The translations under genes were made by a program, and so were the position numbers. Positions 1 through 64,000 of a stretch of 64,000 nucleotides of DNA are shown piece by piece. Positions within the stretch are counted from its first letter, which is position 1, and every line of letters begins with the position of its first letter. The stretch lies in assembly GCF_017939745.1 (NCBI RefSeq), contig NZ_JAGKQQ010000002.1:558001-622000 (forward strand). Reading direction: 5' to 3'. The DNA is from Gemmata palustris (GTDB lineage Bacteria; Planctomycetota; Planctomycetia; Gemmatales; Gemmataceae). The notes under the pieces are model-generated. The model worked only from the letters and a program-made list of their open reading frames with translations, ran no database searches and had not been told where the DNA came from.

Positions 1-173
1 CACTTGCGTGGCAATGATTTCGGCAAATTTCTCCGCGGGAATTCTTATCCGCGCTTGGCAACGCGGAGCCCGCGAGGTACAACGGTACGAGGCTTTTGGA
101 AGGCCCGTCGCCCCTCCCACCGACCCCTCATCACACGGACGTGACGGGTCGAATGTTAACGAGGACGCTACCC

Positions 174-1271
174 ATGGCGCGTCGAAGCGCCGACCCCGAA
201 AGTACCAGCGCGAAAACGACTTCCTCCGGTTTACGCAGGTCGGACCGGTTCTTGCTCGGCCTCCACTCGTTCGATCGGGTCGTTTTCGTTTCGCACGTTC
301 AACCGGACCCGGACAGCCTGGGCAGCATGCTGGGGCTGGCCCACCTCGTCGAAACCCGCCTCGGCAAACCTACCGTCATTACCCGCGACGGTCTCATTAG
401 CCGGGCCGAAAATCGGGCCCTCGTCGACGTCCTCCACCTCGATCTCGTTCCCATCGAAGAGGTGGAATGGGGCACCAACGACGCGGTCGTGATGGTGGAC
501 AGCCAGCCCCGCACCGGGCGGCACACGTTCCCCGAAGCGGTCCCGCTGTACGCGGTCATCGACCACCACGACACCCCCGGCGACCTCGAGGGCGTCGTCT
601 TCACGGACATCCGCGCCACGCACGGCGCGACCTGCACGCTCGTCACCAAGTACCTGCTGGAACAGGGGGCCGCGATCCCGGAGAAGGTCGCGACCGCCCT
701 GCTCTACGGCATCGAAACGGAAGTCACGGGGTACCCGCGCGAGGCCAGCCCCGCGGACGACGCGGCGCTCATCGTGCTGTACCCGGTTGCGGACAAGGAC
801 GTGATCGCCCAGATCCGCAACGCCCGGCTCCCGCACAGCTACTTCGAGTGTACGCTCCAGGCGATGCAGAGTTCGTTCATCTACGACCGCCTGCTGCTGA
901 GTTGGGTGAACCCGCTGCCGCTGCCGGAACAAGCGGCCGAGGTCGTGGACTTCATGATCCGCTTCGATCAAGTGGACTACGCGGTGTGCGGCGGGGTCTA
1001 CCAGGACTCCCTGATCCTGTCCGTGCGCGCGTCGATCGAGAACGCACGAGCGGGCGAGATCTTGCGCCAGGTGGTGGGGAAGCTCGGCCGCGCGGGGGGG
1101 CACGACCGGCGCGCGGGCGGGAGCATCCCGCTCCCGAGCACCGCCCCCAGCGCGATCGAGGACATCCAGGGCGAGCTCCGGCGCCGGTTCCTCAAGGCGC
1201 TCAAGATCGAAGACACGCGCGGCCAGCGCCTCGTCCCGCTCCGCGAAATGCTCCAGAACTTGCAATCGTGA
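174..1271 (+). CDS. DHH/DHHA1-family phosphoesterase (NrnA-like)
   Basis: Predicted cytoplasmic phosphoesterase of the DHH superfamily, the group that includes NrnA-type nanoRNases and pAp phosphatases, which cleave very short oligonucleotides. About 365 residues from the chosen start. The metal-binding motifs are visible: HVQPDPDS near residues 41-48, VDSQ near 108-111 and the signature DHH at 130-132. The C-terminal DHHA1 substrate-binding motif GGHDRRAGG lies near 308-316. I chose the ATG at 174 because a GAGG sits about 9 bases upstream. The frame stays open back to 96 and an ATG at 153 is an alternative. The gene is followed after 56 bases by a co-oriented SppA gene. Whether the substrate is oligoribonucleotide, pAp or a cyclic dinucleotide product cannot be told from sequence. 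Confidence 0.88.
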   Translation: MARRSADPESTSAKTTSSGLRRSDRFLLGLHSFDRVVFVSHVQPDPDSLGSMLGLAHLVETRLGKPTVITRDGLISRAENRALVDVLHLDLVPIEEVEWGTNDAVVMVDSQPRTGRHTFPEAVPLYAVIDHHDTPGDLEGVVFTDIRATHGATCTLVTKYLLEQGAAIPEKVATALLYGIETEVTGYPREASPADDAALIVLYPVADKDVIAQIRNARLPHSYFECTLQAMQSSFIYDRLLLSWVNPLPLPEQAAEVVDFMIRFDQVDYAVCGGVYQDSLILSVRASIENARAGEILRQVVGKLGRAGGHDRRAGGSIPLPSTAPSAIEDIQGELRRRFLKALKIEDTRGQRLVPLREMLQNLQS

Positions 1272-1327
1272 GCCGTTCCACGTTCCAAACGGGACCGGAA
1301 ACGACCTGGAACGTGGACCTCTGATAC

Positions 1328-2479
1328 ATGGAACCTACGCCACCGCCGCCGAGTACTCCGCCCGCGAAGTCCACTTTGCGGAGCGGGTGCCTGCTACCGG
1401 CAGCGGTCGTGTTTTTGTTGGTCTCGGTCCTCGTCAACATCGTCTTCGTACTCGGCTACACGGGTGCGATCAGCGATCCGCTGACCGAAGCGCCCGATAA
1501 CCTCAACGAGCAGTTCTACCTCGGCGACGCCAGCGCGAGGGACAAAATCGCGGTCGTTCGCGTGAGCGGCGTCATTACCGAGAGCGGCATCGCGTACCCG
1601 ATTCAGCAGCTCCGTGCCGCCGCCGCGGACCGGCACGTCAAAGTCGTGGTTCTGCGTGTCGATAGCCCCGGCGGAACGGTCACCGCGAGCGAAGAACTCT
1701 ACCAGTGCGTCGTGAACGTGCGGGACAACAGCGGGCGCCGATTCCCCGGCACCGGTCCCAAACCGGTTTCGGTTTCGATGGGCGGACTCGCGGCCTCCGG
1801 CGGCTACTACATCGCCACGGCCGGGAACCCGATCGTCGCGGAGAAGACGACCATTACCGGTTCCATCGGTGTGTTCGCCGCGCTCCCGAACGTGGCGGAG
1901 TGGGCGCACAAGAACGGCGTGAAACTCGAGCTCGTGAAGGCCGGCGGTATCAAGGCGAGCGGATCGTTCTTCCACAATCTCGGGCCGGAAGAACGACAAA
2001 CGTGGCAGGACACAGTCGACGGTGCTTACGACGAGTTCCTCAAGACCATCGCGGCCGGCCGACCGGGACTCAACCCGGACGCGCTCCAGCGCGAAACCGT
2101 GATCGAGCGCATGGTGCCGGAGCGCGACGAGAAGGGTAACCCGAAGCTCGTGAACGGCAAAACCGTCGAAGTGAAGTACACCCGCGTTCGGGCCGATGGG
2201 GGAACGTTCACCGCGCAACAGGCTCACCAATTCAAACTGATCGACGGCATTGAAGACCTGCCCAACGCGGTCCGTAACGCGGCCGCCCGCGCCGGGCTAT
2301 CGAGCTTCAAGGCGGTCGTTTACGAACGCCCCCAATCACTTGTCGAGAAATTAACGGGCGTTCAAGTCAAAGGCCGCTCCGCTGAATTCGGGGTTCCAGA
2401 TGTTAGCGCCAACTTAACTCCGCGCCTCTGGTATCTCGCACCCACTGCCGACGCCGGGTTGCTTGCTCCGACCCCGTGA
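1328..2479 (+). CDS. sppA: Signal peptide peptidase SppA-like (S49 family)
   Basis: Membrane-anchored serine protease of family S49, which in other bacteria degrades leftover signal peptides in the membrane. 383 residues. A proline-rich cytoplasmic N-terminus is followed by one membrane segment (about residues 22-44). The S49 fold motif VDSPGGTVTASEELY is at 111-125. The likely nucleophile is Ser157 in LAASGGYY and the likely general-base Lys is K209 in GGIKASGS, the Ser/Lys dyad arrangement of the short bacillary-type SppA. The length fits the short form rather than the 600-residue E. coli form. The C-terminal 60 residues are not clearly conserved. The start ATG is the first in frame after the preceding stop. 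Confidence 0.88.
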   Translation: MEPTPPPPSTPPAKSTLRSGCLLPAAVVFLLVSVLVNIVFVLGYTGAISDPLTEAPDNLNEQFYLGDASARDKIAVVRVSGVITESGIAYPIQQLRAAAADRHVKVVVLRVDSPGGTVTASEELYQCVVNVRDNSGRRFPGTGPKPVSVSMGGLAASGGYYIATAGNPIVAEKTTITGSIGVFAALPNVAEWAHKNGVKLELVKAGGIKASGSFFHNLGPEERQTWQDTVDGAYDEFLKTIAAGRPGLNPDALQRETVIERMVPERDEKGNPKLVNGKTVEVKYTRVRADGGTFTAQQAHQFKLIDGIEDLPNAVRNAAARAGLSSFKAVVYERPQSLVEKLTGVQVKGRSAEFGVPDVSANLTPRLWYLAPTADAGLLAPTP

Positions 2480-2945
2480 CAACCCGACTGACACCTGCCC
2501 AATTCTTGGACACTTGTCGTTCTTTTGGCTCGGCTGCACAGTTTAGACAGTTAGTGATCCGTCACGATTTTGCCACTTTTCGACCGGGCCTGAATTTGGG
2601 TGCTATCATTCGCACAACACTCACAGCGCCAACGAAATATCGCCTACTCCGTCTGAAATCCTGAAACTGTTTGCGGTTGACGACGATCTTATTAGTGGAG
2701 AGAGGGGCGATCCCCACGAGGTCGGCACGCTCTGTGCAGGAAATTTTGCTCCAAACGCGCTTTCCGGGGCGGTTTAGTGAAAGATGCACCGAGGCGCCGC
2801 CTATATTACCTGTCGTTGGGAAAATAGAACTGCATCAGGACTAATTTGGCCTGGCCGTTTCTACTTCCCAGTGAATCGAATTTAACTCAACAGACTCCAA
2901 CGGTTATGGCCGAACGGACGCTGAAGACCTGGGAGGTACACAACA
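2480..2945. other. Gene-poor spacer between sppA and the DksA-like gene
   Basis: A 466-base spacer that looks less G+C-rich than the flanking genes. A 62-codon frame overlaps the sppA stop but has no protein-like composition or ribosome binding site, so I do not call it. The DksA-like gene's ribosome binding site (GGGAGG) is at the right edge. TATATT at 2802-2807 could be a -10 box but no matching -35 is visible. Confidence 0.4.
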
Positions 2946-3410
2946 ATGGCCCGTCAAGACGCTCTCCTGAGACTACATAAGAGTTTGATCTCCCGTCGTA
3001 CCGAGCTCCGGAAGCGGCTCGGTCTCGAACTCGAAGAACTTGCCCACATTAAACACTCCTCCGCCTCGGGTGATGCCGCGGACGCGGCGTTCGACGCGAG
3101 CGGAGAAGAGATATCCTCGACCCTCGCCGAACTCGAAGCGAAAGAGTTGGCCCAGATCGAACGCGCGCTCCGGCGCCTCAAGTCCGGCGCTTACGGCAAG
3201 TGCGAAGTGTGTTCGATCAAGATCCCCATTGCCCGGCTCAACGCGCTACCGTTCAGCACGCTGTGTGTGAATTGCCAGCGAGAAATGGAACTCGACGGCG
3301 GCTGGGCCGCCGACCACGGCGGCACCGATTGGGGCCGGATCGCGGACGGCAACCCGATGGAGGACCGCGAGGTCCGTCTCGCGGACATTGAGAGCGATCT
3401 GGGCAAATAG
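2946..3410 (+). CDS. DksA/TraR-family C4 zinc-finger protein
   Basis: Small regulator-like protein of the DksA/TraR family, whose members bind RNA polymerase through the secondary channel and modulate initiation. 154 residues. The N-terminal two-thirds (to about residue 80) is charged and helical, consistent with the family coiled coil. The zinc site is complete: C86, C89, C107 and C110, in CEVC and CVNC. The C-terminal 40 residues are acidic. The ribosome binding site GGGAGG lies about 10 bases before the ATG. It stands alone, with a 466-base spacer upstream and a strong terminator just downstream, so it is probably monocistronic. Members with this layout may also be uncharacterised zinc proteins, so the DksA role is an inference. 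Confidence 0.87.
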   Translation: MARQDALLRLHKSLISRRTELRKRLGLELEELAHIKHSSASGDAADAAFDASGEEISSTLAELEAKELAQIERALRRLKSGAYGKCEVCSIKIPIARLNALPFSTLCVNCQREMELDGGWAADHGGTDWGRIADGNPMEDREVRLADIESDLGK

Positions 3411-3432
3411 CGCCGATTAATCCGATCGCACC

Positions 3433-3466
3433 GAGCCCGCGGCTTGCAGAGCCTGCGGGCTTTTTT
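3433..3466 (+). terminator. Rho-independent terminator after the DksA-like gene
   Basis: A G+C-rich hairpin (GCCCGCGG / CCTGCGGGC arms with one offset) runs directly into TTTTTT, 22 bases after the stop codon at 3410. Confidence 0.85.
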
Positions 3467-3620
3467 CGTTGCACGCCGGGGGGTGTCCCAACGACTGCGC
3501 GGTTTCTCCCAGGCACAGTTCGCGCACCGAGAGTACGGGGGAGTAAAGTGGAAGCGGTTGAACGGGCACGAGTGCCTTGAAGTATCCGTGCCGGGCCAGT
3601 TTTCACTCAAGGCGGACGTC

Positions 3621-4751
3621 ATGCGCAGGCAACTGCTACTTGTGGCCGGATTTATGGCGTGCTCGTTCCTCGGTGGGCTGGCGGCCGAGTCCCTGGTGCG
3701 CGGGGGGAGCGCTTCCGCAGGGACCGGCCGGGGACTGGCCCCGATGGACACGACGAACGGGGCCGGCCTCCCCCACGACCGGTTCCAGGTGGTCATCAAG
3801 CAGCTCGGTCCGTCCGTCGTGGCCGTGGACGCGGTGAAGCCGGCGCCCTCCGGTGCGAGCAAGTCGGACCCGGTCGAGGAATCCGGCTCCGGCGTGATCG
3901 TGAAGTTCCCCGGTGCGAACGGTGTGGTCGTCGTGACGAATTACCACGTCGTGGGCGCGGCATCACCCGGGAAGGTATACGTCACGCTCTCGGACGGCCG
4001 AATCGTGCAGCCGGCGCGGATCTGGGGCGACCCGGAATCGGACCTCTCGCTGCTAAACATTGATGACACCACCCTCCCCGCCGCCGAACTCGCGGACAGC
4101 GCCCGGGTGAAACGCGGGCAGTGGGTGCTCGCGTTCGGTAGCCCGTTCGGGCTGAACCAGACGGTCACGCACGGGATCATCTCCGCGACCGATCGCGGGC
4201 AGATCTCGCTCGGTTCGACGATCCGCATCAAGGAGTTCCTGCAGACCGACGCCGCGATCAACCCGGGTTCCAGTGGCGGCCCGCTGGTCGATCTCGACGG
4301 GCGCGTGGTCGGCATCAACACCGCGATCGCGTCCAAAAGCGGGAACAACAGCGGCGTGTCGTTCAGCATCCCGGCGAACTTGGTAAAGCGGATCGCGGGG
4401 CAGCTCATCGAGAAGGGTACGGTGACGCGCGGGTACCTCGGCGTGCAGCTCGCGAGCGCGATTGAGCCGGCCGAGGCCCTGCGCCTCGGGCTGAACCGCG
4501 TGAGCGGCGCGCTGGTGGAAATCGTTCACCCGAACACGCCCGCGGCCGCGGCCGGGCTCCGGGTCGGCGACGTGGTCCTTCGCATCGAGGACGTGGATTT
4601 GCGGGACGAGAACCACCTCATCAACGTGGTGTCGGCACTGCCCCCGGGGCAAAAGATCAAGCTCACCGTGTGGCGCGACCGCAAGGCCCTGGACGCTGAG
4701 ATAGTGGTGGGGGATTACAGCGGGCAAAAGGTTCGGTCGAACAAACCGTAA
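3621..4751 (+). CDS. HtrA/Deg-type trypsin-like serine protease with PDZ domain
   Basis: Envelope serine protease of the HtrA/DegP family, which degrades or refolds damaged exported proteins. 376 residues from the ATG at 3621, chosen because it begins a signal/anchor sequence (MRRQLLLVAGFMACSFLGG) and has AAGGCGG about 6 bases upstream; the frame is open back to 3444 but that part runs through the preceding terminator. The catalytic triad is visible: H109 in TNYHVVG, D141 in ESDLSLL and S218 in NPGSSGGPL. One PDZ domain follows, from about residue 275 to 370 (starting GYLGVQLA, core RVGDVVLRIEDVDL). With a single PDZ it resembles DegS/HhoA-type proteins. It ends 25 bases before a perfect hairpin terminator. 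Confidence 0.92.
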   Translation: MRRQLLLVAGFMACSFLGGLAAESLVRGGSASAGTGRGLAPMDTTNGAGLPHDRFQVVIKQLGPSVVAVDAVKPAPSGASKSDPVEESGSGVIVKFPGANGVVVVTNYHVVGAASPGKVYVTLSDGRIVQPARIWGDPESDLSLLNIDDTTLPAAELADSARVKRGQWVLAFGSPFGLNQTVTHGIISATDRGQISLGSTIRIKEFLQTDAAINPGSSGGPLVDLDGRVVGINTAIASKSGNNSGVSFSIPANLVKRIAGQLIEKGTVTRGYLGVQLASAIEPAEALRLGLNRVSGALVEIVHPNTPAAAAGLRVGDVVLRIEDVDLRDENHLINVVSALPPGQKIKLTVWRDRKALDAEIVVGDYSGQKVRSNKP

Positions 4752-4776
4752 GCAACGAAACCGTTCTTATAATCAC

Positions 4777-4812
4777 AGAAGGGCCGCCATTCGTGGCGGC
4801 CCTTCTTCGTTT
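4777..4812 (+). terminator. Strong hairpin terminator after the HtrA gene
   Basis: Perfect 13-bp stem closed by the stable tetraloop TTCG (loop at 4790-4793), followed by a T-rich tract. It lies 25 bases after the htrA-like stop. Confidence 0.88.
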
Positions 4813-4892
4813 GATTTTGATTCTGTCGCGAGCCAAATCGGATCAGCGGAGATGGGCGTTTGAGTTCAGGTCGAGTGGCGCCGATCAGCAGA

Positions 4893-5000
4893 TTACTCGT
4901 CGTCCTTGCGGTTGCCGCGCAGGAACAGCATCAGCCCGATCAGCACCAACAGGGCGACGAACATCCCGCCCATCGTCCACCAACTGCTCAAGAAATCCAT
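4893..5000 (-). CDS. 35-residue single-pass membrane microprotein
   Basis: A short reading frame on the minus strand starting at 5000. It encodes 35 residues: a short N-terminus (MDFLSSWWTM), one hydrophobic segment of about 17 residues (FVALLVLIGLMLFL) and a charged cytoplasmic-type tail (RGNRKDDE). An excellent ribosome binding site, GAGGGG, lies 8 bases before the ATG. The combination of a strong binding site, a clean transmembrane segment and a positive-then-acidic tail makes a real gene likely. The function is unknown. It is transcribed convergently with the HtrA gene, whose terminator separates them, and divergently from gltB. Confidence 0.75.
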   Translation of the reverse strand: MDFLSSWWTMGGMFVALLVLIGLMLFLRGNRKDDE

Positions 5001-5305
5001 GATCGGTTCCCCTCGGTTAAGCCCCTTTCGGGCGGCCTGAATAAACAGCGGGCGCGGTCTCGACTCGCGAGTAATTTCGGACGACCCGTCCGCCGGGCTG
5101 TTAAAATCAAACGTGTTCTACACGCCGGTTCGACCCGCTGCAAGCGGCCGCGCAAAAATCTTTCGTTTCTCAGCGTTACGAGCTACTTGCCACCGCACCC
5201 GCCGTGAACGAAGATGAACCGGTGCCCGCCACCCCGTTGTGGCGAACGTTAGAATTTTTGAAATCGAGACATTTCCTTCTCTCCCCGTAGCAGGTGAAGG
5301 CGCCG

Positions 5306-8300
5306 ATGAACGCGACCGGTTTAGAACGGGTCCGCAGTGGCAACCTCCTCTACACCGACGAAGTGGGCCACGACGCCTGCGGCATCGGCGGCATCGCCGC
5401 CCGGGACGGAAAACCGTCCGCAGAACTTCTCCGAAAAGCGATCGGCGCGCTCAAAGCAATGGAGCACCGCGGGGGCGTGTGCGGCGACGCGGGCGACGGC
5501 GCGGGGCTCCTGTTCGCTACCCCTCAAGCCTTCTTTAAGGAAGAGGCCAAGCGACTCCGGTTCGACGGCGCGCGCGACCTGCGTTCCGAAGACGTCATCG
5601 CGGTCGGTGTGCTGTTCATTTTCGAGACCGAGCCGGCGCGCGCAGACGCCGTCCGGGCGCTGGTCCGCGACGCACTCTCCGGCGGGCCGGTGAAGTTCCT
5701 CGGGTTCCGCCCGGTCCCCGTACACAACGACGTGCTCCCGGCGAAAGCGCGGGCCACGCGCCCGGCAGCCATCGAACAAGCACTGTTCAAAGTCGAGGGC
5801 GACGCGGTCGCGGCCGATCGGTGGCTCGTGCTGTCGCGCCTCGAACTCCGCGAGCGCCTCGCGACCGCCAAGCTCGCGGCCTACGTCGTGTCCCTTTCGG
5901 CATCTCTCGTCGGCTACAAGGGGCTCATGACGAGCGGGCAGCTCGCGGGCTTCTACCAGGACTTCACGAACCCCGCGTTCGAGACGGGTATCGCCACGTT
6001 CCACCGCCGGTACAGCACGAACACCTTCCCGAATTGGGTACTCGCGCAACCGTTCCGGCTCACCTGTCACAACGGCGAAATCAACACGGTCCGCACTACC
6101 CGTAACGCGGTGTCGGCGTTCGCGCGCGGGCTGCAGCCGCCGCTCCCCGGGGGCGACCTGCTCACGCCCAAAATGAGCGACTCGGCCAGCCTCGACGAGT
6201 GGGTCGAGTACCTGATGCGCGAGCAGAATTGGAGCCTGCTGCGCGCGCTGCGGCTCTCCGTCCCGCCCGTGTGGGACACCGAAGCCGACGTGTGGGGACA
6301 AGAGGCGTTCGACCTCTTTACTTACTACCGGCGCACGTTCGGGAGCCTCGCCGCGTGGGACGGCCCTGCGGGTATCATCGGGACCGACGGTCGCATGCTC
6401 GTCGGGCTGGTGGACCGCATGGGGCTGCGCCCGGTGCGCTGGTGCTCGGACAGTCGCGGGTGGCTGTACATCGGTAGCGAGTCCGGGGTGTTCGGTTTGG
6501 ACACGACCACGATCGTCGCAAGCGGGCAACTCCAGCCGGGGCAGATGATCGCCCTCGACACCGAAACCGGCGAGCGCCTCGACAGCTACCAGATCATGGC
6601 CCGCGTCGTGACCGAAGCGCAGAGCGAACTCGGCGACGTGCGCGACCTGAACCGCCGGCAGATCATCATCCCCGAAGGGTTCGACTACACCCGACAAACG
6701 GACGATACCGTGGGCGCGATGCTCACGGACCGCTCGTGGTCCCTCGACCACCTGCTCCAAGCCGCGGGCTGGGACTTCGACCGCGCGGTGTTCGTGCGCG
6801 AAATGGCGAAGCTCAAGAAGGAGCCGCTGTCGAGCATGGGCCACGACCGCGTGCTGACCGTGTTCAGCGCGCACCACCCAACGCTGTTCAAGTACCTGCA
6901 ACAGACGTTCGCCGAAGTCACCAACCCACCCATCGACCCGTACCGCGAGGGCGGGGCGATGTCGCTGACGACCTATTTGGGGCGCGGGCCGCTCACGAGC
7001 GCCGCAGGGACCGGAGGCGCTGAAGCGGAAGCACTCCCGACGCGCCAAATGGAACTCCCCTCCCCCGTCATCTCGGACGCGATCGTCGAGGAGATCCGGC
7101 AGAACGAGGTGCTCGGCTTCAAACTGCTCGACGCGACGTTCCCGCTCCAGGGCGGTACGGACGCGCTGCGTTCGAGCCTCGTCGCGCTCCAGAGCGCGGC
7201 GGAGAAGGCGGTTCACGACGGGTACCACGTGCTCTGCCTCTCCGATAAGGAAGCGTGCAAGCGCGGGATCTTCCCGATCCCGTCGCTGCTCGCGCTCGGT
7301 GCGGTCCACCAGTATCTGTGCCGCCAGGGGTTGCGCGATAAGTGCAGCCTGATCGTGCAGGCCGGCGACATCCAAGAAGGCCACGACATCTGCTGTCTGG
7401 TCGCGTTCGGTGCAGACGCGGTTCACCCGTACCTGATGCTCCGCCTCGTGAAGGACGGGCTGACGTTCAAAGACCCTGACTCGAAGCAGGAACTGAAGAT
7501 CGATGCGCGCGAGGCGCTGGAGAACCTGTTCGCGGCGCTCGAAGACACGATCAAGAAGGTGATTTCCAAAATGGGGATCACCACCATCGAGGGCTACCGC
7601 GGCGCACAACTATTCGAGGCCGTCGGGTTCGGGCCGGACCTCATGGCGTTCCTCGGCGAGTTCCCCAGTCGTTTGAGCGGCATCGGGTTCGCGGAACTGG
7701 TGGACGACGCCCAGTGGCGCGTGCAGCAGGCCGAGAAGATGACCGTGCTGGGCCGCAACCGCGACTACCACGCCTTCAACGCGAAGGTGCGGATGGCTCT
7801 CCGCGACGCAGTAAAAGAGGCACACCCGGAACCCGAACAGGGCGGCGGGGAGATGGCCTACACCGCCCCACCGAGCGACGATGATCCCGGCGCGTCCCAG
7901 CGCGTGGCCGACAAGTTCATCAAGTTCACCGACATGGTGAATACCCGCGTGCCCACGGTGCTGCGCGACCTCTTCTCGATCAAGCCGGGAGCGCAGATTA
8001 CGCCCCTCGCAGACGTTCAACCCGCCGGCTCGATGATCGCGGACCACTTCCGTGGCGCAGCAATGAGTCACGGCGCGCTCACCGGCGCGTCGCACATGAC
8101 GATCGCGGCCGCCGTGAACGAACTCGGGGCGACGAGCAACTCGGGCGAGGGTGGCGAAGCTCGCTGGCGCAATGACCTTCCGGAACGGGCTTACGGCGCG
8201 TTCTGGGAGAAAGTGCGTGCCCAGCGCGTCGCGCACCCGGAGATTTACACCCTGGATGGCGACATTGCGAAGAGCCGGTTCCGCAGTCGCATCCGGCAAA

Positions 8301-10027
8301 TCGCGTCCGGCCGGTTCGGGGTAGACGCCGAGTATCTGGTGAACGCGGACGAGATCTCGATCAAGATGGCGCAGGGCGCGAAGCCCGGCGAGGGCGGCCA
8401 GTTGATGGGCAAGAAGGTGACGACCGAGATCGCGGAGATCCGGTTCGCCAAGCCCGGTACGGACCTCATCAGCCCGCCGCCGCACCACGACATTTACAGC
8501 ATCGAAGACCTTGCGCAGCTCATCTACGACCTGAAGGCGGTGAAGCCCGGCACGCCGGTTTCGGTGAAGCTGGTCGCGGTGGAGAACATCGGGACCATCG
8601 CGGTCGGCGTGGCGAAGGCCGGGGCCGACATCATCGAGATCGATGGTATCGACGGCGGCACCGGCGCCGCGATGGTGTCGAGCAAGGAGCACGCCGGGTT
8701 GCCGAGCGAGATGGGGCTCGCGGAAGCGCATCAGGCGCTCGTCGTGAACGGACTCCGCACGAGCGTGAAGCTCCGGGTCGGAGGTGGGATCAAGAACGGG
8801 CACGACGTCATCAAGTACGCCCTGTTCGGCGCGGACGAGTTCAGCTTCGGTCAGGGGTTGATGGTGTCGGTCGGGTGCATCGTGTGCAAGTCGTGCCACA
8901 TCCCGAACTGCCCGACGGGGATCACCGGTAGCCCGGAAATCTTCAAGGGGCACCCGGAACACACGAAGGCATATCTGCACGCGGTCGCGCATGAGGTGCG
9001 GGTGTTGCTGTCCCGTATGGGGTTCAAGCACATCTCCGAGATCACCGGGCGCTCGGACCTGCTGGTCCCGCGCACGGACCTGAAGGAAAAGCACCCGCGG
9101 CCCGCACTGTTGGACCTCTCGAAGTTCATTCAGCCCGACATGGCCCTGTCGCGGCTCGCCGAAACGCACCCGCAGACGCCCCCGGGCCGCGGGCTGTGCG
9201 ACATTACCGGGTCGCTCAACGACCGGCTCTTCGCGGCCGCATTCGACGCGATCGACACCGCTCAGAACGCAGACCTCGTATTCCGGGTGCGCAACTCGGA
9301 CCGCGCGGTGGGGGCGACGGTCGCGGGCCAGATCGCGAAACTGTACGGCCGCGAGGGGATGCCGAACCACCGCAAGATTAAGGCGCGGCTCGAAGGAGAG
9401 GTGGGGCAGAGCTTCGGTGCCTGGTGCGTCACCGGGCTCGATCTGGAATTGCGTGGGTTCGCTCAAGACGGCGTCGCAAAGGGCATCTCCGGCGGCACGG
9501 TGGTCGTCACGCTCGACTACACCATCAGCAACTACGGTGGCGAAATCCAGAGCGTGACCGGCAACAACGTGGGGTACGGGGCGACCGGCGGAACCATCTT
9601 CATCGGCGGCCGCGCCGGGCACCGACTCGGCATCCGCAACTCGGGCGCGACAATCGTGGCCGAGGCCGCGGGCAAGTATGCGTGCGAGTACATGACGCGC
9701 GGGAAGGTGCTCATCCTGGGACCGGTCGAGAACGAGATCGGCTCGGGCATGACCGGCGGCGAGCTGTTCATCTTCGACCCGAAGACGGACGTGCCCGCGA
9801 AGCTGCACGGCAAGAGCGTGACCGTGATCGACTGTGCCCACGTCGATTACGAGTGGATGCACCCGCTGCTGCACCAGTACTTCGCGCGGACCGGGAGCCG
9901 TCAGGCCGAGTACCTGTTGAAGAACTGGGCCGACGTGCGCCGCGGCCGCCGACTGCGCAAGGTACTGCCGCTCGCGGTGGCCCGTGCGATGGAAGACCTC
10001 AAAACGGCCGGCACCAACGCGGGGTGA
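5306..10027 (+). CDS. gltB: Glutamate synthase, large (alpha) subunit
   Basis: Large subunit of glutamate synthase, which hydrolyses glutamine, channels ammonia and reductively aminates 2-oxoglutarate to glutamate. 1573 residues from the ATG at 5306, which has GGTGAAGG just upstream; a GTG at 5294 is an alternative. The class II amidotransferase nucleophile is the Cys in HDACGIGGIA, residue 25, suggesting cleavage of a short propeptide. The central linker and FMN-binding barrel follow (SNSGEGGE and IDGIDGGTGAAM are recognisable), then the 3Fe-4S ligands C1191, C1197 and C1202 with the usual 6- and 5-residue spacing. The C-terminal GXGXG beta-helix (GGTVVV, GNNVGYGATGG) is complete. No small subunit gene gltD is adjacent, which is unusual for a bacterial NADPH enzyme. 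Confidence 0.97.
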   Translation: MNATGLERVRSGNLLYTDEVGHDACGIGGIAARDGKPSAELLRKAIGALKAMEHRGGVCGDAGDGAGLLFATPQAFFKEEAKRLRFDGARDLRSEDVIAVGVLFIFETEPARADAVRALVRDALSGGPVKFLGFRPVPVHNDVLPAKARATRPAAIEQALFKVEGDAVAADRWLVLSRLELRERLATAKLAAYVVSLSASLVGYKGLMTSGQLAGFYQDFTNPAFETGIATFHRRYSTNTFPNWVLAQPFRLTCHNGEINTVRTTRNAVSAFARGLQPPLPGGDLLTPKMSDSASLDEWVEYLMREQNWSLLRALRLSVPPVWDTEADVWGQEAFDLFTYYRRTFGSLAAWDGPAGIIGTDGRMLVGLVDRMGLRPVRWCSDSRGWLYIGSESGVFGLDTTTIVASGQLQPGQMIALDTETGERLDSYQIMARVVTEAQSELGDVRDLNRRQIIIPEGFDYTRQTDDTVGAMLTDRSWSLDHLLQAAGWDFDRAVFVREMAKLKKEPLSSMGHDRVLTVFSAHHPTLFKYLQQTFAEVTNPPIDPYREGGAMSLTTYLGRGPLTSAAGTGGAEAEALPTRQMELPSPVISDAIVEEIRQNEVLGFKLLDATFPLQGGTDALRSSLVALQSAAEKAVHDGYHVLCLSDKEACKRGIFPIPSLLALGAVHQYLCRQGLRDKCSLIVQAGDIQEGHDICCLVAFGADAVHPYLMLRLVKDGLTFKDPDSKQELKIDAREALENLFAALEDTIKKVISKMGITTIEGYRGAQLFEAVGFGPDLMAFLGEFPSRLSGIGFAELVDDAQWRVQQAEKMTVLGRNRDYHAFNAKVRMALRDAVKEAHPEPEQGGGEMAYTAPPSDDDPGASQRVADKFIKFTDMVNTRVPTVLRDLFSIKPGAQITPLADVQPAGSMIADHFRGAAMSHGALTGASHMTIAAAVNELGATSNSGEGGEARWRNDLPERAYGAFWEKVRAQRVAHPEIYTLDGDIAKSRFRSRIRQIASGRFGVDAEYLVNADEISIKMAQGAKPGEGGQLMGKKVTTEIAEIRFAKPGTDLISPPPHHDIYSIEDLAQLIYDLKAVKPGTPVSVKLVAVENIGTIAVGVAKAGADIIEIDGIDGGTGAAMVSSKEHAGLPSEMGLAEAHQALVVNGLRTSVKLRVGGGIKNGHDVIKYALFGADEFSFGQGLMVSVGCIVCKSCHIPNCPTGITGSPEIFKGHPEHTKAYLHAVAHEVRVLLSRMGFKHISEITGRSDLLVPRTDLKEKHPRPALLDLSKFIQPDMALSRLAETHPQTPPGRGLCDITGSLNDRLFAAAFDAIDTAQNADLVFRVRNSDRAVGATVAGQIAKLYGREGMPNHRKIKARLEGEVGQSFGAWCVTGLDLELRGFAQDGVAKGISGGTVVVTLDYTISNYGGEIQSVTGNNVGYGATGGTIFIGGRAGHRLGIRNSGATIVAEAAGKYACEYMTRGKVLILGPVENEIGSGMTGGELFIFDPKTDVPAKLHGKSVTVIDCAHVDYEWMHPLLHQYFARTGSRQAEYLLKNWADVRRGRRLRKVLPLAVARAMEDLKTAGTNAG

Positions 10028-10103
10028 TCGGCCCCGCGAGTTCCAGCTCGTTCCTTCATCGCAAGGGCGATTTGTTGAAACGATAACTTTAGCCCTCCGA
10101 ACA

Positions 10104-10139
10104 CAGGTGCGCCCCTCGTTTTTGAGTGTGTCGCACCTG
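10104..10139. repeat. 8-bp inverted repeat after gltB
   Basis: CAGGTGCG at 10104-10111 is matched by CGCACCTG at 10132-10139 around a 20-base loop containing TTTTT. It could act as a weak gltB terminator, but the T-run is in the loop and not after the stem. Confidence 0.4.
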
Positions 10140-10142
10140 CCG

Positions 10143-10420
10143 GCTAACAATTGCTAACATTTCTGGGTCCGAGCGACCTCGCGGACCCGATAAAACCATC
10201 TAACCTGTTGCCATTTCAGAGTTTCCGGCACGGACACCCATCTCAAAACCCGCGCCAATTGCTAACATTCACTAACATTTCTGCGGTTTGACCTCGCGTT
10301 TGGAGCATCTCGTTACCCGCAATCACTCTCTTCACTCGGGTGTTGGGCGCGCCAATATTCCGCCGGCACGCCCCAATTAATCAATTGTACACTAGTGGAC
10401 GAATTTTTGCAAACAGTTCC
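10143..10420. repeat. Modular intergenic element, copy 1
   Basis: This 278-base stretch shares three separated blocks with 42987-43252. Block 1 is GCTAACAATTGCTAACATTT (direct repeat of GCTAACA) at 10143. Block 2 is a second CTAACA pair ending TCTGCG at 10261. Block 3 is AATTGTACACTAGTG at 10383, ending CAAACAGTTCC at 10420. The block spacing is 118 and 122 bases here and 116 and 112 in copy 2, while the DNA between blocks is diverged. It lies between the convergent genes gltB and the unknown gene at 10521, so it is not simply a promoter. No inverted terminal repeats or coding frame were seen. Confidence 0.6.
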
Positions 10421-10520
10421 GATCCGAAAACGCGAATTTGTTGCGGAGATGTGTACGACAATGGCGCTGCAAGGGAGTCGAAAGGCTCCCTCTGAAACCG
10501 CGGTGACGGCTCTGGTGAGG

Positions 10521-10862
10521 CTATTTGAGTGGAGACGTGCTTTCGTCGTGTGCTTCGGTTTCGATGGTCGATTCGTTCAGCAAGTCACTGAGAATGTTGT
10601 CGGTCCACCAATCCGGCGGCGCGCCTTCCCACATCGGCCCAAACACAGTTGGTGGCACCGGCGTATCGTCCGTCCACTTCTCTTTTTCTGCCAATCGAGT
10701 TAGTCGGTCAAAGGCGCGTGCAGGAGCCGCCAGATGGCCGACCGTGCCCAACGTGACAACTCGAAGCAGGCTCCGCACAGCGGCGTCGTCGGCGAAGGCG
10801 CTGCCGCCAGCGCTAACGGCCTCATAAGTGCGAGCAAGTGGTTTTTTGGAGCGTTGGTCCAA
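10521..10862 (-). CDS. Hypothetical protein, 113 residues
   Basis: Unrecognised small protein. It starts at a TTG at 10862, 15 bases after the stop of the upstream HTH gene, so the two probably share a transcript. The composition is protein-like, with a Trp-rich stretch (GPMWEGAPPDWWTDNILSDL) in the C-terminal half. There is no signal peptide or membrane segment. No family could be assigned. A small protein encoded right behind an HTH regulator could be its partner, but nothing in the sequence proves this. The TTG start is not supported by a convincing ribosome binding site. Confidence 0.5.
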   Translation of the reverse strand: MDQRSKKPLARTYEAVSAGGSAFADDAAVRSLLRVVTLGTVGHLAAPARAFDRLTRLAEKEKWTDDTPVPPTVFGPMWEGAPPDWWTDNILSDLLNESTIETEAHDESTSPLK

Positions 10863-10877
10863 AACTTTTTAACGACC

Positions 10878-11453
10878 TCAGCCCCGGCGCCCGGGGGGCT
10901 TCACCTTCTCGTGGATGAGCTTGACGAACTGTTCGAGGAACTCGAAATACTCGGTCCCCGCGATCTCCTTCACGCGGCAGACGAGGTGCCGCCGGCGCTC
11001 GATCAGATCGACACAGGTGTCCACACCGAGCTTCACGAGCGGCCCGCCCGGGGCCTGCATGTCCAGGAGTTCCTGCACCTCGTCCGGGCGCAGCTCGATC
11101 GCGCGGTCGCGGTTGCGTTCCAGCCAGGCGACGAGTTCGGGCAACTGGGCGCGTTCGTAAAGGAGGTTGAGCGTCTCCTCGTCGGCCGCCGGTTTGCCGT
11201 GCATGCGCGGCAACAAACGTTCGAGCGGGAGCGTGCGCAATTCACTTACTGTCAGACCGAGTGCGTCTGCGCACTGACTGACCGTGAGGTTCCGAAGCTG
11301 GCGCTTCGGCCCGCCCTGGAGGATCTGACGAACCGTGTGCCGGTTCAGGCGGGCGATCCGGGCAAAAACTTCTTGGTTCCAACCGCGCTCTTCGACGAGC
11401 CGAGCGATCTTGTTTGCGAGTTCGGCCCCGAGCCCCGGAGATGCCCCGTTCAT
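10878..11453 (-). CDS. XRE-type helix-turn-helix protein
   Basis: Probable DNA-binding regulator of about 191 residues. The start at 11453 (MNGASPGLGAEL) was chosen because the frame upstream runs into the terminator hairpin of the next gene. The N-terminal 65 residues hold a Cro/C1-type HTH: ERGWNQEVFARIARLNRHTV followed by a recognition helix, then LTVSQCADALGLTVSELRTL. The rest is helical and charged with no recognised domain (LVAWLERNRDRAIELRPDEV). It is followed 15 bases later by the 113-residue unknown gene. The target is unknown. Confidence 0.72.
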   Translation of the reverse strand: MNGASPGLGAELANKIARLVEERGWNQEVFARIARLNRHTVRQILQGGPKRQLRNLTVSQCADALGLTVSELRTLPLERLLPRMHGKPAADEETLNLLYERAQLPELVAWLERNRDRAIELRPDEVQELLDMQAPGGPLVKLGVDTCVDLIERRRHLVCRVKEIAGTEYFEFLEQFVKLIHEKVKPPGRRG

Positions 11454-11539
11454 CCGTGCTAACCCCGTTGGCGTTTTCCGTCTCTTGGCAATACTAATGC
11501 CGGGCCGCGTCGGTGGAAGAGAAGAGTTGGCAATCGGGC

Positions 11540-11588
11540 GGAAAAAACGCCCCCGCCGGCCGTTCAAGGTGAACGGCCGGCGGGGGCG
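11540..11588 (-). terminator. Minus-strand terminator of the Cys-rich protein gene
   Basis: Perfect 19-bp inverted repeat (arms 11548-11566 and 11570-11588, loop AGG). Read on the minus strand it is followed by TTTTTTC. It lies 22 bases after the stop of the gene ending at 11611. Confidence 0.88.
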
Positions 11589-11610
11589 CGGGTCAAAAAC
11601 TGGTCAGCGA

Positions 11611-12129
11611 TCAGTACGGGCTGGTGCTCCCGGCCAGCCCGCTCGCCCCGCTCACTTGCGGGAGCGGTTGCGGGATGCTGGCGCCGCCCTTCGGCGGGGT
11701 GGTCGGGGGCTTCGGCATTTCCTTCGGCGGGGTCGTGGTGCCCCCGGTGACGGGCGGGGTGGCCGGAACCACAGTGGCGGCCCCGCCGCACGGGTCGCAG
11801 GCCGGGGCGCAGCAGCCGTGAGACTTCTTGCTGGTCCAGCGCCCCTTCAGCTTGTCGAGCAGGTTGGGCTTGGCCGCGGCGCAGGGGTCACACGGCGCGG
11901 GGGCCGGGGCCGGAGCGCAGCAGTCGTGGGACTTCTTGCCGAAGCGGGCCTTCAGCTTGTCGAACAGACCGACCTTGGTACTCCCGCAATCGCACGGGGC
12001 CGGGGCCCCGCAGTTGCTGCACCCGGCCCCGGAGACCACGACCGGCGCGGGCGCCGCGGCCGGAGGTTGGGCAACCGGATCGGCCCCGGCCAGTGCTGCC
12101 GAGGTCATGAGTAGGAACGCGGCTGTCAC
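11611..12129 (-). CDS. Secreted Cys/Pro/Ala-rich repeat protein
   Basis: Predicted exported low-complexity protein of 172 residues. I chose the GTG at 12129 because AGGA lies about 7 bases upstream and the start begins a signal peptide (MTAAFLLMTSAALAGA). The mature part holds two imperfect repeats of the form DKLK-x-R-x(2,4)-KKSH-x-CCAPA, each followed by CDPC or a similar Cys pair, plus CSNCGAPAPCDCG before them. The C-terminus is a Pro/Thr/Gly tail. About a dozen Cys residues in CC and CxxC pairs suggest disulfide cross-linking or metal binding outside the cytoplasm. Similar short KSHDCC repeat proteins are, from memory, frequent in Gemmata relatives. Function unknown. It has its own terminator. 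Confidence 0.78.
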   Translation of the reverse strand: MTAAFLLMTSAALAGADPVAQPPAAAPAPVVVSGAGCSNCGAPAPCDCGSTKVGLFDKLKARFGKKSHDCCAPAPAPAPCDPCAAAKPNLLDKLKGRWTSKKSHGCCAPACDPCGGAATVVPATPPVTGGTTTPPKEMPKPPTTPPKGGASIPQPLPQVSGASGLAGSTSPY

Positions 12130-12421
12130 GATGGGTATCCTCCGAAAGAGTTGAGTTGCCGTGAAGAAATCAAACTCACGGTTTCTCGCATCGACCCGGC
12201 CGTGACGGATTCGTGAAGCGCGTGAAGGAAATCTGTGACAATGTCGGGTGGCGGGGGCGCGGTCGCGCCGCGCGCGCCGCCCCGCGCGAGAAGAGCGCAT
12301 CTGCCGCGCGCGCCGACCGCGCCGGCGGCCCGCGTCCCGACTCCGGCAGGTTGGGGTTGCTGATTCAGTGGACATCCGTTCTAAATACAGGGTCATCGCC
12401 GAACGACCCGAGGACCGACCC
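12130..12421. other. Divergent spacer between the Cys-rich gene and recJ
   Basis: About 290 bases between divergent starts, so it should hold both promoters. The recJ frame stays open through its right half, but that part is Arg/Ala-rich and looks like high-G+C read-through. No convincing -35/-10 pair was identified. Confidence 0.4.
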
Positions 12422-14200
12422 GTGGCCCGTGCAGAAAAGCAGTGGCACCTGCTCCCGTCCGACCCGACCGCGACCAACCGGCTCGCGGGGACGGCGCGGG
12501 TGTCGTCGGTCGTGGCGCAGCTCCTCATCAACCGCGGCGTGCGGGACGCGGCGGCGGCCCGCCGGTTCCTCGAAACACCGCTCGGGGGCCTGCTCCCGCC
12601 GATGGCGCTACCCGGGGTCCGGGACGCCGCGGACCGCATCGCACGGGCCATTACGGACAAGCGGCGCATCTGCGTGTACGGCGACTACGACGTGGACGGC
12701 GTGACCGGCACGTCCGTGCTGCTCCGCATCCTCGGCAAACTCGGAGCGGACGTGCAGTTTCACGTCCCGTTGCGACTGTCCGAAGGGTACGGGCTGAACA
12801 GCGAGCGGCTGCGCGACCTGCAGCGCTCCGGCGTCTCGATGGTGGTGAGCGTGGATTGCGGGATCGCGAGCCTCGCGGAAGCCCAGGTCGCGCGCGACAT
12901 CGGCCTGGAACTGATTATCACCGACCACCACGAGATGAAGATAGGGCTGGACGGCCCCATTCTCCCGCTGGCGTCGGTCCTCGTTCACCCGCGGTTACCT
13001 GCGCCCGAGCCGTACCCGTTCGGCGACCTGTCCGGGGCCGGGGTCGCGTTCAAACTGGCGTGGGCGGTCGCGCAGCGCGCCTGCGGTTCGGAACGGGTGC
13101 CCGCCGAAATGCGCGAACTCCTGCTCGACGCGGTCGGCCTCGCCGCCCTCGGTCTGGTCGCCGACGTCGTCCCACTGCGCGATGAGAACCGAATTTTCGT
13201 GCGCCACGGGCTGGAGCGCATCCGCACGAACCCCTCCACGGGGCTCAAAGCGCTCCTCGACGCCAGCGGAGTGAAGCCGGACCAGGTACTGACGTCCGAA
13301 GACGTCGGATTCAAACTCGCCCCCCGACTGAACGCCGCGGGGCGCCTGGGTTGCGCGAGTTTCGCGGTCGAGTTGTTGACGACGACCTCGGGGGTCAAGG
13401 CGGTTCAGCTCGCGCAACAACTCGAAGCCATGAATAGTGACCGACAGGCGCACGAGCGCAAATATACCCAAGCCGCGAAAGAGATGGTCGAGGAACAATT
13501 CGCGAACGACCCGGCCATCGTGGTCGGCTCCACGGACTGGCACCCCGGCGTGGTCGGGATCGTCGCGAGCCGGTTGGTGGATTACTTCGGCAAACCGGCA
13601 CTGGTGATCGCGATACAGCCGAACGAGGCCGTCGCCACGGGCTCCGCCCGGAGCGTCCCCGGGTTCGCGCTCCACACCGCACTCGTGGCGTGCGACGACG
13701 TACTCGAAGGGCACGGGGGCCACGCGGCGGCGGCCGGCTTCAAGGTGCGCCCGGAACGCATCCCGGCTCTACGCGATAGATTCAACGCTTACGTCACGAG
13801 CCACTACCCCGGTGGCGCGCCGGCCCAGCAACTCACGCTCGACGCGGAAGTTCCCCTCTCCGCCATCACGTTCGGGCTACTGAAGGACCTCGACAAGTTG
13901 GAACCCTACGGCGCTGCGAACCCGAAGCCGAAGTTCCTCGCGTCGGGACTGAAGGTGGAAGGCGCGCGCCTCATCGGTACGGGCGAAGTGCAGCGCCACA
14001 TGGACTTCCGCGTGCGCCAGGGCGAAACGACGATCCGCTGCGTCGCGTGGGGCATGGCCGACCGGTTGGAAGAGTTGATGAGCAGCAACGGCGACTGCTG
14101 CCTGGCCTTCACGCCGAAGATCAACGAATGGAAGGGTTACAAAAAGATCGAGCTCCAGGTGATCGACCTGAAGCCCGGAAAAATGGTGTCGCTGGTATAA
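12422..14200 (+). CDS. recJ: Single-stranded-DNA-specific exonuclease RecJ
   Basis: 5'-3' exonuclease on single-stranded DNA, used in recombination, mismatch and base excision repair. 592 residues from the GTG at 12422 (GAGGA about 8 bases upstream), close to the family length; the frame is open back to 12248 but that part is Arg-rich. The DHH catalytic motifs are complete: GDYDVDG (D88, D90, D92), SVDCG (D145) and TDHH (168-170). The DHHA1 motif GGHAAAAG and an OB-fold C-terminal half (LDKLEPYGAANPKPKF onward) follow. This is the second DHH-superfamily enzyme in the window. Confidence 0.95.
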   Translation: MARAEKQWHLLPSDPTATNRLAGTARVSSVVAQLLINRGVRDAAAARRFLETPLGGLLPPMALPGVRDAADRIARAITDKRRICVYGDYDVDGVTGTSVLLRILGKLGADVQFHVPLRLSEGYGLNSERLRDLQRSGVSMVVSVDCGIASLAEAQVARDIGLELIITDHHEMKIGLDGPILPLASVLVHPRLPAPEPYPFGDLSGAGVAFKLAWAVAQRACGSERVPAEMRELLLDAVGLAALGLVADVVPLRDENRIFVRHGLERIRTNPSTGLKALLDASGVKPDQVLTSEDVGFKLAPRLNAAGRLGCASFAVELLTTTSGVKAVQLAQQLEAMNSDRQAHERKYTQAAKEMVEEQFANDPAIVVGSTDWHPGVVGIVASRLVDYFGKPALVIAIQPNEAVATGSARSVPGFALHTALVACDDVLEGHGGHAAAAGFKVRPERIPALRDRFNAYVTSHYPGGAPAQQLTLDAEVPLSAITFGLLKDLDKLEPYGAANPKPKFLASGLKVEGARLIGTGEVQRHMDFRVRQGETTIRCVAWGMADRLEELMSSNGDCCLAFTPKINEWKGYKKIELQVIDLKPGKMVSLV

Positions 14201-14204
14201 CCAA

Positions 14205-14275
14205 GAGTGAGCGGGTGAAGGGGTGAAAAGACAAACGCTTGGAATCTGTCTTTTCACCCCTTCGCCCGCTCACTC
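14205..14275. repeat. 29-bp inverted repeat between convergent genes
   Basis: Arms 14205-14233 and 14247-14275 match at 28 of 29 positions around a 13-base loop. It sits exactly in the gap between recJ (+) and the gene ending at 14276 (-), so it may work as a bidirectional terminator. The length and near-perfection also fit a mobile palindrome. Confidence 0.8.
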
Positions 14276-16516
14276 TCATTTCTTCCCTTCTTTCGGTACA
14301 GGTTGGGGTAACGGCACGGGGGCGGTGCGTTTTTTCAACATTTCGATCTTTCCGCGCCAGGTCGCGAGGAACTTCTTGTAGTCGTCGCTGTTCACCGCCG
14401 CACCGACGGCGCCGACGTTCGCGAGGGCCGGCGGCGGAAGCCACACTTCCAGGTCCACCGCGGCGATGTTCCACAGGGCCGCTTCACGCACCGGGATGCT
14501 CTTGTCCGCGAGCAACTTCCCCAACTCGTCGAGGCGCTCGGGGTCGGGTTTCGTCGGCGAAACGAAACCGCGGAGCAAGCGCAAGAGGCGATCGGCCGCG
14601 TCCTCGTCGTCCTTGTCCTCGCCGAGTTCCTTGCTCACGAGCACCGCGCGCAGAATCGCCGTGTTCCCCCGATCGCGTGCGACCCAAACCGTGAGCGCGG
14701 TGACGACCGATTGCCGCGCGAACCACGGCAGTTCCGACTTCAGCACGTCCACGAGGGTCTTGAGCATGTCGCCCCCGGCGGGCGAACAATCGGCGAGCGC
14801 CGCCTGGGAATAGACCGTGAGGCGCGCGATGAGGTCGCGGTCGACGGCCGTCGGGGGCGGGTCGAGCCGCGATTCGATGACCTGGCGCGTCACGTTCCGC
14901 TCCGTGACCCGGTCGGCCGTGTCCGTCAGGAGGCGCGAAATGATCCGCTGCTCGTTGCCGTCAAAGGTCGGGTTCGCGGTCGCCTCCTGCATGTTCGTGA
15001 TCGGCTTCGCCTCGGTGAGCACGGCGGACCCGGAATCCCAGGTCATTTGCGTGTTCACAGCGAACTTATCGACCGTGCGGAACCGGCGTGGGGAGGTGAA
15101 CGCGGCCGTACCACTCAGGACCGCGACCCGGGCCTCGAGCTTCGGCGCTGCGCCGCCCGTGCGGGCGTAGGCCGTGCCGGGCTCGAACCACGAGACGAGT
15201 TCGACGAGCACGTCCGTCTTCTCGTCCGTCAGGGTGACGTCCCACACCTCGCTCGCGACGCGGACCCGCACCTTACGGGCGGCCGATTTCTTGTCCCCGT
15301 CGGGCTTTTTGCTCTTGAGGTAAATGCGCCCGCCGACGAGCGTGAGGTCCGCATCGAACCCGGCCCCGGGCGGGTGGAACGTCACGCGCGACTCGAACAC
15401 CCGGTACGGGAGCTGCTCCGGCACGTTGCCCCACAAGTGGACCTGCACCTGTTTGTCGCGCTCGCCGATCAGCAGGTTCGCCTTGTAACCCGGCAGGGCC
15501 ATTACCGGCGCGTTCGAGGCCACGACCTCGTCGCCGTCACCTTTGGCCCGGAGGCGCAACCACGCCCCGGGCTTCCCCGGGTCTTGTGCCACAACGAGCA
15601 CGCGGTTGGTTTCGACGCGCCCGATCTCGCGCACCGCCGCATCGGGCGCGGCCACGGGGTCGCCGAGTCCGGGGCCGGGATCACCGGGCTTCGTCGCCGC
15701 GGCCTCGCTCGCGACGGCGACTGCGACCGCAACCGCCGCGTTCACGTCGGGGTCTTTCGGCTTCGGGTCGATCGGGACGGGGTCGCCCGGTTTCTTGGCG
15801 GGCGGCTCGGGATCTTTCGGCTTGCCGGGCGCCACGTCCGGCTCAGGCGTCAGTTGCGCGAACGAATAACCCGGCGTCGTCTCGGGGGGCTTCGGGGACT
15901 GGTGCGGGAGCGCCATGTACACGGCGACCGCGAGGAAGGCCAACATCGCCGCCCCGACGCCAAAGAGTGCGAAGCGCGCGGCCCAACTGGTGGCCGCGGA
16001 GTAGCGCTTCATGCCGAGGAGCAGCGCCGCGTCCGCGTCGTCGATCTCGGCGCCCCCGGGTTCGGGCGAGCGCACCCCGCCGACGGGCAGCTTCTTGTTC
16101 GGGCGCCGGTGCGGGGTCGACGCGGGCGCCTTCTGGAGCGCGTACATGCGCCGGTGGGCGCGCGGGGGAACCCGCACCGGTTCCGTGAGCACGAGCGTCA
16201 GAATCTGGTGACAGGCGGCCACTTCCGCGAGGTGAACGTCGGAGGCCAAGCACGTCTCTTCGAGTTGCTTGAGCGTGTCCGAATCGAGCCGGTTGTCCAA
16301 ATACTCCGCGACCGTGTTGGGGTCGGCAGTTTCGTCATCGGCGTCGGCGGGTACGGGCGTTTTGAGCCCGCGTCGGCGCGTGACCTTTTTGATGCGCTCG
16401 ACGAGTTCGCGGGCCTCTTCGCTGTCCGCGACCTTGCGACCGAGGCTGCGCGTCTCGACCGGACCGAGCGTGTCGTCAATGTAGGCCAACAGGGTGCGAA
16501 GCGTCAGGCGCGGCAT
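14276..16516 (-). CDS. Large single-pass membrane protein with anti-sigma-like N-terminus
   Basis: Unnamed protein of 746 residues. The start at 16516 has GAGGAG about 8 bases upstream; the frame is open further upstream but overlaps the neighbour's control region. The cytoplasmic N-terminus carries two similar helical segments (LLAYIDDTLGPVETRSLGRK at 9-28 and TVAEYLDNRLDSDTLKQLEE at 68-87). These resemble the degenerate zinc-finger segments of planctomycete anti-sigma-like proteins, but the HxxxCxxC motif is absent. One membrane segment (about 182-203) is followed by a Pro/Lys/Asp-rich linker and a 450-residue outer part with beta-rich (FecR-like) and then helical (HEAT-like) character. The function is unknown. 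It could sense and signal across the membrane, but no sigma factor gene is adjacent. Confidence 0.7.
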   Translation of the reverse strand: MPRLTLRTLLAYIDDTLGPVETRSLGRKVADSEEARELVERIKKVTRRRGLKTPVPADADDETADPNTVAEYLDNRLDSDTLKQLEETCLASDVHLAEVAACHQILTLVLTEPVRVPPRAHRRMYALQKAPASTPHRRPNKKLPVGGVRSPEPGGAEIDDADAALLLGMKRYSAATSWAARFALFGVGAAMLAFLAVAVYMALPHQSPKPPETTPGYSFAQLTPEPDVAPGKPKDPEPPAKKPGDPVPIDPKPKDPDVNAAVAVAVAVASEAAATKPGDPGPGLGDPVAAPDAAVREIGRVETNRVLVVAQDPGKPGAWLRLRAKGDGDEVVASNAPVMALPGYKANLLIGERDKQVQVHLWGNVPEQLPYRVFESRVTFHPPGAGFDADLTLVGGRIYLKSKKPDGDKKSAARKVRVRVASEVWDVTLTDEKTDVLVELVSWFEPGTAYARTGGAAPKLEARVAVLSGTAAFTSPRRFRTVDKFAVNTQMTWDSGSAVLTEAKPITNMQEATANPTFDGNEQRIISRLLTDTADRVTERNVTRQVIESRLDPPPTAVDRDLIARLTVYSQAALADCSPAGGDMLKTLVDVLKSELPWFARQSVVTALTVWVARDRGNTAILRAVLVSKELGEDKDDEDAADRLLRLLRGFVSPTKPDPERLDELGKLLADKSIPVREAALWNIAAVDLEVWLPPPALANVGAVGAAVNSDDYKKFLATWRGKIEMLKKRTAPVPLPQPVPKEGKK

Positions 16517-16661
16517 ATGTGGCTCCTCAACGGTGGGCACCATAGTTAGTGGCGCGCCGCAGCTCGCTTCGTGCAACATTCCGAAAAAAGCCGTAAGCTG
16601 GTGACGAAATGATCGGGGGACCTGAGTGCCCTCCCCCGGAAACAACCCGGAGCCTCGGAAC

Positions 16662-19661
16662 ATGACCGCGGTCCTTCTCCTGTTGTCCGCGTCGGCTGCG
16701 GCTCCGCCCGCGCCGGTGACCGATCTGAAGCTCCCACCGGGGTTCACCGCGAAGCTGTACGCAGACAACCCCGTCGCGCCCGACACCTACACGATGACCA
16801 TTGATGACGCGGGCCGCGTGCTGATCGCGGGGCGCGGGTACGTTCGGGTGCTGGTCGATGACGATAACGATGGTTGTGCGGATCGTGCAGTCGATCTCAT
16901 CGACGGACTGAAAGATGGACCGATGGGTCTGCTCGCGGAGGGCGATTCGCTCTTCGTGGTCGGGGATGGCGGGTTAAAGCGTTATCGCGGGTACAACGGC
17001 CGAGACAAACTGAAGGGACTGCCCGAAACGATTCTCGCGCTGAAAACGGCCGGTGAACACGACGCCCACGCGGTGCGCCGCGGACCGGACGGCTGGCTGT
17101 ACCTCCTCTGCGGCAACATGGCCGGGGTGCGGAAGACCACCATCACCGACGCGCGTTCGCCCGTGCGCGATCCGATCGCAGGCGTGCTGGTCCGCATTTC
17201 GCCCGACTTCAAGAGCGTGGAAGTGGTCGCGGACGGGTTCCGCAACCCGTACTCGTTCGACTTCAATCGCGACGGCGAGCCGTTCACCTACGACTCGGAC
17301 AACGAGCGCTGCGTGGGACTTCCCTGGTACGAACCGTGTCAGTTCTATCACATTGTGCCCGGTGGGAACTACGGCTGGCGCGCGCCGCAACGCGCGCAAA
17401 CGTGGCGCAAGCCGCCGTACTTTCCGGACGTGGTGCCGCCGGTCTGCACACTGGGCCGCGGATCACCCACGGGAGTCGCGTGTTACTTGCATTCGCAGTT
17501 TCCCAAGAAATATCAGGGCGGATTCTTCCTCGCGGACTGGACGTTCGGGCGCATCCACCACGTTCCACTCGCCGCGAACAATTCGACCTACACAGGCGCG
17601 CCGGAAGTCTTTGCCGAAGCGGTCGGTACGAGCGGGTTCGCGCCGACCGCACTGGCGGTTCATCCCAAAACGGGCGAGCTGTTCGTGAGCATCGGCGGGC
17701 GCGGCACTCGTGGCGGCGTCTACCGGATCACTTTCGATAAAGGGGAAGCGCATCCGAAGCCGCTGCCGGTTGCGAAACGGTCGCTGGATTACGCCAAGGC
17801 AAGCGCGGAACAGTGGCTCACGGCCGCGGAGCCGAATCCCCGGAAACCAGCGAATACCGCCGAAGACTTGAGGAAGCGCCGACACGCTCTCGAAATGATG
17901 GCGCGCTACCGCGAGAAAATGTCGTGGAGCGACGCCCTCATCGACGCCGTTAAATCGAACCTGGCTTCGGCCGATCCGCTGATGCGCGCCGCAGCCGCTC
18001 GCGCCGCGGTCGCACTGGCGATCCCCGTCGGTGACGTGCCGAACAACGCGCCGCCGACCGCGGCGCAAATCGCGGTCGCGCTCGTCACTGCACCTGATGA
18101 ACCCGTGTGGGCAATCAAAGTTGCTCTCGGGGTATTCGACAACACAAAAGCGACAGAGAACGAGTTGATCGCCGCGATGCGTATCGTTCACCTCGCCCAC
18201 GGCGATTTGACGGCGAAAGACAGCGTGGGCACCGTGTGGGAGGGGTATACACTTCGCGATGAGATCCCAAAAGAGTTGGCTCGTCAACTCCGTGCCGGTC
18301 TCACAGAGCGGGTGCGCAAGTCTACTCAACAGCACGTCGAGCTCGAAACGGGGCGCCTGTTCGCGATTCTGGGCGGTGAGTTCGATCCCCCCGCGCGCTG
18401 GGCGACGCTCGACCGGATCCGAAAGGACAGTGACCCGGTCGACGACTTCCATTACCTCATCGCGGCCGCACGCACGAGTTCCAAATTCGTTTCGCCGAGA
18501 ACCGATGAACTCGCCACCGCACTACTCGGCCTTCAACAGAAGGTGAAATCGCGCGGGGTGCCCCTGGACCGCCACTGGCCGCTGCGCTTCGATGAGATCC
18601 TGACCCGGTTCGGGAACAACTGGCACAAGTTGAACGAAGCGGTCGTCGATCACGGGGAGTTCGGCCGCCCCGAACACGCCGCGCTCGTTCGCCCACTGAA
18701 ACTGGACGCGGACGATGCCACGAGACGGTTCGTGCTGAGTGCCGCCAAAGACAGACGCTACGACTGGACGCCCGGCGTCGTGGAGTTCCTCGCCCGTGTG
18801 CCGCGCGCGAACGTGGACCGGTTGCTGCTCGACTTGTGGGAGCGCCCCGGCTTAGAGGATGCGGTGTTGCGCGTGCTGGCACACGATCCGCGCGACACCG
18901 ACCGCCCCAAGTTCGTCGTCGGACTGAAAGCACTCGACCCGGGCCTCGTGCGCATCTCGGCCGATGCCCTTGCTAAACTCCCCACAACCGACACCAAAGA
19001 CGTGTGCGTCGCCGCGATTCGTGCGCTGCGCCGATTCCCCGATGCGAAGGCCGACGCCGGTACGCGCGCGGCGCTCTTCACGTTCCTTCAGAAGCACACC
19101 CGCGACAAGGTCGAATCGACCGAAAAAGCCTGGGCCGCGTGGCTCGTGAAGCAGCACCCGGACGCGGCGAAGGCACTCGACGCCAACGACGGGTTTGACG
19201 CGACCGCCTGGCAGAAGCGGGCCGCGGGCATCGTGTGGACCGCGGGCGACGCCGAGCGCGGGCGCGCTGCGTTCGCGAAGGCGACCTGTGCGGCGTGTCA
19301 CGACGGCGGGCGCGCGATCGGGCCGTCGCTGCTCGGCATCACGAAGCGCTTCAGCCGCGACGACCTGCTCACGGCCATCCTTCAGCCGAACAAGGACGTG
19401 CCGCCGCGGTACCGCCCCGTGCGCGTGACGACCACGAACGATACGAGCTACACCGGCATCATCGTGTACGAAGCGACCGACGGCGTGATTCTGCAAACCG
19501 GCGCGGACACCACCGTGCGCATTGCGGGGACCGACATCGCGTCCAAGAAGCTGGTCGACGTGTCACTGATGCCCGCCGGGTTGCTCGACAAACTTACGGA
19601 CGCCGAAATCGCCGACCTGCTGGCGTACCTGGGCACGCTCGCGGAACCGAAACCGAAGTGA
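16662..19661 (+). CDS. PVC-type heme-binding, dehydrogenase-like secreted protein
   Basis: Exported protein of 999 residues of the planctomycete/verrucomicrobial family that joins a soluble-dehydrogenase beta-propeller to a cytochrome c domain. The chosen ATG at 16662 begins a signal peptide (MTAVLLLLSASAAAPPAP). The propeller covers roughly residues 20-370 (LPPGFTAKLYADNP; GGNYGWR and FLADWTFGRIHHV are typical). A HEAT-like helical middle follows. The C-terminal cytochrome domain has the heme site CAACH at 876-880 and the later segment LPAGL-type axial region near SLMPAGLLDKL. It probably takes part in periplasmic oxidation of sugars or similar substrates, but the substrate is unknown. It is divergently oriented from the 14276-16516 gene. 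Confidence 0.88.
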   Translation: MTAVLLLLSASAAAPPAPVTDLKLPPGFTAKLYADNPVAPDTYTMTIDDAGRVLIAGRGYVRVLVDDDNDGCADRAVDLIDGLKDGPMGLLAEGDSLFVVGDGGLKRYRGYNGRDKLKGLPETILALKTAGEHDAHAVRRGPDGWLYLLCGNMAGVRKTTITDARSPVRDPIAGVLVRISPDFKSVEVVADGFRNPYSFDFNRDGEPFTYDSDNERCVGLPWYEPCQFYHIVPGGNYGWRAPQRAQTWRKPPYFPDVVPPVCTLGRGSPTGVACYLHSQFPKKYQGGFFLADWTFGRIHHVPLAANNSTYTGAPEVFAEAVGTSGFAPTALAVHPKTGELFVSIGGRGTRGGVYRITFDKGEAHPKPLPVAKRSLDYAKASAEQWLTAAEPNPRKPANTAEDLRKRRHALEMMARYREKMSWSDALIDAVKSNLASADPLMRAAAARAAVALAIPVGDVPNNAPPTAAQIAVALVTAPDEPVWAIKVALGVFDNTKATENELIAAMRIVHLAHGDLTAKDSVGTVWEGYTLRDEIPKELARQLRAGLTERVRKSTQQHVELETGRLFAILGGEFDPPARWATLDRIRKDSDPVDDFHYLIAAARTSSKFVSPRTDELATALLGLQQKVKSRGVPLDRHWPLRFDEILTRFGNNWHKLNEAVVDHGEFGRPEHAALVRPLKLDADDATRRFVLSAAKDRRYDWTPGVVEFLARVPRANVDRLLLDLWERPGLEDAVLRVLAHDPRDTDRPKFVVGLKALDPGLVRISADALAKLPTTDTKDVCVAAIRALRRFPDAKADAGTRAALFTFLQKHTRDKVESTEKAWAAWLVKQHPDAAKALDANDGFDATAWQKRAAGIVWTAGDAERGRAAFAKATCAACHDGGRAIGPSLLGITKRFSRDDLLTAILQPNKDVPPRYRPVRVTTTNDTSYTGIIVYEATDGVILQTGADTTVRIAGTDIASKKLVDVSLMPAGLLDKLTDAEIADLLAYLGTLAEPKPK

Positions 19662-19687
19662 GCCTCCTTTTGTTGTGTTGAAACCTT

Positions 19688-19754
19688 GCGAACGGCGCGG
19701 CGTAAGCCCGCCGTAGTGCTAAAACCACCGGCGGGCTTACGCCGCGCCGTTCGC
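19688..19754. repeat. Perfect 26-bp palindrome, GCGAACGGC family
   Basis: Arms 19688-19713 and 19729-19754 are perfect inverted repeats with a 15-base loop. The outer bases GCGAACGGC are shared with the palindromes at 49780-49900 and 43294-43361, indicating one repeat family. It lies between two co-oriented genes. Confidence 0.85.
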
Positions 19755-19817
19755 TCGCGCCATGATTTCAGCACCACAAGTCTCTCCCGGAAGCAGTCTA
19801 CCCCGAGGTTCTTTCTC

Positions 19818-21224
19818 ATGCGTCGAATCGCTGCCCTACTGCTCGCACTCTTGTCTCCTTCCATCGCGCCGGCCGCGCCGCCGGAGTTTCGCGCCGGCGC
19901 CTACGCAATGGACGTCACGCCGGAGAAGTTCCCCGTTTCCGTGAACGGCGGGTTCAGTGACCGCAAGGCGAACTCCGCACACGACCCGCTCCACGCGCGC
20001 TGCCTCGTACTTGATGACGGCAGCACGAAGCTCGCCATCGTGGTCGTGGATAGCTGCGTGATCCCGCGCGAACTCATGGACGAAGCCAAGCAACTCGCCG
20101 AGAAGAAGACCGGCATCCCCGCGACAAACGTGCTCGTCTCGGCCACCCACACGCACACCGCGCCGACCGTCGCGAGCGTGTTCGGCAGCGAGGCCGAGCG
20201 GGACTACTCTAAGTTCCTCGCGCGTAAGATCGCCGAGGGCATCGAGCACGCGCACAAGAACCTTGTGCCGGCGAAAGTCGCGTGGGGCGTGGGCGAGGAA
20301 CCGAATCAGGTGTTCAACCGCCGGTGGAAAATGAAACCGGGCGTGAAGAACCTCGACCCGTTCGGCAGCGAAACCGGCCGAGTGAAGATGAACCCGCCCC
20401 GCGCGAGTATGGACCTCCTCGAACCCGCGGGGCCGACCGACCCGCGCGTGACGGTCATGTCGCTGCGGACCGCCGACGACAAGCCGCTCGCACTGTTCGC
20501 GAACTACTCGCTGCACTACGTCGGCGACATGCCGGCGCTCTCCGCGGACTACTTCGGCGTGTTCGCGGACCTCGTCGGGCAAAAGCTCAAAGCCGGCAAG
20601 GGGTTCGTCGGGGTGCTCTCGAACGGCACCAGCGGCGACGTGAACAACATCAACTTCCGCGAGCCCGCGCCCAAGCTCCAGCCCGGCGAGCAATCGCGCG
20701 TCGTCGCGGACGCCGTTGCTACCGCCGCGGTGAAGGCGCTGGGCAAAGCCGAATACAGCAGCCGCACCCACTTGCAAATCGCCACGAAGGAAATCGAACT
20801 CGGGGTCCGCAAGCCGACGCCCGACGAGATAAAGCGCGCGGTGGCGATTCTGGACAAGGCGAAGGGGCGCGAGTTGAAGACCGCCGAGGAAACCTACGCC
20901 CACGAGACGGTGCAGATGGCACGGTACCCCGACAAACTGAAGGTTCCGCTCCAAGTCATGGTGATCGGCAGTTCCGCAATCGTCGCGATCCCGTGCGAGG
21001 TGTTCACCGAGATCGGTCTGGCTATCAAAAAGAACAGCGCGCTCAAAACGACCTGCGTCGTGTCCCTGGCGAACGGCTACTTCGGCTACTTGCCCACGCC
21101 CGCCCACCACGAACTCGGCGGCTACGAAACCTGGCGTGCCCGCTCGAGTTTCCTGGAAGTCGATGCGTCCGTGAAGATCGAGAAAGCGATCGGCGAGTTG
21201 TTGAAGGACGTACTGGTGAAGTGA
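19818..21224 (+). CDS. Neutral/alkaline ceramidase-like secreted hydrolase
   Basis: Exported protein of 468 residues related to the N-terminal catalytic domain of neutral/alkaline non-lysosomal ceramidases. The ATG at 19818 begins a signal peptide (MRRIAALLLALLSPSIAPAA) and has GAGG about 10 bases upstream. The metal-site motif SATHTHTAP is present. The family's nucleophile motif is normally GDVSPN. Here the equivalent place reads SGDVNNINF (about residues 272-280), so the catalytic Ser appears to be replaced. Many planctomycete homologues, as far as I recall, share this form. Ceramidase activity is therefore doubtful and a different ester or amide substrate is possible. The preceding palindrome lies in its upstream region. 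Confidence 0.78.
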   Translation: MRRIAALLLALLSPSIAPAAPPEFRAGAYAMDVTPEKFPVSVNGGFSDRKANSAHDPLHARCLVLDDGSTKLAIVVVDSCVIPRELMDEAKQLAEKKTGIPATNVLVSATHTHTAPTVASVFGSEAERDYSKFLARKIAEGIEHAHKNLVPAKVAWGVGEEPNQVFNRRWKMKPGVKNLDPFGSETGRVKMNPPRASMDLLEPAGPTDPRVTVMSLRTADDKPLALFANYSLHYVGDMPALSADYFGVFADLVGQKLKAGKGFVGVLSNGTSGDVNNINFREPAPKLQPGEQSRVVADAVATAAVKALGKAEYSSRTHLQIATKEIELGVRKPTPDEIKRAVAILDKAKGRELKTAEETYAHETVQMARYPDKLKVPLQVMVIGSSAIVAIPCEVFTEIGLAIKKNSALKTTCVVSLANGYFGYLPTPAHHELGGYETWRARSSFLEVDASVKIEKAIGELLKDVLVK

Positions 21225-21780
21225 AAAACACAACCGGCCGGTCGCGGGACACGCGAGTGGAGCGGATCTTCCGCAACCTCCTCGAATGACTCACGACCGA
21301 CCGGAAGTTATGGGGATCGCGGTTCCGGCCGCGGTCCACCTGCCTCTTCTGTTCCAGCCCCGTTTCATCTCTTCGGCGGTGCCGGTTGAGAACAAAAGAA
21401 GTTAAAGCACGCCCCGTGCCAATCGCGAAAACGCGCTTCGCTCGTCCGCGCGGCGGCCCCTGCTCGGACCGTGCGCACGGTCAATAGGAAAAAAGGTGGA
21501 AAGAACTGCGTTTGGCGGTGTAGGAATTACAACTAATCATGCCTCACCGAGCAAAATCTTCACACTTCGTACCCGACGTGCGGAAGGACGCACAGGGCTT
21601 CCGCCGTGTGCTACGGAAGACGGCCCCTCCGGGGCGAAGACCAAAATCATCTTTCGACGCAGAGCCAGTAGGCAACGCTAAGCAGCTCGGCTTGGGGCGA
21701 AGGCAAGAACCGCTGAATGCCTTCCGCCCCGGAGGGGCTGGCGTTCGTAGCACACGGCGGAAGCCCTGTGCATTCTTTGC
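21225..21780. other. Spacer with long inverted repeat between convergent genes
   Basis: A 556-base spacer between the ceramidase-like gene (+) and glycerate kinase (-). The left 360 bases show no gene. The right part is the inverted repeat at 21590-21771. Confidence 0.6.
21590..21771. repeat. 47-bp inverted repeat, GCACAGGGCTTCCGC family, copy 1
   Basis: Left arm 21590-21636 and right arm 21725-21771 match over most of 47 bases, with differences only in the middle (GGAAGACGG against GAACGCCAG). Both arms belong to the same family as the repeats at 37566-37799 and contain the nested palindrome CCCCTCCGGGG. The loop is 88 bases. The right arm ends 9 bases from the glycerate kinase stop. Confidence 0.85.
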
Positions 21781-23079
21781 TCACCGCACCAAAATGACGC
21801 GCACGTCCATCACGTTGGTTCCCGTTAGCCCGCTGCGGATCAAACCGCCGACGCGCTCGAACAAATGATACGCATCGTGTCGCTGGACAAAGTCGTCCGC
21901 CGTGATTTTTTGTTCCGCGAGCGCGGCGAGGGTGGCCGAATCCGCGACCGCACCGGCCGCGTCGGTGGGGCCGTCCTCACCATCGGTTCCGCCGCTCAGC
22001 ACGGTCACACCTTCCATCTCGGCACCGAGTTTCGCCACCAGCGCGGCCACGAATTCGAGGTTGCGCCCGCCCTTCCCCGCGTGCGCGCCAAGTGTCACCG
22101 TCGTTTCTCCTCCGAGCAGCACACACGCGGGCGCGGGGATTGGCGCCGTATCGCGTTTGATGCTGCGCACGATGCCGGCAACCGCGGTCGCCACGTGTCG
22201 CGTTTCCCCCTCAACGAACGACCCGAGATCGAGCACGCGGTAGCCCAACTCTTCCGCCTTCCGTTTCGCCGCATCGAGGGCGACGCGGTTGCTCCCGATC
22301 ACGCGATTCTGCACGCAGGCGGGGACCGACTTGAGCGTTTCGGGGAACTCGCCACGCGCCCCGGCTTCGAGGTGATGCAACACAGCGGAAGGCGCGGAAG
22401 TGCTCAGGTCGTACTTCCTCAGCACTCGGAGTGCGTCCGCAAACGTGGTCGGGTCGGGCGCGGTCGGTCCGGACGCGATCACGTCGAGCGGGTCGCCCAC
22501 CACGTCCGAAACGATGAGCGCCAGGAGCAACTTCCCGCGAAACGCCTCCGCGAGCCGCCCGCCCTTCACGCGCGACAGGTGCTTGCGCACGCAGTTCATC
22601 TCATCAATGGTGGCGCCGCAGCGGTGTAACAGCTTCGTGACCGCGAGCTTGTCCGCGAGCGACACACCCTCCACCGGCGCGGGAAGAAGCGCGGACCCGC
22701 CGCCGGAGAGCAGGCACACCGCGACGTCGTCCGGCCCCGCGCTCTGGAGGAGCCGCAACATCTCCTCCGCGCCCGCGACGCCCTCGGCGGTCGGTTCGTT
22801 CACCCCCTGTGGTCGCGCCGGGTGTAGCCGGATGCGTTTGAGAGGCGCGGTCATTCCGGCCGGGACGTTAAGCAGCCCTTCCACACGATCCAGCCGGTCC
22901 GTGAGTGCGTCTTCTAAACCCGCTGCCATTCCGGGACCGGCCTTCCCCGCACCCACGACCAAAATGCGCGGCGCCGAGCGAATCGCGGGTTCTACTTCCA
23001 GCGCCGCGCGAACGAGGGGCTCGGGGCGGACGGCGTCGACCGCGGCGGTCCAGATCGCGAGGGCGCGTTCACGTGACAT
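21781..23079 (-). CDS. Glycerate 2-kinase (GckA/MOFRL family)
   Basis: Cytoplasmic kinase that phosphorylates D-glycerate to 2-phosphoglycerate. 432 residues, standard length. The N-terminal DUF4147 domain (ILVVGAGKAGPGMAAGLED near residue 38; CLLSGGGSALLPAP near 120) is followed by the C-terminal MOFRL domain (GGETTVTL, GKGGRNLEF, LSGGTDGEDGPTDAAGA). The start ATG has GGAGTG about 6 bases upstream. It is divergent from the PHP gene, with 63 bases between starts. Confidence 0.92.
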   Translation of the reverse strand: MSRERALAIWTAAVDAVRPEPLVRAALEVEPAIRSAPRILVVGAGKAGPGMAAGLEDALTDRLDRVEGLLNVPAGMTAPLKRIRLHPARPQGVNEPTAEGVAGAEEMLRLLQSAGPDDVAVCLLSGGGSALLPAPVEGVSLADKLAVTKLLHRCGATIDEMNCVRKHLSRVKGGRLAEAFRGKLLLALIVSDVVGDPLDVIASGPTAPDPTTFADALRVLRKYDLSTSAPSAVLHHLEAGARGEFPETLKSVPACVQNRVIGSNRVALDAAKRKAEELGYRVLDLGSFVEGETRHVATAVAGIVRSIKRDTAPIPAPACVLLGGETTVTLGAHAGKGGRNLEFVAALVAKLGAEMEGVTVLSGGTDGEDGPTDAAGAVADSATLAALAEQKITADDFVQRHDAYHLFERVGGLIRSGLTGTNVMDVRVILVR

Positions 23080-23142
23080 GGCTTCACTCCTGGCGCTCGA
23101 TTCGTGCTGCTACAATAGGGGTAACACCGGAAAGGAACCGCG

Positions 23143-23763
23143 ATGAAGTTCGACCTGCACATGCACACCGCGCGTCACTCGCCCGACGCCGATAGTGACC
23201 CTTTTGAACTGGTGAGCGCCGCGATCGAGGCCGGACTGGACGGAATCGTCATCACCGAACACGACTTCCAGTGGCCCGAGGAGGAATTGGAGGAGCTCCG
23301 CAAGTTCGCGCCGCAACTGGTCATCCTCGCCGGGCTCGAAGTGACCGGGCGCGGCGGTGACATGCTGTGCTACGGCCTCACCAACACGTCCGCGGTGCCA
23401 AAGGGGATCGCGTGGCCGGAACTGTGCCGCGAGGTTCACCGCCAGGGCGGGGCGTGCGTGGCCGCGCACCCCAACCGGTGGGGGCAGCCGTTCGAGAAGA
23501 TCCTCGCGGAGCAGAAACCGGAGCTCGACGGCATCGAAGTCATGTCGAACAACATGGACCCGGACCTGCGCGCGCGGGCCGCGATACTGCTGGAGAAGTA
23601 CCCTCACTTCGCCCAGCTCGGGAACAGCGATTCGCACCAGCCGTACACCGTCGGGTGTTGCTGCACGGATTTCGACGCGGACATCCGCACGAACGCGGAC
23701 CTTGTGGCCGCGATTCGGGGAAAAAAGGGCATCGCAAAGGTGAACGATGGGCACCGAACGTGA
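23143..23763 (+). CDS. PHP-domain metal-dependent phosphoesterase
   Basis: Short cytoplasmic PHP-domain protein, 206 residues. The metal-binding start DLHMHTARHSPDA (H6, H8) is followed by GIVITEHD, AHPNRWG, LGNSDSHQ and other PHP signatures, so the active site looks complete. Stand-alone PHP proteins hydrolyse phosphates such as nucleoside 3',5'-bisphosphates, but the substrate here is unknown. The ATG has AAAGGAA about 7 bases upstream. It overlaps the following acetyltransferase gene by 17 bases, so the two are translationally linked. Confidence 0.87.
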   Translation: MKFDLHMHTARHSPDADSDPFELVSAAIEAGLDGIVITEHDFQWPEEELEELRKFAPQLVILAGLEVTGRGGDMLCYGLTNTSAVPKGIAWPELCREVHRQGGACVAAHPNRWGQPFEKILAEQKPELDGIEVMSNNMDPDLRARAAILLEKYPHFAQLGNSDSHQPYTVGCCCTDFDADIRTNADLVAAIRGKKGIAKVNDGHRT

Positions 23764-24301
23764 GAAAATGCTCGCGGGCGAACTGTACGACCCGCTCGAC
23801 GCGGAACTCGCGCGCCTCCGCGTGCGCGCCCGCGATTTACTCGCGGACCTGAACGCGACCCGCGAGGCAGACGAGGCCGTGCGCCGGCGCGTGCTCCGCG
23901 AGTTGCTCGGATCGGGCGGCGACACGGTCTGGCTCCAGCCGCCGTTCTACTGCGATTACGGCAGCAACATCCACCTCGGCGAGAAGGTCTTCTTCAACTT
24001 CAATTGCGTGCTCTTGGATGTGTGCGAGATCCGTATCGGCGCTCGCACGCTGGTCGGCCCCGCGGTCCAAATCTACGCGGCCACGCACCCGCTCGATGCG
24101 GAACTGCGAAAGACCCGCGAGTTCGGCAAACCGATCACGATCGGTTCGGACGTGTGGATTGGAGGTGGGGCGATCATCTGCCCGGGCGCGACCATCGGCG
24201 ACCGCACGGTCATCGGTGCCGGTAGCGTGGTGACGGGGCACATCCCCGCGGGCGTGATCGCGGTCGGGAACCCGTGTCGCGTGGTGCGGGAGATTTCGTG
24301 A
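23747..24301 (+). CDS. Maltose/galactoside O-acetyltransferase family (left-handed beta helix)
   Basis: Hexapeptide-repeat acetyl-CoA transferase of 184 residues. The N-terminal 'mac' segment (EREKMLAGELYDPLDAEL) is followed by PPFYCDYGSNIHLGEKVFFN and a parallel beta-helix (GPAVQIYAATHPLD with the catalytic-type His, then VWIGGGAIICPGATIGDRTV, GAGSVVTGHIPAGVIAVGNP). This is the MaaY/LacA/NodL layout. The acceptor sugar is unknown. It lies between and overlaps the PHP and hydrolase genes (17 and 4 bases), giving a three-gene operon. Confidence 0.93.
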   Translation: MGTEREKMLAGELYDPLDAELARLRVRARDLLADLNATREADEAVRRRVLRELLGSGGDTVWLQPPFYCDYGSNIHLGEKVFFNFNCVLLDVCEIRIGARTLVGPAVQIYAATHPLDAELRKTREFGKPITIGSDVWIGGGAIICPGATIGDRTVIGAGSVVTGHIPAGVIAVGNPCRVVREIS

Positions 24302-25005
24302 GCCAGAACGCGCCCGAAGCAGCCCGCGTGCCCATCGTACTGCTTTCGGGCATGGCCGCAGACGAACGGCTGTTCGGGCCGCAACTCGCTCAGTTCCCCG
24401 GACTGCGTATTCAGCCGTGGGTCGAACCGCGGCACGGCGAATCACTCCGCAATTATGCCGCACGAATGGCGCAATTGATCGAACCGGATACGCCGTGCCT
24501 CATCGGTGGGGCGTCGTTCGGTGGCATCGTCGCACTGGAAGTGTCCGTACACCTCCGCACGCTGGGGTGCGTTTTAATCGGGAGCATCCGCTCCCCGATC
24601 GAACTCCCACTCCGGTGGCGCATGTTGTGGCCACTGACGCTTCTCGGCCCCGATTGGCTCGCGGTGTTCACTCGACTCGCATCGCAATTCGGGAAACGAT
24701 TTTTGCCCGGCGGTACGGTGCGCCGGCTGCACCGATTGTCGCAGCCCGAAGCCGCGTTCGTCCGGTGGGCGATGTGCGCGGTGACACAGTGGCGCTCGCG
24801 GCCCGCAACGAGGCGCGTTCGCGTGTTCCAGATTCACGGCGCCAACGACCGGACGCTACCCGTCGCGCTCACGCGACCGGATGTCGTCGTGCCGGCCGGC
24901 GGACACGCACTGACACTGTTCAGCGCGGCAGCGGTCAATGCGTTCCTATCGGACGTGGCCCGTCAAGTCACACCGAGTCAGTCAGTTGGTCCAATCGAGA
25001 ATTGA
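24298..25005 (+). CDS. Alpha/beta-hydrolase family protein
   Basis: Small alpha/beta hydrolase, 235 residues. I chose the GTG at 24298, which overlaps the upstream stop as GTGA, the usual sign of translational coupling. The nucleophile elbow is GASFGG with Ser73. The candidate acid and base are in HGANDRTLP and GGHALT near the C-terminus. The core is short and the lid is hydrophobic (LRWRMLWPLTLLGPDWLAVF). The substrate is unknown. Confidence 0.78.
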   Translation: MSQNAPEAARVPIVLLSGMAADERLFGPQLAQFPGLRIQPWVEPRHGESLRNYAARMAQLIEPDTPCLIGGASFGGIVALEVSVHLRTLGCVLIGSIRSPIELPLRWRMLWPLTLLGPDWLAVFTRLASQFGKRFLPGGTVRRLHRLSQPEAAFVRWAMCAVTQWRSRPATRRVRVFQIHGANDRTLPVALTRPDVVVPAGGHALTLFSAAAVNAFLSDVARQVTPSQSVGPIEN

Positions 25006-25085
25006 CGCGGCATTACTGTGGAAGCCCGCGAGTTGCTCGACGTCTCTCTTCTGTCCGCGTCCGAATCACGTTTGGTGGGCGCAGA

Positions 25086-25562
25086 ATGGTCAAGTTACTC
25101 AAAGCGGTTTCGCGGCGCTCGTGGTTGGGACTCGGGCTGGTCGCATACCTGATTGCGGCCGTCGCAGTTGGCTGGTGGTGGTTCGGTCAATCGACCGTCG
25201 ACACGCGATTTGTCGGCACGTGGCACGTCCGGTCGGAAGTCACACCGCCTGAAATCGTCGTTGAGATAGACTTACACCCCGACGGAACGATGCAGATGCG
25301 GACCCGCGATCCCGGGACCGGAGCCGTTCTTTCCGATCAACCGTTTGGCCGCTGGCGCGCCGCGGGTAACCAGTTCCACGAGATTCACGCGACTCCCGCG
25401 GAAACCGACCCCCCACTGCGCCGGTTCTTCACCCGCAAAAAGGACCGCGTGTTGGAGTACACTATAACCTGGGGCGGACCGGATCAGTTCCGACTGGAAG
25501 GACCGGCGCTCGTCTCCCCCTTCGTGACTTGGACCCGTATCGAATCGCCGAATTCGCCGTGA
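25086..25562 (+). CDS. Hypothetical membrane-anchored protein
   Basis: Unrecognised protein of 158 residues. The ATG at 25086 begins MVKLLKAVSRRSWLGLGL, a positively charged start leading into one membrane segment (about 14-34). The exported part (about 120 residues) looks like a small beta domain (FVGTWHVRSEVTPPEIVVEI, DLHPDGTMQMRTRDPGTG), reminiscent of lipocalin-like 'fit to standard' domains, but the match is only by eye. The frame is open far upstream because it shadows the hydrolase gene. It lies 80 bases after that gene. Confidence 0.65.
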   Translation: MVKLLKAVSRRSWLGLGLVAYLIAAVAVGWWWFGQSTVDTRFVGTWHVRSEVTPPEIVVEIDLHPDGTMQMRTRDPGTGAVLSDQPFGRWRAAGNQFHEIHATPAETDPPLRRFFTRKKDRVLEYTITWGGPDQFRLEGPALVSPFVTWTRIESPNSP

Positions 25563-25572
25563 ACGGCGCTGT

Positions 25573-28500
25573 TCACTTCACCTTCAGTAGCAGCGACTTC
25601 GCGGCGTGTTCGGCGTTCGTCCCCTCGCGGCGGGCGAGCACCACAATGGGGTGCTCCATCGGCTTCACCCACGGTTCCGCGTAGAGCACCACTTCGCGGC
25701 TCGTGTCGCGCTCGGTGATGAGGATGCCGTTCAGCCCGATGTCCAGCACGCGAACGCCGTGCGGCAGCCCCCGCACCTCGATCGGTACGCGCCCGGCGAA
25801 CTTCCCCTGGCGCGCGATGTCCACCGTGAACCGCGTCTCCTTACCGGGCTGAATCGCGATCGTCTGTTCGCGCACGGTCGTCACGATGTCGCCCACCGCG
25901 GCAACCTTCGGCAACCCGCCCGCGACCTCGCGCGTCACTTCCTTCCCGCCGATCGTCGCCCGCGCAATCAGTTTAAGCTTGGCGTCCGCGGGAACGGTCG
26001 CATCCGCGTTCGCGTAGAGGGCGAACGTCGTGGAGTTCGCACCGGCTTCGACGAACGTTTCCGGCGCCCACATGCCGTCGGGAATCCCGGCAAGTTTGAC
26101 GTACACGGGGCCATCGAATCCGTCGGACCGCGTGACGTTCACGGTGACCGGGATCGCCCCTCCCTTCCACACGCTCGGTGCGGTCGGGTTGAAGCTCACA
26201 GTGAAATCGGGTTTCGGCAGGCGCACGGTCACGCGGTAGGCATGGTTCGGCCCCGCCGACCCGCGCGCGTCTGTCACGCGAACCTGATAGGTACCGTCCT
26301 GCGGGGCATCGAAGAACAATCTGCTGTCCTTGCCGTAACCCGGTCCGCCGTCGTCGTTGCGGTACGCGAGCGGGAACAGCGGGAGGCCGTTCGGCGGGAA
26401 CGTTTTGCCGGGCGGGTGCAGTTCGATCTTGTACATCGGCAGCCCGAGGCTGTGGTGCGTCGGCGTGGTGCCGTGGAACGCGACCCGCTGGCCGCCGGAC
26501 TGGTAGAACTGGCAATCGTCGTCCGGCCCCTTCGGGAGCGCGAGAATGCGCATCACCTCGCCGTTCACGTAGAGGTAGTCGTCGATCGCCAGTTCGTTCC
26601 AGGCGTCGAGCCGGATACCGGTACTGGCCGCGTCGTGGTCGCGGAACGTGACGCTCGTTTTCGCGGTCGCACGCAGCACCCCGAGCGGAACCGGTTTGCC
26701 GGCCGCGTCCAGGATCTCGATGACCGGATCGACGGGCGAACCCGCACGCTGGGCGAGCACCTCCACGATGAGGCGCTCCCCCTTCTTCGCGTCGAAGCGC
26801 GTGGTTTGGGCTTCGTTCGGCTTCGTGAAAATGCCGTCGGCGGAACCCGGCACGCGGACGTCCGCGCCCGTGACCGGGTTGAGAACGACCGCGTGGAACT
26901 CGGCCACGGTCACTTCGGCTTTGCTAACGGCTTGTGCCGCAGCGCCCGTGAGCAGCACCGGCACCTTCGCGCCGGGGACCGCGTCCGCCGGAATGGTGAC
27001 CTTCGTCGTCACACCACTCGGTGCGCCGAGGTTCACGCCAGAAACGTGGACGCTAGTCGTGCGCCCGCGCTGGGCCGCGAGCGGGAACACGCCCGTAACG
27101 ACCGGAACCGCACCAATGTGGAGCCGGTAAGTGAAATCGCCCCCGCCGCGAAACTCACGATCGCGGACACCGATCGCGTAAGCGCCCGCGTTACGCGCAA
27201 CGAACCCGAGAGCCGCTGTGCCTTCCGCGAGAACGCCCCCGGCTTCGTCCGTCAGCACAAGTACCGGACTCAGTTTCGAGCCGAGTTCGGGGGCGAGAAC
27301 CTGCACGCCGATCTGATCGCCGACCGCAGCCGTGAAGCGGTAGTAATCCATGTCCCCTTCGCGGTCCACCACGCCCGCAACGGTCGTATTCTGCTTCACG
27401 GTCATCGCATTGCGCGCGGAATCCGTGATGCCGGTTTCGACGACCGCGGCGAAGTAATCGACCGCGAACGCGACCGGCGCGGACTTCCCGCCGTCGCCGT
27501 CGAGCGTGAGTTGAACCGCTCCGACACGGGCCGCAGCGCTGATCGTGATCTCCACTTCGAGCGCGGTCGCGCTGCGCTTCGCCGGGTCGATTTTCGCGGT
27601 AATTTCGGGCGCGGTGGAATTGATGACCTTCACCCAATCAAGCCCGGTACCACTAATCGTTACGCGCGTAGTTGCCCCGCGCACACCGCCGGAGGGCGCG
27701 ACCCGCGCCACTTTGGGCGGCACCGGCTTCGCGGGAACCGATGGCAGCAGTTGAAGAGCAGCCTTTCCGCTTGCTGCGTCGATCAAGACGCCCGCCCCGT
27801 CGAAGCGTGCGAGTGCGAGTTGCTTCCCGTCCGGCCGCAATGCGAAGTCCAAAATCGTATCGGGTTGAGCATCGAACACCTTCGCCTCGGCGAACTTGGC
27901 GGTGTTCCAGGACTTGATGATTTTGTCTTCGCCCGCGGAGTAGAGCTGCGCACCGTCGCCGGAATACGCGATCCGCCACACGGGGCTCTCGTGCGCGAAC
28001 GCCGCGTGGACCAATTTTCCTCCGGCGGCATCGGCGGCCCACACGCGAACGCTCTTGTCGACGCCGGCCGCGGCGAGGTGCTTCTTGTCGGGGCTCCAGG
28101 CCACCGTGTACAACCAGTCGGTCGCGTCGCCGAGTGTGTACAGGCGCTTGCCGGTGGTGACCTCCCACACCTTCACGGCGCGGTCCGCGCTGACCGATGC
28201 GAGCAACTTCCCGTCCGGGTGGAACGCGACACCGTACACCGCGTCGCTGTGGTCCTTGAGGGTCAACCGCGGTCCCGGTTTGGCCTCCTTGTCGTCCACG
28301 TCCCAGAGGTGAACGACGCGATCGTAGCCCGCGGTCGCGAGTTGCTTCCCGTCGGGCGAGAACGCCATCGTGTAAATCGCGTCGCGGTGCGCGCTGATGG
28401 TGATCGCGCGCGCCGCGCCCGATTCGCCCGTCGCGTGGAGCGTGACTGTGCCGCTCTTGCCCGCGTCCCCGTGCGCGATCGCGAGCCAGTGGCTCTGCGG

Positions 28501-28704
28501 GTGAAACGCGAGAGCCGTCACGCGCCCCGTAACGGTTATGGGAGCGCCGATCTGTGTGCCGAGCACGTTGAACACGCGCACTTCGCCGGGCGTTCCGAAC
28601 GCGACGAACTCGCCCTTCGGAGAGTACGCGACCGCGGTGACGGGCGGTGCGGCCGTCGCGATCGCGGGGGAGAAGAGGAGCACCAGCGAAAGCAGTCGAG
28701 CCAT
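25573..28704 (-). CDS. Secreted WD40-repeat and PPC-domain protein
   Basis: Exported protein of 1043 residues. The start at 28704 begins a signal peptide (MARLLSLVLLFSPAIATAAP). Residues about 20-330 form a WD40 propeller with repeated AFSPDGKQLATAGYDRVVHL-type blades (at least five are clear). After a linker, IPT/Ig-like segments (PSGGVRGATTRVTISGTGLD) and a bacterial pre-peptidase C-terminal (PPC) domain follow (GDMDYYRFTAAVGDQIGVQV), then further beta-rich domains. This architecture is typical of planctomycete surface proteins. No catalytic domain is seen. It is the last gene of the six-gene minus-strand run. Confidence 0.85.
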   Translation of the reverse strand: MARLLSLVLLFSPAIATAAPPVTAVAYSPKGEFVAFGTPGEVRVFNVLGTQIGAPITVTGRVTALAFHPQSHWLAIAHGDAGKSGTVTLHATGESGAARAITISAHRDAIYTMAFSPDGKQLATAGYDRVVHLWDVDDKEAKPGPRLTLKDHSDAVYGVAFHPDGKLLASVSADRAVKVWEVTTGKRLYTLGDATDWLYTVAWSPDKKHLAAAGVDKSVRVWAADAAGGKLVHAAFAHESPVWRIAYSGDGAQLYSAGEDKIIKSWNTAKFAEAKVFDAQPDTILDFALRPDGKQLALARFDGAGVLIDAASGKAALQLLPSVPAKPVPPKVARVAPSGGVRGATTRVTISGTGLDWVKVINSTAPEITAKIDPAKRSATALEVEITISAAARVGAVQLTLDGDGGKSAPVAFAVDYFAAVVETGITDSARNAMTVKQNTTVAGVVDREGDMDYYRFTAAVGDQIGVQVLAPELGSKLSPVLVLTDEAGGVLAEGTAALGFVARNAGAYAIGVRDREFRGGGDFTYRLHIGAVPVVTGVFPLAAQRGRTTSVHVSGVNLGAPSGVTTKVTIPADAVPGAKVPVLLTGAAAQAVSKAEVTVAEFHAVVLNPVTGADVRVPGSADGIFTKPNEAQTTRFDAKKGERLIVEVLAQRAGSPVDPVIEILDAAGKPVPLGVLRATAKTSVTFRDHDAASTGIRLDAWNELAIDDYLYVNGEVMRILALPKGPDDDCQFYQSGGQRVAFHGTTPTHHSLGLPMYKIELHPPGKTFPPNGLPLFPLAYRNDDGGPGYGKDSRLFFDAPQDGTYQVRVTDARGSAGPNHAYRVTVRLPKPDFTVSFNPTAPSVWKGGAIPVTVNVTRSDGFDGPVYVKLAGIPDGMWAPETFVEAGANSTTFALYANADATVPADAKLKLIARATIGGKEVTREVAGGLPKVAAVGDIVTTVREQTIAIQPGKETRFTVDIARQGKFAGRVPIEVRGLPHGVRVLDIGLNGILITERDTSREVVLYAEPWVKPMEHPIVVLARREGTNAEHAAKSLLLKVK

Positions 28705-28727
28705 GAGAGGTCTGTCCGAGGAGTGAA

Positions 28728-29147
28728 TCAGTGGAACAGGGCCATCGCGGTGCCGGCCGTGGCAAATAGCAAGAACAGCATCGCGAGCGAGCACCCGGCG
28801 CAACCGTCCGCGCACCCGCCGGCACCTTCGAGTGCGGCGCCGGCCACTTCGCCCGCGCCTTCGAGCGCCGCCCCCGCAACCTCGCCGACGGCTCCCACCG
28901 CACCGCCCGCGAGGTCGATCGCACCGCTCGTCACTTCGGCCGCAAAACCGACAAGGTTGGCGCCCGTACTCGCGACATCACCGGTCACGGCCACGCCATC
29001 AACAAAGGCGTTGTTTCCGCCTCCACCGGCCGCCGGTGGGTTGGGCTGAGGTTGCGGTTTTTCCCACGGCCTCGGTTGGAGCGGTAATGTCTCCGGTGTA
29101 ACCGGGTACGTGTTTTCGGGCGTCGCGTCGGGGTTAAGCGGGTCCAT
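28728..29147 (-). CDS. Gly/Ala-rich membrane protein with tandem repeat
   Basis: Unrecognised 139-residue protein. The N-terminus is Pro-rich (about 40 residues). A glycine-zipper-like middle contains a tandem repeat of GEVAGAALEGA, then a Cys cluster (GGCADGCAGCSLAM) and a C-terminal hydrophobic segment (LFLLFATAGTAMALFH) that could anchor the protein as a tail. It lies 23 bases before the WD40 gene and 45 bases after the DUF1549/1553 gene, so it is co-transcribed with them. No function can be given. Confidence 0.65.
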   Translation of the reverse strand: MDPLNPDATPENTYPVTPETLPLQPRPWEKPQPQPNPPAAGGGGNNAFVDGVAVTGDVASTGANLVGFAAEVTSGAIDLAGGAVGAVGEVAGAALEGAGEVAGAALEGAGGCADGCAGCSLAMLFLLFATAGTAMALFH

Positions 29148-29192
29148 CGGGCGTCACCGTAGCTTTCGCGACCGGCGCAACCGGTCGGCGGC

Positions 29193-31676
29193 TCAATGGT
29201 TGAACAGGAACTCGCGGCCCGTCAAGACCGCCCATACGAAGTCTTCGATCGTCTCGCGGCGAGATTGTGGCCCGTCCTTCGATCCGTCCGCGAGAATGTC
29301 CAAAAACTTCTTCTTTTCGGCCGGCGTCGGCACCCGGCTCAACCCGGACAGGAACACGCGGTCCACAATGTCCTCGTCCTTCAGCTTCTCCGCGATCCAC
29401 TTTGTGACGACGGAATTCGGGTCGCGCAGTTTGTCGTTGAGTGTGTAACCGTTATTCAGGTGAAGGGCCTGCGTAACGCTGGCGTCGGAGGTGCGCTCGC
29501 ACGCGCACGTCTGGATGCGTTCCGCGCGCCCGAAGGCGTCGAGGAACTGCGACGTGGCGAGCGAGTCCGGCACCTGCACCGCGCGCGTGCCGCGCGGGTA
29601 CGAACCGATGGGCGAAGTCGCGTCGCCCGCGGCCGACGTGATCTTGTCGAACGGCGTCGCCACCCCGGTAAGGTCGGAATACGCATCCAGGATCACCTCG
29701 CCCGGCAACCGCCGCACCAGGTAGCGCGAGTAAAAGCGGTCGTCGGCCGCGTTCTCCTTCAGTGGCTTCGACGAGCGCTGGTACGCGGCCGAGTTCAGGA
29801 TCGTGCGCATGAGGTGCTTGACGTCGTACTTGTTCTTCACGAAGTCGTCCGCGAGCGCGGTGAACAGCGCCGCGTTGCTCGGCGGGTTCGTCTCGCGCAG
29901 ATCGTCTTCGGCCTCCACCAGCCCGCGGCCCATGTAGTTTTTCCAGACGCGGTTCACGAGCGCCTTCGCGAAGTAGGGATTGCTCGGCGCCGTGAGCCAG
30001 TCGGTGAAGTACGCCCGGCGATCGATGGGCGATTCCGCGGGGAGCGGCTTGCCGTCAAGGGGCGTGGGGGACATCGCGACGCCTTTGCGGAGGTGCAGCG
30101 CATCGCCCTCGGTCTGGCTCTGCACGAGCACCTCGCCCCCGCGATCGCCGTTCTTGAGCCCCACACGCGAGAACAGATTCGCGAAAGCCCAATACTGGTC
30201 CTGGGTCCATTTCTCCAGCGGGTGGTTGTGGCACTTCGCGCAACCGATGGACGTGCCGAGGAACGTGATCGCCGTGGATTCCGCCAGCGCGCTCACGTCC
30301 TTGTGGAGCACGAAGTAGTTCCCGCCGCCGTTGGTGAGCGAGCTCCCGCTGGCCGTGAGGACGTCGCGTGCGAACTTGTCCCACGGCTTGTTGTCCGCGA
30401 CACTCTGGCGCACCGACCGATAGAAGGCCCACATCGCGGGTTGTGGGAGTTTGCGCGTCGAAACGAGCAAAAGGTCGGACCACTTGTGCGTCCAGTAATC
30501 GACGAACGCGGGGTGATCGAGCAGTTTGTCGATAAGCTTCGCGCGCTTTTTCGCGTCCGTGTCCTTGAGGAACGCCGCGACCTCGTCGGCAGTGGGCAGG
30601 ACGCCACACGTATCGAGGTACGCGCGCCGAACGAAATCCGCGTCCGTACACGGCGCCGAAGCCGGGAGACGCAGAAGCTGCAACTTCTGATTCACGTGGT
30701 CATCGACGAAGTTGTTCTGGCCGGCAATCGCGCCGGGCTTGAGTTCGTTGGGGTACGGTGCCGTGAGGGTGAGTGTGGCGACTTTGGTACCGAACCCGAT
30801 CGTGATCGCGGCTTCGCCGCTCCCCACCGGTGTGATGAGCCCGTCTTCGGTGACGCGGGCCACGAGTTCCTCGCTCGAACCGAACCGCGCGAGACGGGTC
30901 ACGTCTTCGCTGGCCCCGTCGGAGTAGATCGCGCGCACGCGGACCTGGAAGTTCTCCTTTGGCGTTCCGGGCTTCACGAGGACCGCGGGCGGGAACACTT
31001 CGAGGCGCTCGAGTTCCGCGTCAGTGGACTTCGGGCCGGGCGCGCCGGCCTGGAGCCACGCGACTACCGTTCTGTAATACGGCGAGTCTTCCGTAAAGCG
31101 CTCGCCCCCGCTGTGGGGCATCGCGCGCACGGCCTTCTTCAGCATCAAACTGTCGGCCGGTTTGGTGAGATCGACGCGCCGGGCGAGCGCCTGCCGCGTG
31201 AGCACGAACCAGTCGGTTTCCGGGTCGTACCCGCGCAGCGACAACTTCATTCCACCCTTGCCCGCGAGCGCACCGTGACAGGCGCCCGCGTTGCACCCGG
31301 TCCGCGTGAGGATCGGGATGATGTGATTGCGGAAGTTCGGCGCGCTGGGGGCCTCGGCGCCCACCTTGCAGTTCACGTTCACCCGCCTGTCACCATAAGT
31401 GATGGTGATGACGGACTCGCCGCCGCTCACGGCGGTGACGAGCCCCTTCGCATCCACAGCGACGGCGGACCCGATTTTGGCCTGAGTCGAAGCGTACCGG
31501 ACCAGCGCGGTTACGTCGCGCACGGCGCGCGCGTCCTCCTCTTCGACGACGAAGAGTTGCTGCGTCCGGTTCGGCCCACCGAGCACGACCTCGGACGGGA
31601 ACACGCGCAGGTCCGCCGCCGAAGCAACCGGCGAAAGGCACAGCAGAGAAGCGAGAGCGGGAAGGAGGAACCGCAT
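29193..31676 (-). CDS. DUF1549/DUF1553 secreted protein with two Ig-like (Big_2) domains
   Basis: Exported planctomycete protein of 827 residues. A signal peptide (MRFLLPALASLLCLSPVASA) is followed by a Big_2-type Ig domain, a cytochrome-like region with CNAGACHG (the CxxxxCH form typical of this subgroup), a second Big_2 domain, then DUF1549 (FVDDHVNQKLQLLRLPAS onward) and DUF1553 (MMRTILNSAAYQ-type region, SRYLVRRLPGEVILDAYSDL). A second heme-like motif CAKCH occurs mid-protein (IGCAKCHNHPLEKWTQDQYW). The family has no firmly proven function; partners are DUF1501 proteins, and one lies upstream at 32717-34084 in the same run. Confidence 0.9.
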   Translation of the reverse strand: MRFLLPALASLLCLSPVASAADLRVFPSEVVLGGPNRTQQLFVVEEEDARAVRDVTALVRYASTQAKIGSAVAVDAKGLVTAVSGGESVITITYGDRRVNVNCKVGAEAPSAPNFRNHIIPILTRTGCNAGACHGALAGKGGMKLSLRGYDPETDWFVLTRQALARRVDLTKPADSLMLKKAVRAMPHSGGERFTEDSPYYRTVVAWLQAGAPGPKSTDAELERLEVFPPAVLVKPGTPKENFQVRVRAIYSDGASEDVTRLARFGSSEELVARVTEDGLITPVGSGEAAITIGFGTKVATLTLTAPYPNELKPGAIAGQNNFVDDHVNQKLQLLRLPASAPCTDADFVRRAYLDTCGVLPTADEVAAFLKDTDAKKRAKLIDKLLDHPAFVDYWTHKWSDLLLVSTRKLPQPAMWAFYRSVRQSVADNKPWDKFARDVLTASGSSLTNGGGNYFVLHKDVSALAESTAITFLGTSIGCAKCHNHPLEKWTQDQYWAFANLFSRVGLKNGDRGGEVLVQSQTEGDALHLRKGVAMSPTPLDGKPLPAESPIDRRAYFTDWLTAPSNPYFAKALVNRVWKNYMGRGLVEAEDDLRETNPPSNAALFTALADDFVKNKYDVKHLMRTILNSAAYQRSSKPLKENAADDRFYSRYLVRRLPGEVILDAYSDLTGVATPFDKITSAAGDATSPIGSYPRGTRAVQVPDSLATSQFLDAFGRAERIQTCACERTSDASVTQALHLNNGYTLNDKLRDPNSVVTKWIAEKLKDEDIVDRVFLSGLSRVPTPAEKKKFLDILADGSKDGPQSRRETIEDFVWAVLTGREFLFNH

Positions 31677-31712
31677 ATCGAGTGCCCAATAACGATTATT
31701 CGTGATCGATCC

Positions 31713-32159
31713 CTACGGACGAGGCGTTTTGCCAATCGGTCCCTGAGCGGACAACGCCTGCTCGATATCATTCACTACCTTGTCCCAACCCGTTACATGG
31801 CGCTGAACCTCTTGAAATAGCGCGTCGAGTAATTTCCAGTCACCGTCTGGATCGACCTCGTCCGGGTCGTTCGGGTTCTCTGGAGTCCCCCAGTCTGGCT
31901 CGGGGATTGACCATGTGTCCACGGGAATACTGTTCGCGTTTTGTAATTGAAACGAAAGGTAGTCAGACTCAGCGCGCGGGATCGTGTAGGTAAGTACCAC
32001 CCTCGACTGAGGCAAGATCACCTCATAGGCGGTCTCAGCTATTCCTCCTCGAGGAGCTCGTCTAACCCAATTCACTTGACCGGCCTTCGTCCGCTCCATC
32101 AGCCCCCGCACGATTTCCCGGAACTTCTGCAACGGAATTGTCGGAACCGATTTGACCAT
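31713..32159 (-). CDS. Hypothetical protein, 148 residues
   Basis: Unrecognised cytoplasmic-type protein. A mixed N-terminal domain (LQKFREIVRGLMERTKAGQV, then beta-rich YEVILPQSRVVLTYTIPRAE) is followed by an acidic Pro/Asp-rich segment and a C-terminal helix. The base composition looks less G+C-rich than the neighbours. Together with 32231-32704 it lies between the DUF1501 and DUF1549/1553 genes, which are usually adjacent. Confidence 0.68.
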   Translation of the reverse strand: MVKSVPTIPLQKFREIVRGLMERTKAGQVNWVRRAPRGGIAETAYEVILPQSRVVLTYTIPRAESDYLSFQLQNANSIPVDTWSIPEPDWGTPENPNDPDEVDPDGDWKLLDALFQEVQRHVTGWDKVVNDIEQALSAQGPIGKTPRP

Positions 32160-32230
32160 GACTCATCTCTCGGAATGGCGCTCGTAATTGATCCAACCGC
32201 GAGTGGAGCAAGAGCAACAATGGGTTCCAT

Positions 32231-32704
32231 TTATCTCTCAAAAGTTTCGGTAGGAAGCTTCGCAGCTTTCTTCCCAATCATTTCAGAGAATGTGTGGCCG
32301 AACTCTCGCAACCTGCTCACCAGTTCCATCATGTTACCATCTGTTGCGGCACTTCCAGTGGAGGGCAGAGTAGCTAGAATTTCGGCTAAATCTCGCGCAC
32401 GCAGTTCCGCCAATTTCCAATCACTGCCCGTAACGACGGTTTGCAGTTCTGACAACAGACGCCCAGCGTGCGCCGCAACGAATCGCTCAAACGCTTCTTT
32501 ACTTTCTGTCAGGGTTTTATTCGCCGCATCTCGCGCCGCTTCTGCCGCCTCTTTGCCCTTCTTCGCTTCTTTTCGGGCCTCGCGAATTTGCACGATCGCG
32601 ATCCAGAAACCCGCGACGCCAACAACTAATCCTACCACGCCAACGATGAAGCCCCACACCGTGAGGAAATCGCTCGCTTCGGGAGCCAGGGCGAACAAGT
32701 GCAT
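32231..32704 (-). CDS. Membrane protein with coiled coil, 157 residues
   Basis: Unrecognised protein with one N-terminal membrane segment (about 16-37, VWGFIVGVVGLVVGVAGFW) and then a long charged helix (REARKEAKKGKEAAEAARDA) likely to be a coiled coil. The C-terminal 70 residues are helical. A good ribosome binding site (GGGGAG) lies upstream of the ATG, and the gene starts 12 bases after the DUF1501 stop. Codon use looks less G+C-rich than the flanks. Small membrane/coiled-coil proteins of this kind occur next to effectors in several systems, but nothing here identifies one. Confidence 0.7.
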   Translation of the reverse strand: MHLFALAPEASDFLTVWGFIVGVVGLVVGVAGFWIAIVQIREARKEAKKGKEAAEAARDAANKTLTESKEAFERFVAAHAGRLLSELQTVVTGSDWKLAELRARDLAEILATLPSTGSAATDGNMMELVSRLREFGHTFSEMIGKKAAKLPTETFER

Positions 32705-32716
32705 TCACGGCTCCCC

Positions 32717-34084
32717 TCAAAACAGTTCGTTGATCGGCTTCAGGCCGTAGTCGACCATCGGCATCGGCCGGTTCTGCGGGCCGGGGAGTTCCTTGTGCGG
32801 ATCGAGCCCCAACCCCTTGTAGAGGGTCGCCGCGACCTCACCCGGGGTAACCGGGCGCGACTTCGGGGCGTAACCGAGTTCGTCCGTCTCGCCGACCACC
32901 ACGCCGCTCTTCAGCGGTCCGCCGCCGATGACGACCGACCACGCGCCGGGGTGGTGATCGCGCCCGCCGGCCGGGTTCACCTTCGGGGTGCGCCCGAACT
33001 CGCCCAGCGCCACCACCATCGTGTTCGAGAGCAGCCCGCGCTCGCTCAGGTCTTCGATCAGCGCCGTGTACGCGGCGTCGAAGTTCGGGGCGACCTCCTT
33101 CGACATCTGCACGATGTCCGTGAACGGCTTCGATCCGTGGATGTCCCACGTCACCTCATCGAACACGGTCTCGAACATGTTCACCGTCACGAACCGCACC
33201 CCAGCTTCGATGAGGCGTCGAGCCATCAGGCACGACTGCCCGAAGCGCGTGCGCCCGTAGCGGTCCTTCGTCTTCTCGGGTTCCTTCTCTAGTGCGAATG
33301 CGTTGCGGGCCTTCTCGCTCGACATCAGCTTGTACGCGAGTTTGAAGTTGTCATCGAGTTGCTTGGATTGGGCGTTCTTTTCAAACACGTCCGTTGCGCC
33401 ATCGACCGCGTCGCGCAACTTCTGTCGGCGCTCGGCTCGAATCGCAGAAACGTATTCGGGGGGCAGCAGGTCCGGCACCTTGAATCCGGGCGCGTTCGGG
33501 TCCGCGTTCAAGATGAACGGGTCGTGGGGCTTACCAAGATAGCCGGCCGTGTGACCGTGCGGCAAGTTCCCGCCCGTGCGTCCGATGGGTTTGGGCAGCA
33601 GAACGTGTGCGGGGAGTTCCCCGCGGCCCCCCTTCAGGTAGCCGAGCGCGCAACCGATGTGGGGGTGCTCCACGCCGCCGGTAAAGAGCCGGCCCGTTTG
33701 CATCATCTGGTGACCGGTGTCGTGAACCGCGGTCGCCGTGTGGTACACGCTCCGGATCAGGGAGAACTTGTCGGCGTGCTTCGCCATCTTGGGGAAGATC
33801 TCGCTGATCTGGACCCCAACCGCGTTCGTCTGAATCGGCTTGAACGGTCCGCGCACTTCTGCCGGCGCGTTCGGCTTCATGTCCCACGTATCGAGTTGGC
33901 TCGGTCCGCCGACGAGGAACAGCATGATGCAGTTCACGTCGGTGTCTTTGCCGTTCGCGGCCTTCGCGCGTTGCAGTTCACTGAGAGTCAGGCCGAGCGG
34001 TGCGATCGCGCCGGCGTGCAGGAAATCCCGGCGCGAGAGGCCGTCGCAGAACGTCGCGGGGCGGTCGGCATCTAACCGGATCAT
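32717..34084 (-). CDS. DUF1501 secreted protein (sulfatase-like fold)
   Basis: Exported protein of 455 residues. The start at 34084 leads into a twin-arginine-like signal (GLSRRDFLHAGAIAPLGLTL). The DUF1501 signatures are present: FLVGGPSQLDTWDMKP, then GHQMMQTGRLFTGG, DLSERGLLSNTMVVALGEFG and RTPKVNPAGGRDHHPGAWS near the end. The fold is alkaline-phosphatase/sulfatase-like, but the family has no proven reaction. It heads the minus-strand run that ends with the WD40 gene. Confidence 0.9.
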   Translation of the reverse strand: MIRLDADRPATFCDGLSRRDFLHAGAIAPLGLTLSELQRAKAANGKDTDVNCIMLFLVGGPSQLDTWDMKPNAPAEVRGPFKPIQTNAVGVQISEIFPKMAKHADKFSLIRSVYHTATAVHDTGHQMMQTGRLFTGGVEHPHIGCALGYLKGGRGELPAHVLLPKPIGRTGGNLPHGHTAGYLGKPHDPFILNADPNAPGFKVPDLLPPEYVSAIRAERRQKLRDAVDGATDVFEKNAQSKQLDDNFKLAYKLMSSEKARNAFALEKEPEKTKDRYGRTRFGQSCLMARRLIEAGVRFVTVNMFETVFDEVTWDIHGSKPFTDIVQMSKEVAPNFDAAYTALIEDLSERGLLSNTMVVALGEFGRTPKVNPAGGRDHHPGAWSVVIGGGPLKSGVVVGETDELGYAPKSRPVTPGEVAATLYKGLGLDPHKELPGPQNRPMPMVDYGLKPINELF

Positions 34085-34251
34085 TGGCGGGAACCTCGCG
34101 GCGGGAGCGAGCGGGAGCAAGTGTATCCGCCACAGTAGCCGAGTTTTACGCCCCGAACAATGAGAAATGGGGTAGGTTGCGCAGTCTCTTCCTGACAGGC
34201 CCGGCAGGATCGCACGGGCTCCCGCCCTATGCACCTGTAGCTGTACGCACC

Positions 34252-34656
34252 CTACTCCGCACCCGTACCCGCCCCCACGCGGAAGGTGTGGCCGTCGGGG
34301 TGCTGGAGGTGGAACTCGCGGATGCCCCACGGCTCGTTCGTCGGTGGGTGGGTGACGGTCATCCCGTGCTGCAGTACGAGGGCATAGGCGGCATCCACGT
34401 CAGCAGGGGAGTCGAGGAACCAGCTCATCCATACCCCACCGGTCTCGTCGTCCCTGGTGAACTTTGGCTGCGACCCGCCCCGCGCCCCCTGCGCGCCGAG
34501 GCAGAGGAAGATCTCGACCTTCCCGGAGCCGACTGCCCCGAATGTTGGCGGAGTGCCCCAATCCCACAACTTCTTCCAGCCCAACTTCTCGAACCACGCG
34601 AAGCTCACGGCCATGTCGGACACGTTCAGGATCGGAGTGAGGCAGGAGACGTTCAT
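34252..34656 (-). CDS. VOC/glyoxalase-like fold protein
   Basis: Small protein of the vicinal-oxygen-chelate superfamily, 134 residues. It contains the paired beta-alpha-beta-beta-beta units: LTPILNVSDMAVSFAWFEKL at the start and DVDAAYALVLQHGMTVTHPP, then EFHLQHPDGHTFRVG at the end. Members include glyoxalases, bleomycin-resistance proteins and many unknowns. I chose the ATG at 34656; the frame is open upstream to 34917 without protein-like composition. It stands alone, divergent from the 34838 gene. Confidence 0.82.
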   Translation of the reverse strand: MNVSCLTPILNVSDMAVSFAWFEKLGWKKLWDWGTPPTFGAVGSGKVEIFLCLGAQGARGGSQPKFTRDDETGGVWMSWFLDSPADVDAAYALVLQHGMTVTHPPTNEPWGIREFHLQHPDGHTFRVGAGTGAE

Positions 34657-34837
34657 TGGACTCTCGTGTGAGTGGAAAAGATGAAAATAGTAGGCACGGC
34701 AAGTGCGCACGTGCAATGCGGGTAGCTTCCCGATCGTGAACCGCATTTCACATTCGCCCTGTTGGGTTGCGTAGCGTAAACTGGTATTGTCCTCCTGCCC
34801 TCCCCCGCCGCTCCCGCCAATAGACCGAGGCCGACCG

Positions 34838-37543
34838 ATGCGGTTGCTTCTCGCGCTGTGTGCCGTCTCGTGTGCCGTTCCCGCCCGTGCTGCTGATCCC
34901 GCTCCGAAACCGACCACCGCGCAGCTCGAATACTTCGAGACGAAAGTGCGGCCGGTGCTGGCCGAGCACTGCTATTCGTGCCACGGGGTGAAGAAGCAGA
35001 GCGCCGGGCTGCGCCTGGACACCTCGGCCGGCATCAAGGCGGGGGCCGATGACGGCCCGGTGCTCGTGCCCGGCGACCCGACCAAGAGCCGGCTCATCAA
35101 GTCCGTGCGGCGCGAGAACGAACTGGCGATGCCGCCCAAAATGCCGCTCCCGGCGGATGCGGTCGCGGTGCTCGTGGAGTGGGTAAAGGCCGGCGCTCCG
35201 GTGCCCGCCGACGTCGTCAAAGACCCGACTGCCGACCCGAAAAAGCACTGGGCGTACCAGCCCGTCAAGGAACCCGCGGTCCCGAACATCGCGAACCCCA
35301 AATCCCCGATCGTGAACCCGATCGATGCGTTCGTGGCCACGAAGCTGAACGAGAAGGGACTATCGCTCGCGCCGCGCGCCGATAAGCGCACACTGATTCG
35401 GCGCGCGTACTTCGACCTGACCGGGCTTCCGCCGACCGCCGAGGAAGTGGAAGCGTTCGTGAAGGACGAATCACCGAACGCCTGGGGAAAACTGATCGAC
35501 AAACTGCTCGCGTCGCCTGCCTACGGCGAGCGTTGGGGCCGGTACTGGCTCGACATCGCCCGCTACGCCGACTCGAAGGGTTACATCCTCACGCAAGAGC
35601 GCGCCTTCGCGTTCTCCTACACGTACCGCGACTACGTGATTCGCAGTTTCAACGAAGACAAACCCTACGACCGGTTCGTGACGGAGCAGATCGCCGCCGA
35701 CCTGCTGCCGCTCGGCGACGACAATCGCGCGCTCGCCGCGATGGGCTTCCTGACGCTCGGTCGGCGCTTCCTTAACAACCAGGAAGACATCATTGATGAC
35801 CGCATCGACGTGGTGACGCGCGGGTTCATGGGGCTCACCGTGACGTGTGCGCGGTGCCACGACCACAAGTACGACCCCATCCCGACAAAGGACTACTACT
35901 CGCTCTTCGGTGTGTTCGCGAGCACCAACGAACCGGCCGAACTTCCACTCATCGGCGAAGTGAAGCGCACGCCCGAGGTGCTCGCATTTGAGGCGGAACT
36001 CGAGAAGCGCGAAGCCGATTTCAAAGCCGACATCGCCAAGCGGCACGCGGCGAATCTCAAGAAACTCCGCGAACCAGCCGTGGTCGCCGAATATCTCCGC
36101 GCGGTGTTGGACATGCGCGGCAAAGCGAACATGGAAACGCAGGGAGCGTTGCGCCAGCGCGACCTGACCCGGCACACATACGACCGCTGGCGCACGTTCC
36201 TGGAAGCCGAGTGGAAGGCGAAGTCGCCGATTTACGCGCCGCTGGTCCAGCTCGCAGCAGTTCCCGAGAAAGACTTCGAAGCGAAGGGACTTGAAGCGCT
36301 CCCGAAGGATACGAACGCCCTTGTGCTGAAAGCGATCGCCGATGCGAAACCGAAGACGCTGAAGGCCGCGCTGGAAGCCTTCGCAAAGGTGATCGCCTCC
36401 GCGTCCCCAACCGGCGAACTCACGAAGGAACAAACCGAGATCTTCAAAGTGTGGAACGCGGGCGGGCCGCTCGACATCCCGATCACAGACGCGGACAAGC
36501 TCCAGAACCGCGTCGACCGCGACGCGCTCGCCGCGATTCGCAAGAAGATCGATGCGTTTAAGGCAGCGAACCCACACGCCCCTCCTCGCGCGCACGTCCT
36601 GAAGGAAAACGCGCAGCCCACACAGCCGGTGGTGTTCCTTCGAGGGAACCCCAACAACCGTGGCCCCCAGGTGCCGCGCCAGGCGCCGGAAATCGTCACC
36701 GGGATGAGCCGCAAGCCGTTCGCGCAGGGGAGCGGCCGACTCGAACTCGCGAAGATCATCACCAGCCCCGAGAACCCGCTCACCGCGCGCGTGATGGTGA
36801 ACCGCGTGTGGCTCGGGCACTTCGGCCAGGGCCTCGTGCGCACGCCGTCCGACTTCGGCGTGCGGTCCGATCCGCCCACGCACCCGGAACTGCTCGACTG
36901 GCTCGCGAGCGGATTCGTCAAAGACAACTGGAGCGTCAAGAACCTGCACAAGCGGATCATGCTCTCGTCCGCGTACCAGCAGTCGAGCACGGTGTCGGGC
37001 GATCTGTACAAGCTCGATCCCGAGAACCGCCTGCTCGCGCACCAGAACCGGCGCCGGCTCGACTTCGAGGGCCTGCGAGACTCGCTGATCGCCGCCTCCG
37101 GGCGGCTCGATCTCACGCAGGGCGGCAAGCCGATCGACCTGTTCAAGGCACCGTTCTCGACCCGGCGCACCGTGTACGGGTTAATCGACCGCACGAACAT
37201 GCCGGGCACGTTCCGCGCGTTCGACTTCGCCAGCCCGGACACGCACAGCCCGCAGCGGTTCCAGACCACCGTTCCGCAACAGGCACTGTTCCTGCTCAAC
37301 AGCCCGTTCGCGCAAGAACAGGCCAAGGCACTCGCGGAGCGAAAAGAGATCGCCGATGCGAAGACGCCGCAAGAGAAAGTGACCGCGCTGTACCGTGTCG
37401 CGCTGAGCCGCAATCCGACGACCGAGGAAATTGCGCTCGCGGTCGAGTTCGTAACCGGCGACGACGCCAAGAGCGCGTTCGGGCGCTGGCCGCAACTGGC
37501 CCAAGTGTTGTTGCTCAGTAACGAGTTCGCGTTCGTGGATTGA
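34838..37543 (+). CDS. PSCyt1/DUF1549/DUF1553 secreted cytochrome-like protein
   Basis: Exported planctomycete protein of 901 residues. The ATG at 34838 (GAGG about 7 bases upstream) begins a signal peptide (MRLLLALCAVSCAVPARAAD). The N-terminal planctomycete cytochrome C domain has the heme site CYSCH at 45-49. DUF1549 follows (DAFVATKLNEKGLSLAPRAD; GERWGRYWLDIARYADSKGY), including a second heme-like CARCH (TVTCARCHDHKYDPIPTKDY). DUF1553 is at the C-terminus (NPLTARVMVNRVWLGHFGQG; QQALFLLNSPFAQEQAKALA). Its partner DUF1501 gene starts about 300 bases downstream. The last codons and stop are included in a tandem duplication of the downstream DNA. Confidence 0.93.
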   Translation: MRLLLALCAVSCAVPARAADPAPKPTTAQLEYFETKVRPVLAEHCYSCHGVKKQSAGLRLDTSAGIKAGADDGPVLVPGDPTKSRLIKSVRRENELAMPPKMPLPADAVAVLVEWVKAGAPVPADVVKDPTADPKKHWAYQPVKEPAVPNIANPKSPIVNPIDAFVATKLNEKGLSLAPRADKRTLIRRAYFDLTGLPPTAEEVEAFVKDESPNAWGKLIDKLLASPAYGERWGRYWLDIARYADSKGYILTQERAFAFSYTYRDYVIRSFNEDKPYDRFVTEQIAADLLPLGDDNRALAAMGFLTLGRRFLNNQEDIIDDRIDVVTRGFMGLTVTCARCHDHKYDPIPTKDYYSLFGVFASTNEPAELPLIGEVKRTPEVLAFEAELEKREADFKADIAKRHAANLKKLREPAVVAEYLRAVLDMRGKANMETQGALRQRDLTRHTYDRWRTFLEAEWKAKSPIYAPLVQLAAVPEKDFEAKGLEALPKDTNALVLKAIADAKPKTLKAALEAFAKVIASASPTGELTKEQTEIFKVWNAGGPLDIPITDADKLQNRVDRDALAAIRKKIDAFKAANPHAPPRAHVLKENAQPTQPVVFLRGNPNNRGPQVPRQAPEIVTGMSRKPFAQGSGRLELAKIITSPENPLTARVMVNRVWLGHFGQGLVRTPSDFGVRSDPPTHPELLDWLASGFVKDNWSVKNLHKRIMLSSAYQQSSTVSGDLYKLDPENRLLAHQNRRRLDFEGLRDSLIAASGRLDLTQGGKPIDLFKAPFSTRRTVYGLIDRTNMPGTFRAFDFASPDTHSPQRFQTTVPQQALFLLNSPFAQEQAKALAERKEIADAKTPQEKVTALYRVALSRNPTTEEIALAVEFVTGDDAKSAFGRWPQLAQVLLLSNEFAFVD

Positions 37544-37799
37544 TGAGGCGCAGGATGTCTCGGATGCACAGGGCTTCCGCCCTGTGCTACGAACGACGGC
37601 CCCTCCGGGGCGAAGACCGGGAACCATCAACCGCCACGGAACGTTCGTAGTGGATTGATAGGCGCAGGGTGTTTCGGATGCACAGGGCTCCCGCCCTGTG
37701 CTACGGAAGACGGCCCCTCCGGGGCGAAGACAAGAACCGCTGAATGCCTTTCCGCCCCGGAGGGGCCGTCTTCCGTAGCACAGGGCGGGAGCCCTGTGC
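37531..37799. repeat. Tandem duplication plus perfect 47-bp inverted repeat
   Basis: Two direct copies of a ~112-114-base unit start at 37531 and 37643; the first includes the last codons and stop of the upstream gene. Each carries a 47-base GCACAGGGC-family arm (37566 and 37680 onward). A third, inverted copy at 37753-37799 is a perfect reverse complement of 37680-37726, with a 26-base loop. The same family occurs at 21590-21771. Confidence 0.88.
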
Positions 37800-37839
37800 G
37801 CTCTGTCTTGTGAATGATCGGAACGATGAGGTGCGCATA

Positions 37840-39258
37840 ATGCTCCCGTCCGCAATGTCCCGTCGCGAACTGCTGACCCGCTGCGGCGTCGGCATGGGGT
37901 TGCTCGGCCTCACGCAACTCATGGGCGATGCCGGGTTGCTCGCGGCCGACGGCCTCAACCCGCTCGCGCCCAAGAAGCCCCACTTCGCGGGCAAGGCGAA
38001 GCGCGTCATTCACATCTTCGCCAACGGCGGGCCGTCGCAGGTCGACACCTTCGACCCGAAGCCCGCGCTAGACAAGTACGCGGGTAAGACCCTACCCACC
38101 ACGAACCTGCGCACCGAGCGTCGGACCGGGGCAGCGTTCCCCTCACCGTTCAAGTTCCAGAAGTACGGTAAGAGCGGGCTCGAAGTGAGCGAGATCTTCG
38201 CGAACACCGCGAAGCACGCGGACGACATCTGCGTCATCCGCTCGATGCACGCGGACGTGCCGAACCACGAGCCGTCGTTCCTCCTGATGAACTGCGGCGA
38301 GCCCCGCCAGATCCGGCCCAGCATGGGTTCGTGGATCACCTACGGTCTGGGCACCGAGAACCAGAACCTGCCGGGCTTCGTCGCGATGTGCCCCAACGGG
38401 TACCCGCTCCAGGAGAACCAGAACTGGCAGTCCGGGTTCCTTCCCGGTGTGTTCCAGGGCACCTACGTCGATTCCAAACACACCGACGTGGAGAAGCTCG
38501 TCGAGTACGTGAAGAACAAGGTGACCTCGAAGACCGACCAGCGGAAGCAGCTCGACCTGCTCGCGCGGCTCAACGGGATGCACCAGACCGCGCGCCCCAA
38601 CGACCCGCAACTCGAAGCCCGCATTCAGTCGTTCGAGTTGGCCGCGCGTATGCAGACCGAAGCAGGCGAAGCGTTCGACATCACCAAAGAACCCAAGCAC
38701 ATCCTCGAAGCTTACGGCCCCGGGGAGCAGGCCCGGAGCCTGTTACTCGCCCGGCGGCTCATCGAGCGCGGGGTGCGGTTCGTGCAGGTGAGCCACGGAC
38801 CGGTGCAACCCTGGGACAGCCACGACGACCTGGAAAAAGAGCACCGCCGGCTCGCGGGGCAAGTCGATAAGGCGATTGCCGCGCTGATTTCCGACCTCAA
38901 GCGCCTCGGGCTGTTCGAGGAGACGCTCATCCTGTGGGGCGGCGAGTTCGGGCGCACGCCGGTGGTGGAACTCCCCACGCCGGGCTCGAACCAGGGCAAG
39001 GTCAACGGCCGCGACCACAACCACTGGGGCTTCTCGGTGTGGCTGGCCGGCGGCGGCGTGAAGGGCGGGCAGGCGATCGGCGCGACCGACGAGTTCGGTT
39101 TCAAGGCCGTGGAGAAGCCGATTCACGTCCACGACCTGCACGCGACCATGCTCCACCTGCTCGGGTTCGACCACGAGAAGTTCACTTACCGCTACGCCGG
39201 GCGCGATTTCCGCCTCACCGACGTTCACGGCAAGGTGGTGAAGGAAGTGCTGGCCTGA
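37840..39258 (+). CDS. DUF1501 secreted protein
   Basis: Second DUF1501 protein, 472 residues. I chose the ATG at 37840 (GAGG about 10 bases upstream); MSRRELL at 37855 is an alternative. The frame is open upstream only because it runs through the palindromic repeat. A twin-arginine-like signal (SRRELLTRCGVGMGLLGLTQ) is followed by FANGGPSQVDTFDPKPALDK, RSMHADVPNHEPSFLLMNCG and the C-terminal LWGGEFGRTPVVELP and GRDHNHWGFSVWLAGGGVKG motifs. It pairs with the PSCyt1/DUF1549/DUF1553 gene upstream, the usual planctomycete pairing. Confidence 0.93.
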   Translation: MLPSAMSRRELLTRCGVGMGLLGLTQLMGDAGLLAADGLNPLAPKKPHFAGKAKRVIHIFANGGPSQVDTFDPKPALDKYAGKTLPTTNLRTERRTGAAFPSPFKFQKYGKSGLEVSEIFANTAKHADDICVIRSMHADVPNHEPSFLLMNCGEPRQIRPSMGSWITYGLGTENQNLPGFVAMCPNGYPLQENQNWQSGFLPGVFQGTYVDSKHTDVEKLVEYVKNKVTSKTDQRKQLDLLARLNGMHQTARPNDPQLEARIQSFELAARMQTEAGEAFDITKEPKHILEAYGPGEQARSLLLARRLIERGVRFVQVSHGPVQPWDSHDDLEKEHRRLAGQVDKAIAALISDLKRLGLFEETLILWGGEFGRTPVVELPTPGSNQGKVNGRDHNHWGFSVWLAGGGVKGGQAIGATDEFGFKAVEKPIHVHDLHATMLHLLGFDHEKFTYRYAGRDFRLTDVHGKVVKEVLA

Positions 39259-39266
39259 ACCGAACC

Positions 39267-39416
39267 CTGGGACCGCGGGCGTCGCGCCCGCTACTTCCCG
39301 TGCTATGCGCGGCCCAGACAAACGGAGTACAAAGCAGTCATGTCCTGTCTATTCGAGCCTCGAATAGACAGGACGTGATTGGAGACGTGAAGCGGCGGGC
39401 GCGCCCGCGGCCCCAG
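39267..39416. repeat. Compound inverted repeat with nested perfect hairpin
   Basis: Outer imperfect arms 39267-39292 and 39391-39416 (both with CCGCGGGCG-type cores) enclose a perfect 14-bp hairpin: TCCTGTCTATTCGA at 39343-39356, loop GCC, complement at 39360-39373. It lies between convergent genes ending at 39258 and 39424 and may act as a bidirectional terminator. Confidence 0.75.
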
Positions 39417-39423
39417 GAAAGCG

Positions 39424-40677
39424 TCACACCACCTTGCCCGCGATGCCGTTCAGCTCCTTCAGCGGGCCGAACGTGACCACCGTGTTCCGGTCGATGGGGT
39501 AGGCATCCAGGTACGCGCGGATGTCCTTCTGCGTGATCGCGTCGAAGTTCGCGAGTTCGGTGTCCACGTCGCGGTACCCGCCCGTGTACGTCCACATGGA
39601 CGCGATCGCCATCATCCGCCCCATCGGGCGCTCGCTCCGGCGCACCACGCGCGACAGGATCTTGTTCTTCGCCTGTTGCAACTCCTCGTCGGTGATGCCG
39701 TCGCGCTGCACTTCCTTCAGGATCTTCTCAATGCGCGCGAGGTTCTCGGCGGTGTTGTCCGGTTCGCACGTGAGCGACACGAACACCGCGCCGCTCCCGT
39801 CGTTCTCGGCGTACCCGAAGTCGGCCGACTCCGCGTGCCCCGGATCGACGAGTTCCCAGTACAACCGACTGCCGCTGTAATCGCCCACGGCCAGCGCCAC
39901 CGTGTCGGCCGCGTACCGCATCATCGAATCGGCGGGCGGACCGCTACCGACGAACAGCGCGTACTCCTGTTGGACCTTCTCGCGCGTCAGAACGTGCAGC
40001 CCCGGCGCCCCGGTCCACTCAGTGCGGTTGTCGCGGCCCACGGTGTCCGTGTTCCACTCCGAACACGCATCGGTGACCAGTTTTACAAATGCGTCCCAAT
40101 CGAAGTTCCCCGCGGCCGAAGCGACGATGTTGTTCGCCGCGTACCGGCGCGAGAAGTACGAGTGCATCTGGTCGCGCGTCAGCGCCCCGACGCTCTCGAG
40201 CGTGCCGAGGACCGAGTTGCCGAGCGGGTGCGACGTGTAGTAGATGCGCCGGGCGTGGTCGGACATCACCGAGTCCGGCTGGTCGTCGTACAGCTTGATC
40301 TCTTCGAGAATCACCTTCTTCTCGGTGTCGAAGTCGTCCTGCCGGAGGCTCGGGCGCAGCATGTCCGCGAGCACGTCCACCACTTTCGGCAGGTACTCGG
40401 GCAGCACCGCGGCGTAGTAGACCGTGTTCTCTTCGCTGGTCGAGGCGTTGTTGCTGGCCCCGATCCGGTCGAAGTCGAGGTTCACTTGTTCCGCGGTCCG
40501 GCGCGCGGTGCCCTTGAACATCATGTGTTCGAGGAAGTGCGACACGCCGGCCTCGGCCGGGGTCTCGTCCCGCGCCCCGGTGCGGACGAAGAACCCGACC
40601 GCGACGGACCGCGCCGCGGGGCTGGTCTCGCCGATGATCTGCAACCCGTTCGGGAGGCGGTGCGAGTGAAAGGGCAT
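39424..40677 (-). CDS. M16-family zinc metallopeptidase (catalytic subunit)
   Basis: Processing-peptidase-like zinc protease of 417 residues. The inverted zinc motif HFLEH is intact at residues 47-51 (VSHFLEHMMFKGT), and the downstream Glu region is present (KKVILEEIKLYDDQPD). The second, inactive half has the usual M16 features (LACE-free, with GSGPPADSMMRYAADTVALA). These proteins act as heterodimers with a non-catalytic M16 subunit, encoded just upstream at 41016-42251. No signal peptide is visible, so the enzyme is probably cytoplasmic, like PqqL/YmxG-type homologues. Confidence 0.92.
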   Translation of the reverse strand: MPFHSHRLPNGLQIIGETSPAARSVAVGFFVRTGARDETPAEAGVSHFLEHMMFKGTARRTAEQVNLDFDRIGASNNASTSEENTVYYAAVLPEYLPKVVDVLADMLRPSLRQDDFDTEKKVILEEIKLYDDQPDSVMSDHARRIYYTSHPLGNSVLGTLESVGALTRDQMHSYFSRRYAANNIVASAAGNFDWDAFVKLVTDACSEWNTDTVGRDNRTEWTGAPGLHVLTREKVQQEYALFVGSGPPADSMMRYAADTVALAVGDYSGSRLYWELVDPGHAESADFGYAENDGSGAVFVSLTCEPDNTAENLARIEKILKEVQRDGITDEELQQAKNKILSRVVRRSERPMGRMMAIASMWTYTGGYRDVDTELANFDAITQKDIRAYLDAYPIDRNTVVTFGPLKELNGIAGKVV

Positions 40678-40733
40678 AGCGACCCTGTAGGGTAAACTCG
40701 AATGGGGCTAAATACGGAATTCGGACGGCCGGC

Positions 40734-40855
40734 GAACCCCGCCCGCAAGGGCGGTGGGTGTACTCGCAACGGTAACCGGCCCCCGATCGGCGCGCTCAGC
40801 AACACGCGCCGAGGGCTGCGGTAACTGCTACCCACTGCCCTTGCGGGCAGGGTTC
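40734..40855. repeat. 26-bp inverted repeat, GAACCC-GCCCGCAAGGGC family
   Basis: Arms 40734-40759 and 40830-40855 match at 24 of 26 positions. Each arm holds the smaller palindrome GCCCGCAAGGGC. It lies in the 193-base gap between the 45-residue protein gene and the catalytic M16 gene. Confidence 0.82.
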
Positions 40856-40870
40856 ACGTACTTCTGCGTC

Positions 40871-41008
40871 TCAGGCGTACCCGCGGAAGAAGTACACCCA
40901 GGAGAGCACCGCGGCCAGACACGTCAGCACGCCGCCCAGATACAGGAACACCAAGGGCGCGGCGATTTCGTCGGGTTCCGCTACTACGGATCGGGTGCGG
41001 TCGGTCAT
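40871..41008 (-). CDS. 45-residue membrane protein between the M16 genes
   Basis: A minus-strand frame starting with ATG at 41008, only 7 bases after the stop of the non-catalytic M16 gene. It encodes 45 residues: a charged start (MTDRTRSVVAEPDEIAA), one hydrophobic segment (PLVFLYLGGVLTCLAAVLSW) and a short tail (VYFFRGYA). Tight spacing behind the M16 gene suggests translational coupling. No separate strong ribosome binding site is visible. The function is unknown; it could anchor or assist the M16 complex. Confidence 0.7.
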   Translation of the reverse strand: MTDRTRSVVAEPDEIAAPLVFLYLGGVLTCLAAVLSWVYFFRGYA

Positions 41009-41015
41009 CACGGTC

Positions 41016-42251
41016 TCACGCGGAAATAGTTAACGGGTTCTTACCGAGGGTCACGAGCGCCACGTCGCGGACCGGGTGGCGCTCCAGGTGGGCCATCACC
41101 GCGGCCGGCGTCAGGGCATCAATGGCGGCCTGGATCTCGTCGAACGAACGTACCCGACCGAGGAAGTACCAGTCGCCCGCGATGCTGCTCGCCCGGGCAC
41201 CCGTGGACTCTTCGGCCATAATCAGCGACGACTTCAGCCCGGCCTTCACGCGGTCGATCTCGTCGTCGGTCACGCCGGCCTTGAGTTTGCGCAGTTCGGC
41301 GAGCGTCACGTCGAGGGTCTCTTGTGCCCGGTCCGGTCCGGTGCCCGCGTAGCCGATCATCGCGCCGCGATCGCGGAACGATTCGTGCCGGACGCCGACG
41401 GAGTAACACAGCCCGCGTTTCTCGCGCACCTCGGTGAAGAGCCGCGCGCTCATCCCACCGGAAAGCACGCCCTCTGCAGCGCGGGCCGCGAAGTAATCGG
41501 CGTGCCCGATCGGAACACTGGGGTACGCGAACGCGATCTGCGTTTGGGCCGAGTCCTTGTAGATGTGTTCGGATTTCGGCTGGTGCGCCTGCGGAACAAC
41601 ATCCGGCACGTCACCGGGTTCCCACCGGCCGAACAGCTTCTCGACGCGGGCCTTCAGTGATTCCCAATCGACGTTGCCCGCCACCGCGATGATCGCCTTG
41701 TTCGGCCGCACGAACTTCCGGTAGTGCGCCCGCACCGCGTCGATGGTGAGCGCCTCGATGTCTTCCGCCTTACCGCGGCGGTCCTTGTTGAGCGGCGACG
41801 GGTAATAGCGCCGGTGCAACTCGACCATCACCTTGCCTTGCGGCGAATCTTCGAGGCTCTCGATGTCTTGAACCGCCAGCGCCTGAACCGGCTCGAGTTC
41901 TTCCTCCGGCAACCGCGGTTTGAGGATGATGTCGGCGTAGATGTCGAGGAGCGGGAGGACGTTGCGAGCGAGGGCTGAGCCGCCCAGTCGCAGATTCACG
42001 ACGCCGGCACTTTCGCCTCGGTCGATACCCAAGTTATCGAGGGCGAGGGACAGTTGGCGGCTGTCGCGCTCGCCGGCCCCGCGTGTGAGCATCTCGGCCA
42101 GCACGGTCGCGATCCCGAACTGCCCCTCCGGGTCGAACGCGGCCCCCGCGGGGATCAGGAAGTTGACCGCCACCGAGCGCACGTGGTCCATGCGCTCCGC
42201 CAGCAGCACCAGTCCGTTGGGCAAAGTGTGCTGGTGTACCTGTTGTCCCAC
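41016..42251 (-). CDS. M16-family non-catalytic subunit
   Basis: M16-peptidase-fold protein of 411 residues. I chose the GTG at 42251 because AGGAAC lies about 7 bases upstream and the protein then begins with the family's usual strand (VHQHTLPNGLVLLAERMD). The zinc motif is lost: the place of HxxEH reads GIATVLAEMLTRG (about 46-58). It therefore corresponds to the alpha/regulatory subunit that pairs with the HFLEH-containing protein downstream. The rest of the fold is well kept (VAGNVDWESLKARVEKLFGR; YPSVPIGHADYFAARAAEGV). Confidence 0.9.
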   Translation of the reverse strand: MGQQVHQHTLPNGLVLLAERMDHVRSVAVNFLIPAGAAFDPEGQFGIATVLAEMLTRGAGERDSRQLSLALDNLGIDRGESAGVVNLRLGGSALARNVLPLLDIYADIILKPRLPEEELEPVQALAVQDIESLEDSPQGKVMVELHRRYYPSPLNKDRRGKAEDIEALTIDAVRAHYRKFVRPNKAIIAVAGNVDWESLKARVEKLFGRWEPGDVPDVVPQAHQPKSEHIYKDSAQTQIAFAYPSVPIGHADYFAARAAEGVLSGGMSARLFTEVREKRGLCYSVGVRHESFRDRGAMIGYAGTGPDRAQETLDVTLAELRKLKAGVTDDEIDRVKAGLKSSLIMAEESTGARASSIAGDWYFLGRVRSFDEIQAAIDALTPAAVMAHLERHPVRDVALVTLGKNPLTISA

Positions 42252-42336
42252 AGATTCGTTCCTGTTGAAAGCACCGGCCCGGGCCGCGGGAATACGTCGG
42301 GCGCGGGAGCCCGTCGGCATTCTACGAACGGGCGTG

Positions 42337-42900
42337 TCACAACCCAACGCTTACGGTGTCCGGGTGCGGCAGTTCGACGGCTCGGTACAGCGTTTTGCAC
42401 GACCGGAACCCGATCGCGCGGTACGTGTGGACGGCCGGGCCGTTGGTCGCGGTCACTTCGAGGAACGCGCGGCGCACTCCGACCGATAAAAAGCCGCTCA
42501 GTGCCTGCAAGAGTAGCGCCCGGCCCAACCTCAACCCGCGGTACTCCGGCACCACGCCTAGGTTCTGAATCCCGCCGAAGCGGTTCTCGTCGAAGAGCCC
42601 CTGCACGGTGCCGGCGAGCCCGTCGGGACCGGAGAGCAACCACGTCGCTTGCGGGCAGAAGTCCGGGCGGTACCGGATCGCGGCCATCAGGTCGCGGCAC
42701 CCCGTGCGCGAACCGAGGCTCGGGAACACGAGCGAGTCCGTTTCGTTCCGAAAGCACGCGAACTTGACCTCCGCGTGCCGGTCCAGAAGCGAATCGTCCC
42801 AGCCGAGCCACGAAAAGCCGCTCGGCAGATCGACGCGCGGGAGCGGGTGCCCCAGTGCCAGTTCCATCCGGTGTCGCTTGAAGTATTTAACGTTCGCCAT
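42337..42900 (-). CDS. GNAT-family N-acetyltransferase
   Basis: Acetyl-CoA-dependent N-acetyltransferase of 187 residues. The acetyl-CoA-binding motif A is visible as LGVVPEYRGLRLGRALLLQA, a close match to the V-x-P-x-x-R-G-x-G/R-L-G consensus, followed by AFLEVTATNGPAVHTYRAIG. The N-terminal 60 residues are substrate-specific and not assignable. It lies 85 bases upstream of the M16 pair on the same strand and may start their operon. The acceptor is unknown. Confidence 0.88.
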   Translation of the reverse strand: MANVKYFKRHRMELALGHPLPRVDLPSGFSWLGWDDSLLDRHAEVKFACFRNETDSLVFPSLGSRTGCRDLMAAIRYRPDFCPQATWLLSGPDGLAGTVQGLFDENRFGGIQNLGVVPEYRGLRLGRALLLQALSGFLSVGVRRAFLEVTATNGPAVHTYRAIGFRSCKTLYRAVELPHPDTVSVGL

Positions 42901-42986
42901 CGCTCGGCTCCACGGCTGAACGCATCGTATCAGCGTGTGAGGAGCGGTACAACTGGCGCGCGATTCGGACCTCAGCCGGACACCGG

Positions 42987-43252
42987 GCTAACAATTGCTA
43001 ACATTTTTGGCCCCGGGACGGTTCCGCACCCCGAGTATCGCGCCAACTGCTGGCATTTCCAGCATTTCGACCTTATTTCCTCGTGAGGCACTCGCGCCGA
43101 GAGCTAACAACGGCTAACAATTCTGCGCTCCGGGGCTGACATTCGACCACATCCGCGCGCACGCGACTCAACCTCTCGATGCGCCGGTCTCGACCTGCCA
43201 CTTCCCCGTCTCGGAATTATACGCTAGTGAACACAAGAATACAAACAGTTCC
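42987..43252. repeat. Modular intergenic element, copy 2
   Basis: Diverged second copy of the element at 10143-10420. Block 1 (GCTAACAATTGCTAACATTT) is at 42987, block 2 (GCTAACAACGGCTAACAATT followed by CTGCG) at 43103, block 3 (AATTATACGCTAGTG) at 43215, ending CAAACAGTTCC at 43252. Here it lies between divergent genes (GNAT and the Gfo/Idh-like gene). Most of the 496-base spacer 42901-43396 is this element plus the palindrome at 43294-43361. Confidence 0.6.
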
Positions 43253-43293
43253 ACTACGCCATCTAGAGATGCCGCGCTGAATTTTTGGGTATT

Positions 43294-43361
43294 TGCGAAC
43301 GGCGCCGCGGAAACTCGCCGGTATTTTTAGACGCACCAGCGGGCGCACCGCCGTTCGCAAG
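43294..43361. repeat. 12-bp inverted repeat, GCGAACGGC family
   Basis: TTGCGAACGGCG at 43294-43305 is matched by CGCCGTTCGCAA at 43350-43361. The arm shares GCGAACGGC with the palindromes at 19688 and 49780. It lies just upstream of the 43397 gene start. Confidence 0.7.
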
Positions 43362-43396
43362 ATCTCACCCCGCGCCCCACAGCGAGCACCCTCCCC

Positions 43397-44299
43397 ATGA
43401 TTAAGCTCGGCATCCTCGACTTCGATACGTCGCACTGCGTCGAGTTCACCACGCGCCTGAACCAGACCGGCAAGGACAAGGAGCAGTTCGTTGAGGGCGC
43501 GAAGATCGTGGTCGGCTGCGCCGGCGAGTCGAAACTCTCGCCCGAGCGCATCGAGGGCTACGCCAAACAGATGAAGGACTTCGGCGTCGCGCTCGTTGAT
43601 AAGCCCGCCGACATGATCGGCAAAGTGGACGGGATGCTGATCGAAGCGGTGGACGGGACCGTTCACTACGAGCGCGCCAAGCCGTTCCTCGAAGCCGGTA
43701 TCCCGTGCTTCATCGACAAGCCCTACGCCTGCTCGCTCGACGACGCGAAGAAGATCGCGGAGCTGGCCGCGAAGAAGAAGCTCCCGCTCTTTTCGTCCTC
43801 GTCACTGCGGTACGCGCCGGAAGTGGTCGAGTACGCGGCCGACGCGAAGCACGGCAAAATCGCCGGCTGCGTGGTGTACGGCCCGGCGGCGCACTCCCCC
43901 ATCCCGGACCGGAACGCGGGGCTGTTTCACTACGGCATCCACGCGGTCGAAATGCTCTACACGCTCATGGGGCCGGGGTGCAAGCGCGTCACCTGCACGA
44001 GCGAAAAGGGCGCGGACGTCGTCACCGGCCAGTGGGCCGACGGGCGCGTGGCGAGCGTCCGCGGGACGCGCGCTCCGGCCACGGGTTTCGGCTTCACCGC
44101 GTTCGCCGAGAAGGGCGTCCAGGCGGTAACCGTCCCCACGAAGTTCATCTACCGCGAACTGCTCAAGAAGGTCGTGGAGCTGTTCAAAACGGGTAAGTCC
44201 CCGCTGGACATCGCGGAAACGATCGAGATCGTCGCGTTCATTGAGGCGGCGAACAAGAGCGGCGCCAACCACGGGGCCGGTGAAACCGTCAAAGTGTGA
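43397..44299 (+). CDS. Gfo/Idh/MocA-family oxidoreductase-like protein
   Basis: 300-residue protein of the NAD(P)-dependent Gfo/Idh/MocA superfamily, which acts on sugars and cyclitols. The N-terminal strand reads MIKLGILDFDTSHCVEFTTR, with DTSH in place of the usual glycine-rich GxGxxG. The signature IDKP (residues 106-109, corresponding to EKP) and a following DDAKKIAELAAKKKLPLFSS helix are kept. The C-terminal domain is short. The missing glycine motif makes dinucleotide binding uncertain, though this variant recurs, as I recall, in planctomycete homologues. An MFS transporter gene follows after 120 bases and may be co-transcribed, suggesting uptake and oxidation of one substrate. Confidence 0.8.
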   Translation: MIKLGILDFDTSHCVEFTTRLNQTGKDKEQFVEGAKIVVGCAGESKLSPERIEGYAKQMKDFGVALVDKPADMIGKVDGMLIEAVDGTVHYERAKPFLEAGIPCFIDKPYACSLDDAKKIAELAAKKKLPLFSSSSLRYAPEVVEYAADAKHGKIAGCVVYGPAAHSPIPDRNAGLFHYGIHAVEMLYTLMGPGCKRVTCTSEKGADVVTGQWADGRVASVRGTRAPATGFGFTAFAEKGVQAVTVPTKFIYRELLKKVVELFKTGKSPLDIAETIEIVAFIEAANKSGANHGAGETVKV

Positions 44300-44419
44300 C
44301 CCGCGCCCGCACGAACCGGCCCTATTTCGCTGGAACCCGTATCGGACGGTTGATACACTCGCCCGGCACGGCTTCGTTTTTAACTCGCACGCAACGACCC
44401 TCCCAACACGGAGACGCTA

Positions 44420-46105
44420 GTGAGTAGCGCGTCCTCTCCCGGTAATTCCCCCGGCCGGAACGAGAAGGTTCTCTTCTGGGCCAGTTTCTTCACCCTGATC
44501 GCGGCCGGCATCGGGTTCTCCGTTCGCGGGTTCATCCTCAAAGATTGGGGGAACCAGTTCGGGTTCACCCAGAGCGAACTCGGCTCGATCACCGGCGGCG
44601 GCCTGGTCGGGTTCGGTATCGCGATCATCTTCTTCAGCTTCTGCGCCGACCAGTTCGGTTACGGGAAGCTGATGATGGTCGCGTTCACGCTACACGCCTC
44701 GAGCGCGATCGTAACCTTCGCCGCGACGCCGATTTACGGCATGTACGGGAAGGAAGGCGCGTACTGGTGCCTCTACATCGGGATGTGGCTGTTCGCGCTC
44801 GGGAACGGCACCTGTGAGGCCGTTATCAACCCGCTCACCGCGACCCTGTTCCCCAAGAACAAGACGCACTGGCTGAACATTCTGCACGCCGGCTGGCCGC
44901 TCGGGTTGATCCTCGGCGCGCTCATCGTGCTGGGCTTCAAGCAGGCCGCGCCGGACGTCCGGTGGGAGGTCAAACTCGGCGTGTTCCTGGTGCCGGTGCT
45001 CCTGTACGGGTTGATGATGTTCAACCGGCCGTTCCCGCACTCGGAAGCGAAGTCGTCCGGCGTGTCGATGGGGACAATGGTGGTCACGCTGGTGTCGCCG
45101 ATCCTGCTGTTCCTGTTCTTTTTGCACGCGCTGGTCGGGTACGTGGAACTCGGAACCGATAGCTGGATCGGGAACATCACCGAGCGCGTCCTCGCGGACG
45201 AGACGAAGGCGCTGGTCGCCTTCATCTGGACGAACGCGCTCATGTTCACCCTGCGGTTCTTCGCCGGGCCGATCGTGGAGAAGATCAACCCGATCGGGCT
45301 GCTCTTCGTGAGCGCACTCATGGGCACGGCCGGCCTGTTCATGCTCGGCCAACCGTTCACCAACGACATCTGGCCGTGGATGTTCGCGGTCACGATCTAC
45401 GGGTTGGGTAAGACGTTCTACTGGCCGACGCTTTTAGGCACGATTTCCGAACGGTTCCCGAAGGGCGGCGCGCTGGCCCTGGGCATCAGCGGCGGCATCG
45501 GGATGATCTCGGCCGGTATGCTCGGCGGCCCGGGGATCGGGTACAAGCAGGACTACTTCGCGGTGGAGAAGGCGAAGGAAATCGCACCCGCGACCTACGA
45601 CCGCTACAAGGCACCGAATGCGTCCGGGTTCCCGGTGTTCTCGAACATCGCGCCGGACAAGCTTCCGCCGGTCGCGGGCCTGGACAACTCGAAGCTGAAG
45701 GTGTTCGACGATTGGGGCGGCGTGATTGACACCGACGGCAAGCGCAAAGAGGGGAAGAAGACCACACTCGAATCGGACCTGGAAACGGTCGCGCGCCTCG
45801 AATCCGAAGGCAAACCGGTCGGTGCCGAACTGAAGGAGAATCTGAACAAGCTCAAGGACTGGTGGGAGAAAGACGGCCGGCCGAACTACGCGGCCGACAA
45901 AGACAAGCTCGGTGAGGCACGGCTGTATGGTGCGAAACAGGCGCTGCTCTACACGGCCGTCGTGCCCGCTGTACTCGCGGTCGGGTTCCTGTTGCTGATC
46001 TTCTACTTCATGGCGACCGGTGGGTACAAGCAGGTCCACCTGGAAGCCGCCCGACCCAGCGGTCGCCCGGCCGGGGGCGCTGATGCGGGAGATTGGGGCC
46101 GGTAG
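44420..46105 (+). CDS. MFS transporter with large soluble insert
   Basis: Major facilitator superfamily transporter of 561 residues. It starts at a GTG with CGGAG about 7 bases upstream. Most membrane helices are clear (VLFWASFFTLIAAGIGFSV first; later LMFTLRFFAGPIVEKINPIG and PWMFAVTIYGLGKTFYWPTL). Near the C-terminus a hydrophilic, Lys/Glu-rich insert of about 130 residues (roughly 372-505; e.g. TLESDLETVARLESEGKPVG) precedes the last helix (LLYTAVVPAVLAVGFLLLIF). It resembles sugar/fucose-permease-type MFS proteins, but the substrate is unknown. The neighbouring oxidoreductase hints at a sugar or polyol. Confidence 0.88.
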   Translation: MSSASSPGNSPGRNEKVLFWASFFTLIAAGIGFSVRGFILKDWGNQFGFTQSELGSITGGGLVGFGIAIIFFSFCADQFGYGKLMMVAFTLHASSAIVTFAATPIYGMYGKEGAYWCLYIGMWLFALGNGTCEAVINPLTATLFPKNKTHWLNILHAGWPLGLILGALIVLGFKQAAPDVRWEVKLGVFLVPVLLYGLMMFNRPFPHSEAKSSGVSMGTMVVTLVSPILLFLFFLHALVGYVELGTDSWIGNITERVLADETKALVAFIWTNALMFTLRFFAGPIVEKINPIGLLFVSALMGTAGLFMLGQPFTNDIWPWMFAVTIYGLGKTFYWPTLLGTISERFPKGGALALGISGGIGMISAGMLGGPGIGYKQDYFAVEKAKEIAPATYDRYKAPNASGFPVFSNIAPDKLPPVAGLDNSKLKVFDDWGGVIDTDGKRKEGKKTTLESDLETVARLESEGKPVGAELKENLNKLKDWWEKDGRPNYAADKDKLGEARLYGAKQALLYTAVVPAVLAVGFLLLIFYFMATGGYKQVHLEAARPSGRPAGGADAGDWGR

Positions 46106-46139
46106 CGTTTATGATGGCTGAGATTGGTAATTGAAAAGC

Positions 46140-46209
46140 CCACCCGCTCGTTGACACTCGCGGTTCGCCTAAGTCTTTTGGCGAACCGCGAGTGTCAACG
46201 AGCGGGTGG
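46140..46209. repeat. Perfect 30-bp palindrome
   Basis: Arms 46140-46169 and 46180-46209 are perfect inverted repeats with a 10-base loop (TAAGTCTTTT). It lies 34 bases after the MFS stop. As an extended hairpin it could terminate transcription, but its length and sequence (CCACCCGCTCGTTGACACTC start) suggest a dispersed repeat. Confidence 0.88.
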
Positions 46210-46327
46210 CACTATCTTGTGGAATCGGTATGACGGTGTGTCGCGAGCGATCCGAAAGTCGAAGACGCAGCGTCTGAACCGGGTTCCCCTTGTCACTTCG
46301 CCCCTCCGCCGGTGAAATAGCGGCGTG

Positions 46328-47128
46328 ATGCTAACCGACACGCAGACCGGCACGCGCACGTTCACGTTCCTCGGCACCGGAACCTCAATGGGGGTGCCGA
46401 TGCTCGGCTGTGACTGTCACGTCTGCACCTCCACAAACCCCAAAAATCACCGCTACCGCTGCTCGGTGCTCATCAGCACCGCCGCGGGTAACGTCCTGAT
46501 CGACACCGCGCCCGAACTGCGGCTGCAACTACTCCGCGAGAACATCAAACTCGTCAACGCGGTCGTGTACACCCACTACCACGTCGACCACCTGTTCGGC
46601 CTCGACGACCTGCGCATCTTCCCGGTCAAACTGAACACGCCGCTGCCGATCTACTGCACAGACGAGACAGAAGTCATTATCCGGCAGGTATTTGCCTACG
46701 CCTTCGCGCCGGGCAGCGAAGACCTGCCCGTGGGGATGGTTCCGCGCCTCACGCTCGAGCGAATCGACGAGCGCCCGTTCGAGGTACTCGGCGAGCGGTT
46801 CACCCCGATCCCGCTCTTGCACGGGCGGTTCAACGTGTTCGGGTTCCGCGTGGGGGACATCGCGTACTGCACCGATGTGAGTAGCATCCCGGACCGGAGC
46901 TGGCCGCTCCTGGAGAACCTGGACGTGCTCGTGATCGACGCCCTCAAACCGGGCAAGCCGCACCCGTCACACTTCAACGTGGACCAGGCGCTCGAAGCCA
47001 TCGAGCGCATCAAGCCGCGCCGGGCGTACTTCACGCACATGGCCCACACAATGGAATACGACGAACTGATGCGCACCCTCCCGAAGGGCGTCGAACCGGC
47101 TTACGACGGGCTGAAGTTCACGTTCTAG
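46328..47128 (+). CDS. Metallo-beta-lactamase-fold hydrolase (PhnP-like)
   Basis: MBL-fold hydrolase of 266 residues. The N-terminal GTGTSMGVPMLGC is typical of PhnP/phosphodiesterase-type MBL proteins, and a CxCxxC-like cluster (GCDCHVC) precedes the metal motif THYHVDH (residues 82-88). Later ligands are in LLHGRFN (H) and YCTDVSSIPD (D), and HMAHTMEYDEL near the end. The expected reaction is hydrolysis of a cyclic phosphodiester. I chose the ATG at 46328 over the GTG at 46325; neither has a strong ribosome binding site. Confidence 0.9.
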   Translation: MLTDTQTGTRTFTFLGTGTSMGVPMLGCDCHVCTSTNPKNHRYRCSVLISTAAGNVLIDTAPELRLQLLRENIKLVNAVVYTHYHVDHLFGLDDLRIFPVKLNTPLPIYCTDETEVIIRQVFAYAFAPGSEDLPVGMVPRLTLERIDERPFEVLGERFTPIPLLHGRFNVFGFRVGDIAYCTDVSSIPDRSWPLLENLDVLVIDALKPGKPHPSHFNVDQALEAIERIKPRRAYFTHMAHTMEYDELMRTLPKGVEPAYDGLKFTF

Positions 47129-47242
47129 TCTTGTTTCGGTCTCGTTGTGGCGGTTTGAACGATCCACTCCCGTGCGGCGCAAATCGCTACACGGAACCGA
47201 AACCGGACGAGTACGCCCGTTTAAGCACCGGAAAAACGCGAT

Positions 47243-48631
47243 ATGACTGTTCCCCCCGCCGAACTTACCGACCGCCTGCGAGCCCACGGACAAGAACACG
47301 CACTGCTCGGTTGGGGCTCACTCGACACAAGTGCGCGGGCGGCCCTGGTTCGACAGCTCGAAGCACTTGACCTGGCGGAACTTGCAACACTGCGCGAACG
47401 GGCACTCGCTCCGCCCGAAGCCCCGCCAGAGCAGTTCGAGCCGGTGCCGATCACGCCCGCGGGGTTCACTGCGGAAGAAAAAGCGCGCGGCGCGGACGCC
47501 CTCGGGCGCGGTGAAATCGCGGCGCTGCTCGTGGCCGGCGGACAGGGGAGCCGACTCGGGGCGCTCCAACCGAAGGGCATGTTCCCGGCCGGCGCGATTT
47601 CGGGCACGTCGCTCTTTCAGATCCACGCGGAGAAGGTGCTAGCCACGAGTCGCCGGTACGGGCGCGCAGCGCCGCTCCTCATCATGACCAGCCCCGCGAC
47701 CGATGCCCCCACGCGCGCGTTTTTCGCCGAGAACGGCAACTTCGGACTCGCACCCGGGCAAGTCACGTTCTTCCAGCAGGGCACGATGCCCGCAGTGTGC
47801 CCGCACACGGGAAAACTACTATTTGAAGCCCCCGGCAAGCTGTTCCTCAGCCCGAACGGGCACGGCGGTACGCTCACCGCACTAGCCGATAGCGGCTCGC
47901 TCCGCGCCCTCACCGAGCAAGGCGTGAAGCACGTCTCGTACTTCCAGGTGGATAACCCGCTGGTGAAGGTGTTCGATCCCGGCTTCATCGGGCGCCACAT
48001 TGCAGCGGAGTCCGAAGCGTCGTCGAAGGTCGTGGCGAAAACCGCGCCGGACGAGAAGGTCGGCGTGCTGGTGTCCGCCAACGGGCGCGGCTCGATCATC
48101 GAATACACGCTCCTGCCCAAGCACCTCACGGAAGAACGGGAGCCGACCGGCGAACTCCGGTTCCGCGCCGGGAGCCCCGCGATTCACCTGTTCAGCGTGG
48201 CGTTTCTGGAGCGCGTGACGCGCACGGCGGCCGGGTCGCTGCCGTACCGCGCCGCACTCAAAGCGGTCGCCCACTTCGACCCGCGTGCCGGACAGAGCGT
48301 CCCCGCGCCGTCCGCAAAAGAACCGAATGCGGTGAAGTTCGAGCGCTTCATTTTCGATGCGCTGCCGCACGCGGAGCGGTGGCTCGCGGTCGAAACACTG
48401 CGCAGCGAAGAGTTCGCGCCGATCAAGAACGCGAGCGGCGCGGACTCGCCCGAAACGTCCCGGGCCGCGCAAATCGCGCTGCACACCGAATGGCTGCGTC
48501 GCGCCGGGATCGACACGAGCGGCCACGCGGTCGAAGTGTCTCCTCTATTCGGGCTCGATGCGGAGCACCTCGCCGAAAAGCTCCGGGGCGATAAACCCGT
48601 CAAGATTGTCGAACCGACAGTATTTAAGTAA
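47243..48631 (+). CDS. UDP-sugar (UDP-GlcNAc-type) pyrophosphorylase
   Basis: Uridylyltransferase of the UAP1/UDPGP family, 462 residues, which makes UDP-sugars from UTP and a sugar-1-phosphate. The nucleotide-binding loop is GGQGSRLGALQPKGMFP (99-115), the family's GGxGTRLG...PKG pattern. Other signatures are LIMTSPATDAPTRAFF, FFQQGTMPAV, SPNGHGGTL and YFQVDNPLVKVFDPGFIG. UAP1-like enzymes are eukaryote-type and replace or complement GlmU in planctomycetes. It is followed by a mannose-1-phosphate guanylyltransferase gene, so the block serves surface polysaccharide precursors. Confidence 0.9.
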   Translation: MTVPPAELTDRLRAHGQEHALLGWGSLDTSARAALVRQLEALDLAELATLRERALAPPEAPPEQFEPVPITPAGFTAEEKARGADALGRGEIAALLVAGGQGSRLGALQPKGMFPAGAISGTSLFQIHAEKVLATSRRYGRAAPLLIMTSPATDAPTRAFFAENGNFGLAPGQVTFFQQGTMPAVCPHTGKLLFEAPGKLFLSPNGHGGTLTALADSGSLRALTEQGVKHVSYFQVDNPLVKVFDPGFIGRHIAAESEASSKVVAKTAPDEKVGVLVSANGRGSIIEYTLLPKHLTEEREPTGELRFRAGSPAIHLFSVAFLERVTRTAAGSLPYRAALKAVAHFDPRAGQSVPAPSAKEPNAVKFERFIFDALPHAERWLAVETLRSEEFAPIKNASGADSPETSRAAQIALHTEWLRRAGIDTSGHAVEVSPLFGLDAEHLAEKLRGDKPVKIVEPTVFK

Positions 48632-48682
48632 TGAGATCGGGGCGCGGTACTCATTCGCGCCCCACGGAACGGACCTCCCAAA

Positions 48683-49771
48683 ATGCTCCACGCAATGATT
48701 ATGGCCGGCGGCGGCGGAACGCGGTTCTGGCCCCGGAGCCGCACGAAACGGCCCAAACAGTTCCTCACGTTCAGCGGGGACCGCACGCTCCTGCAAAGTA
48801 CGGTCGATCGCGTCGCGGCGCAGATCCCGCCGGAACGGACGTGGGTCGTCACGGGCGAGCAGTACGCCGCAGAAACCGCGGTCCAGTTACCCGAGTTGGC
48901 CCACGACCACATCATCGGCGAACCGGAGGGCCGCGACACGGCCCCGTGCGTGGGGCTCGGCGCGGCCATCATTCACAAGGCCGACCCGAACGCGACCATC
49001 GCCGTGATGCCCGCGGACCACGTCATCGAGCCGGAGCGCGAGTTCCAGCGCGCGCTCCACGCGGCCGAGCAGTTCATCGCGGACATGCCGGACAAGCTCG
49101 TCACGTTCGGCATCCGCCCCACGTTCCCCTCCACGGGCTACGGCTACATCCGGCGCGGCGAACCGGCCGGCTCGCGGCAGGGCGTTTCGGCGTTCCGCGT
49201 CGCCGAGTTCAAGGAGAAGCCGCAGTTCCCGCAAGCCGAGGAGTTCGTCGCCAGCGGTGCCTACGACTGGAACAGCGGCATCTTCGTGTGGAAGCCGGCC
49301 ACCATCCTGAACGAACTGCGCACGCGGAAGCCCGCGATTCACGAGGTCGCGACCCGAATCGCGGCCTCGTGGGGCACGTCATCCTGGCCCGAAGCGCTCC
49401 ACACGTCGTACCACGAGGCCGAGAAGAAGAGCATCGATTACGCCGTGATGCAGGGCGCTGCGGCGGACGGCAACGTGCTCGTGCTGGGCGCGCCGTACAC
49501 CTGGGACGACGTGGGGAGCTGGCTCGCGCTCGAGCGCCGGAACCCGCAGGACGCCGAGCACAACACGGTGCAGGCGCTCCACTGCGGCATCGAGACGAGC
49601 AAGTGCGTGATCGTCGGCGACCCGGGCCAGCTCATCGCCACTTACGGCGTGAGTAACTTGCTGATTATCCAGAACGGCAACGCGATCCTCGTCGCCGACC
49701 GCAAGCACGAGGACAAGGTGAAGGAAATCGTGGACGCACTGAAGAAGACCGGGCGCGGGGAATACACGTGA
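48683..49771 (+). CDS. manC: Mannose-1-phosphate guanylyltransferase (short, monofunctional)
   Basis: Makes GDP-mannose from GTP and mannose-1-phosphate. 362 residues, the short form without a phosphomannose isomerase domain. The nucleotidyltransferase start MIMAGGGGTRFWPRSRTKRP is textbook. Later motifs PADHVIEPE, FKEKPQF, YDWNSGIFVWKP and YTWDDVGSW are present. Its TGA overlaps the GTG start of ruvX by 4 bases (GTGA), so the two are translationally coupled. Confidence 0.94.
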   Translation: MLHAMIMAGGGGTRFWPRSRTKRPKQFLTFSGDRTLLQSTVDRVAAQIPPERTWVVTGEQYAAETAVQLPELAHDHIIGEPEGRDTAPCVGLGAAIIHKADPNATIAVMPADHVIEPEREFQRALHAAEQFIADMPDKLVTFGIRPTFPSTGYGYIRRGEPAGSRQGVSAFRVAEFKEKPQFPQAEEFVASGAYDWNSGIFVWKPATILNELRTRKPAIHEVATRIAASWGTSSWPEALHTSYHEAEKKSIDYAVMQGAAADGNVLVLGAPYTWDDVGSWLALERRNPQDAEHNTVQALHCGIETSKCVIVGDPGQLIATYGVSNLLIIQNGNAILVADRKHEDKVKEIVDALKKTGRGEYT

Positions 49772-50382
49772 GTGAAGAGGCGAACGGCCGGCGTGAGCCG
49801 GCTGGTGAGAGCTACCCGCCCCAAGCGACGCTCACCGATACAACGACAGCGAACACCAGCGCACCGGCCCTTCACCAGCCGGCTCACGCCGGCCGTTCGC
49901 CAATCCCCACACGCGGCCCCCTCCTCGGCATCGACTACGGCACCAAGCGCATTGGCATCGCCGTCTGCGACCCGGACCGCGTGATCGCGTCACCGGTGGG
50001 CACGCAGGCGAACGACGCGGGGAAGCAAGCGTTCTTCGCGGACCTCGTCGCGCGCTCGAAGTTCGTGGGCATCGTGGTCGGGTTGCCGCTCCACGCCAGC
50101 GGCGAGGAGAGCCCGATGTCGCGCGAGGCACGGGGATTCGCCAAGTGGCTCGCGGACCTCGCGAAACTGCCCTTCGTGATGTGGGACGAGCGGTTCACGT
50201 CGTCGGCCGCGGAGGACGTCCTGCGCGAAGCGAAATTGACTCAGAAGAAGCGGAAAGCGAAGGTCGATCGGGTCGCGGCGCAGATGATCCTGCAGGGGTA
50301 CATTGATGCCGGCTGCCCCCCGGGTGGCAGCGACACGGGAGCGGACGATACCGACCCAACCCCGTTCCCCGCACCGAATTGA
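49768..50382 (+). CDS. ruvX: Holliday-junction resolvase-like YqgF/RuvX with repeat-encoded N-terminus
   Basis: YqgF/RuvX-family nuclease, involved in pre-16S rRNA 5' processing and possibly Holliday junctions. The conserved domain begins at residue 53 (LGIDYGTKRIGIAVCDPD, Asp56) and includes VGLPLHASGEES and WDERFTSSAAE. It is preceded by 47 extra residues. Part of this extension is encoded by the arms of a perfect 29-bp inverted repeat (49780-49808 and 49872-49900). No ATG, GTG or TTG occurs in frame between the GTG at 49768 and the conserved domain, so the element must be translated if the gene is active. The start overlaps the manC stop by 4 bases. The extension is Thr/Ala/Pro-rich. Confidence 0.9.
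   Translation: MSEEANGRREPAGESYPPQATLTDTTTANTSAPALHQPAHAGRSPIPTRGPLLGIDYGTKRIGIAVCDPDRVIASPVGTQANDAGKQAFFADLVARSKFVGIVVGLPLHASGEESPMSREARGFAKWLADLAKLPFVMWDERFTSSAAEDVLREAKLTQKKRKAKVDRVAAQMILQGYIDAGCPPGGSDTGADDTDPTPFPAPN
49780..49900. repeat. Perfect 29-bp inverted repeat inside the ruvX coding region
   Basis: Arms 49780-49808 and 49872-49900 are perfect reverse complements with a 63-base loop. The arm starts GCGAACGGCCGGCGTGAGCC, sharing its first eight bases with the palindromes at 19688 and 43294. Each arm contains the smaller palindrome CCGGCGTGAGCCGG. Reading continues in frame through both arms and the loop. Confidence 0.92.
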
Positions 50383-50484
50383 AACTCGCTGCAATTTATC
50401 TAAATTACTTCCCGCGGGTGGTTCCCCCTCTCTTAACTTGCGCCACCCTTCGCGCCACACTTACTACGGCACGAGGACGTCTGC

Positions 50485-53043
50485 ATGGCCGGCCGATCTA
50501 TCCGCTCGTTCACGGTTCTGCCCCGCCTACCCGACCGGCTCCGCCCGCTCCAAACGCTCGCGTACAACCTCTGGTGGTGCTGGAACGCGGACGCGGTCGC
50601 TCTGTTCCGCCGCGTGAACCCGGACCTGTTTGAAGCGCTCGACCACAGCCCCATCCGCCTGCTCGGGTCGACCGACCAGAGCCGCTTCGAGGAACTCGAG
50701 CACGACGACGGGTTCCTGGCGCACATGGACCGCGTGGCCGCGGCGCTCGACCACTACCTGAAGGCCCCGACGTGGTACCAGGAGCACCACAGCGGGGACA
50801 GCGCCCAAATCGCGTACTTCTCGGCCGAGTTCGGCATCCACGAGAGCGTGCCCGTTTACTCCGGCGGTCTGGGCGTGCTGGCCGGCGACCACCTCAAGAG
50901 CGCCAGCGACCTCGGGCTCCCGCTCATGGGCATCACGCTCATGTACCGCGAGGGGTACTTCCGCCAGTACCTCAACGTGGACGGCTGGCAGCAGGAGCGG
51001 TACCCGGAAAACGACTTCTTCACGCTGCCCCTGACCCCGGAACTCGACGCCCAGGGCGCCCCGCTCGTCGTCACGGTGCCGTTGCCGGGCCGCGAGGTCG
51101 CGCTGCGCGTCTGGCACATCCAGGTCGGTCGCGTACCGCTCTACCTGCTCGACGCGAACATTCCGCAGAACAAGCCCGAGGACCGGGCGATCACGTCGCA
51201 GCTCTACGGCGGCGACCAGCACACGCGCATCCAGCAGGAGATCATCCTCGGGATCGGCGGCATCCGCGCGCTGCGGGCGATGAACAAGATGCCCACCGTG
51301 TGCCACATGAACGAGGGGCACGCCGCGTTCACCGGACTGGAGCGCATCCGGCTCCTGATCGAAGAAGAGGGGCTGGACTTCGCGACCGCCTACGAAGCCG
51401 TCAAAGCCGGAACGTGCTTCACCACCCACACGCCGGTGCCCGCGGGCAACGACTCGTTCCCGGTCCACATGGCCGAGCAGTACCTCGGCGACTACGCGGC
51501 CAAACTGGGGCTCGACCGGAACGCGCTCGTGGCCCTCGGCCGCCAGCACCCCGGGAACGAGCAGGAGCCGTTCGGGATGACGGTCCTGGCGCTCAAAGTG
51601 GCCAACGTGTCCAACGGCGTGAGCAAGCTGCACGGCAGCGTGTCGCGCCGGATGTGGAAGGAACTGTGGCCGGAGCTGCCGGCCGGCGAGGTGCCGATCA
51701 CGAGCATCACCAACGGCGTCCACACCCAGAGCTGGCTCGCGCCCGAGTTCGCGCAGCTCTACGACCGGTACCTCGGCATCCAGTGGGAAGAGCGCCCGAC
51801 CGACTTCGCCATCTGGAAGCGGGTCGAGCAGATCCCCGACGGCGAGTTGTGGCGCACGCACGAGCGCGGGCGCGAGCGGCTCGTCGCGCTGGCCCGGGCG
51901 CGCCTGCGGGCCCAGCTCAAGCGCCGCGGATCGCCGCCGTCGGAAGTGGAGGGCGCCGACGAGGTTCTGGACCCGGACGCGCTCACGATCGGGTTCGCCC
52001 GCCGTTTCGCCACGTACAAGCGCGGCGACCTCATATTCCGCAACGCGGAGCGCATCGCGGCCCTGGTGAACAGCAAGGACCGCCCGGTGCAGTTCATCTT
52101 CGCGGGTAAGGCGCACCCGCAGGACCGCGGCGGGAAGGAGCTCATCCAGCGCGTCGTGCAGCAGTCGCGCAAGCCGGAGTTCCGCAAGCGCGTCGTGTTC
52201 ATCGAAGACTACGACATGAGCGTCGCGCGGTACCTCGTGCAGGGCGTGGACGTGTGGCTGAACAACCCGCGCCGCCCGCTCGAGGCCTCGGGCACGAGCG
52301 GCATGAAGATTTGCGGCAACGGCGGGTTGAACCTGAGCATCCTCGACGGCTGGTGGGTCGAGGGGTACGACGGCGACAACGGGTGGGCGATCGGCGCCGG
52401 CGAGGAGTACACGGACCTCGCGTACCAGGACGAGGTCGAGAGCCGCGCGCTGCTCGACCTCATCGAGCAGGACATCGCACCGACGTTCTACAAGCGCGAC
52501 GCGGGCGGGCTCCCGCGCGAGTGGATCCGGCGCATGAAGCGCTCGATCATGAGTTTGGTGCCGGTGTTCAACACGAACCGGATGGTGGAGCAGTACACCG
52601 AGCGGTGCTACGTGCCGAGTCACCGGCGCGCGGCGAAGTTGAGCGCGAACCACCTCCAGGGCGCGAAGGAACTCGCCGCGTGGCGCCGGCGCGTGGGGAG
52701 CGAATGGGGCCAGGTGCGCGTGGAGAACATCGACGCGCCGACGGGCGAGGCGCTCCGCGTGGGCGCCACGTTCCCCGTGAAGGTGCGAGTCAGCCTCGGC
52801 GGGTTGCGCCCCGACGAGGTCGAGGTCCAGTTGTGCTACGGCGTGCTCGACGCGCTGGGAGACATCGCCGAGCCGAAGTCGCTCCCGCTGGAGTCGAACG
52901 GCGCCACGAGCGGGTCGAGCGTGCTGTTCGCGGGCGAGGTTCCGTGCCGCGCGAGCGGCCAGTTCGGGTTCGGGGTCCGCGTGCTGCCGAAGAACGCGAA
53001 CTTGCCGCACCTCTTTGAACCGGGCCTGGTGACCTGGGGCTAA
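50485..53043 (+). CDS. glgP: Alpha-glucan phosphorylase (with DUF3417)
   Basis: Pyridoxal-phosphate enzyme that releases glucose-1-phosphate from glycogen or other alpha-glucans. 852 residues, the length of the 'short-type' alpha-glucan phosphorylase family. An N-terminal DUF3417 domain (RPLQTLAYNLWWCWNADAVA) is followed by the catalytic domains: AYFSAEFGIHESVPVYSGGL, VCHMNEGHAAFT, TTHTPVPAGND and FARRFATYKRGDL. The PLP-type region is EASGTSGMKICGNGGLNLS (Lys608). The ATG has GAGGAC about 10 bases upstream. A C-terminal beta-rich tail of about 100 residues follows. The gene closes the sugar-nucleotide block, consistent with glucose-phosphate supply. Confidence 0.95.
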   Translation: MAGRSIRSFTVLPRLPDRLRPLQTLAYNLWWCWNADAVALFRRVNPDLFEALDHSPIRLLGSTDQSRFEELEHDDGFLAHMDRVAAALDHYLKAPTWYQEHHSGDSAQIAYFSAEFGIHESVPVYSGGLGVLAGDHLKSASDLGLPLMGITLMYREGYFRQYLNVDGWQQERYPENDFFTLPLTPELDAQGAPLVVTVPLPGREVALRVWHIQVGRVPLYLLDANIPQNKPEDRAITSQLYGGDQHTRIQQEIILGIGGIRALRAMNKMPTVCHMNEGHAAFTGLERIRLLIEEEGLDFATAYEAVKAGTCFTTHTPVPAGNDSFPVHMAEQYLGDYAAKLGLDRNALVALGRQHPGNEQEPFGMTVLALKVANVSNGVSKLHGSVSRRMWKELWPELPAGEVPITSITNGVHTQSWLAPEFAQLYDRYLGIQWEERPTDFAIWKRVEQIPDGELWRTHERGRERLVALARARLRAQLKRRGSPPSEVEGADEVLDPDALTIGFARRFATYKRGDLIFRNAERIAALVNSKDRPVQFIFAGKAHPQDRGGKELIQRVVQQSRKPEFRKRVVFIEDYDMSVARYLVQGVDVWLNNPRRPLEASGTSGMKICGNGGLNLSILDGWWVEGYDGDNGWAIGAGEEYTDLAYQDEVESRALLDLIEQDIAPTFYKRDAGGLPREWIRRMKRSIMSLVPVFNTNRMVEQYTERCYVPSHRRAAKLSANHLQGAKELAAWRRRVGSEWGQVRVENIDAPTGEALRVGATFPVKVRVSLGGLRPDEVEVQLCYGVLDALGDIAEPKSLPLESNGATSGSSVLFAGEVPCRASGQFGFGVRVLPKNANLPHLFEPGLVTWG

Positions 53044-53051
53044 TGCGGGTT

Positions 53052-53433
53052 CGTGTCGTTTTTGTGTGGTGGGTCCAAGCTCGGCGCAGGCCCATCACAC
53101 CCGCTGTGGCCCACGTTCCTCTATCTGGGCCATTTGTAGGGTGGGTCAAGGCTCTGCGCAGGCCCACCATCTTCCAGCCGCAGAGATTGCACAAATCCAC
53201 AAGTTCCATCGCACGCCACTAACCGCCGGCCGCCATTGGGTAAAGGGCACGCCGGTGTAGCAAGGGCTCGCACCGGCTGCCACCGTCCGTTTGCTTGGAA
53301 AGCCCAAATATTTTTGTTTGAGTCGCAAGCGGGTGTGGTGGGCCTGCGCAAAGCCTTGACCCACCCTACAAAAACCATCATCCCACGCCCGGCCGAACTC
53401 GGAATCAGCTTGACCCACCCCACCGAAACGACA
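53052..53433. repeat. Nested inverted repeats (GTAGGGTGGGTCAAGGC family)
   Basis: Fills most of the 392-base spacer between glgP and the YCII gene. Inner arms 53135-53169 and 53336-53370 match at 34 of 35 positions. An outer, more degenerate pair is visible at about 53052-53084 and 53402-53433 (GTGTCGTTT ... GGTGGGTC). No gene was seen between them. Confidence 0.82.
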
Positions 53434-53435
53434 CC

Positions 53436-53738
53436 TCACAACTTCCGAATCGGGTTGTGTGCGGTTTCGCCCACAACCGTCGTCCACACGCGCACGCGCC
53501 AGCGCGTGACTAAGCCGTTCGTCACGTAGGGGTCGCTGGTCGCGAACGCCTCCACGGGCGCGGGCGAATCGCATTTGAAGAGCAGCACGGCCCCGTCGGG
53601 CGGGTCGGCGAGCGCGCCGCCCAGCACCAGTTCCCCGCGCTCCACCGCGGCCCACGCATGTGCCAAGTGCAGGGCACGCAGCGGAATGCGCCGCTCCGCG
53701 TAGTCCGGTACCACGTCGTAAAAGAGTAAATAGTGCAT
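53436..53738 (-). CDS. YCII-family (YciI-like) small protein
   Basis: 100-residue protein of the YCII superfamily (dimeric alpha-beta barrel). The start MHYLLFYDVVPDYAERRIPL, then LHLAHAWAAVERGELVLGGA, DGAVLLFKCDSPAPVEAFA and DPYVTNGLVTRWRVRVWTTV follow the family pattern closely. Members are of uncertain biochemical role. I chose the ATG at 53738; the open frame extends upstream without protein-like composition. Confidence 0.88.
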   Translation of the reverse strand: MHYLLFYDVVPDYAERRIPLRALHLAHAWAAVERGELVLGGALADPPDGAVLLFKCDSPAPVEAFATSDPYVTNGLVTRWRVRVWTTVVGETAHNPIRKL

Positions 53739-53940
53739 CGCACCCCCGCACAAACGGAACCACCGCACCCACCGCACCGCGCACCGTCCGAACGCAAAAA
53801 GCGGCGCGGTTCGGCCTCCATCGTCGCGTACCGCGGGCCGATATTCCACACTGTTCCCGAACGCGGCCCGCGGTCGCAGTTGGGACCGAGCCGGTCACGA
53901 CGACCGGTACTACTCTCGCCCTCCACGGAAGGACCGTCCC

Positions 53941-54042
53941 ATGCAAAAGTTCCTCATCGCCATCATTCTGGCCGCCGTCACCTTCACCGCCGCGTCGGGG
54001 TGCCGATCCGCCTCGTCGAGCGGCTGTAGCTGCGGCCGCTAA
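53941..54042 (+). CDS. 33-residue lipoprotein (entericidin-like size)
   Basis: A short frame with an excellent ribosome binding site (GGAAGGA, about 7 bases before the ATG). It encodes 33 residues: a lipoprotein signal (MQKFLIAIILAAVTFTAASG) with a lipobox-type Cys at residue 21 and then a tiny mature peptide CRSASSSGCSCGR. The size and layout resemble entericidin-like mini-lipoproteins, but homology cannot be judged by eye. A hairpin terminator follows 22 bases after the stop. Function unknown. Confidence 0.78.
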   Translation: MQKFLIAIILAAVTFTAASGCRSASSSGCSCGR

Positions 54043-54063
54043 GCGTTGACCAATAACGATTTC

Positions 54064-54096
54064 GGGCCGCGCGAATCACGTTCGCGCGGCCCGATT
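54064..54096 (+). terminator. Hairpin terminator after the small lipoprotein gene
   Basis: Perfect 12-bp stem GGGCCGCGCGAA / TTCGCGCGGCCC (54064-54075 and 54081-54092) with a 5-base loop. The following tract (GATTTCGC) is only weakly T-rich. Confidence 0.7.
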
Positions 54097-54345
54097 TCGC
54101 GCCCCACCTCACTCACAATTGTCACTTCATTATTCTGTTATTACCGTGTCAATTCTGTTCTGCAACGACTCGCGACCTTATTGACCGGGGCGGAAAGCTG
54201 GCACCGCCAACGGAATTCCCGTGCCGGTCCCGCGCACGGCTTCCGTGCCGCCGGTCCGACCGGTTGACAGCCCCTCCATCGTACCCCACCGTTGAGCATC
54301 CCCCGTGTTCTTGCACCGCCAAACGGGTGCGAAGGATGGCCCTCG

Positions 54346-56460
54346 GTGTCAGTCACTTTGCCCGCTCGGAATTCTGCCACGAGCAGCTCACAATCGCGCC
54401 GGCGCGACGCGGTCCTCGCGACCGTGCTCGACCCGCGCCGGCTCCCGACGCCGCCGGCCGTCGCGCTCCAGGTGGTCAGCGCCGCGAGCCGCCCGGACTG
54501 CAACCCCAACGAGATCGTCAAGCTCCTTTCGCAAGACCCGGCCCTTTGCGCGAAGCTCCTGAAGGCGGTCAACTCCTGCCTCTACGGGCTCAGTAAGCCG
54601 ATCGCTTCGCTGGAGCGGGCCATTACCGTGCTGGGCCTCGGCCCGGTCCGGTCCCTGGCACTCGGGCTCTCCCTGCCCGCGATCAAAACCGGTCCCGCGG
54701 ACCCGGAGACCCGCGCGTACCAGATCACCTCCGTGGCGGGCGCGATCATCGCCCGCGACCTCTCCGCGCGCACGCCCCGCAACTCGCCCGCCGACGACAT
54801 GGTCGCGGGCCTGCTCCGGGACATCGGCGCGGTGCTGCTCCAACAGACCTACCCGGACGCTTGGCGCGACATGACGGAGCGCTGGGGCGACAACCTCCTC
54901 GCCCAGGCGTGCGAGGCCGAGGAAGAAACGTTCGGCATCAACCACGCGGACGTCAGCGCCGAACTGCTCTCGATCTGGAAGCTCCCCGCGGAACTCATCG
55001 AGCCGATCCGCTTCCACCACAACCCGGAGCGCCTCGCCGGCGCAGCGAAGGCAATCAGCAAGCGCGCCGAGCTGCTCTACTTCTCCGGCCTGCTCGCGAG
55101 CCTCGACACGGTCGTGCGGCACCCGACGGTCCTCGAGTACGTCCTCGAAATCGCCCGCACCCAGTACGGGCTCCCGAAGCCCGAACTGATCCGGTTCATG
55201 CGGAGCATCGTCCCCAAGATCGTGGACTTCGGCGAGTTGCTGGACCGCGACGTGCGGGACTGCCCGAACTTCGCGGAGGCGCTCACCGCGGGCGGGCAGG
55301 AGCTGGTGAACCTCGCGGTGGAGACCAACCGCACCCGGCTCAGCGGTACCGTCCCCCAATCCGGGTTGCGCCAGGTGCCCGCGCCCGGCGCCCACGTTCC
55401 CCCGTCCCAGATGCGCAAAGCGCCCGCGCCGTCGGGACAAGTGCCCCCGTCCCAGGCGCGCAAAGCGCCCGCGCCCTCGGGCGCAGCGCCCCAACCCGCG
55501 CCACAATCGCAAACACAGTACGACGGATGGACGTCCGCGGAGGCCACGCTCGACGCGGGCACCGGGCACACGTCCCCCAATTCCAAAATCGCGTCCGCGC
55601 TCCCCGAGTTCCGGCCCGCGTTCCTCGAGCAGTTCCCGGTATCGGGGTGCCGACTGGGGGACTACGAGCTGCGCGAGATCCTCGGGCGCGGCGCGATGGG
55701 CATCGTGTTCAAGGGGTACGAACCGAGCCTGGCCCGGTTCGTCGCGATCAAGATGCTGGCCCCGGAAACGTCCTCGGACCCGCGGGTCCGGGAGCGCTTC
55801 GCGCGCGAGGCGCGCGCGGGGGCGGCGATCCGCCACGAGAACGTGGTCACGATCTACGCGGTGCGCGAGACCGCGGGGCTCTCGTACCTCGCGATGGAGT
55901 ACGTGCAGGGCGTCGCGCTCGATCGGTACATCGAGAAGAAGAACCCGCTGCCCGTAACCGCCATCGTCCAGCTCGCGCGCCAGATCGCCCTCGGCCTCGC
56001 AGCGGCCCACAAGCGGGGGATCATTCACCGCGACATCAAGCCCGCGAACATCATTCTGGAGTACGAGTCCGAGGCCGCCAAAATCGCGGACTTCGGCCTC
56101 GCGCGGAACGGGGCCGACGGCAACGGGAACTTGTCACAAACCGGGGGGCTGATCGGCACGCCCTACTTCATGGCCCCGGAACAGATCCAGGGGCAACCCG
56201 CGACCTTCTCCTCGGACCTGTTCAGCTTGGGCGGCGTGCTGTACTCGCTGTGTACGGGTTCCCCCCCCTTTCCCGAGAAAACGCTGGCCGCGGTCCTCTA
56301 CGCGGTCTGCTCGGCGGAGCCGAAACCGATCTACAAGCTCCGCCCGGACATTCCGCAGTGGCTCGAAGACGTCGTCACGAAGCTCCTGGACAAGAACCCG
56401 GCCCAGCGGTTCAAGCACGCCTCCGAGGTGGCCGACGCCCTGCTGAAGAGTTCCCACTGA
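54346..56460 (+). CDS. HDOD-domain / serine-threonine protein kinase fusion
   Basis: 704-residue fusion. I chose the GTG at 54346 (GAAGGA about 10 bases upstream); a TTG at 54292 is also in frame. The N-terminal HDOD domain (about 25-310) has LPTPPAVALQVVSAASRPDC, PNEIVKLLSQDPALCAKLLK and AVNSCLYGLSKPIASLERA. An Ala/Pro linker (about 330-390) carries repeats of the type PPSQxRKAPAPSG. The C-terminal Hanks-type kinase (about 438-704) is complete: glycine loop GRGAMG, Lys469 in VAIKML, HRDIKPAN with Asp at 562 and DFG at 582-584. There is no membrane segment. HDOD proteins control signalling and cell-cycle processes in other bacteria. The inputs and targets are unknown. Confidence 0.93.
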   Translation: MSVTLPARNSATSSSQSRRRDAVLATVLDPRRLPTPPAVALQVVSAASRPDCNPNEIVKLLSQDPALCAKLLKAVNSCLYGLSKPIASLERAITVLGLGPVRSLALGLSLPAIKTGPADPETRAYQITSVAGAIIARDLSARTPRNSPADDMVAGLLRDIGAVLLQQTYPDAWRDMTERWGDNLLAQACEAEEETFGINHADVSAELLSIWKLPAELIEPIRFHHNPERLAGAAKAISKRAELLYFSGLLASLDTVVRHPTVLEYVLEIARTQYGLPKPELIRFMRSIVPKIVDFGELLDRDVRDCPNFAEALTAGGQELVNLAVETNRTRLSGTVPQSGLRQVPAPGAHVPPSQMRKAPAPSGQVPPSQARKAPAPSGAAPQPAPQSQTQYDGWTSAEATLDAGTGHTSPNSKIASALPEFRPAFLEQFPVSGCRLGDYELREILGRGAMGIVFKGYEPSLARFVAIKMLAPETSSDPRVRERFAREARAGAAIRHENVVTIYAVRETAGLSYLAMEYVQGVALDRYIEKKNPLPVTAIVQLARQIALGLAAAHKRGIIHRDIKPANIILEYESEAAKIADFGLARNGADGNGNLSQTGGLIGTPYFMAPEQIQGQPATFSSDLFSLGGVLYSLCTGSPPFPEKTLAAVLYAVCSAEPKPIYKLRPDIPQWLEDVVTKLLDKNPAQRFKHASEVADALLKSSH

Positions 56461-56522
56461 GCAAAATCGCCGAAATAATCGGGGCGGTAACCTCTCGCAC
56501 GAAAAGCTCTTAGGATTCCCCT

Positions 56523-56549
56523 CGCGGAAAAAGACGTTTCCGCGCCAGA
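56523..56549 (+). terminator. Possible terminator of the HDOD-kinase gene
   Basis: Hairpin CGCGGAAA / TTTCCGCG with a 6-base loop, 62 bases after the stop, followed by CCAGATTTTCG. The T-tract is short and offset, so the call is tentative. Confidence 0.45.
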
Positions 56550-56664
56550 TTTTCGTTGCGTGGGAGAAAGACCACGGTAGGATGCTAAGTGGCAAACCGG
56601 TCGGTTGTCGGCTCCGCCGGTGCCCACTTCCTTCAATTCCAACCGACGGTGAGGAGTACCTCCG

Positions 56665-56718
56665 ATGACAGGTGCTACCAACCTCCCCTCTAATTCCGAG
56701 TCGCCGCCGGGCATTTGA
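56665..56718 (+). CDS. Possible 17-residue leader or truncated gene start
   Basis: ATG with a good GAGGAG about 10 bases upstream, encoding MTGATNLPSNSESPPGI and then TGA. A strong start followed quickly by a stop looks like either a short leader peptide or the remnant of a gene cut by recombination. No homologue is recognised. Confidence 0.3.
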   Translation: MTGATNLPSNSESPPGI

Positions 56719-56944
56719 GGGCTGCACGCCTACGGTCCCCTGGGGTGCTACCGAGCAAGTCGGGCGCTATTCCGGCTCTCGCCTCTTGCTTCTTTTCATT
56801 ACCCACTCGACCAGACGCGACAGCCTGTGCGTTTTTTGATTCAATCTGAACACACAACTTTCGCCGGAACACTGCTCGGATACCGAGCTGGGGTCAATTG
56901 ACCTTCCCACCGAGATGCCGACGTGAGATCGCCCCTCACTGCAC

Positions 56945-57196
56945 TCAACCGGGGACATAAAGAGACGAGGCGCTAAGTGCTTTAGCGCCTCGACTCATTT
57001 CGGGTGAGCCCGGCCGCCGAACGCCGATCGAATCCAAAAAGGCGCTCCATTCACTCGAGTCGGCAACTTCACTTCCCAGAATGAAACCGCGACCACCATC
57101 AACGAGCCGATAAGCCGGCGGCCCCAACAACTCGCGCATCGAGCGGGACGCAGAGCAAAAGCGCAGATTTCGGGCCGCCACCTTGATTGCTCCCAC
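56945..57196 (-). CDS. Possible small gene or gene remnant, minus strand
   Basis: 83-codon frame with fairly protein-like composition in its middle (LVDGGRGFILGSEVADSSEW), divergent from the RT-like gene. The last 15 codons run through the hairpin at 56966-56992. No ribosome binding site or family is recognised. It may be the C-terminal remnant of a lost gene. Confidence 0.3.
   Translation of the reverse strand: MGAIKVAARNLRFCSASRSMRELLGPPAYRLVDGGRGFILGSEVADSSEWSAFLDSIGVRRPGSPEMSRGAKALSASSLYVPG
56966..56992. repeat. 11-bp perfect hairpin upstream of the RT-like gene
   Basis: CGAGGCGCTAA at 56966-56976 pairs with TTAGCGCCTCG at 56982-56992, loop GTGCT. It is stable enough to be a terminator or RNA structure on either strand. 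Confidence 0.7.
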
Positions 57197-57256
57197 GCGG
57201 GCGCTTCGGGTATGACGGTGCTACTCGCTTCAGCCCACTCACCACCCGATAGCACA

Positions 57257-59818
57257 ATGCCCACGAACCACACCCGACTCCTCGCGCAAATCAAGCTCCG
57301 CGAAACCGAACGGCAGCGCGACCGGTTGCGGAAGCAGTACGACGATATTGAATCACAGGTCACCCGCGCGGGCACCCCACTGGAGCGCCTCCGCGCGCTG
57401 CACGCCGGCCTGCGCGAGGTCACGTTCGCCCAGAAACCGCTGCACCCGGCGGTGCGAGAGATTGATGCGCTTTACTTGGCCGACGGGTTGGGTGTGGTGC
57501 CACCCGAACTCGTCACAGAGCGCACGCGGTTCCTCGAACACGAACTCGCGCAGGGCCGACTGCGCGCGGAGTTCACATATGCGTTCGGCCGCGTACTCAG
57601 CGAGTGGGTCGGTGCGGAACCCCCGCCCGCCCGCGCCGGAACGGATGCAAACCCGGTCGCGCTCATGTTCGCGGAACCGCCGGTCCCGGACCGCGAGTGG
57701 CTCGACCGGTTCGCCTCAAACAACAAGGGCGTGCTCGATTCGGTCGCAGTGAGAGTAAAAGATTTCGCCGAGCGCGGCGCGCTCCGCCCGGTCGGGCCGC
57801 ACGAAATCCAGGAAGTGCTGAACCAGATCGAGCGCCACCCCCACCTCGCGCCCGCCCTCCGCAGGCAAGCGGCCGAAGCCCGCGCGAGCACGACACAGAT
57901 CACCGAACTGAGTGGCGTCGCGACGATCCTACTGAACAGCCTCGACGAATGGGACTGGCCCGGGGTCGGTGTACCGATGCGAACGGTATGGGTCCGTGTA
58001 AAGCACCGGCCGTACCTCGACGAAGACCTCGTGACCGCAGTGTTCCTGCAAGTCGTCGGGCTGCGGTGGGGGAAGAGCCTGCACGAGGTTCTGAAGTGGA
58101 GCTCGTTGCGCGACGGCCACGACCCGCTGTTCCGGCCCGAACCGCCCGATTCGCCCACCGCGCACATCGCCGGGGATCGCCTCCGCGCGCAAGCGGACCG
58201 GTTCCTCGCCGCGCTCCCCACCGACGAAAGCGGCGGAATCGAATCCGGGTACACGGGGATTGGGCTGACGGACCTCATCACGAGCATCGAGCGCGAGGTC
58301 CGGTTTGCACGCGCCGCGTACCCGGACCGCCCCTGCTTCGTTGTGCAAGCCGACCTGCGCAATTACTACCCGGCACTGTCACACGCAATTATTCTCGACG
58401 TACTGAAGCTCATCGGCGTGCCCGAGAAGTGGGTCACGTTCTTCGCCACGTTCCTCGCAACCCGCGTGCAGTGGCAGAACACCGTTGCCCCTCTGCGGCG
58501 CGGGCTCGCGCTCGAACACGCACTCGCGGACGTGTTCGGCGACGTGGTGGCGTGGGCGCTCGATCTGCACATTTTTCGCACCACCGGCGTGCAAACCATC
58601 CGGCTCGTGGACGACATTTGGTTCGTCACCGATTCGCACGAGAAGGCCCGTGCGTCGTGGGCCGCGTTACAGGAATTTTGCCGCGCCACTGCGCTCGAAG
58701 TGAACGAGGAGAAGTCCGGCGCGGTGTGCGTGGGGGATGGCACCGCCACACTCGACGGCCTCCCCACGGGTAAGCCGCGATGGGGGCTCCTCCGGCTCCA
58801 GGCGAACGGCGCGTGGGAGATCGACGAAGCGGCCTTTGCAAAAATCGAAGCGATCACGCGCGACGAACTGACCGCGTGCCCGTCGGTGCTGGCGCTCGTC
58901 GCCCAATACAACGGGTACCTCGGCTACATCATTCGGCAACTCGCTTTGCCCATCACATTGCGCGGCGACCACTTGCGCCGGGTGGCGCTGCGGCTCCAGA
59001 AAACGCACGACGAACTCTTCGGTGCCGGCCACGGTTTGGTGGAAGAAGTCGGGCGCCGACTGCGCGACTGTTTCGCCGACGCACGGCTGAAAGAACAGGG
59101 GCTCCCGCACGCGCTCCTGTACTGGCCCATTACCGCGGGCGGACTGGCTCTCGCGCACCCGGTGTTGCGAGTCGCGGCCCACTTGCGCGGTCAAACGGGC
59201 TGGTCCGAGCCAAAGCTACCGAACCGGGAAATTGTAGCCGCGTACTTGCGCCTGCGCGAAGCCGACGTTCGCAAGATCCCGTTCGGTGGGACCGAAGAAG
59301 CGCACCTGATGGGCTTGGACCCGGACCGGCCGAACGGGTCTCTCACCCGCGCCCAATTCGAGGATTATCAGAAGGCCGTCAAACGAAAGGACAAATCACT
59401 TCCGGCCCCGGAAGAGGTGGGCGTCGCGATGGCGGCGCTGTGGGCGAACTATTACCGCTCGGCGGTCGATGTGCGAAAGCCGTCCGGTCCGCCGCAACTC
59501 GATGCGATGGAGCGCCTCGTTCAAGACTTCATCGCCCGCGGCGGTGAAGTGACTGGGCGCGGGCAGTCCGGGCTGACCCCGTACTGGCGGTGGGTCGTGT
59601 ACACTTACGGGCCGTCGCTCCTCGGCGCGCTCGGCACGTTCCGCTTCCTGTTGACGGAACTCGTTCCGCTCCAACTCATTCTGGAGAACCGCGGACTCAC
59701 GACCGGCCCGGACGACGAAACCGGACACGCGCCACAACCACCGAACCACGACCACGACGGGTGGTCAGCGAACTACCCCGCGCCGCCCGCGAGTGGTGAC
59801 GAGCCGATCCCGTTCTAG
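57257..59818 (+). CDS. Diverged reverse-transcriptase-like protein (rvt-like)
   Basis: 853-residue protein with the conserved motifs of an RNA-dependent DNA polymerase palm, in order: motif A VQADLRNYYPAL (Asp366), motif B-like RRGLALEHALADVFGDVV, motif C IRLVDDIWFV (Asp452/Asp453), motif D LEVNEEKSGAV and a motif E-like WGLLRL. The catalytic Asp triad is thus intact, but motif C is LVDD, not YADD. The N-terminus has a charged coiled coil (KLRETERQRDRLRKQYDDIE) and about 300 residues before motif A; the C-terminal 350 residues are unassigned. Group II intron maturase (X), endonuclease and retron signatures were not seen. From memory the pattern resembles the single-copy cellular rvt genes known mainly from fungi, with a few bacterial members. 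Start: ATG 57257; ATG 57212 is in frame. Neither has a good ribosome binding site. Confidence 0.8.
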   Translation: MPTNHTRLLAQIKLRETERQRDRLRKQYDDIESQVTRAGTPLERLRALHAGLREVTFAQKPLHPAVREIDALYLADGLGVVPPELVTERTRFLEHELAQGRLRAEFTYAFGRVLSEWVGAEPPPARAGTDANPVALMFAEPPVPDREWLDRFASNNKGVLDSVAVRVKDFAERGALRPVGPHEIQEVLNQIERHPHLAPALRRQAAEARASTTQITELSGVATILLNSLDEWDWPGVGVPMRTVWVRVKHRPYLDEDLVTAVFLQVVGLRWGKSLHEVLKWSSLRDGHDPLFRPEPPDSPTAHIAGDRLRAQADRFLAALPTDESGGIESGYTGIGLTDLITSIEREVRFARAAYPDRPCFVVQADLRNYYPALSHAIILDVLKLIGVPEKWVTFFATFLATRVQWQNTVAPLRRGLALEHALADVFGDVVAWALDLHIFRTTGVQTIRLVDDIWFVTDSHEKARASWAALQEFCRATALEVNEEKSGAVCVGDGTATLDGLPTGKPRWGLLRLQANGAWEIDEAAFAKIEAITRDELTACPSVLALVAQYNGYLGYIIRQLALPITLRGDHLRRVALRLQKTHDELFGAGHGLVEEVGRRLRDCFADARLKEQGLPHALLYWPITAGGLALAHPVLRVAAHLRGQTGWSEPKLPNREIVAAYLRLREADVRKIPFGGTEEAHLMGLDPDRPNGSLTRAQFEDYQKAVKRKDKSLPAPEEVGVAMAALWANYYRSAVDVRKPSGPPQLDAMERLVQDFIARGGEVTGRGQSGLTPYWRWVVYTYGPSLLGALGTFRFLLTELVPLQLILENRGLTTGPDDETGHAPQPPNHDHDGWSANYPAPPASGDEPIPF

Positions 59819-59952
59819 TGCGCCGCACAGCGCATATTCCGTTTGAGTTTTCCAACGTGCTTCGCTACATTTTGAATCAGAGAACCCGCCCCGCTGGTGT
59901 GACCCTCCAACTGCTCGCTCCCTCCTCCCGCACGCACTTTGCGGAGACTTTG

Positions 59953-62361
59953 ATGGCGTTGCGATCCGTCCTTTTCGCGCTCGTCGGTATGACTGCCACG
60001 GCGAGTACCGCTGTTTGGGCGCTCGCGTTCAACGATAAACCGACGTCCGCGGCGGCTCGCGTGCCGGTGGCGGACGGCGCCGAAAGCTCGGTGCGCGCCG
60101 AACCGGTTCCCGCGCCGGCGGAAGACCCCACCTTCAAGACAAAGGTGCTGCCGTTCATCCAGAAATACTGCCTGGATTGCCACAAGGGTGAGAAGGCCAA
60201 GGGCGGTTTGGCCCTCGAGAGCTACACGAGCGAAGCCCAGGCACGCAAGGACCGCAAGAACTGGTCCGCGATGCAGCACGTGATCGCGTCCGGCGAAATG
60301 CCCCCGGCCGCGTCGAAGAAGCCGCAACCGACGAAGGACGAAAAGGAGTTCATCCTCAACTGGATCGAGAACTCGCTCACCAAAGTGGATTGCTCGCCGT
60401 CCACGCCCAAAGACCCGGGCCGCGTGACCATTCGGCGGCTCAACCGCGCCGAGTACAACAACACCATCCGCGACCTCTGCGGCGTGGACTTTAAACCTGC
60501 CGAAGAGTTCCCCTCGGACGACGTGGGTTACGGCTTCGATAACATCGGCGACGTGCTCTCCTTCCAGCCGATCCTGCTGGAGAAGTACCTCGCGGCCGCG
60601 GAAAAGATCGTCACCACTGCGGTCAACATTCCCGAAGCCGCCAAGAGCGGCAAACAGGGCTTCGGCGCACAGAACATCCTCGTCATCCCGCGGAGCGCGA
60701 AAACCGCCGACCCCGCGAACAAGATCACGTTCAAGTCGGAAGGGTCCGGCTTCCTGGAGAAGTTCAACTTCCCGGCCGAGGGCGAGTACGTCATCCGCTT
60801 CAAAGCGTGGGGCACGAAGGTCGGTGACGCCTTCCCCCAAGCGACCGTTCGCGTGGACGGCAAGGACGTGAAAGCGCTCACCGTGGACGCGGAACAAGGG
60901 AAGTCGCAGGTGTACGAGGTGCGGGGTAAGTTCCCGGCCGGCGAGAAGCGCGTCGCGGTCGCGTTCACCAATGCGTTCGAGGACAAGGAGAACAAGAAGT
61001 TCCGCGAGATGGGTCTGGAGCGCATCGAGATCGAAGGCCCGTTCAACGCGGTCCCGCCGCCGGAACCGGCCTCGGTGAAGTTGTTGCTCGTCGCGCGCCC
61101 CACCTCCAGCGCGGACGCCCGCGCCGCGGCCGAGAAGGTGCTCACGAACTTCGCGCGCCGCGCGTACCGCCGACCCGCCACGCCGAACGAAGTCGCGCGG
61201 CTCGTGCAACTCTTCGAGATCGCGACTAAGCAGGGCGAAGCGTTCGATAAGGCGCTCCGGCTCCCGATGAAGGCGGTGCTGGTGTCGCCGCACTTCCTCT
61301 ACCGCATCGAGGACGATCCGAAGAACCCCACCGACGTCCGCACCATCAACGACTTCGAGTTCGCGACGCGGCTCTCGTACTTCCTGTGGTCGAGCATGCC
61401 GGACGAAGCGTTGTTTGAACTCGCGGCGCAGGGCGAACTGCGTAAGCCCGGCACGCTCGAAGCGCAAGTGAAGCGCATGCTCAAAGACCCGAAGGCGCGG
61501 GCGCTCTCCGAGAACTTCGCGGGGCAGTGGTTGCAGCTCCGCAACCTCAAGACGCTCACCCCCGACAAGGGGTACTACCCGGGCTGGGACGACGCGCTCC
61601 GCAACGCGATGATTAAGGAAGCGGAAACGTTCTTCGAGTTCGTCGTCCAGAACGACCGCCCGATCCTCGACTTCCTCGACGCCGATTACACCTTCGTCAA
61701 CGACAAGCTGGCGAAGCACTACGGCATTACCGATGTGAAAGGGAGCGAGTTCCGCAAAGTGAAGTTGCCCGATACCCGGCGCGGCGGCATTATCACGATG
61801 GCCAGCACGCTCACCGTGACCTCGAACCCGACCCGGACCAGCCCGGTGAAGCGCGGGAAGTGGATTCTCGAGAACATCCTTAATACCCCGCCGCCACCGC
61901 CCGCACCTGATGTGCCCGAACTACCGCCCACCGGCCAACTTAAGGGCACGCTCCGGCAACAAATGGAACAGCACCGGGCCGACCCGAAGTGTGCCGTATG
62001 CCACAACAAACTCGACCCGCTCGGCTTCGGGCTGGAGAACTTCGACGGCATCGGCGGCTGGCGCACGCAGGACAACAAGAAGGACATTGATTCGACGGGT
62101 GAACTTCCCGGCGGGCTGAAATTCAACGGCCCCGCGGACCTGCGGAAGGTGCTGTTGGGGAAGGCCGACCAGTTCCGCAACTGTTTCGCGGAAAAATTGC
62201 TTACCTTCGGCCTGGGGCGCGGGTTAGAGTATTACGATAAGTGCGCGATCGACGACATTGTGAAGGCCTCGAAGACCGAGGGCGATAAGTTCTCGGCGCT
62301 GGTACTCGCGGTCGTGAAGTCCGACCCGTTCCAAAAGCGCAAGGGTAAACGAACCGAGTGA
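59953..62361 (+). CDS. DUF1592-type secreted cytochrome-like protein (DUF1587/1592/1588/1585)
   Basis: Exported planctomycete protein of 802 residues. The ATG at 59953 (GGAG about 7 bases upstream) begins a signal anchor (MALRSVLFALVGMTATASTA). The N-terminal cytochrome-like domain has CLDCH (73-77). DUF1587 (RLNRAEYNNTIRDLCGVDFK), a CBM-like beta domain (about 260-350), DUF1595/DUF1592 (FARRAYRRPATPNEVARLVQ; LSYFLWSSMPDEALFELAAQ), DUF1588 (LANTPPPPPAPDVPEL-like region; CAVCHNKLDPLGFGLENFDG) and DUF1585 (LLTFGLGRGLEYYDKCAIDD) follow in the usual order. It pairs with the DUF1552 gene downstream. Confidence 0.93.
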   Translation: MALRSVLFALVGMTATASTAVWALAFNDKPTSAAARVPVADGAESSVRAEPVPAPAEDPTFKTKVLPFIQKYCLDCHKGEKAKGGLALESYTSEAQARKDRKNWSAMQHVIASGEMPPAASKKPQPTKDEKEFILNWIENSLTKVDCSPSTPKDPGRVTIRRLNRAEYNNTIRDLCGVDFKPAEEFPSDDVGYGFDNIGDVLSFQPILLEKYLAAAEKIVTTAVNIPEAAKSGKQGFGAQNILVIPRSAKTADPANKITFKSEGSGFLEKFNFPAEGEYVIRFKAWGTKVGDAFPQATVRVDGKDVKALTVDAEQGKSQVYEVRGKFPAGEKRVAVAFTNAFEDKENKKFREMGLERIEIEGPFNAVPPPEPASVKLLLVARPTSSADARAAAEKVLTNFARRAYRRPATPNEVARLVQLFEIATKQGEAFDKALRLPMKAVLVSPHFLYRIEDDPKNPTDVRTINDFEFATRLSYFLWSSMPDEALFELAAQGELRKPGTLEAQVKRMLKDPKARALSENFAGQWLQLRNLKTLTPDKGYYPGWDDALRNAMIKEAETFFEFVVQNDRPILDFLDADYTFVNDKLAKHYGITDVKGSEFRKVKLPDTRRGGIITMASTLTVTSNPTRTSPVKRGKWILENILNTPPPPPAPDVPELPPTGQLKGTLRQQMEQHRADPKCAVCHNKLDPLGFGLENFDGIGGWRTQDNKKDIDSTGELPGGLKFNGPADLRKVLLGKADQFRNCFAEKLLTFGLGRGLEYYDKCAIDDIVKASKTEGDKFSALVLAVVKSDPFQKRKGKRTE

Positions 62362-62396
62362 CATGCCCCGCACTCTGTTGGCCTAGCGGTTTTGGT

Positions 62397-62457
62397 TTCG
62401 TGGCACGGGCCTCTGGCCTGTGCGTCACAAACACAGGCCAGAGGCCCGTGCCACGAA
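62397..62457. repeat. Perfect 26-bp palindrome, GGCACGGGCCTCTGGCC family
   Basis: Arms 62397-62422 and 62432-62457 are perfect inverted repeats with a 9-base loop (CGTCACAAA). It lies between the DUF1592-type and DUF1552 genes. Confidence 0.88.
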
Positions 62458-62568
62458 CAAGATTTTCACAAATAGCACCCGCCCGAGTGATCCTGCCGTT
62501 TGCATGCTACCTGCCCGTGTGCCCCCGTCCACAAGGGCGAGGGGCCAACAATCCGGAGCACGCTGCCA

Positions 62569-63915
62569 ATGAAGAAGTCCATTTCCCGCCGGACCGCGCT
62601 GAAGGGACTCGGCACTGCCATTGCCCTGCCCTTCCTCGAATCGCTCGCGGTCGCGGCGCCCGCAGCTAAAGTCACGGCCGGCGCGCCCAAGCGCCTCGCG
62701 TTCATCTACGTGCCCAACGGCGTGAACATGGCCGCGTGGACGCCCGCCGCGGAAGGGAAGTTCCAGGAACTGACGGGCATCCTCGAACCGCTCAATGCGT
62801 ACAAGGAATACGTCAACGTGATGTCCGGCTTGGCCGTGGACAAGGCCCGCGCCAACGGCGACGGCCCCGGCGACCACGCCCGCGCCATGTCCGCGTTCCT
62901 CACGGGCCGGCAGGCGCGCAAGACGCACGGCGCCGACATCCGGGCGGGCATGTCCGCCGACCAGCACGTCGCCACCGTGATCGGCGACAAGACACGGTTC
63001 CCCTCGCTGGAGCTCGGCATCGAGCGCGGGCAGCAGGCCGGGAACTGCGACAGCGGGTACTCGTGCGCGTACTCCTCCAACCTGTCGTGGCGCGGGGAAT
63101 CGACGCCCAACGCCAAAGAGTGCGACCCGAAGGCCGTGTTCGATCGGCTCTTTAGTGGCACCGACCCGAAGGAACTCGCCGAGGCCCGCGCCAAGCGCGA
63201 GCTTTACAACAAGAGCGTCCTCGACTTCGTGATGGAAGACGCGAAGGGGCTGAACGCGACCCTCGGCGCCGGCGACCAGAAGAAGCTCGACGAGTACCTG
63301 TCGAGCGTGCGCGAGGTCGAACAGCAGATCCAGAAGGCGCGCGAAGCGAGCAAGGCGCCGGTGCCGAAGCCGAACATGGCCGCGCCGACCGGCATCCCGA
63401 AGGAACTGCAAGACCACATGCGGCTGATGGCGGACCTGATGGTGCTCGCGTTCCAGACGGACCTGACGCGGGTCGCCACCCTGCCCTTCGCCAACGAGGG
63501 GAGCAACAAGCCGTACAAGATGATCGACGTGCCCGAGGGCCACCACGACCTCTCGCACCACGGCAACGACGCGGCCAAGCTCGCGAAGATCAAGAAGATC
63601 AACACGTTCCACATGGAGCAGTTCGCGTACATGATCGGCAAGATGAGGGCCGTGAAGGAACCGAACGGGAGCTGCCTGCTCGACAACGTGATGATCGTGT
63701 ACGGTAGCGGCAACGGCGACGGGAACCGGCACAACCACGACGACCTGCCGGTCCTGCTCGTCGGTAAGGGCGGCGGCACGATCGAGTCGGGCCGGCACGT
63801 CGTGTTCCCGAAGCGCACCGACACGCCGATCACGAACCTGTACCTCGCGCTCTTCGAGCGGATGGGCGCGCCGGCCAAGTCCTTCGGCGACAGCACCGGC
63901 GTGCTGAAGCTCTGA
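62569..63915 (+). CDS. DUF1552 secreted protein
   Basis: Exported protein of 448 residues. The ATG at 62569 (CCGGAG about 10 bases upstream) begins a twin-arginine signal (MKKSISRRTALKGLGTAIAL). The DUF1552 pattern is clear: FIYVPNGVNMAAWTP, LSGLAVDK-type region, HARAMSAFLTGRQARKTHGA, YSCAYSSNLSWRGESTPNAK and GSGNGDGNRHNHDDLPVLLV. The family pairs with DUF1592-type proteins and has no proven activity. A strong terminator follows 20 bases after the stop. Confidence 0.94.
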   Translation: MKKSISRRTALKGLGTAIALPFLESLAVAAPAAKVTAGAPKRLAFIYVPNGVNMAAWTPAAEGKFQELTGILEPLNAYKEYVNVMSGLAVDKARANGDGPGDHARAMSAFLTGRQARKTHGADIRAGMSADQHVATVIGDKTRFPSLELGIERGQQAGNCDSGYSCAYSSNLSWRGESTPNAKECDPKAVFDRLFSGTDPKELAEARAKRELYNKSVLDFVMEDAKGLNATLGAGDQKKLDEYLSSVREVEQQIQKAREASKAPVPKPNMAAPTGIPKELQDHMRLMADLMVLAFQTDLTRVATLPFANEGSNKPYKMIDVPEGHHDLSHHGNDAAKLAKIKKINTFHMEQFAYMIGKMRAVKEPNGSCLLDNVMIVYGSGNGDGNRHNHDDLPVLLVGKGGGTIESGRHVVFPKRTDTPITNLYLALFERMGAPAKSFGDSTGVLKL

Positions 63916-63935
63916 GCCCGCGAACGATAACCAAG

Positions 63936-63972
63936 AACGCGGCCGGGGCAAAAAGGCCCCGGCCGCGTTTCG
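63936..63972. terminator. Hairpin terminator after the DUF1552 gene
   Basis: Perfect 14-bp stem (AACGCGGCCGGGGC at 63936-63949, complement at 63956-63969) with an A-rich loop. A TAG on the minus strand at 63984-63986 could be the stop of a convergent gene entering from the right, so the terminator may be bidirectional. Confidence 0.8.
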
Positions 63973-64000
63973 TTCCGGGACACCTACGGCTTCTTGATTT

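Follow-up and report, generated by a model that had tools for sequence, protein, structure and literature searches.

What is a large reverse transcriptase (RT), free of the parts that mobile introns carry, doing among ordinary genes of the planctomycete Gemmata palustris, and with which partners would it work? An earlier note on this DNA had singled out an RT gene in the window (the whole stretch of 64,000 nucleotides analysed here) as encoding a functional or recently functional polymerase, had related its motif C to telomerase RTs and to the cellular rvt proteins, and had pointed to fungal homologues.

The enzyme, its class and its relatives

The frame at 57257-59818 (+) is a genuine open reading frame for an RT of 853 amino acids, as judged from its sequence and from comparison with an orthologue of 74% protein identity in a second genome of the genus, G016 (the window's own genome is G000). 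The ATG at 57257 is likely to be the start codon. The alignment of the two proteins runs from a common MPTNHTRLLA to a common final PIPF, and DNA similarity to G016 extends from 57239 to 59716 (74.8% over 2,498 columns), so that it begins 18 nt 5' of this ATG and stops close to where the variable tail begins. An upstream in-frame ATG, at 57212, falls outside the similar stretch. The features of the locus are as follows.

57257..59818 (+), RT_UG37 / rvt-like reverse transcriptase, 853 aa plus stop (UG37 profile match, G016 orthologue)
57257..57646 (+), N-terminal region, residues 1-130 (dN/dS ~0.10; helices in a low-confidence model only)
58073..58291 (+), region before motif A, residues 273-345, counterpart of the beta' clamp-helix-like site in three homologues; the element is not detectable here
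58328..58735 (+), RT palm, residues 358-493 (motif A D366; motif C RLVDD, D452, D453)
59474..59692 (+), conserved C-terminal domain, residues ~740-812 (YWRWVVYTYGP...LVPLQLI)
59693..59797 (+), Pro/Asp-rich, poorly conserved tail, residues 813-847 (G016 alignment, dN/dS)
59798..59815 (+), SSB-like C-terminal tip DEPIPF, residues 848-853, directly 5' of the stop TAG
56990..59831 (no strand), segment without counterpart beside either flank in G008 and G010 (comparison with the two closest genomes)

The Pfam model RVT_1 recognised the window protein at 33.8 bits against a cut-off of 29.6. A profile of five family members matched RTs of known structure in the PDB with E values down to 3.8e-13; this best value belonged to Cas6-RT-Cas1, followed by retron-type and group II RTs. 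Comparison of profiles with seven other RTs gave a probability of 99.1% over residues 358-493. Beyond RT-core and chance matches, neither a maturase nor an endonuclease nor an RNase H domain was found in the window protein with Pfam and NCBIfam, the NCBIfam maturase model reaching a weak 32 bits against a cut-off of 300. Two AlphaFold2 models built from two-row alignments, one of the whole protein and one of the palm, were of low confidence (pLDDT 36 and 48), and a fold search with such a low-confidence model returned no match below E 0.4.

The gene is under purifying selection. Between the window and G016 we obtained dN 0.184, dS 0.983 and dN/dS 0.19 over 845 codons by a single method (NG86). 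Of seven regions compared by the same method, residues 700-815 had the lowest dN/dS (about 0.09), against about 0.10 for residues 1-130 and about 0.25 for the palm (361-520). Because the N-terminal part and the C-terminal domain are more constrained than the palm, the parts outside the RT core matter. The residues D366, D452 and D453 and the motif C IRLVDDIWFVT stand in the frame just as the earlier note had read them, and the three aspartates are aligned in all six UG37 members. The gene thus encodes a full-length, constrained RT, and the statement of the note that maturase and endonuclease parts are absent holds up.

The class assignment is clear. The PADLOC profile RT_UG37, one of the UG/Abi RT classes, matched the whole protein (E 6.9e-166, 551.5 bits), against 39.1 bits for the next RT class, and four homologues searched against the whole PADLOC library matched RT_UG37 at 434-552 bits. 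A fifth homologue, in G914, was found with the UG37 model in two pieces (226 and 133 bits). The window protein differs from the class in leaving the profile without a match between positions 276 and 364, where it has 56 other residues, 281-336. A long family-specific region precedes motif A in the UG37 RTs. In G000 itself the gene is single copy, three profile pieces falling on one open reading frame.

UG37 homologues are rare. Two of 19 genus genomes carry the gene, the window's own and G016. In a sample of the phylum one genome of 392 matched, again the window's own, and G016 was not among the matches listed; the phylum was searched once at E 1e-20, where no more than two candidates of each genome were scored, and again at E 1e-15, and misses are possible because of that limit on candidates. 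In Myxococcota, 3 of 282 genomes had a homologue, and in one class 3 of 317, two of these being the same as before. The four myxococcal homologues (G442, accession JAEUKG010000016.1, Myxococcales; G577; G610; G914) share 31-36% of their aligned residues with the window protein, and the evidence on the family thus comes from six members in all. The first scan of the genome collection, with the single window protein as query, gave no homologue. No paper on UG37 RTs was found among titles and abstract openings, mostly of papers outside subscription.

In a palm tree the six UG37 sequences grouped in a single clade (support 100/96). The 19 other RTs in the tree, which come from planctomycete genomes and include group II-like and retron-type RTs, all fell outside it. 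The comparison set comprised 20 other RTs, each the longer open frame at its match as cut by a script; one of them, L011, has no recognisable motif C and was left out of the tree. Five other RTs of the window genome (L001-L005, contig G000:C1) share one fork of the tree, and the two of them run in PADLOC, L001 and L003, matched retron-type RT models best. The outcome of two checks proposed in the earlier note, a search against RT families and a palm tree, is as follows: an identity as group II intron or retron RT was rejected, the tree placing the window RT elsewhere and no RNA element exceeding its gathering score. The special link to telomerase read from motif C was not supported, since none of the 33 distinct PDB sequences matched by the family profile is labelled telomerase and UG37 scores 551 bits against 39.

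The relation to rvt fared better. A fungal rvt-like sequence that does not come from a database record aligned end to end with the window protein at 29% identity. In PADLOC it matched UG37 at E 6.7e-95, with 36.3 bits for the class next in rank. In view of its provenance, we treat the match as a strong lead and not as a test. It suggests that UG37 probably represents the rvt genes on the bacterial side; the idea of the earlier note is thus probably right, although it depends on this one fungal sequence and not on a named rvt protein. The accessible parts of the rvt literature describe single-copy genes that are under purifying selection and have been transferred horizontally, whose products polymerise without a template and relieve stress (PMC10680173). 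They also report that rvt proteins act as terminal transferases and are upregulated when translation is blocked (PMC3520738), and that a large loop 2a marks what is called the only RT group present in both bacteria and eukaryotes, of obscure origin (PMC5718144). The window gene is likewise single copy, constrained, non-mobile and patchy, with its active-site residues kept. It differs in what follows, in that the accessible parts of these papers mention neither an SSB-type tip nor an RNA-polymerase-like element for rvt proteins.

SSB-like tips and beta' clamp-helix-like elements

The window protein ends in ...PAPPASGDEPIPF. An SSB-type tip, by which we mean acidic-IPF or acidic-VPF at the extreme C-terminus, is present in four of the six UG37 members: DEPIPF in G000, NDPIPF in G016 and YDDVPF in G577 stand directly before the stop codon, and the G914 RT has DDDIPF followed by TTA, which is not a standard stop. 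The RTs of G442 and G610 end earlier and have no tip. In E. coli the SSB tip DDDIPF is described, in the accessible parts of two papers (PMC10018359, PMC5872125), as a binding hub for at least 17 partners. As in SSB, the RT ends in one or more acidic residues and IPF or VPF after a variable linker, and by eye the tail at residues 813-847 looks like an SSB linker; the difference is that the tip is carried by a polymerase, in which no SSB domain was found.

The tip also resembles the SSB of the same host. The SSBs of G000 and G016, in both of which the SSB domain was confirmed, end in GGGGNDPIPF and GGGGDPIPF, so that in each genome the RT and the SSB have in common an unusual proline fourth from the end. 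The genes beside these two SSBs appear, as read by eye, to be those of ribosomal proteins bS6 and bL9. A second SSB of G000 (L061) has the tip DDEIPF, unlike the NDPIPF of the first, and is phage-like by its neighbours as read. In G914 the SSB ends in DDDIPF, as the RT does. The SSBs of G442 and G610 end in DDEIPF and EDDIPF although the RTs there have no tip, and the tip therefore cannot be essential to the basic reaction. For G577 the search gave no SSB match. From these endings we predict that the tail of the window RT is probably a functional SSB-type docking tip. That a UG37 RT bears such a tip is a new observation, which the earlier note missed: in a literature search mostly of papers outside subscription, none was found that joins the SSB C-terminal tip or DIPF with reverse transcriptase, and the matches to 'SSB-Ct' with reverse transcriptase were limited, in the accessible parts of the sources, to a primase paper and a replication review.

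A second host-like part occurs in some relatives. Against the PDB, the family profile also matched ten RNA polymerase beta'/gamma sequences at one place of the alignment (E 0.002-0.009), and the best matches of single sequences to the same beta' stretch had E values of 0.021 (G610), 0.018 (G442) and 0.98 (G577). With the RpoC of their own hosts, the RTs of G610, G442 and G577 share 19, 17 and 16 of 32 residues (50-59%); R275, R278, R281, N294 and E295 are kept in all three, and A302 is changed in all three.

L041 residues 277-308, L045 residues 291-322 and L046 residues 292-323, beta' clamp-helix-like element of three UG37 RTs (RpoC comparison)

Ungapped scores against RpoC were 98, 85 and 74 for these three RTs, against a maximum of 45 and a mean of 24.5 for 900 other ORFs drawn at random from those of at least 200 aa and scored against the G610 RpoC only. 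The other three members scored 24 (G000), 26 (G016, against the G000 RpoC) and 25 (G914, against the G442 RpoC). Since its score of 24 lies at background, the clamp-helix element was rejected for the window protein. Pfam reported no RNA polymerase match in the RTs that bear the element. The accessible part of one paper describes R270, R278 and R281 as essential for NusG binding (PMC12364105). The first of these, R270, falls outside the matched stretch of 32 aa. Sigma also docks on the clamp-helix surface of beta'.

Each of the six RTs carries the tip or the clamp-helix element, and that of G577 carries both. These sequences raise the idea that UG37/rvt RTs bear copies of two docking parts of host hubs, the SSB tip (four of six) and the beta' clamp-helix tip (three of six), and may be targeted by mimicry to replication-repair and transcription complexes, a suggestion that we hold with slightly less than even confidence.

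The G914 ending deserves a remark of its own. Both the RT (L060:7949-10258, minus strand) and the SSB (L062) reach the expected DDDIPF and then continue through TTA into an open frame; in the case of the RT, an R2K_3 ATP-grasp protein (L060:6914-7780, minus strand) lies in the same frame after it. In 363,612 bases of G914 (L060, L062 and L067-L106), the coding signature was lost after 14 of 19 TTA codons that follow a coding-like stretch, compared with 75 of 113 for TGA, 11 of 20 for TAG, 5 of 12 for TAA and 4,275 of 65,232 for all sense codons; the effect for TTA has a Fisher p of 2e-13, computed on six-frame windows in which shadow frames are counted, and under a more stringent threshold fewer than six TTA cases remained. 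The G610 and G442 stretches, of the same class, contained no TTA in such a context, and the 13 kb of G577 contained one, also at a drop. No tRNA gene was found in 18 loci. TTA may be read as a stop in G914.

Proposed role and genomic setting

On balance we lean slightly towards a non-mobile UG37 RT, probably of the same family as rvt, that would dock through its SSB-type tip on partners of SSB at exposed single-stranded DNA and synthesise DNA there. In such an enzyme the N-terminal part and the highly conserved C-terminal domain would frame the RT palm, and DEPIPF would bind the SSB-recognition pockets of RecO, PriA, primase, exonuclease I and similar partners. If the tip binds as predicted, the RT would be brought to the machinery on exposed single-stranded DNA, or would compete for it, for example where forks have stalled or where phage DNA has entered the cell. 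Nucleotides would be added there, probably without a dedicated template because of the published activity of rvt, and the addition might be primed by a protein residue; rvt proteins have reportedly shown protein-primed polymerisation. The enzyme could serve a response to stress, to phage or to both, and its patchy distribution fits stress survival and phage defence alike.

The last point leads to the reading as a stand-alone anti-phage RT (DRT), in which infection would set off DNA synthesis, with a block to the phage or death of the host as the result, the tip sensing or hijacking replication proteins of phage or host. We regard it as possible but rather doubtful. UG37 is already named in PADLOC as a candidate anti-phage class and is filed among the DRTs, and all experimentally characterised UG enzymes are said, in the accessible part of one paper, to be implicated in phage defence (PMC12632851). 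The distribution also fits: the RT is an accessory gene of the genus, and it lies beside rearranged flanks in a segment that we regard as lineage-specific, because in G008 and G010 the two flanks are apart and neither genome has the RT. The left flank matches G008 to 56989 and G010 to 56934, and the right flank matches both from 59832, 14 nt 3' of the stop codon. The left flank with its HDOD-kinase gene (53438-56989) lies elsewhere in G008 and G010, and a stretch of 5.5 kb common to these two genomes (91%) also ends close to the site of that segment; the site may be prone to rearrangement.

Against a defence role, nine of the ten neighbouring window proteins had no PADLOC match and the tenth, the HDOD-kinase, matched kinase-bearing models by its protein-kinase domain only. 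In addition, no relative of the RT was found in plasmids, phage records or viral contigs, the viral scans being based on short patterns. A Pfam survey of ten proteins, three from the window and seven from four homologue loci (L038, L041, L045, L046), left three of the seven without a match; in L060 of G914 the ATP-grasp protein was identified separately. No family except protein kinases recurs between the window and the homologues, so that the shared gene neighbours the earlier note had proposed to look for did not appear, and the G016 orthologue has different neighbours. Its view of the flanks as housekeeping-type genes without mobile-element ends agrees with what we see, namely ordinary planctomycete genes and no repeat pair spanning the edges of the segment; the lone edge repeat is a terminator-like hairpin at 56959-56999, at the left edge.

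It is unlikely that the DEPIPF ending arose by chance in an RT unrelated to SSB partners. The ending is six residues long and two of the six members do without it, as chance would allow. Against this, the tip recurs in the G577 and G914 RTs, whose identity to the window protein is about 32-34%, and in the window genome it is common to the host SSB down to the proline. Among 1,655 ORFs (six-frame, at least 100 codons, from 17 loci fetched around RT, RpoC, SSB and flanking genes), the ending [ILV]PF occurs five times, in three UG37 RTs and in two SSBs; the counts of RTs and SSBs follow from the choice of loci, and the result is that no other ORF ends in this way. None of the 20 other RTs has such an ending.

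Still less probable is an enzyme like DRT2, DRT9, DRT10 or telomerase, for which an adjacent non-coding RNA would serve as template for repeat DNA. These share with the window protein the RT palm and the wider RT group (UG17, the class of DRT10, is among the weaker class matches at 30.7 bits), and about 750 nt of intergenic space upstream could house an RNA. The two orthologues, however, show no significant DNA similarity upstream of 57239 although their proteins are 74% identical, and Rfam gave no match near the RT gene; a neighbouring non-coding RNA was therefore not supported. The window RT also differs from DRT10 and telomerase in having no conserved upstream sequence, in the absence of telomerase from the profile matches and, as regards DRT10, in ten neighbours that match no PADLOC family besides the kinase-bearing models. 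Rfam reported six matches up to E 0.5, all below the gathering score; they come from miRNA models, whose precursors are resembled in shape by a hairpin at 62390-62464 that separates the genes for DUF1592 and DUF1552 proteins (E from 0.00014).

A decayed or passing mobile element, to which the lineage-specific segment 56990-59831 and the other neighbours in G016 might point, is scarcely credible and already largely refuted by the dN/dS, as well as disfavoured by the lack of an endonuclease domain and of an edge-spanning repeat pair and by a palm that does not fall among the group II-like or retron-type RTs in the tree.

We return to a UG37 RT that would act through partners of SSB. Its class, its intact catalytic residues, the purifying selection and a tip that matches the host SSB variant are seen in the sequences, whereas the binding of partners, the cellular location, the kind of synthesis and the role in physiology are what we infer. 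The tip hints at the cellular site of action of this poorly understood RT. Together with the clamp-helix element of the relatives, it gives an enzyme without a clear role a set of predicted partners, namely RecO, PriA, DnaG and ExoI on the one side and sigma and NusG on the other. If the mimicry is true, it would provide a mechanistic handle on what the UG37/rvt enzymes sense, and the probable identity of the two families would join the candidate defence class UG37 to the literature on rvt.
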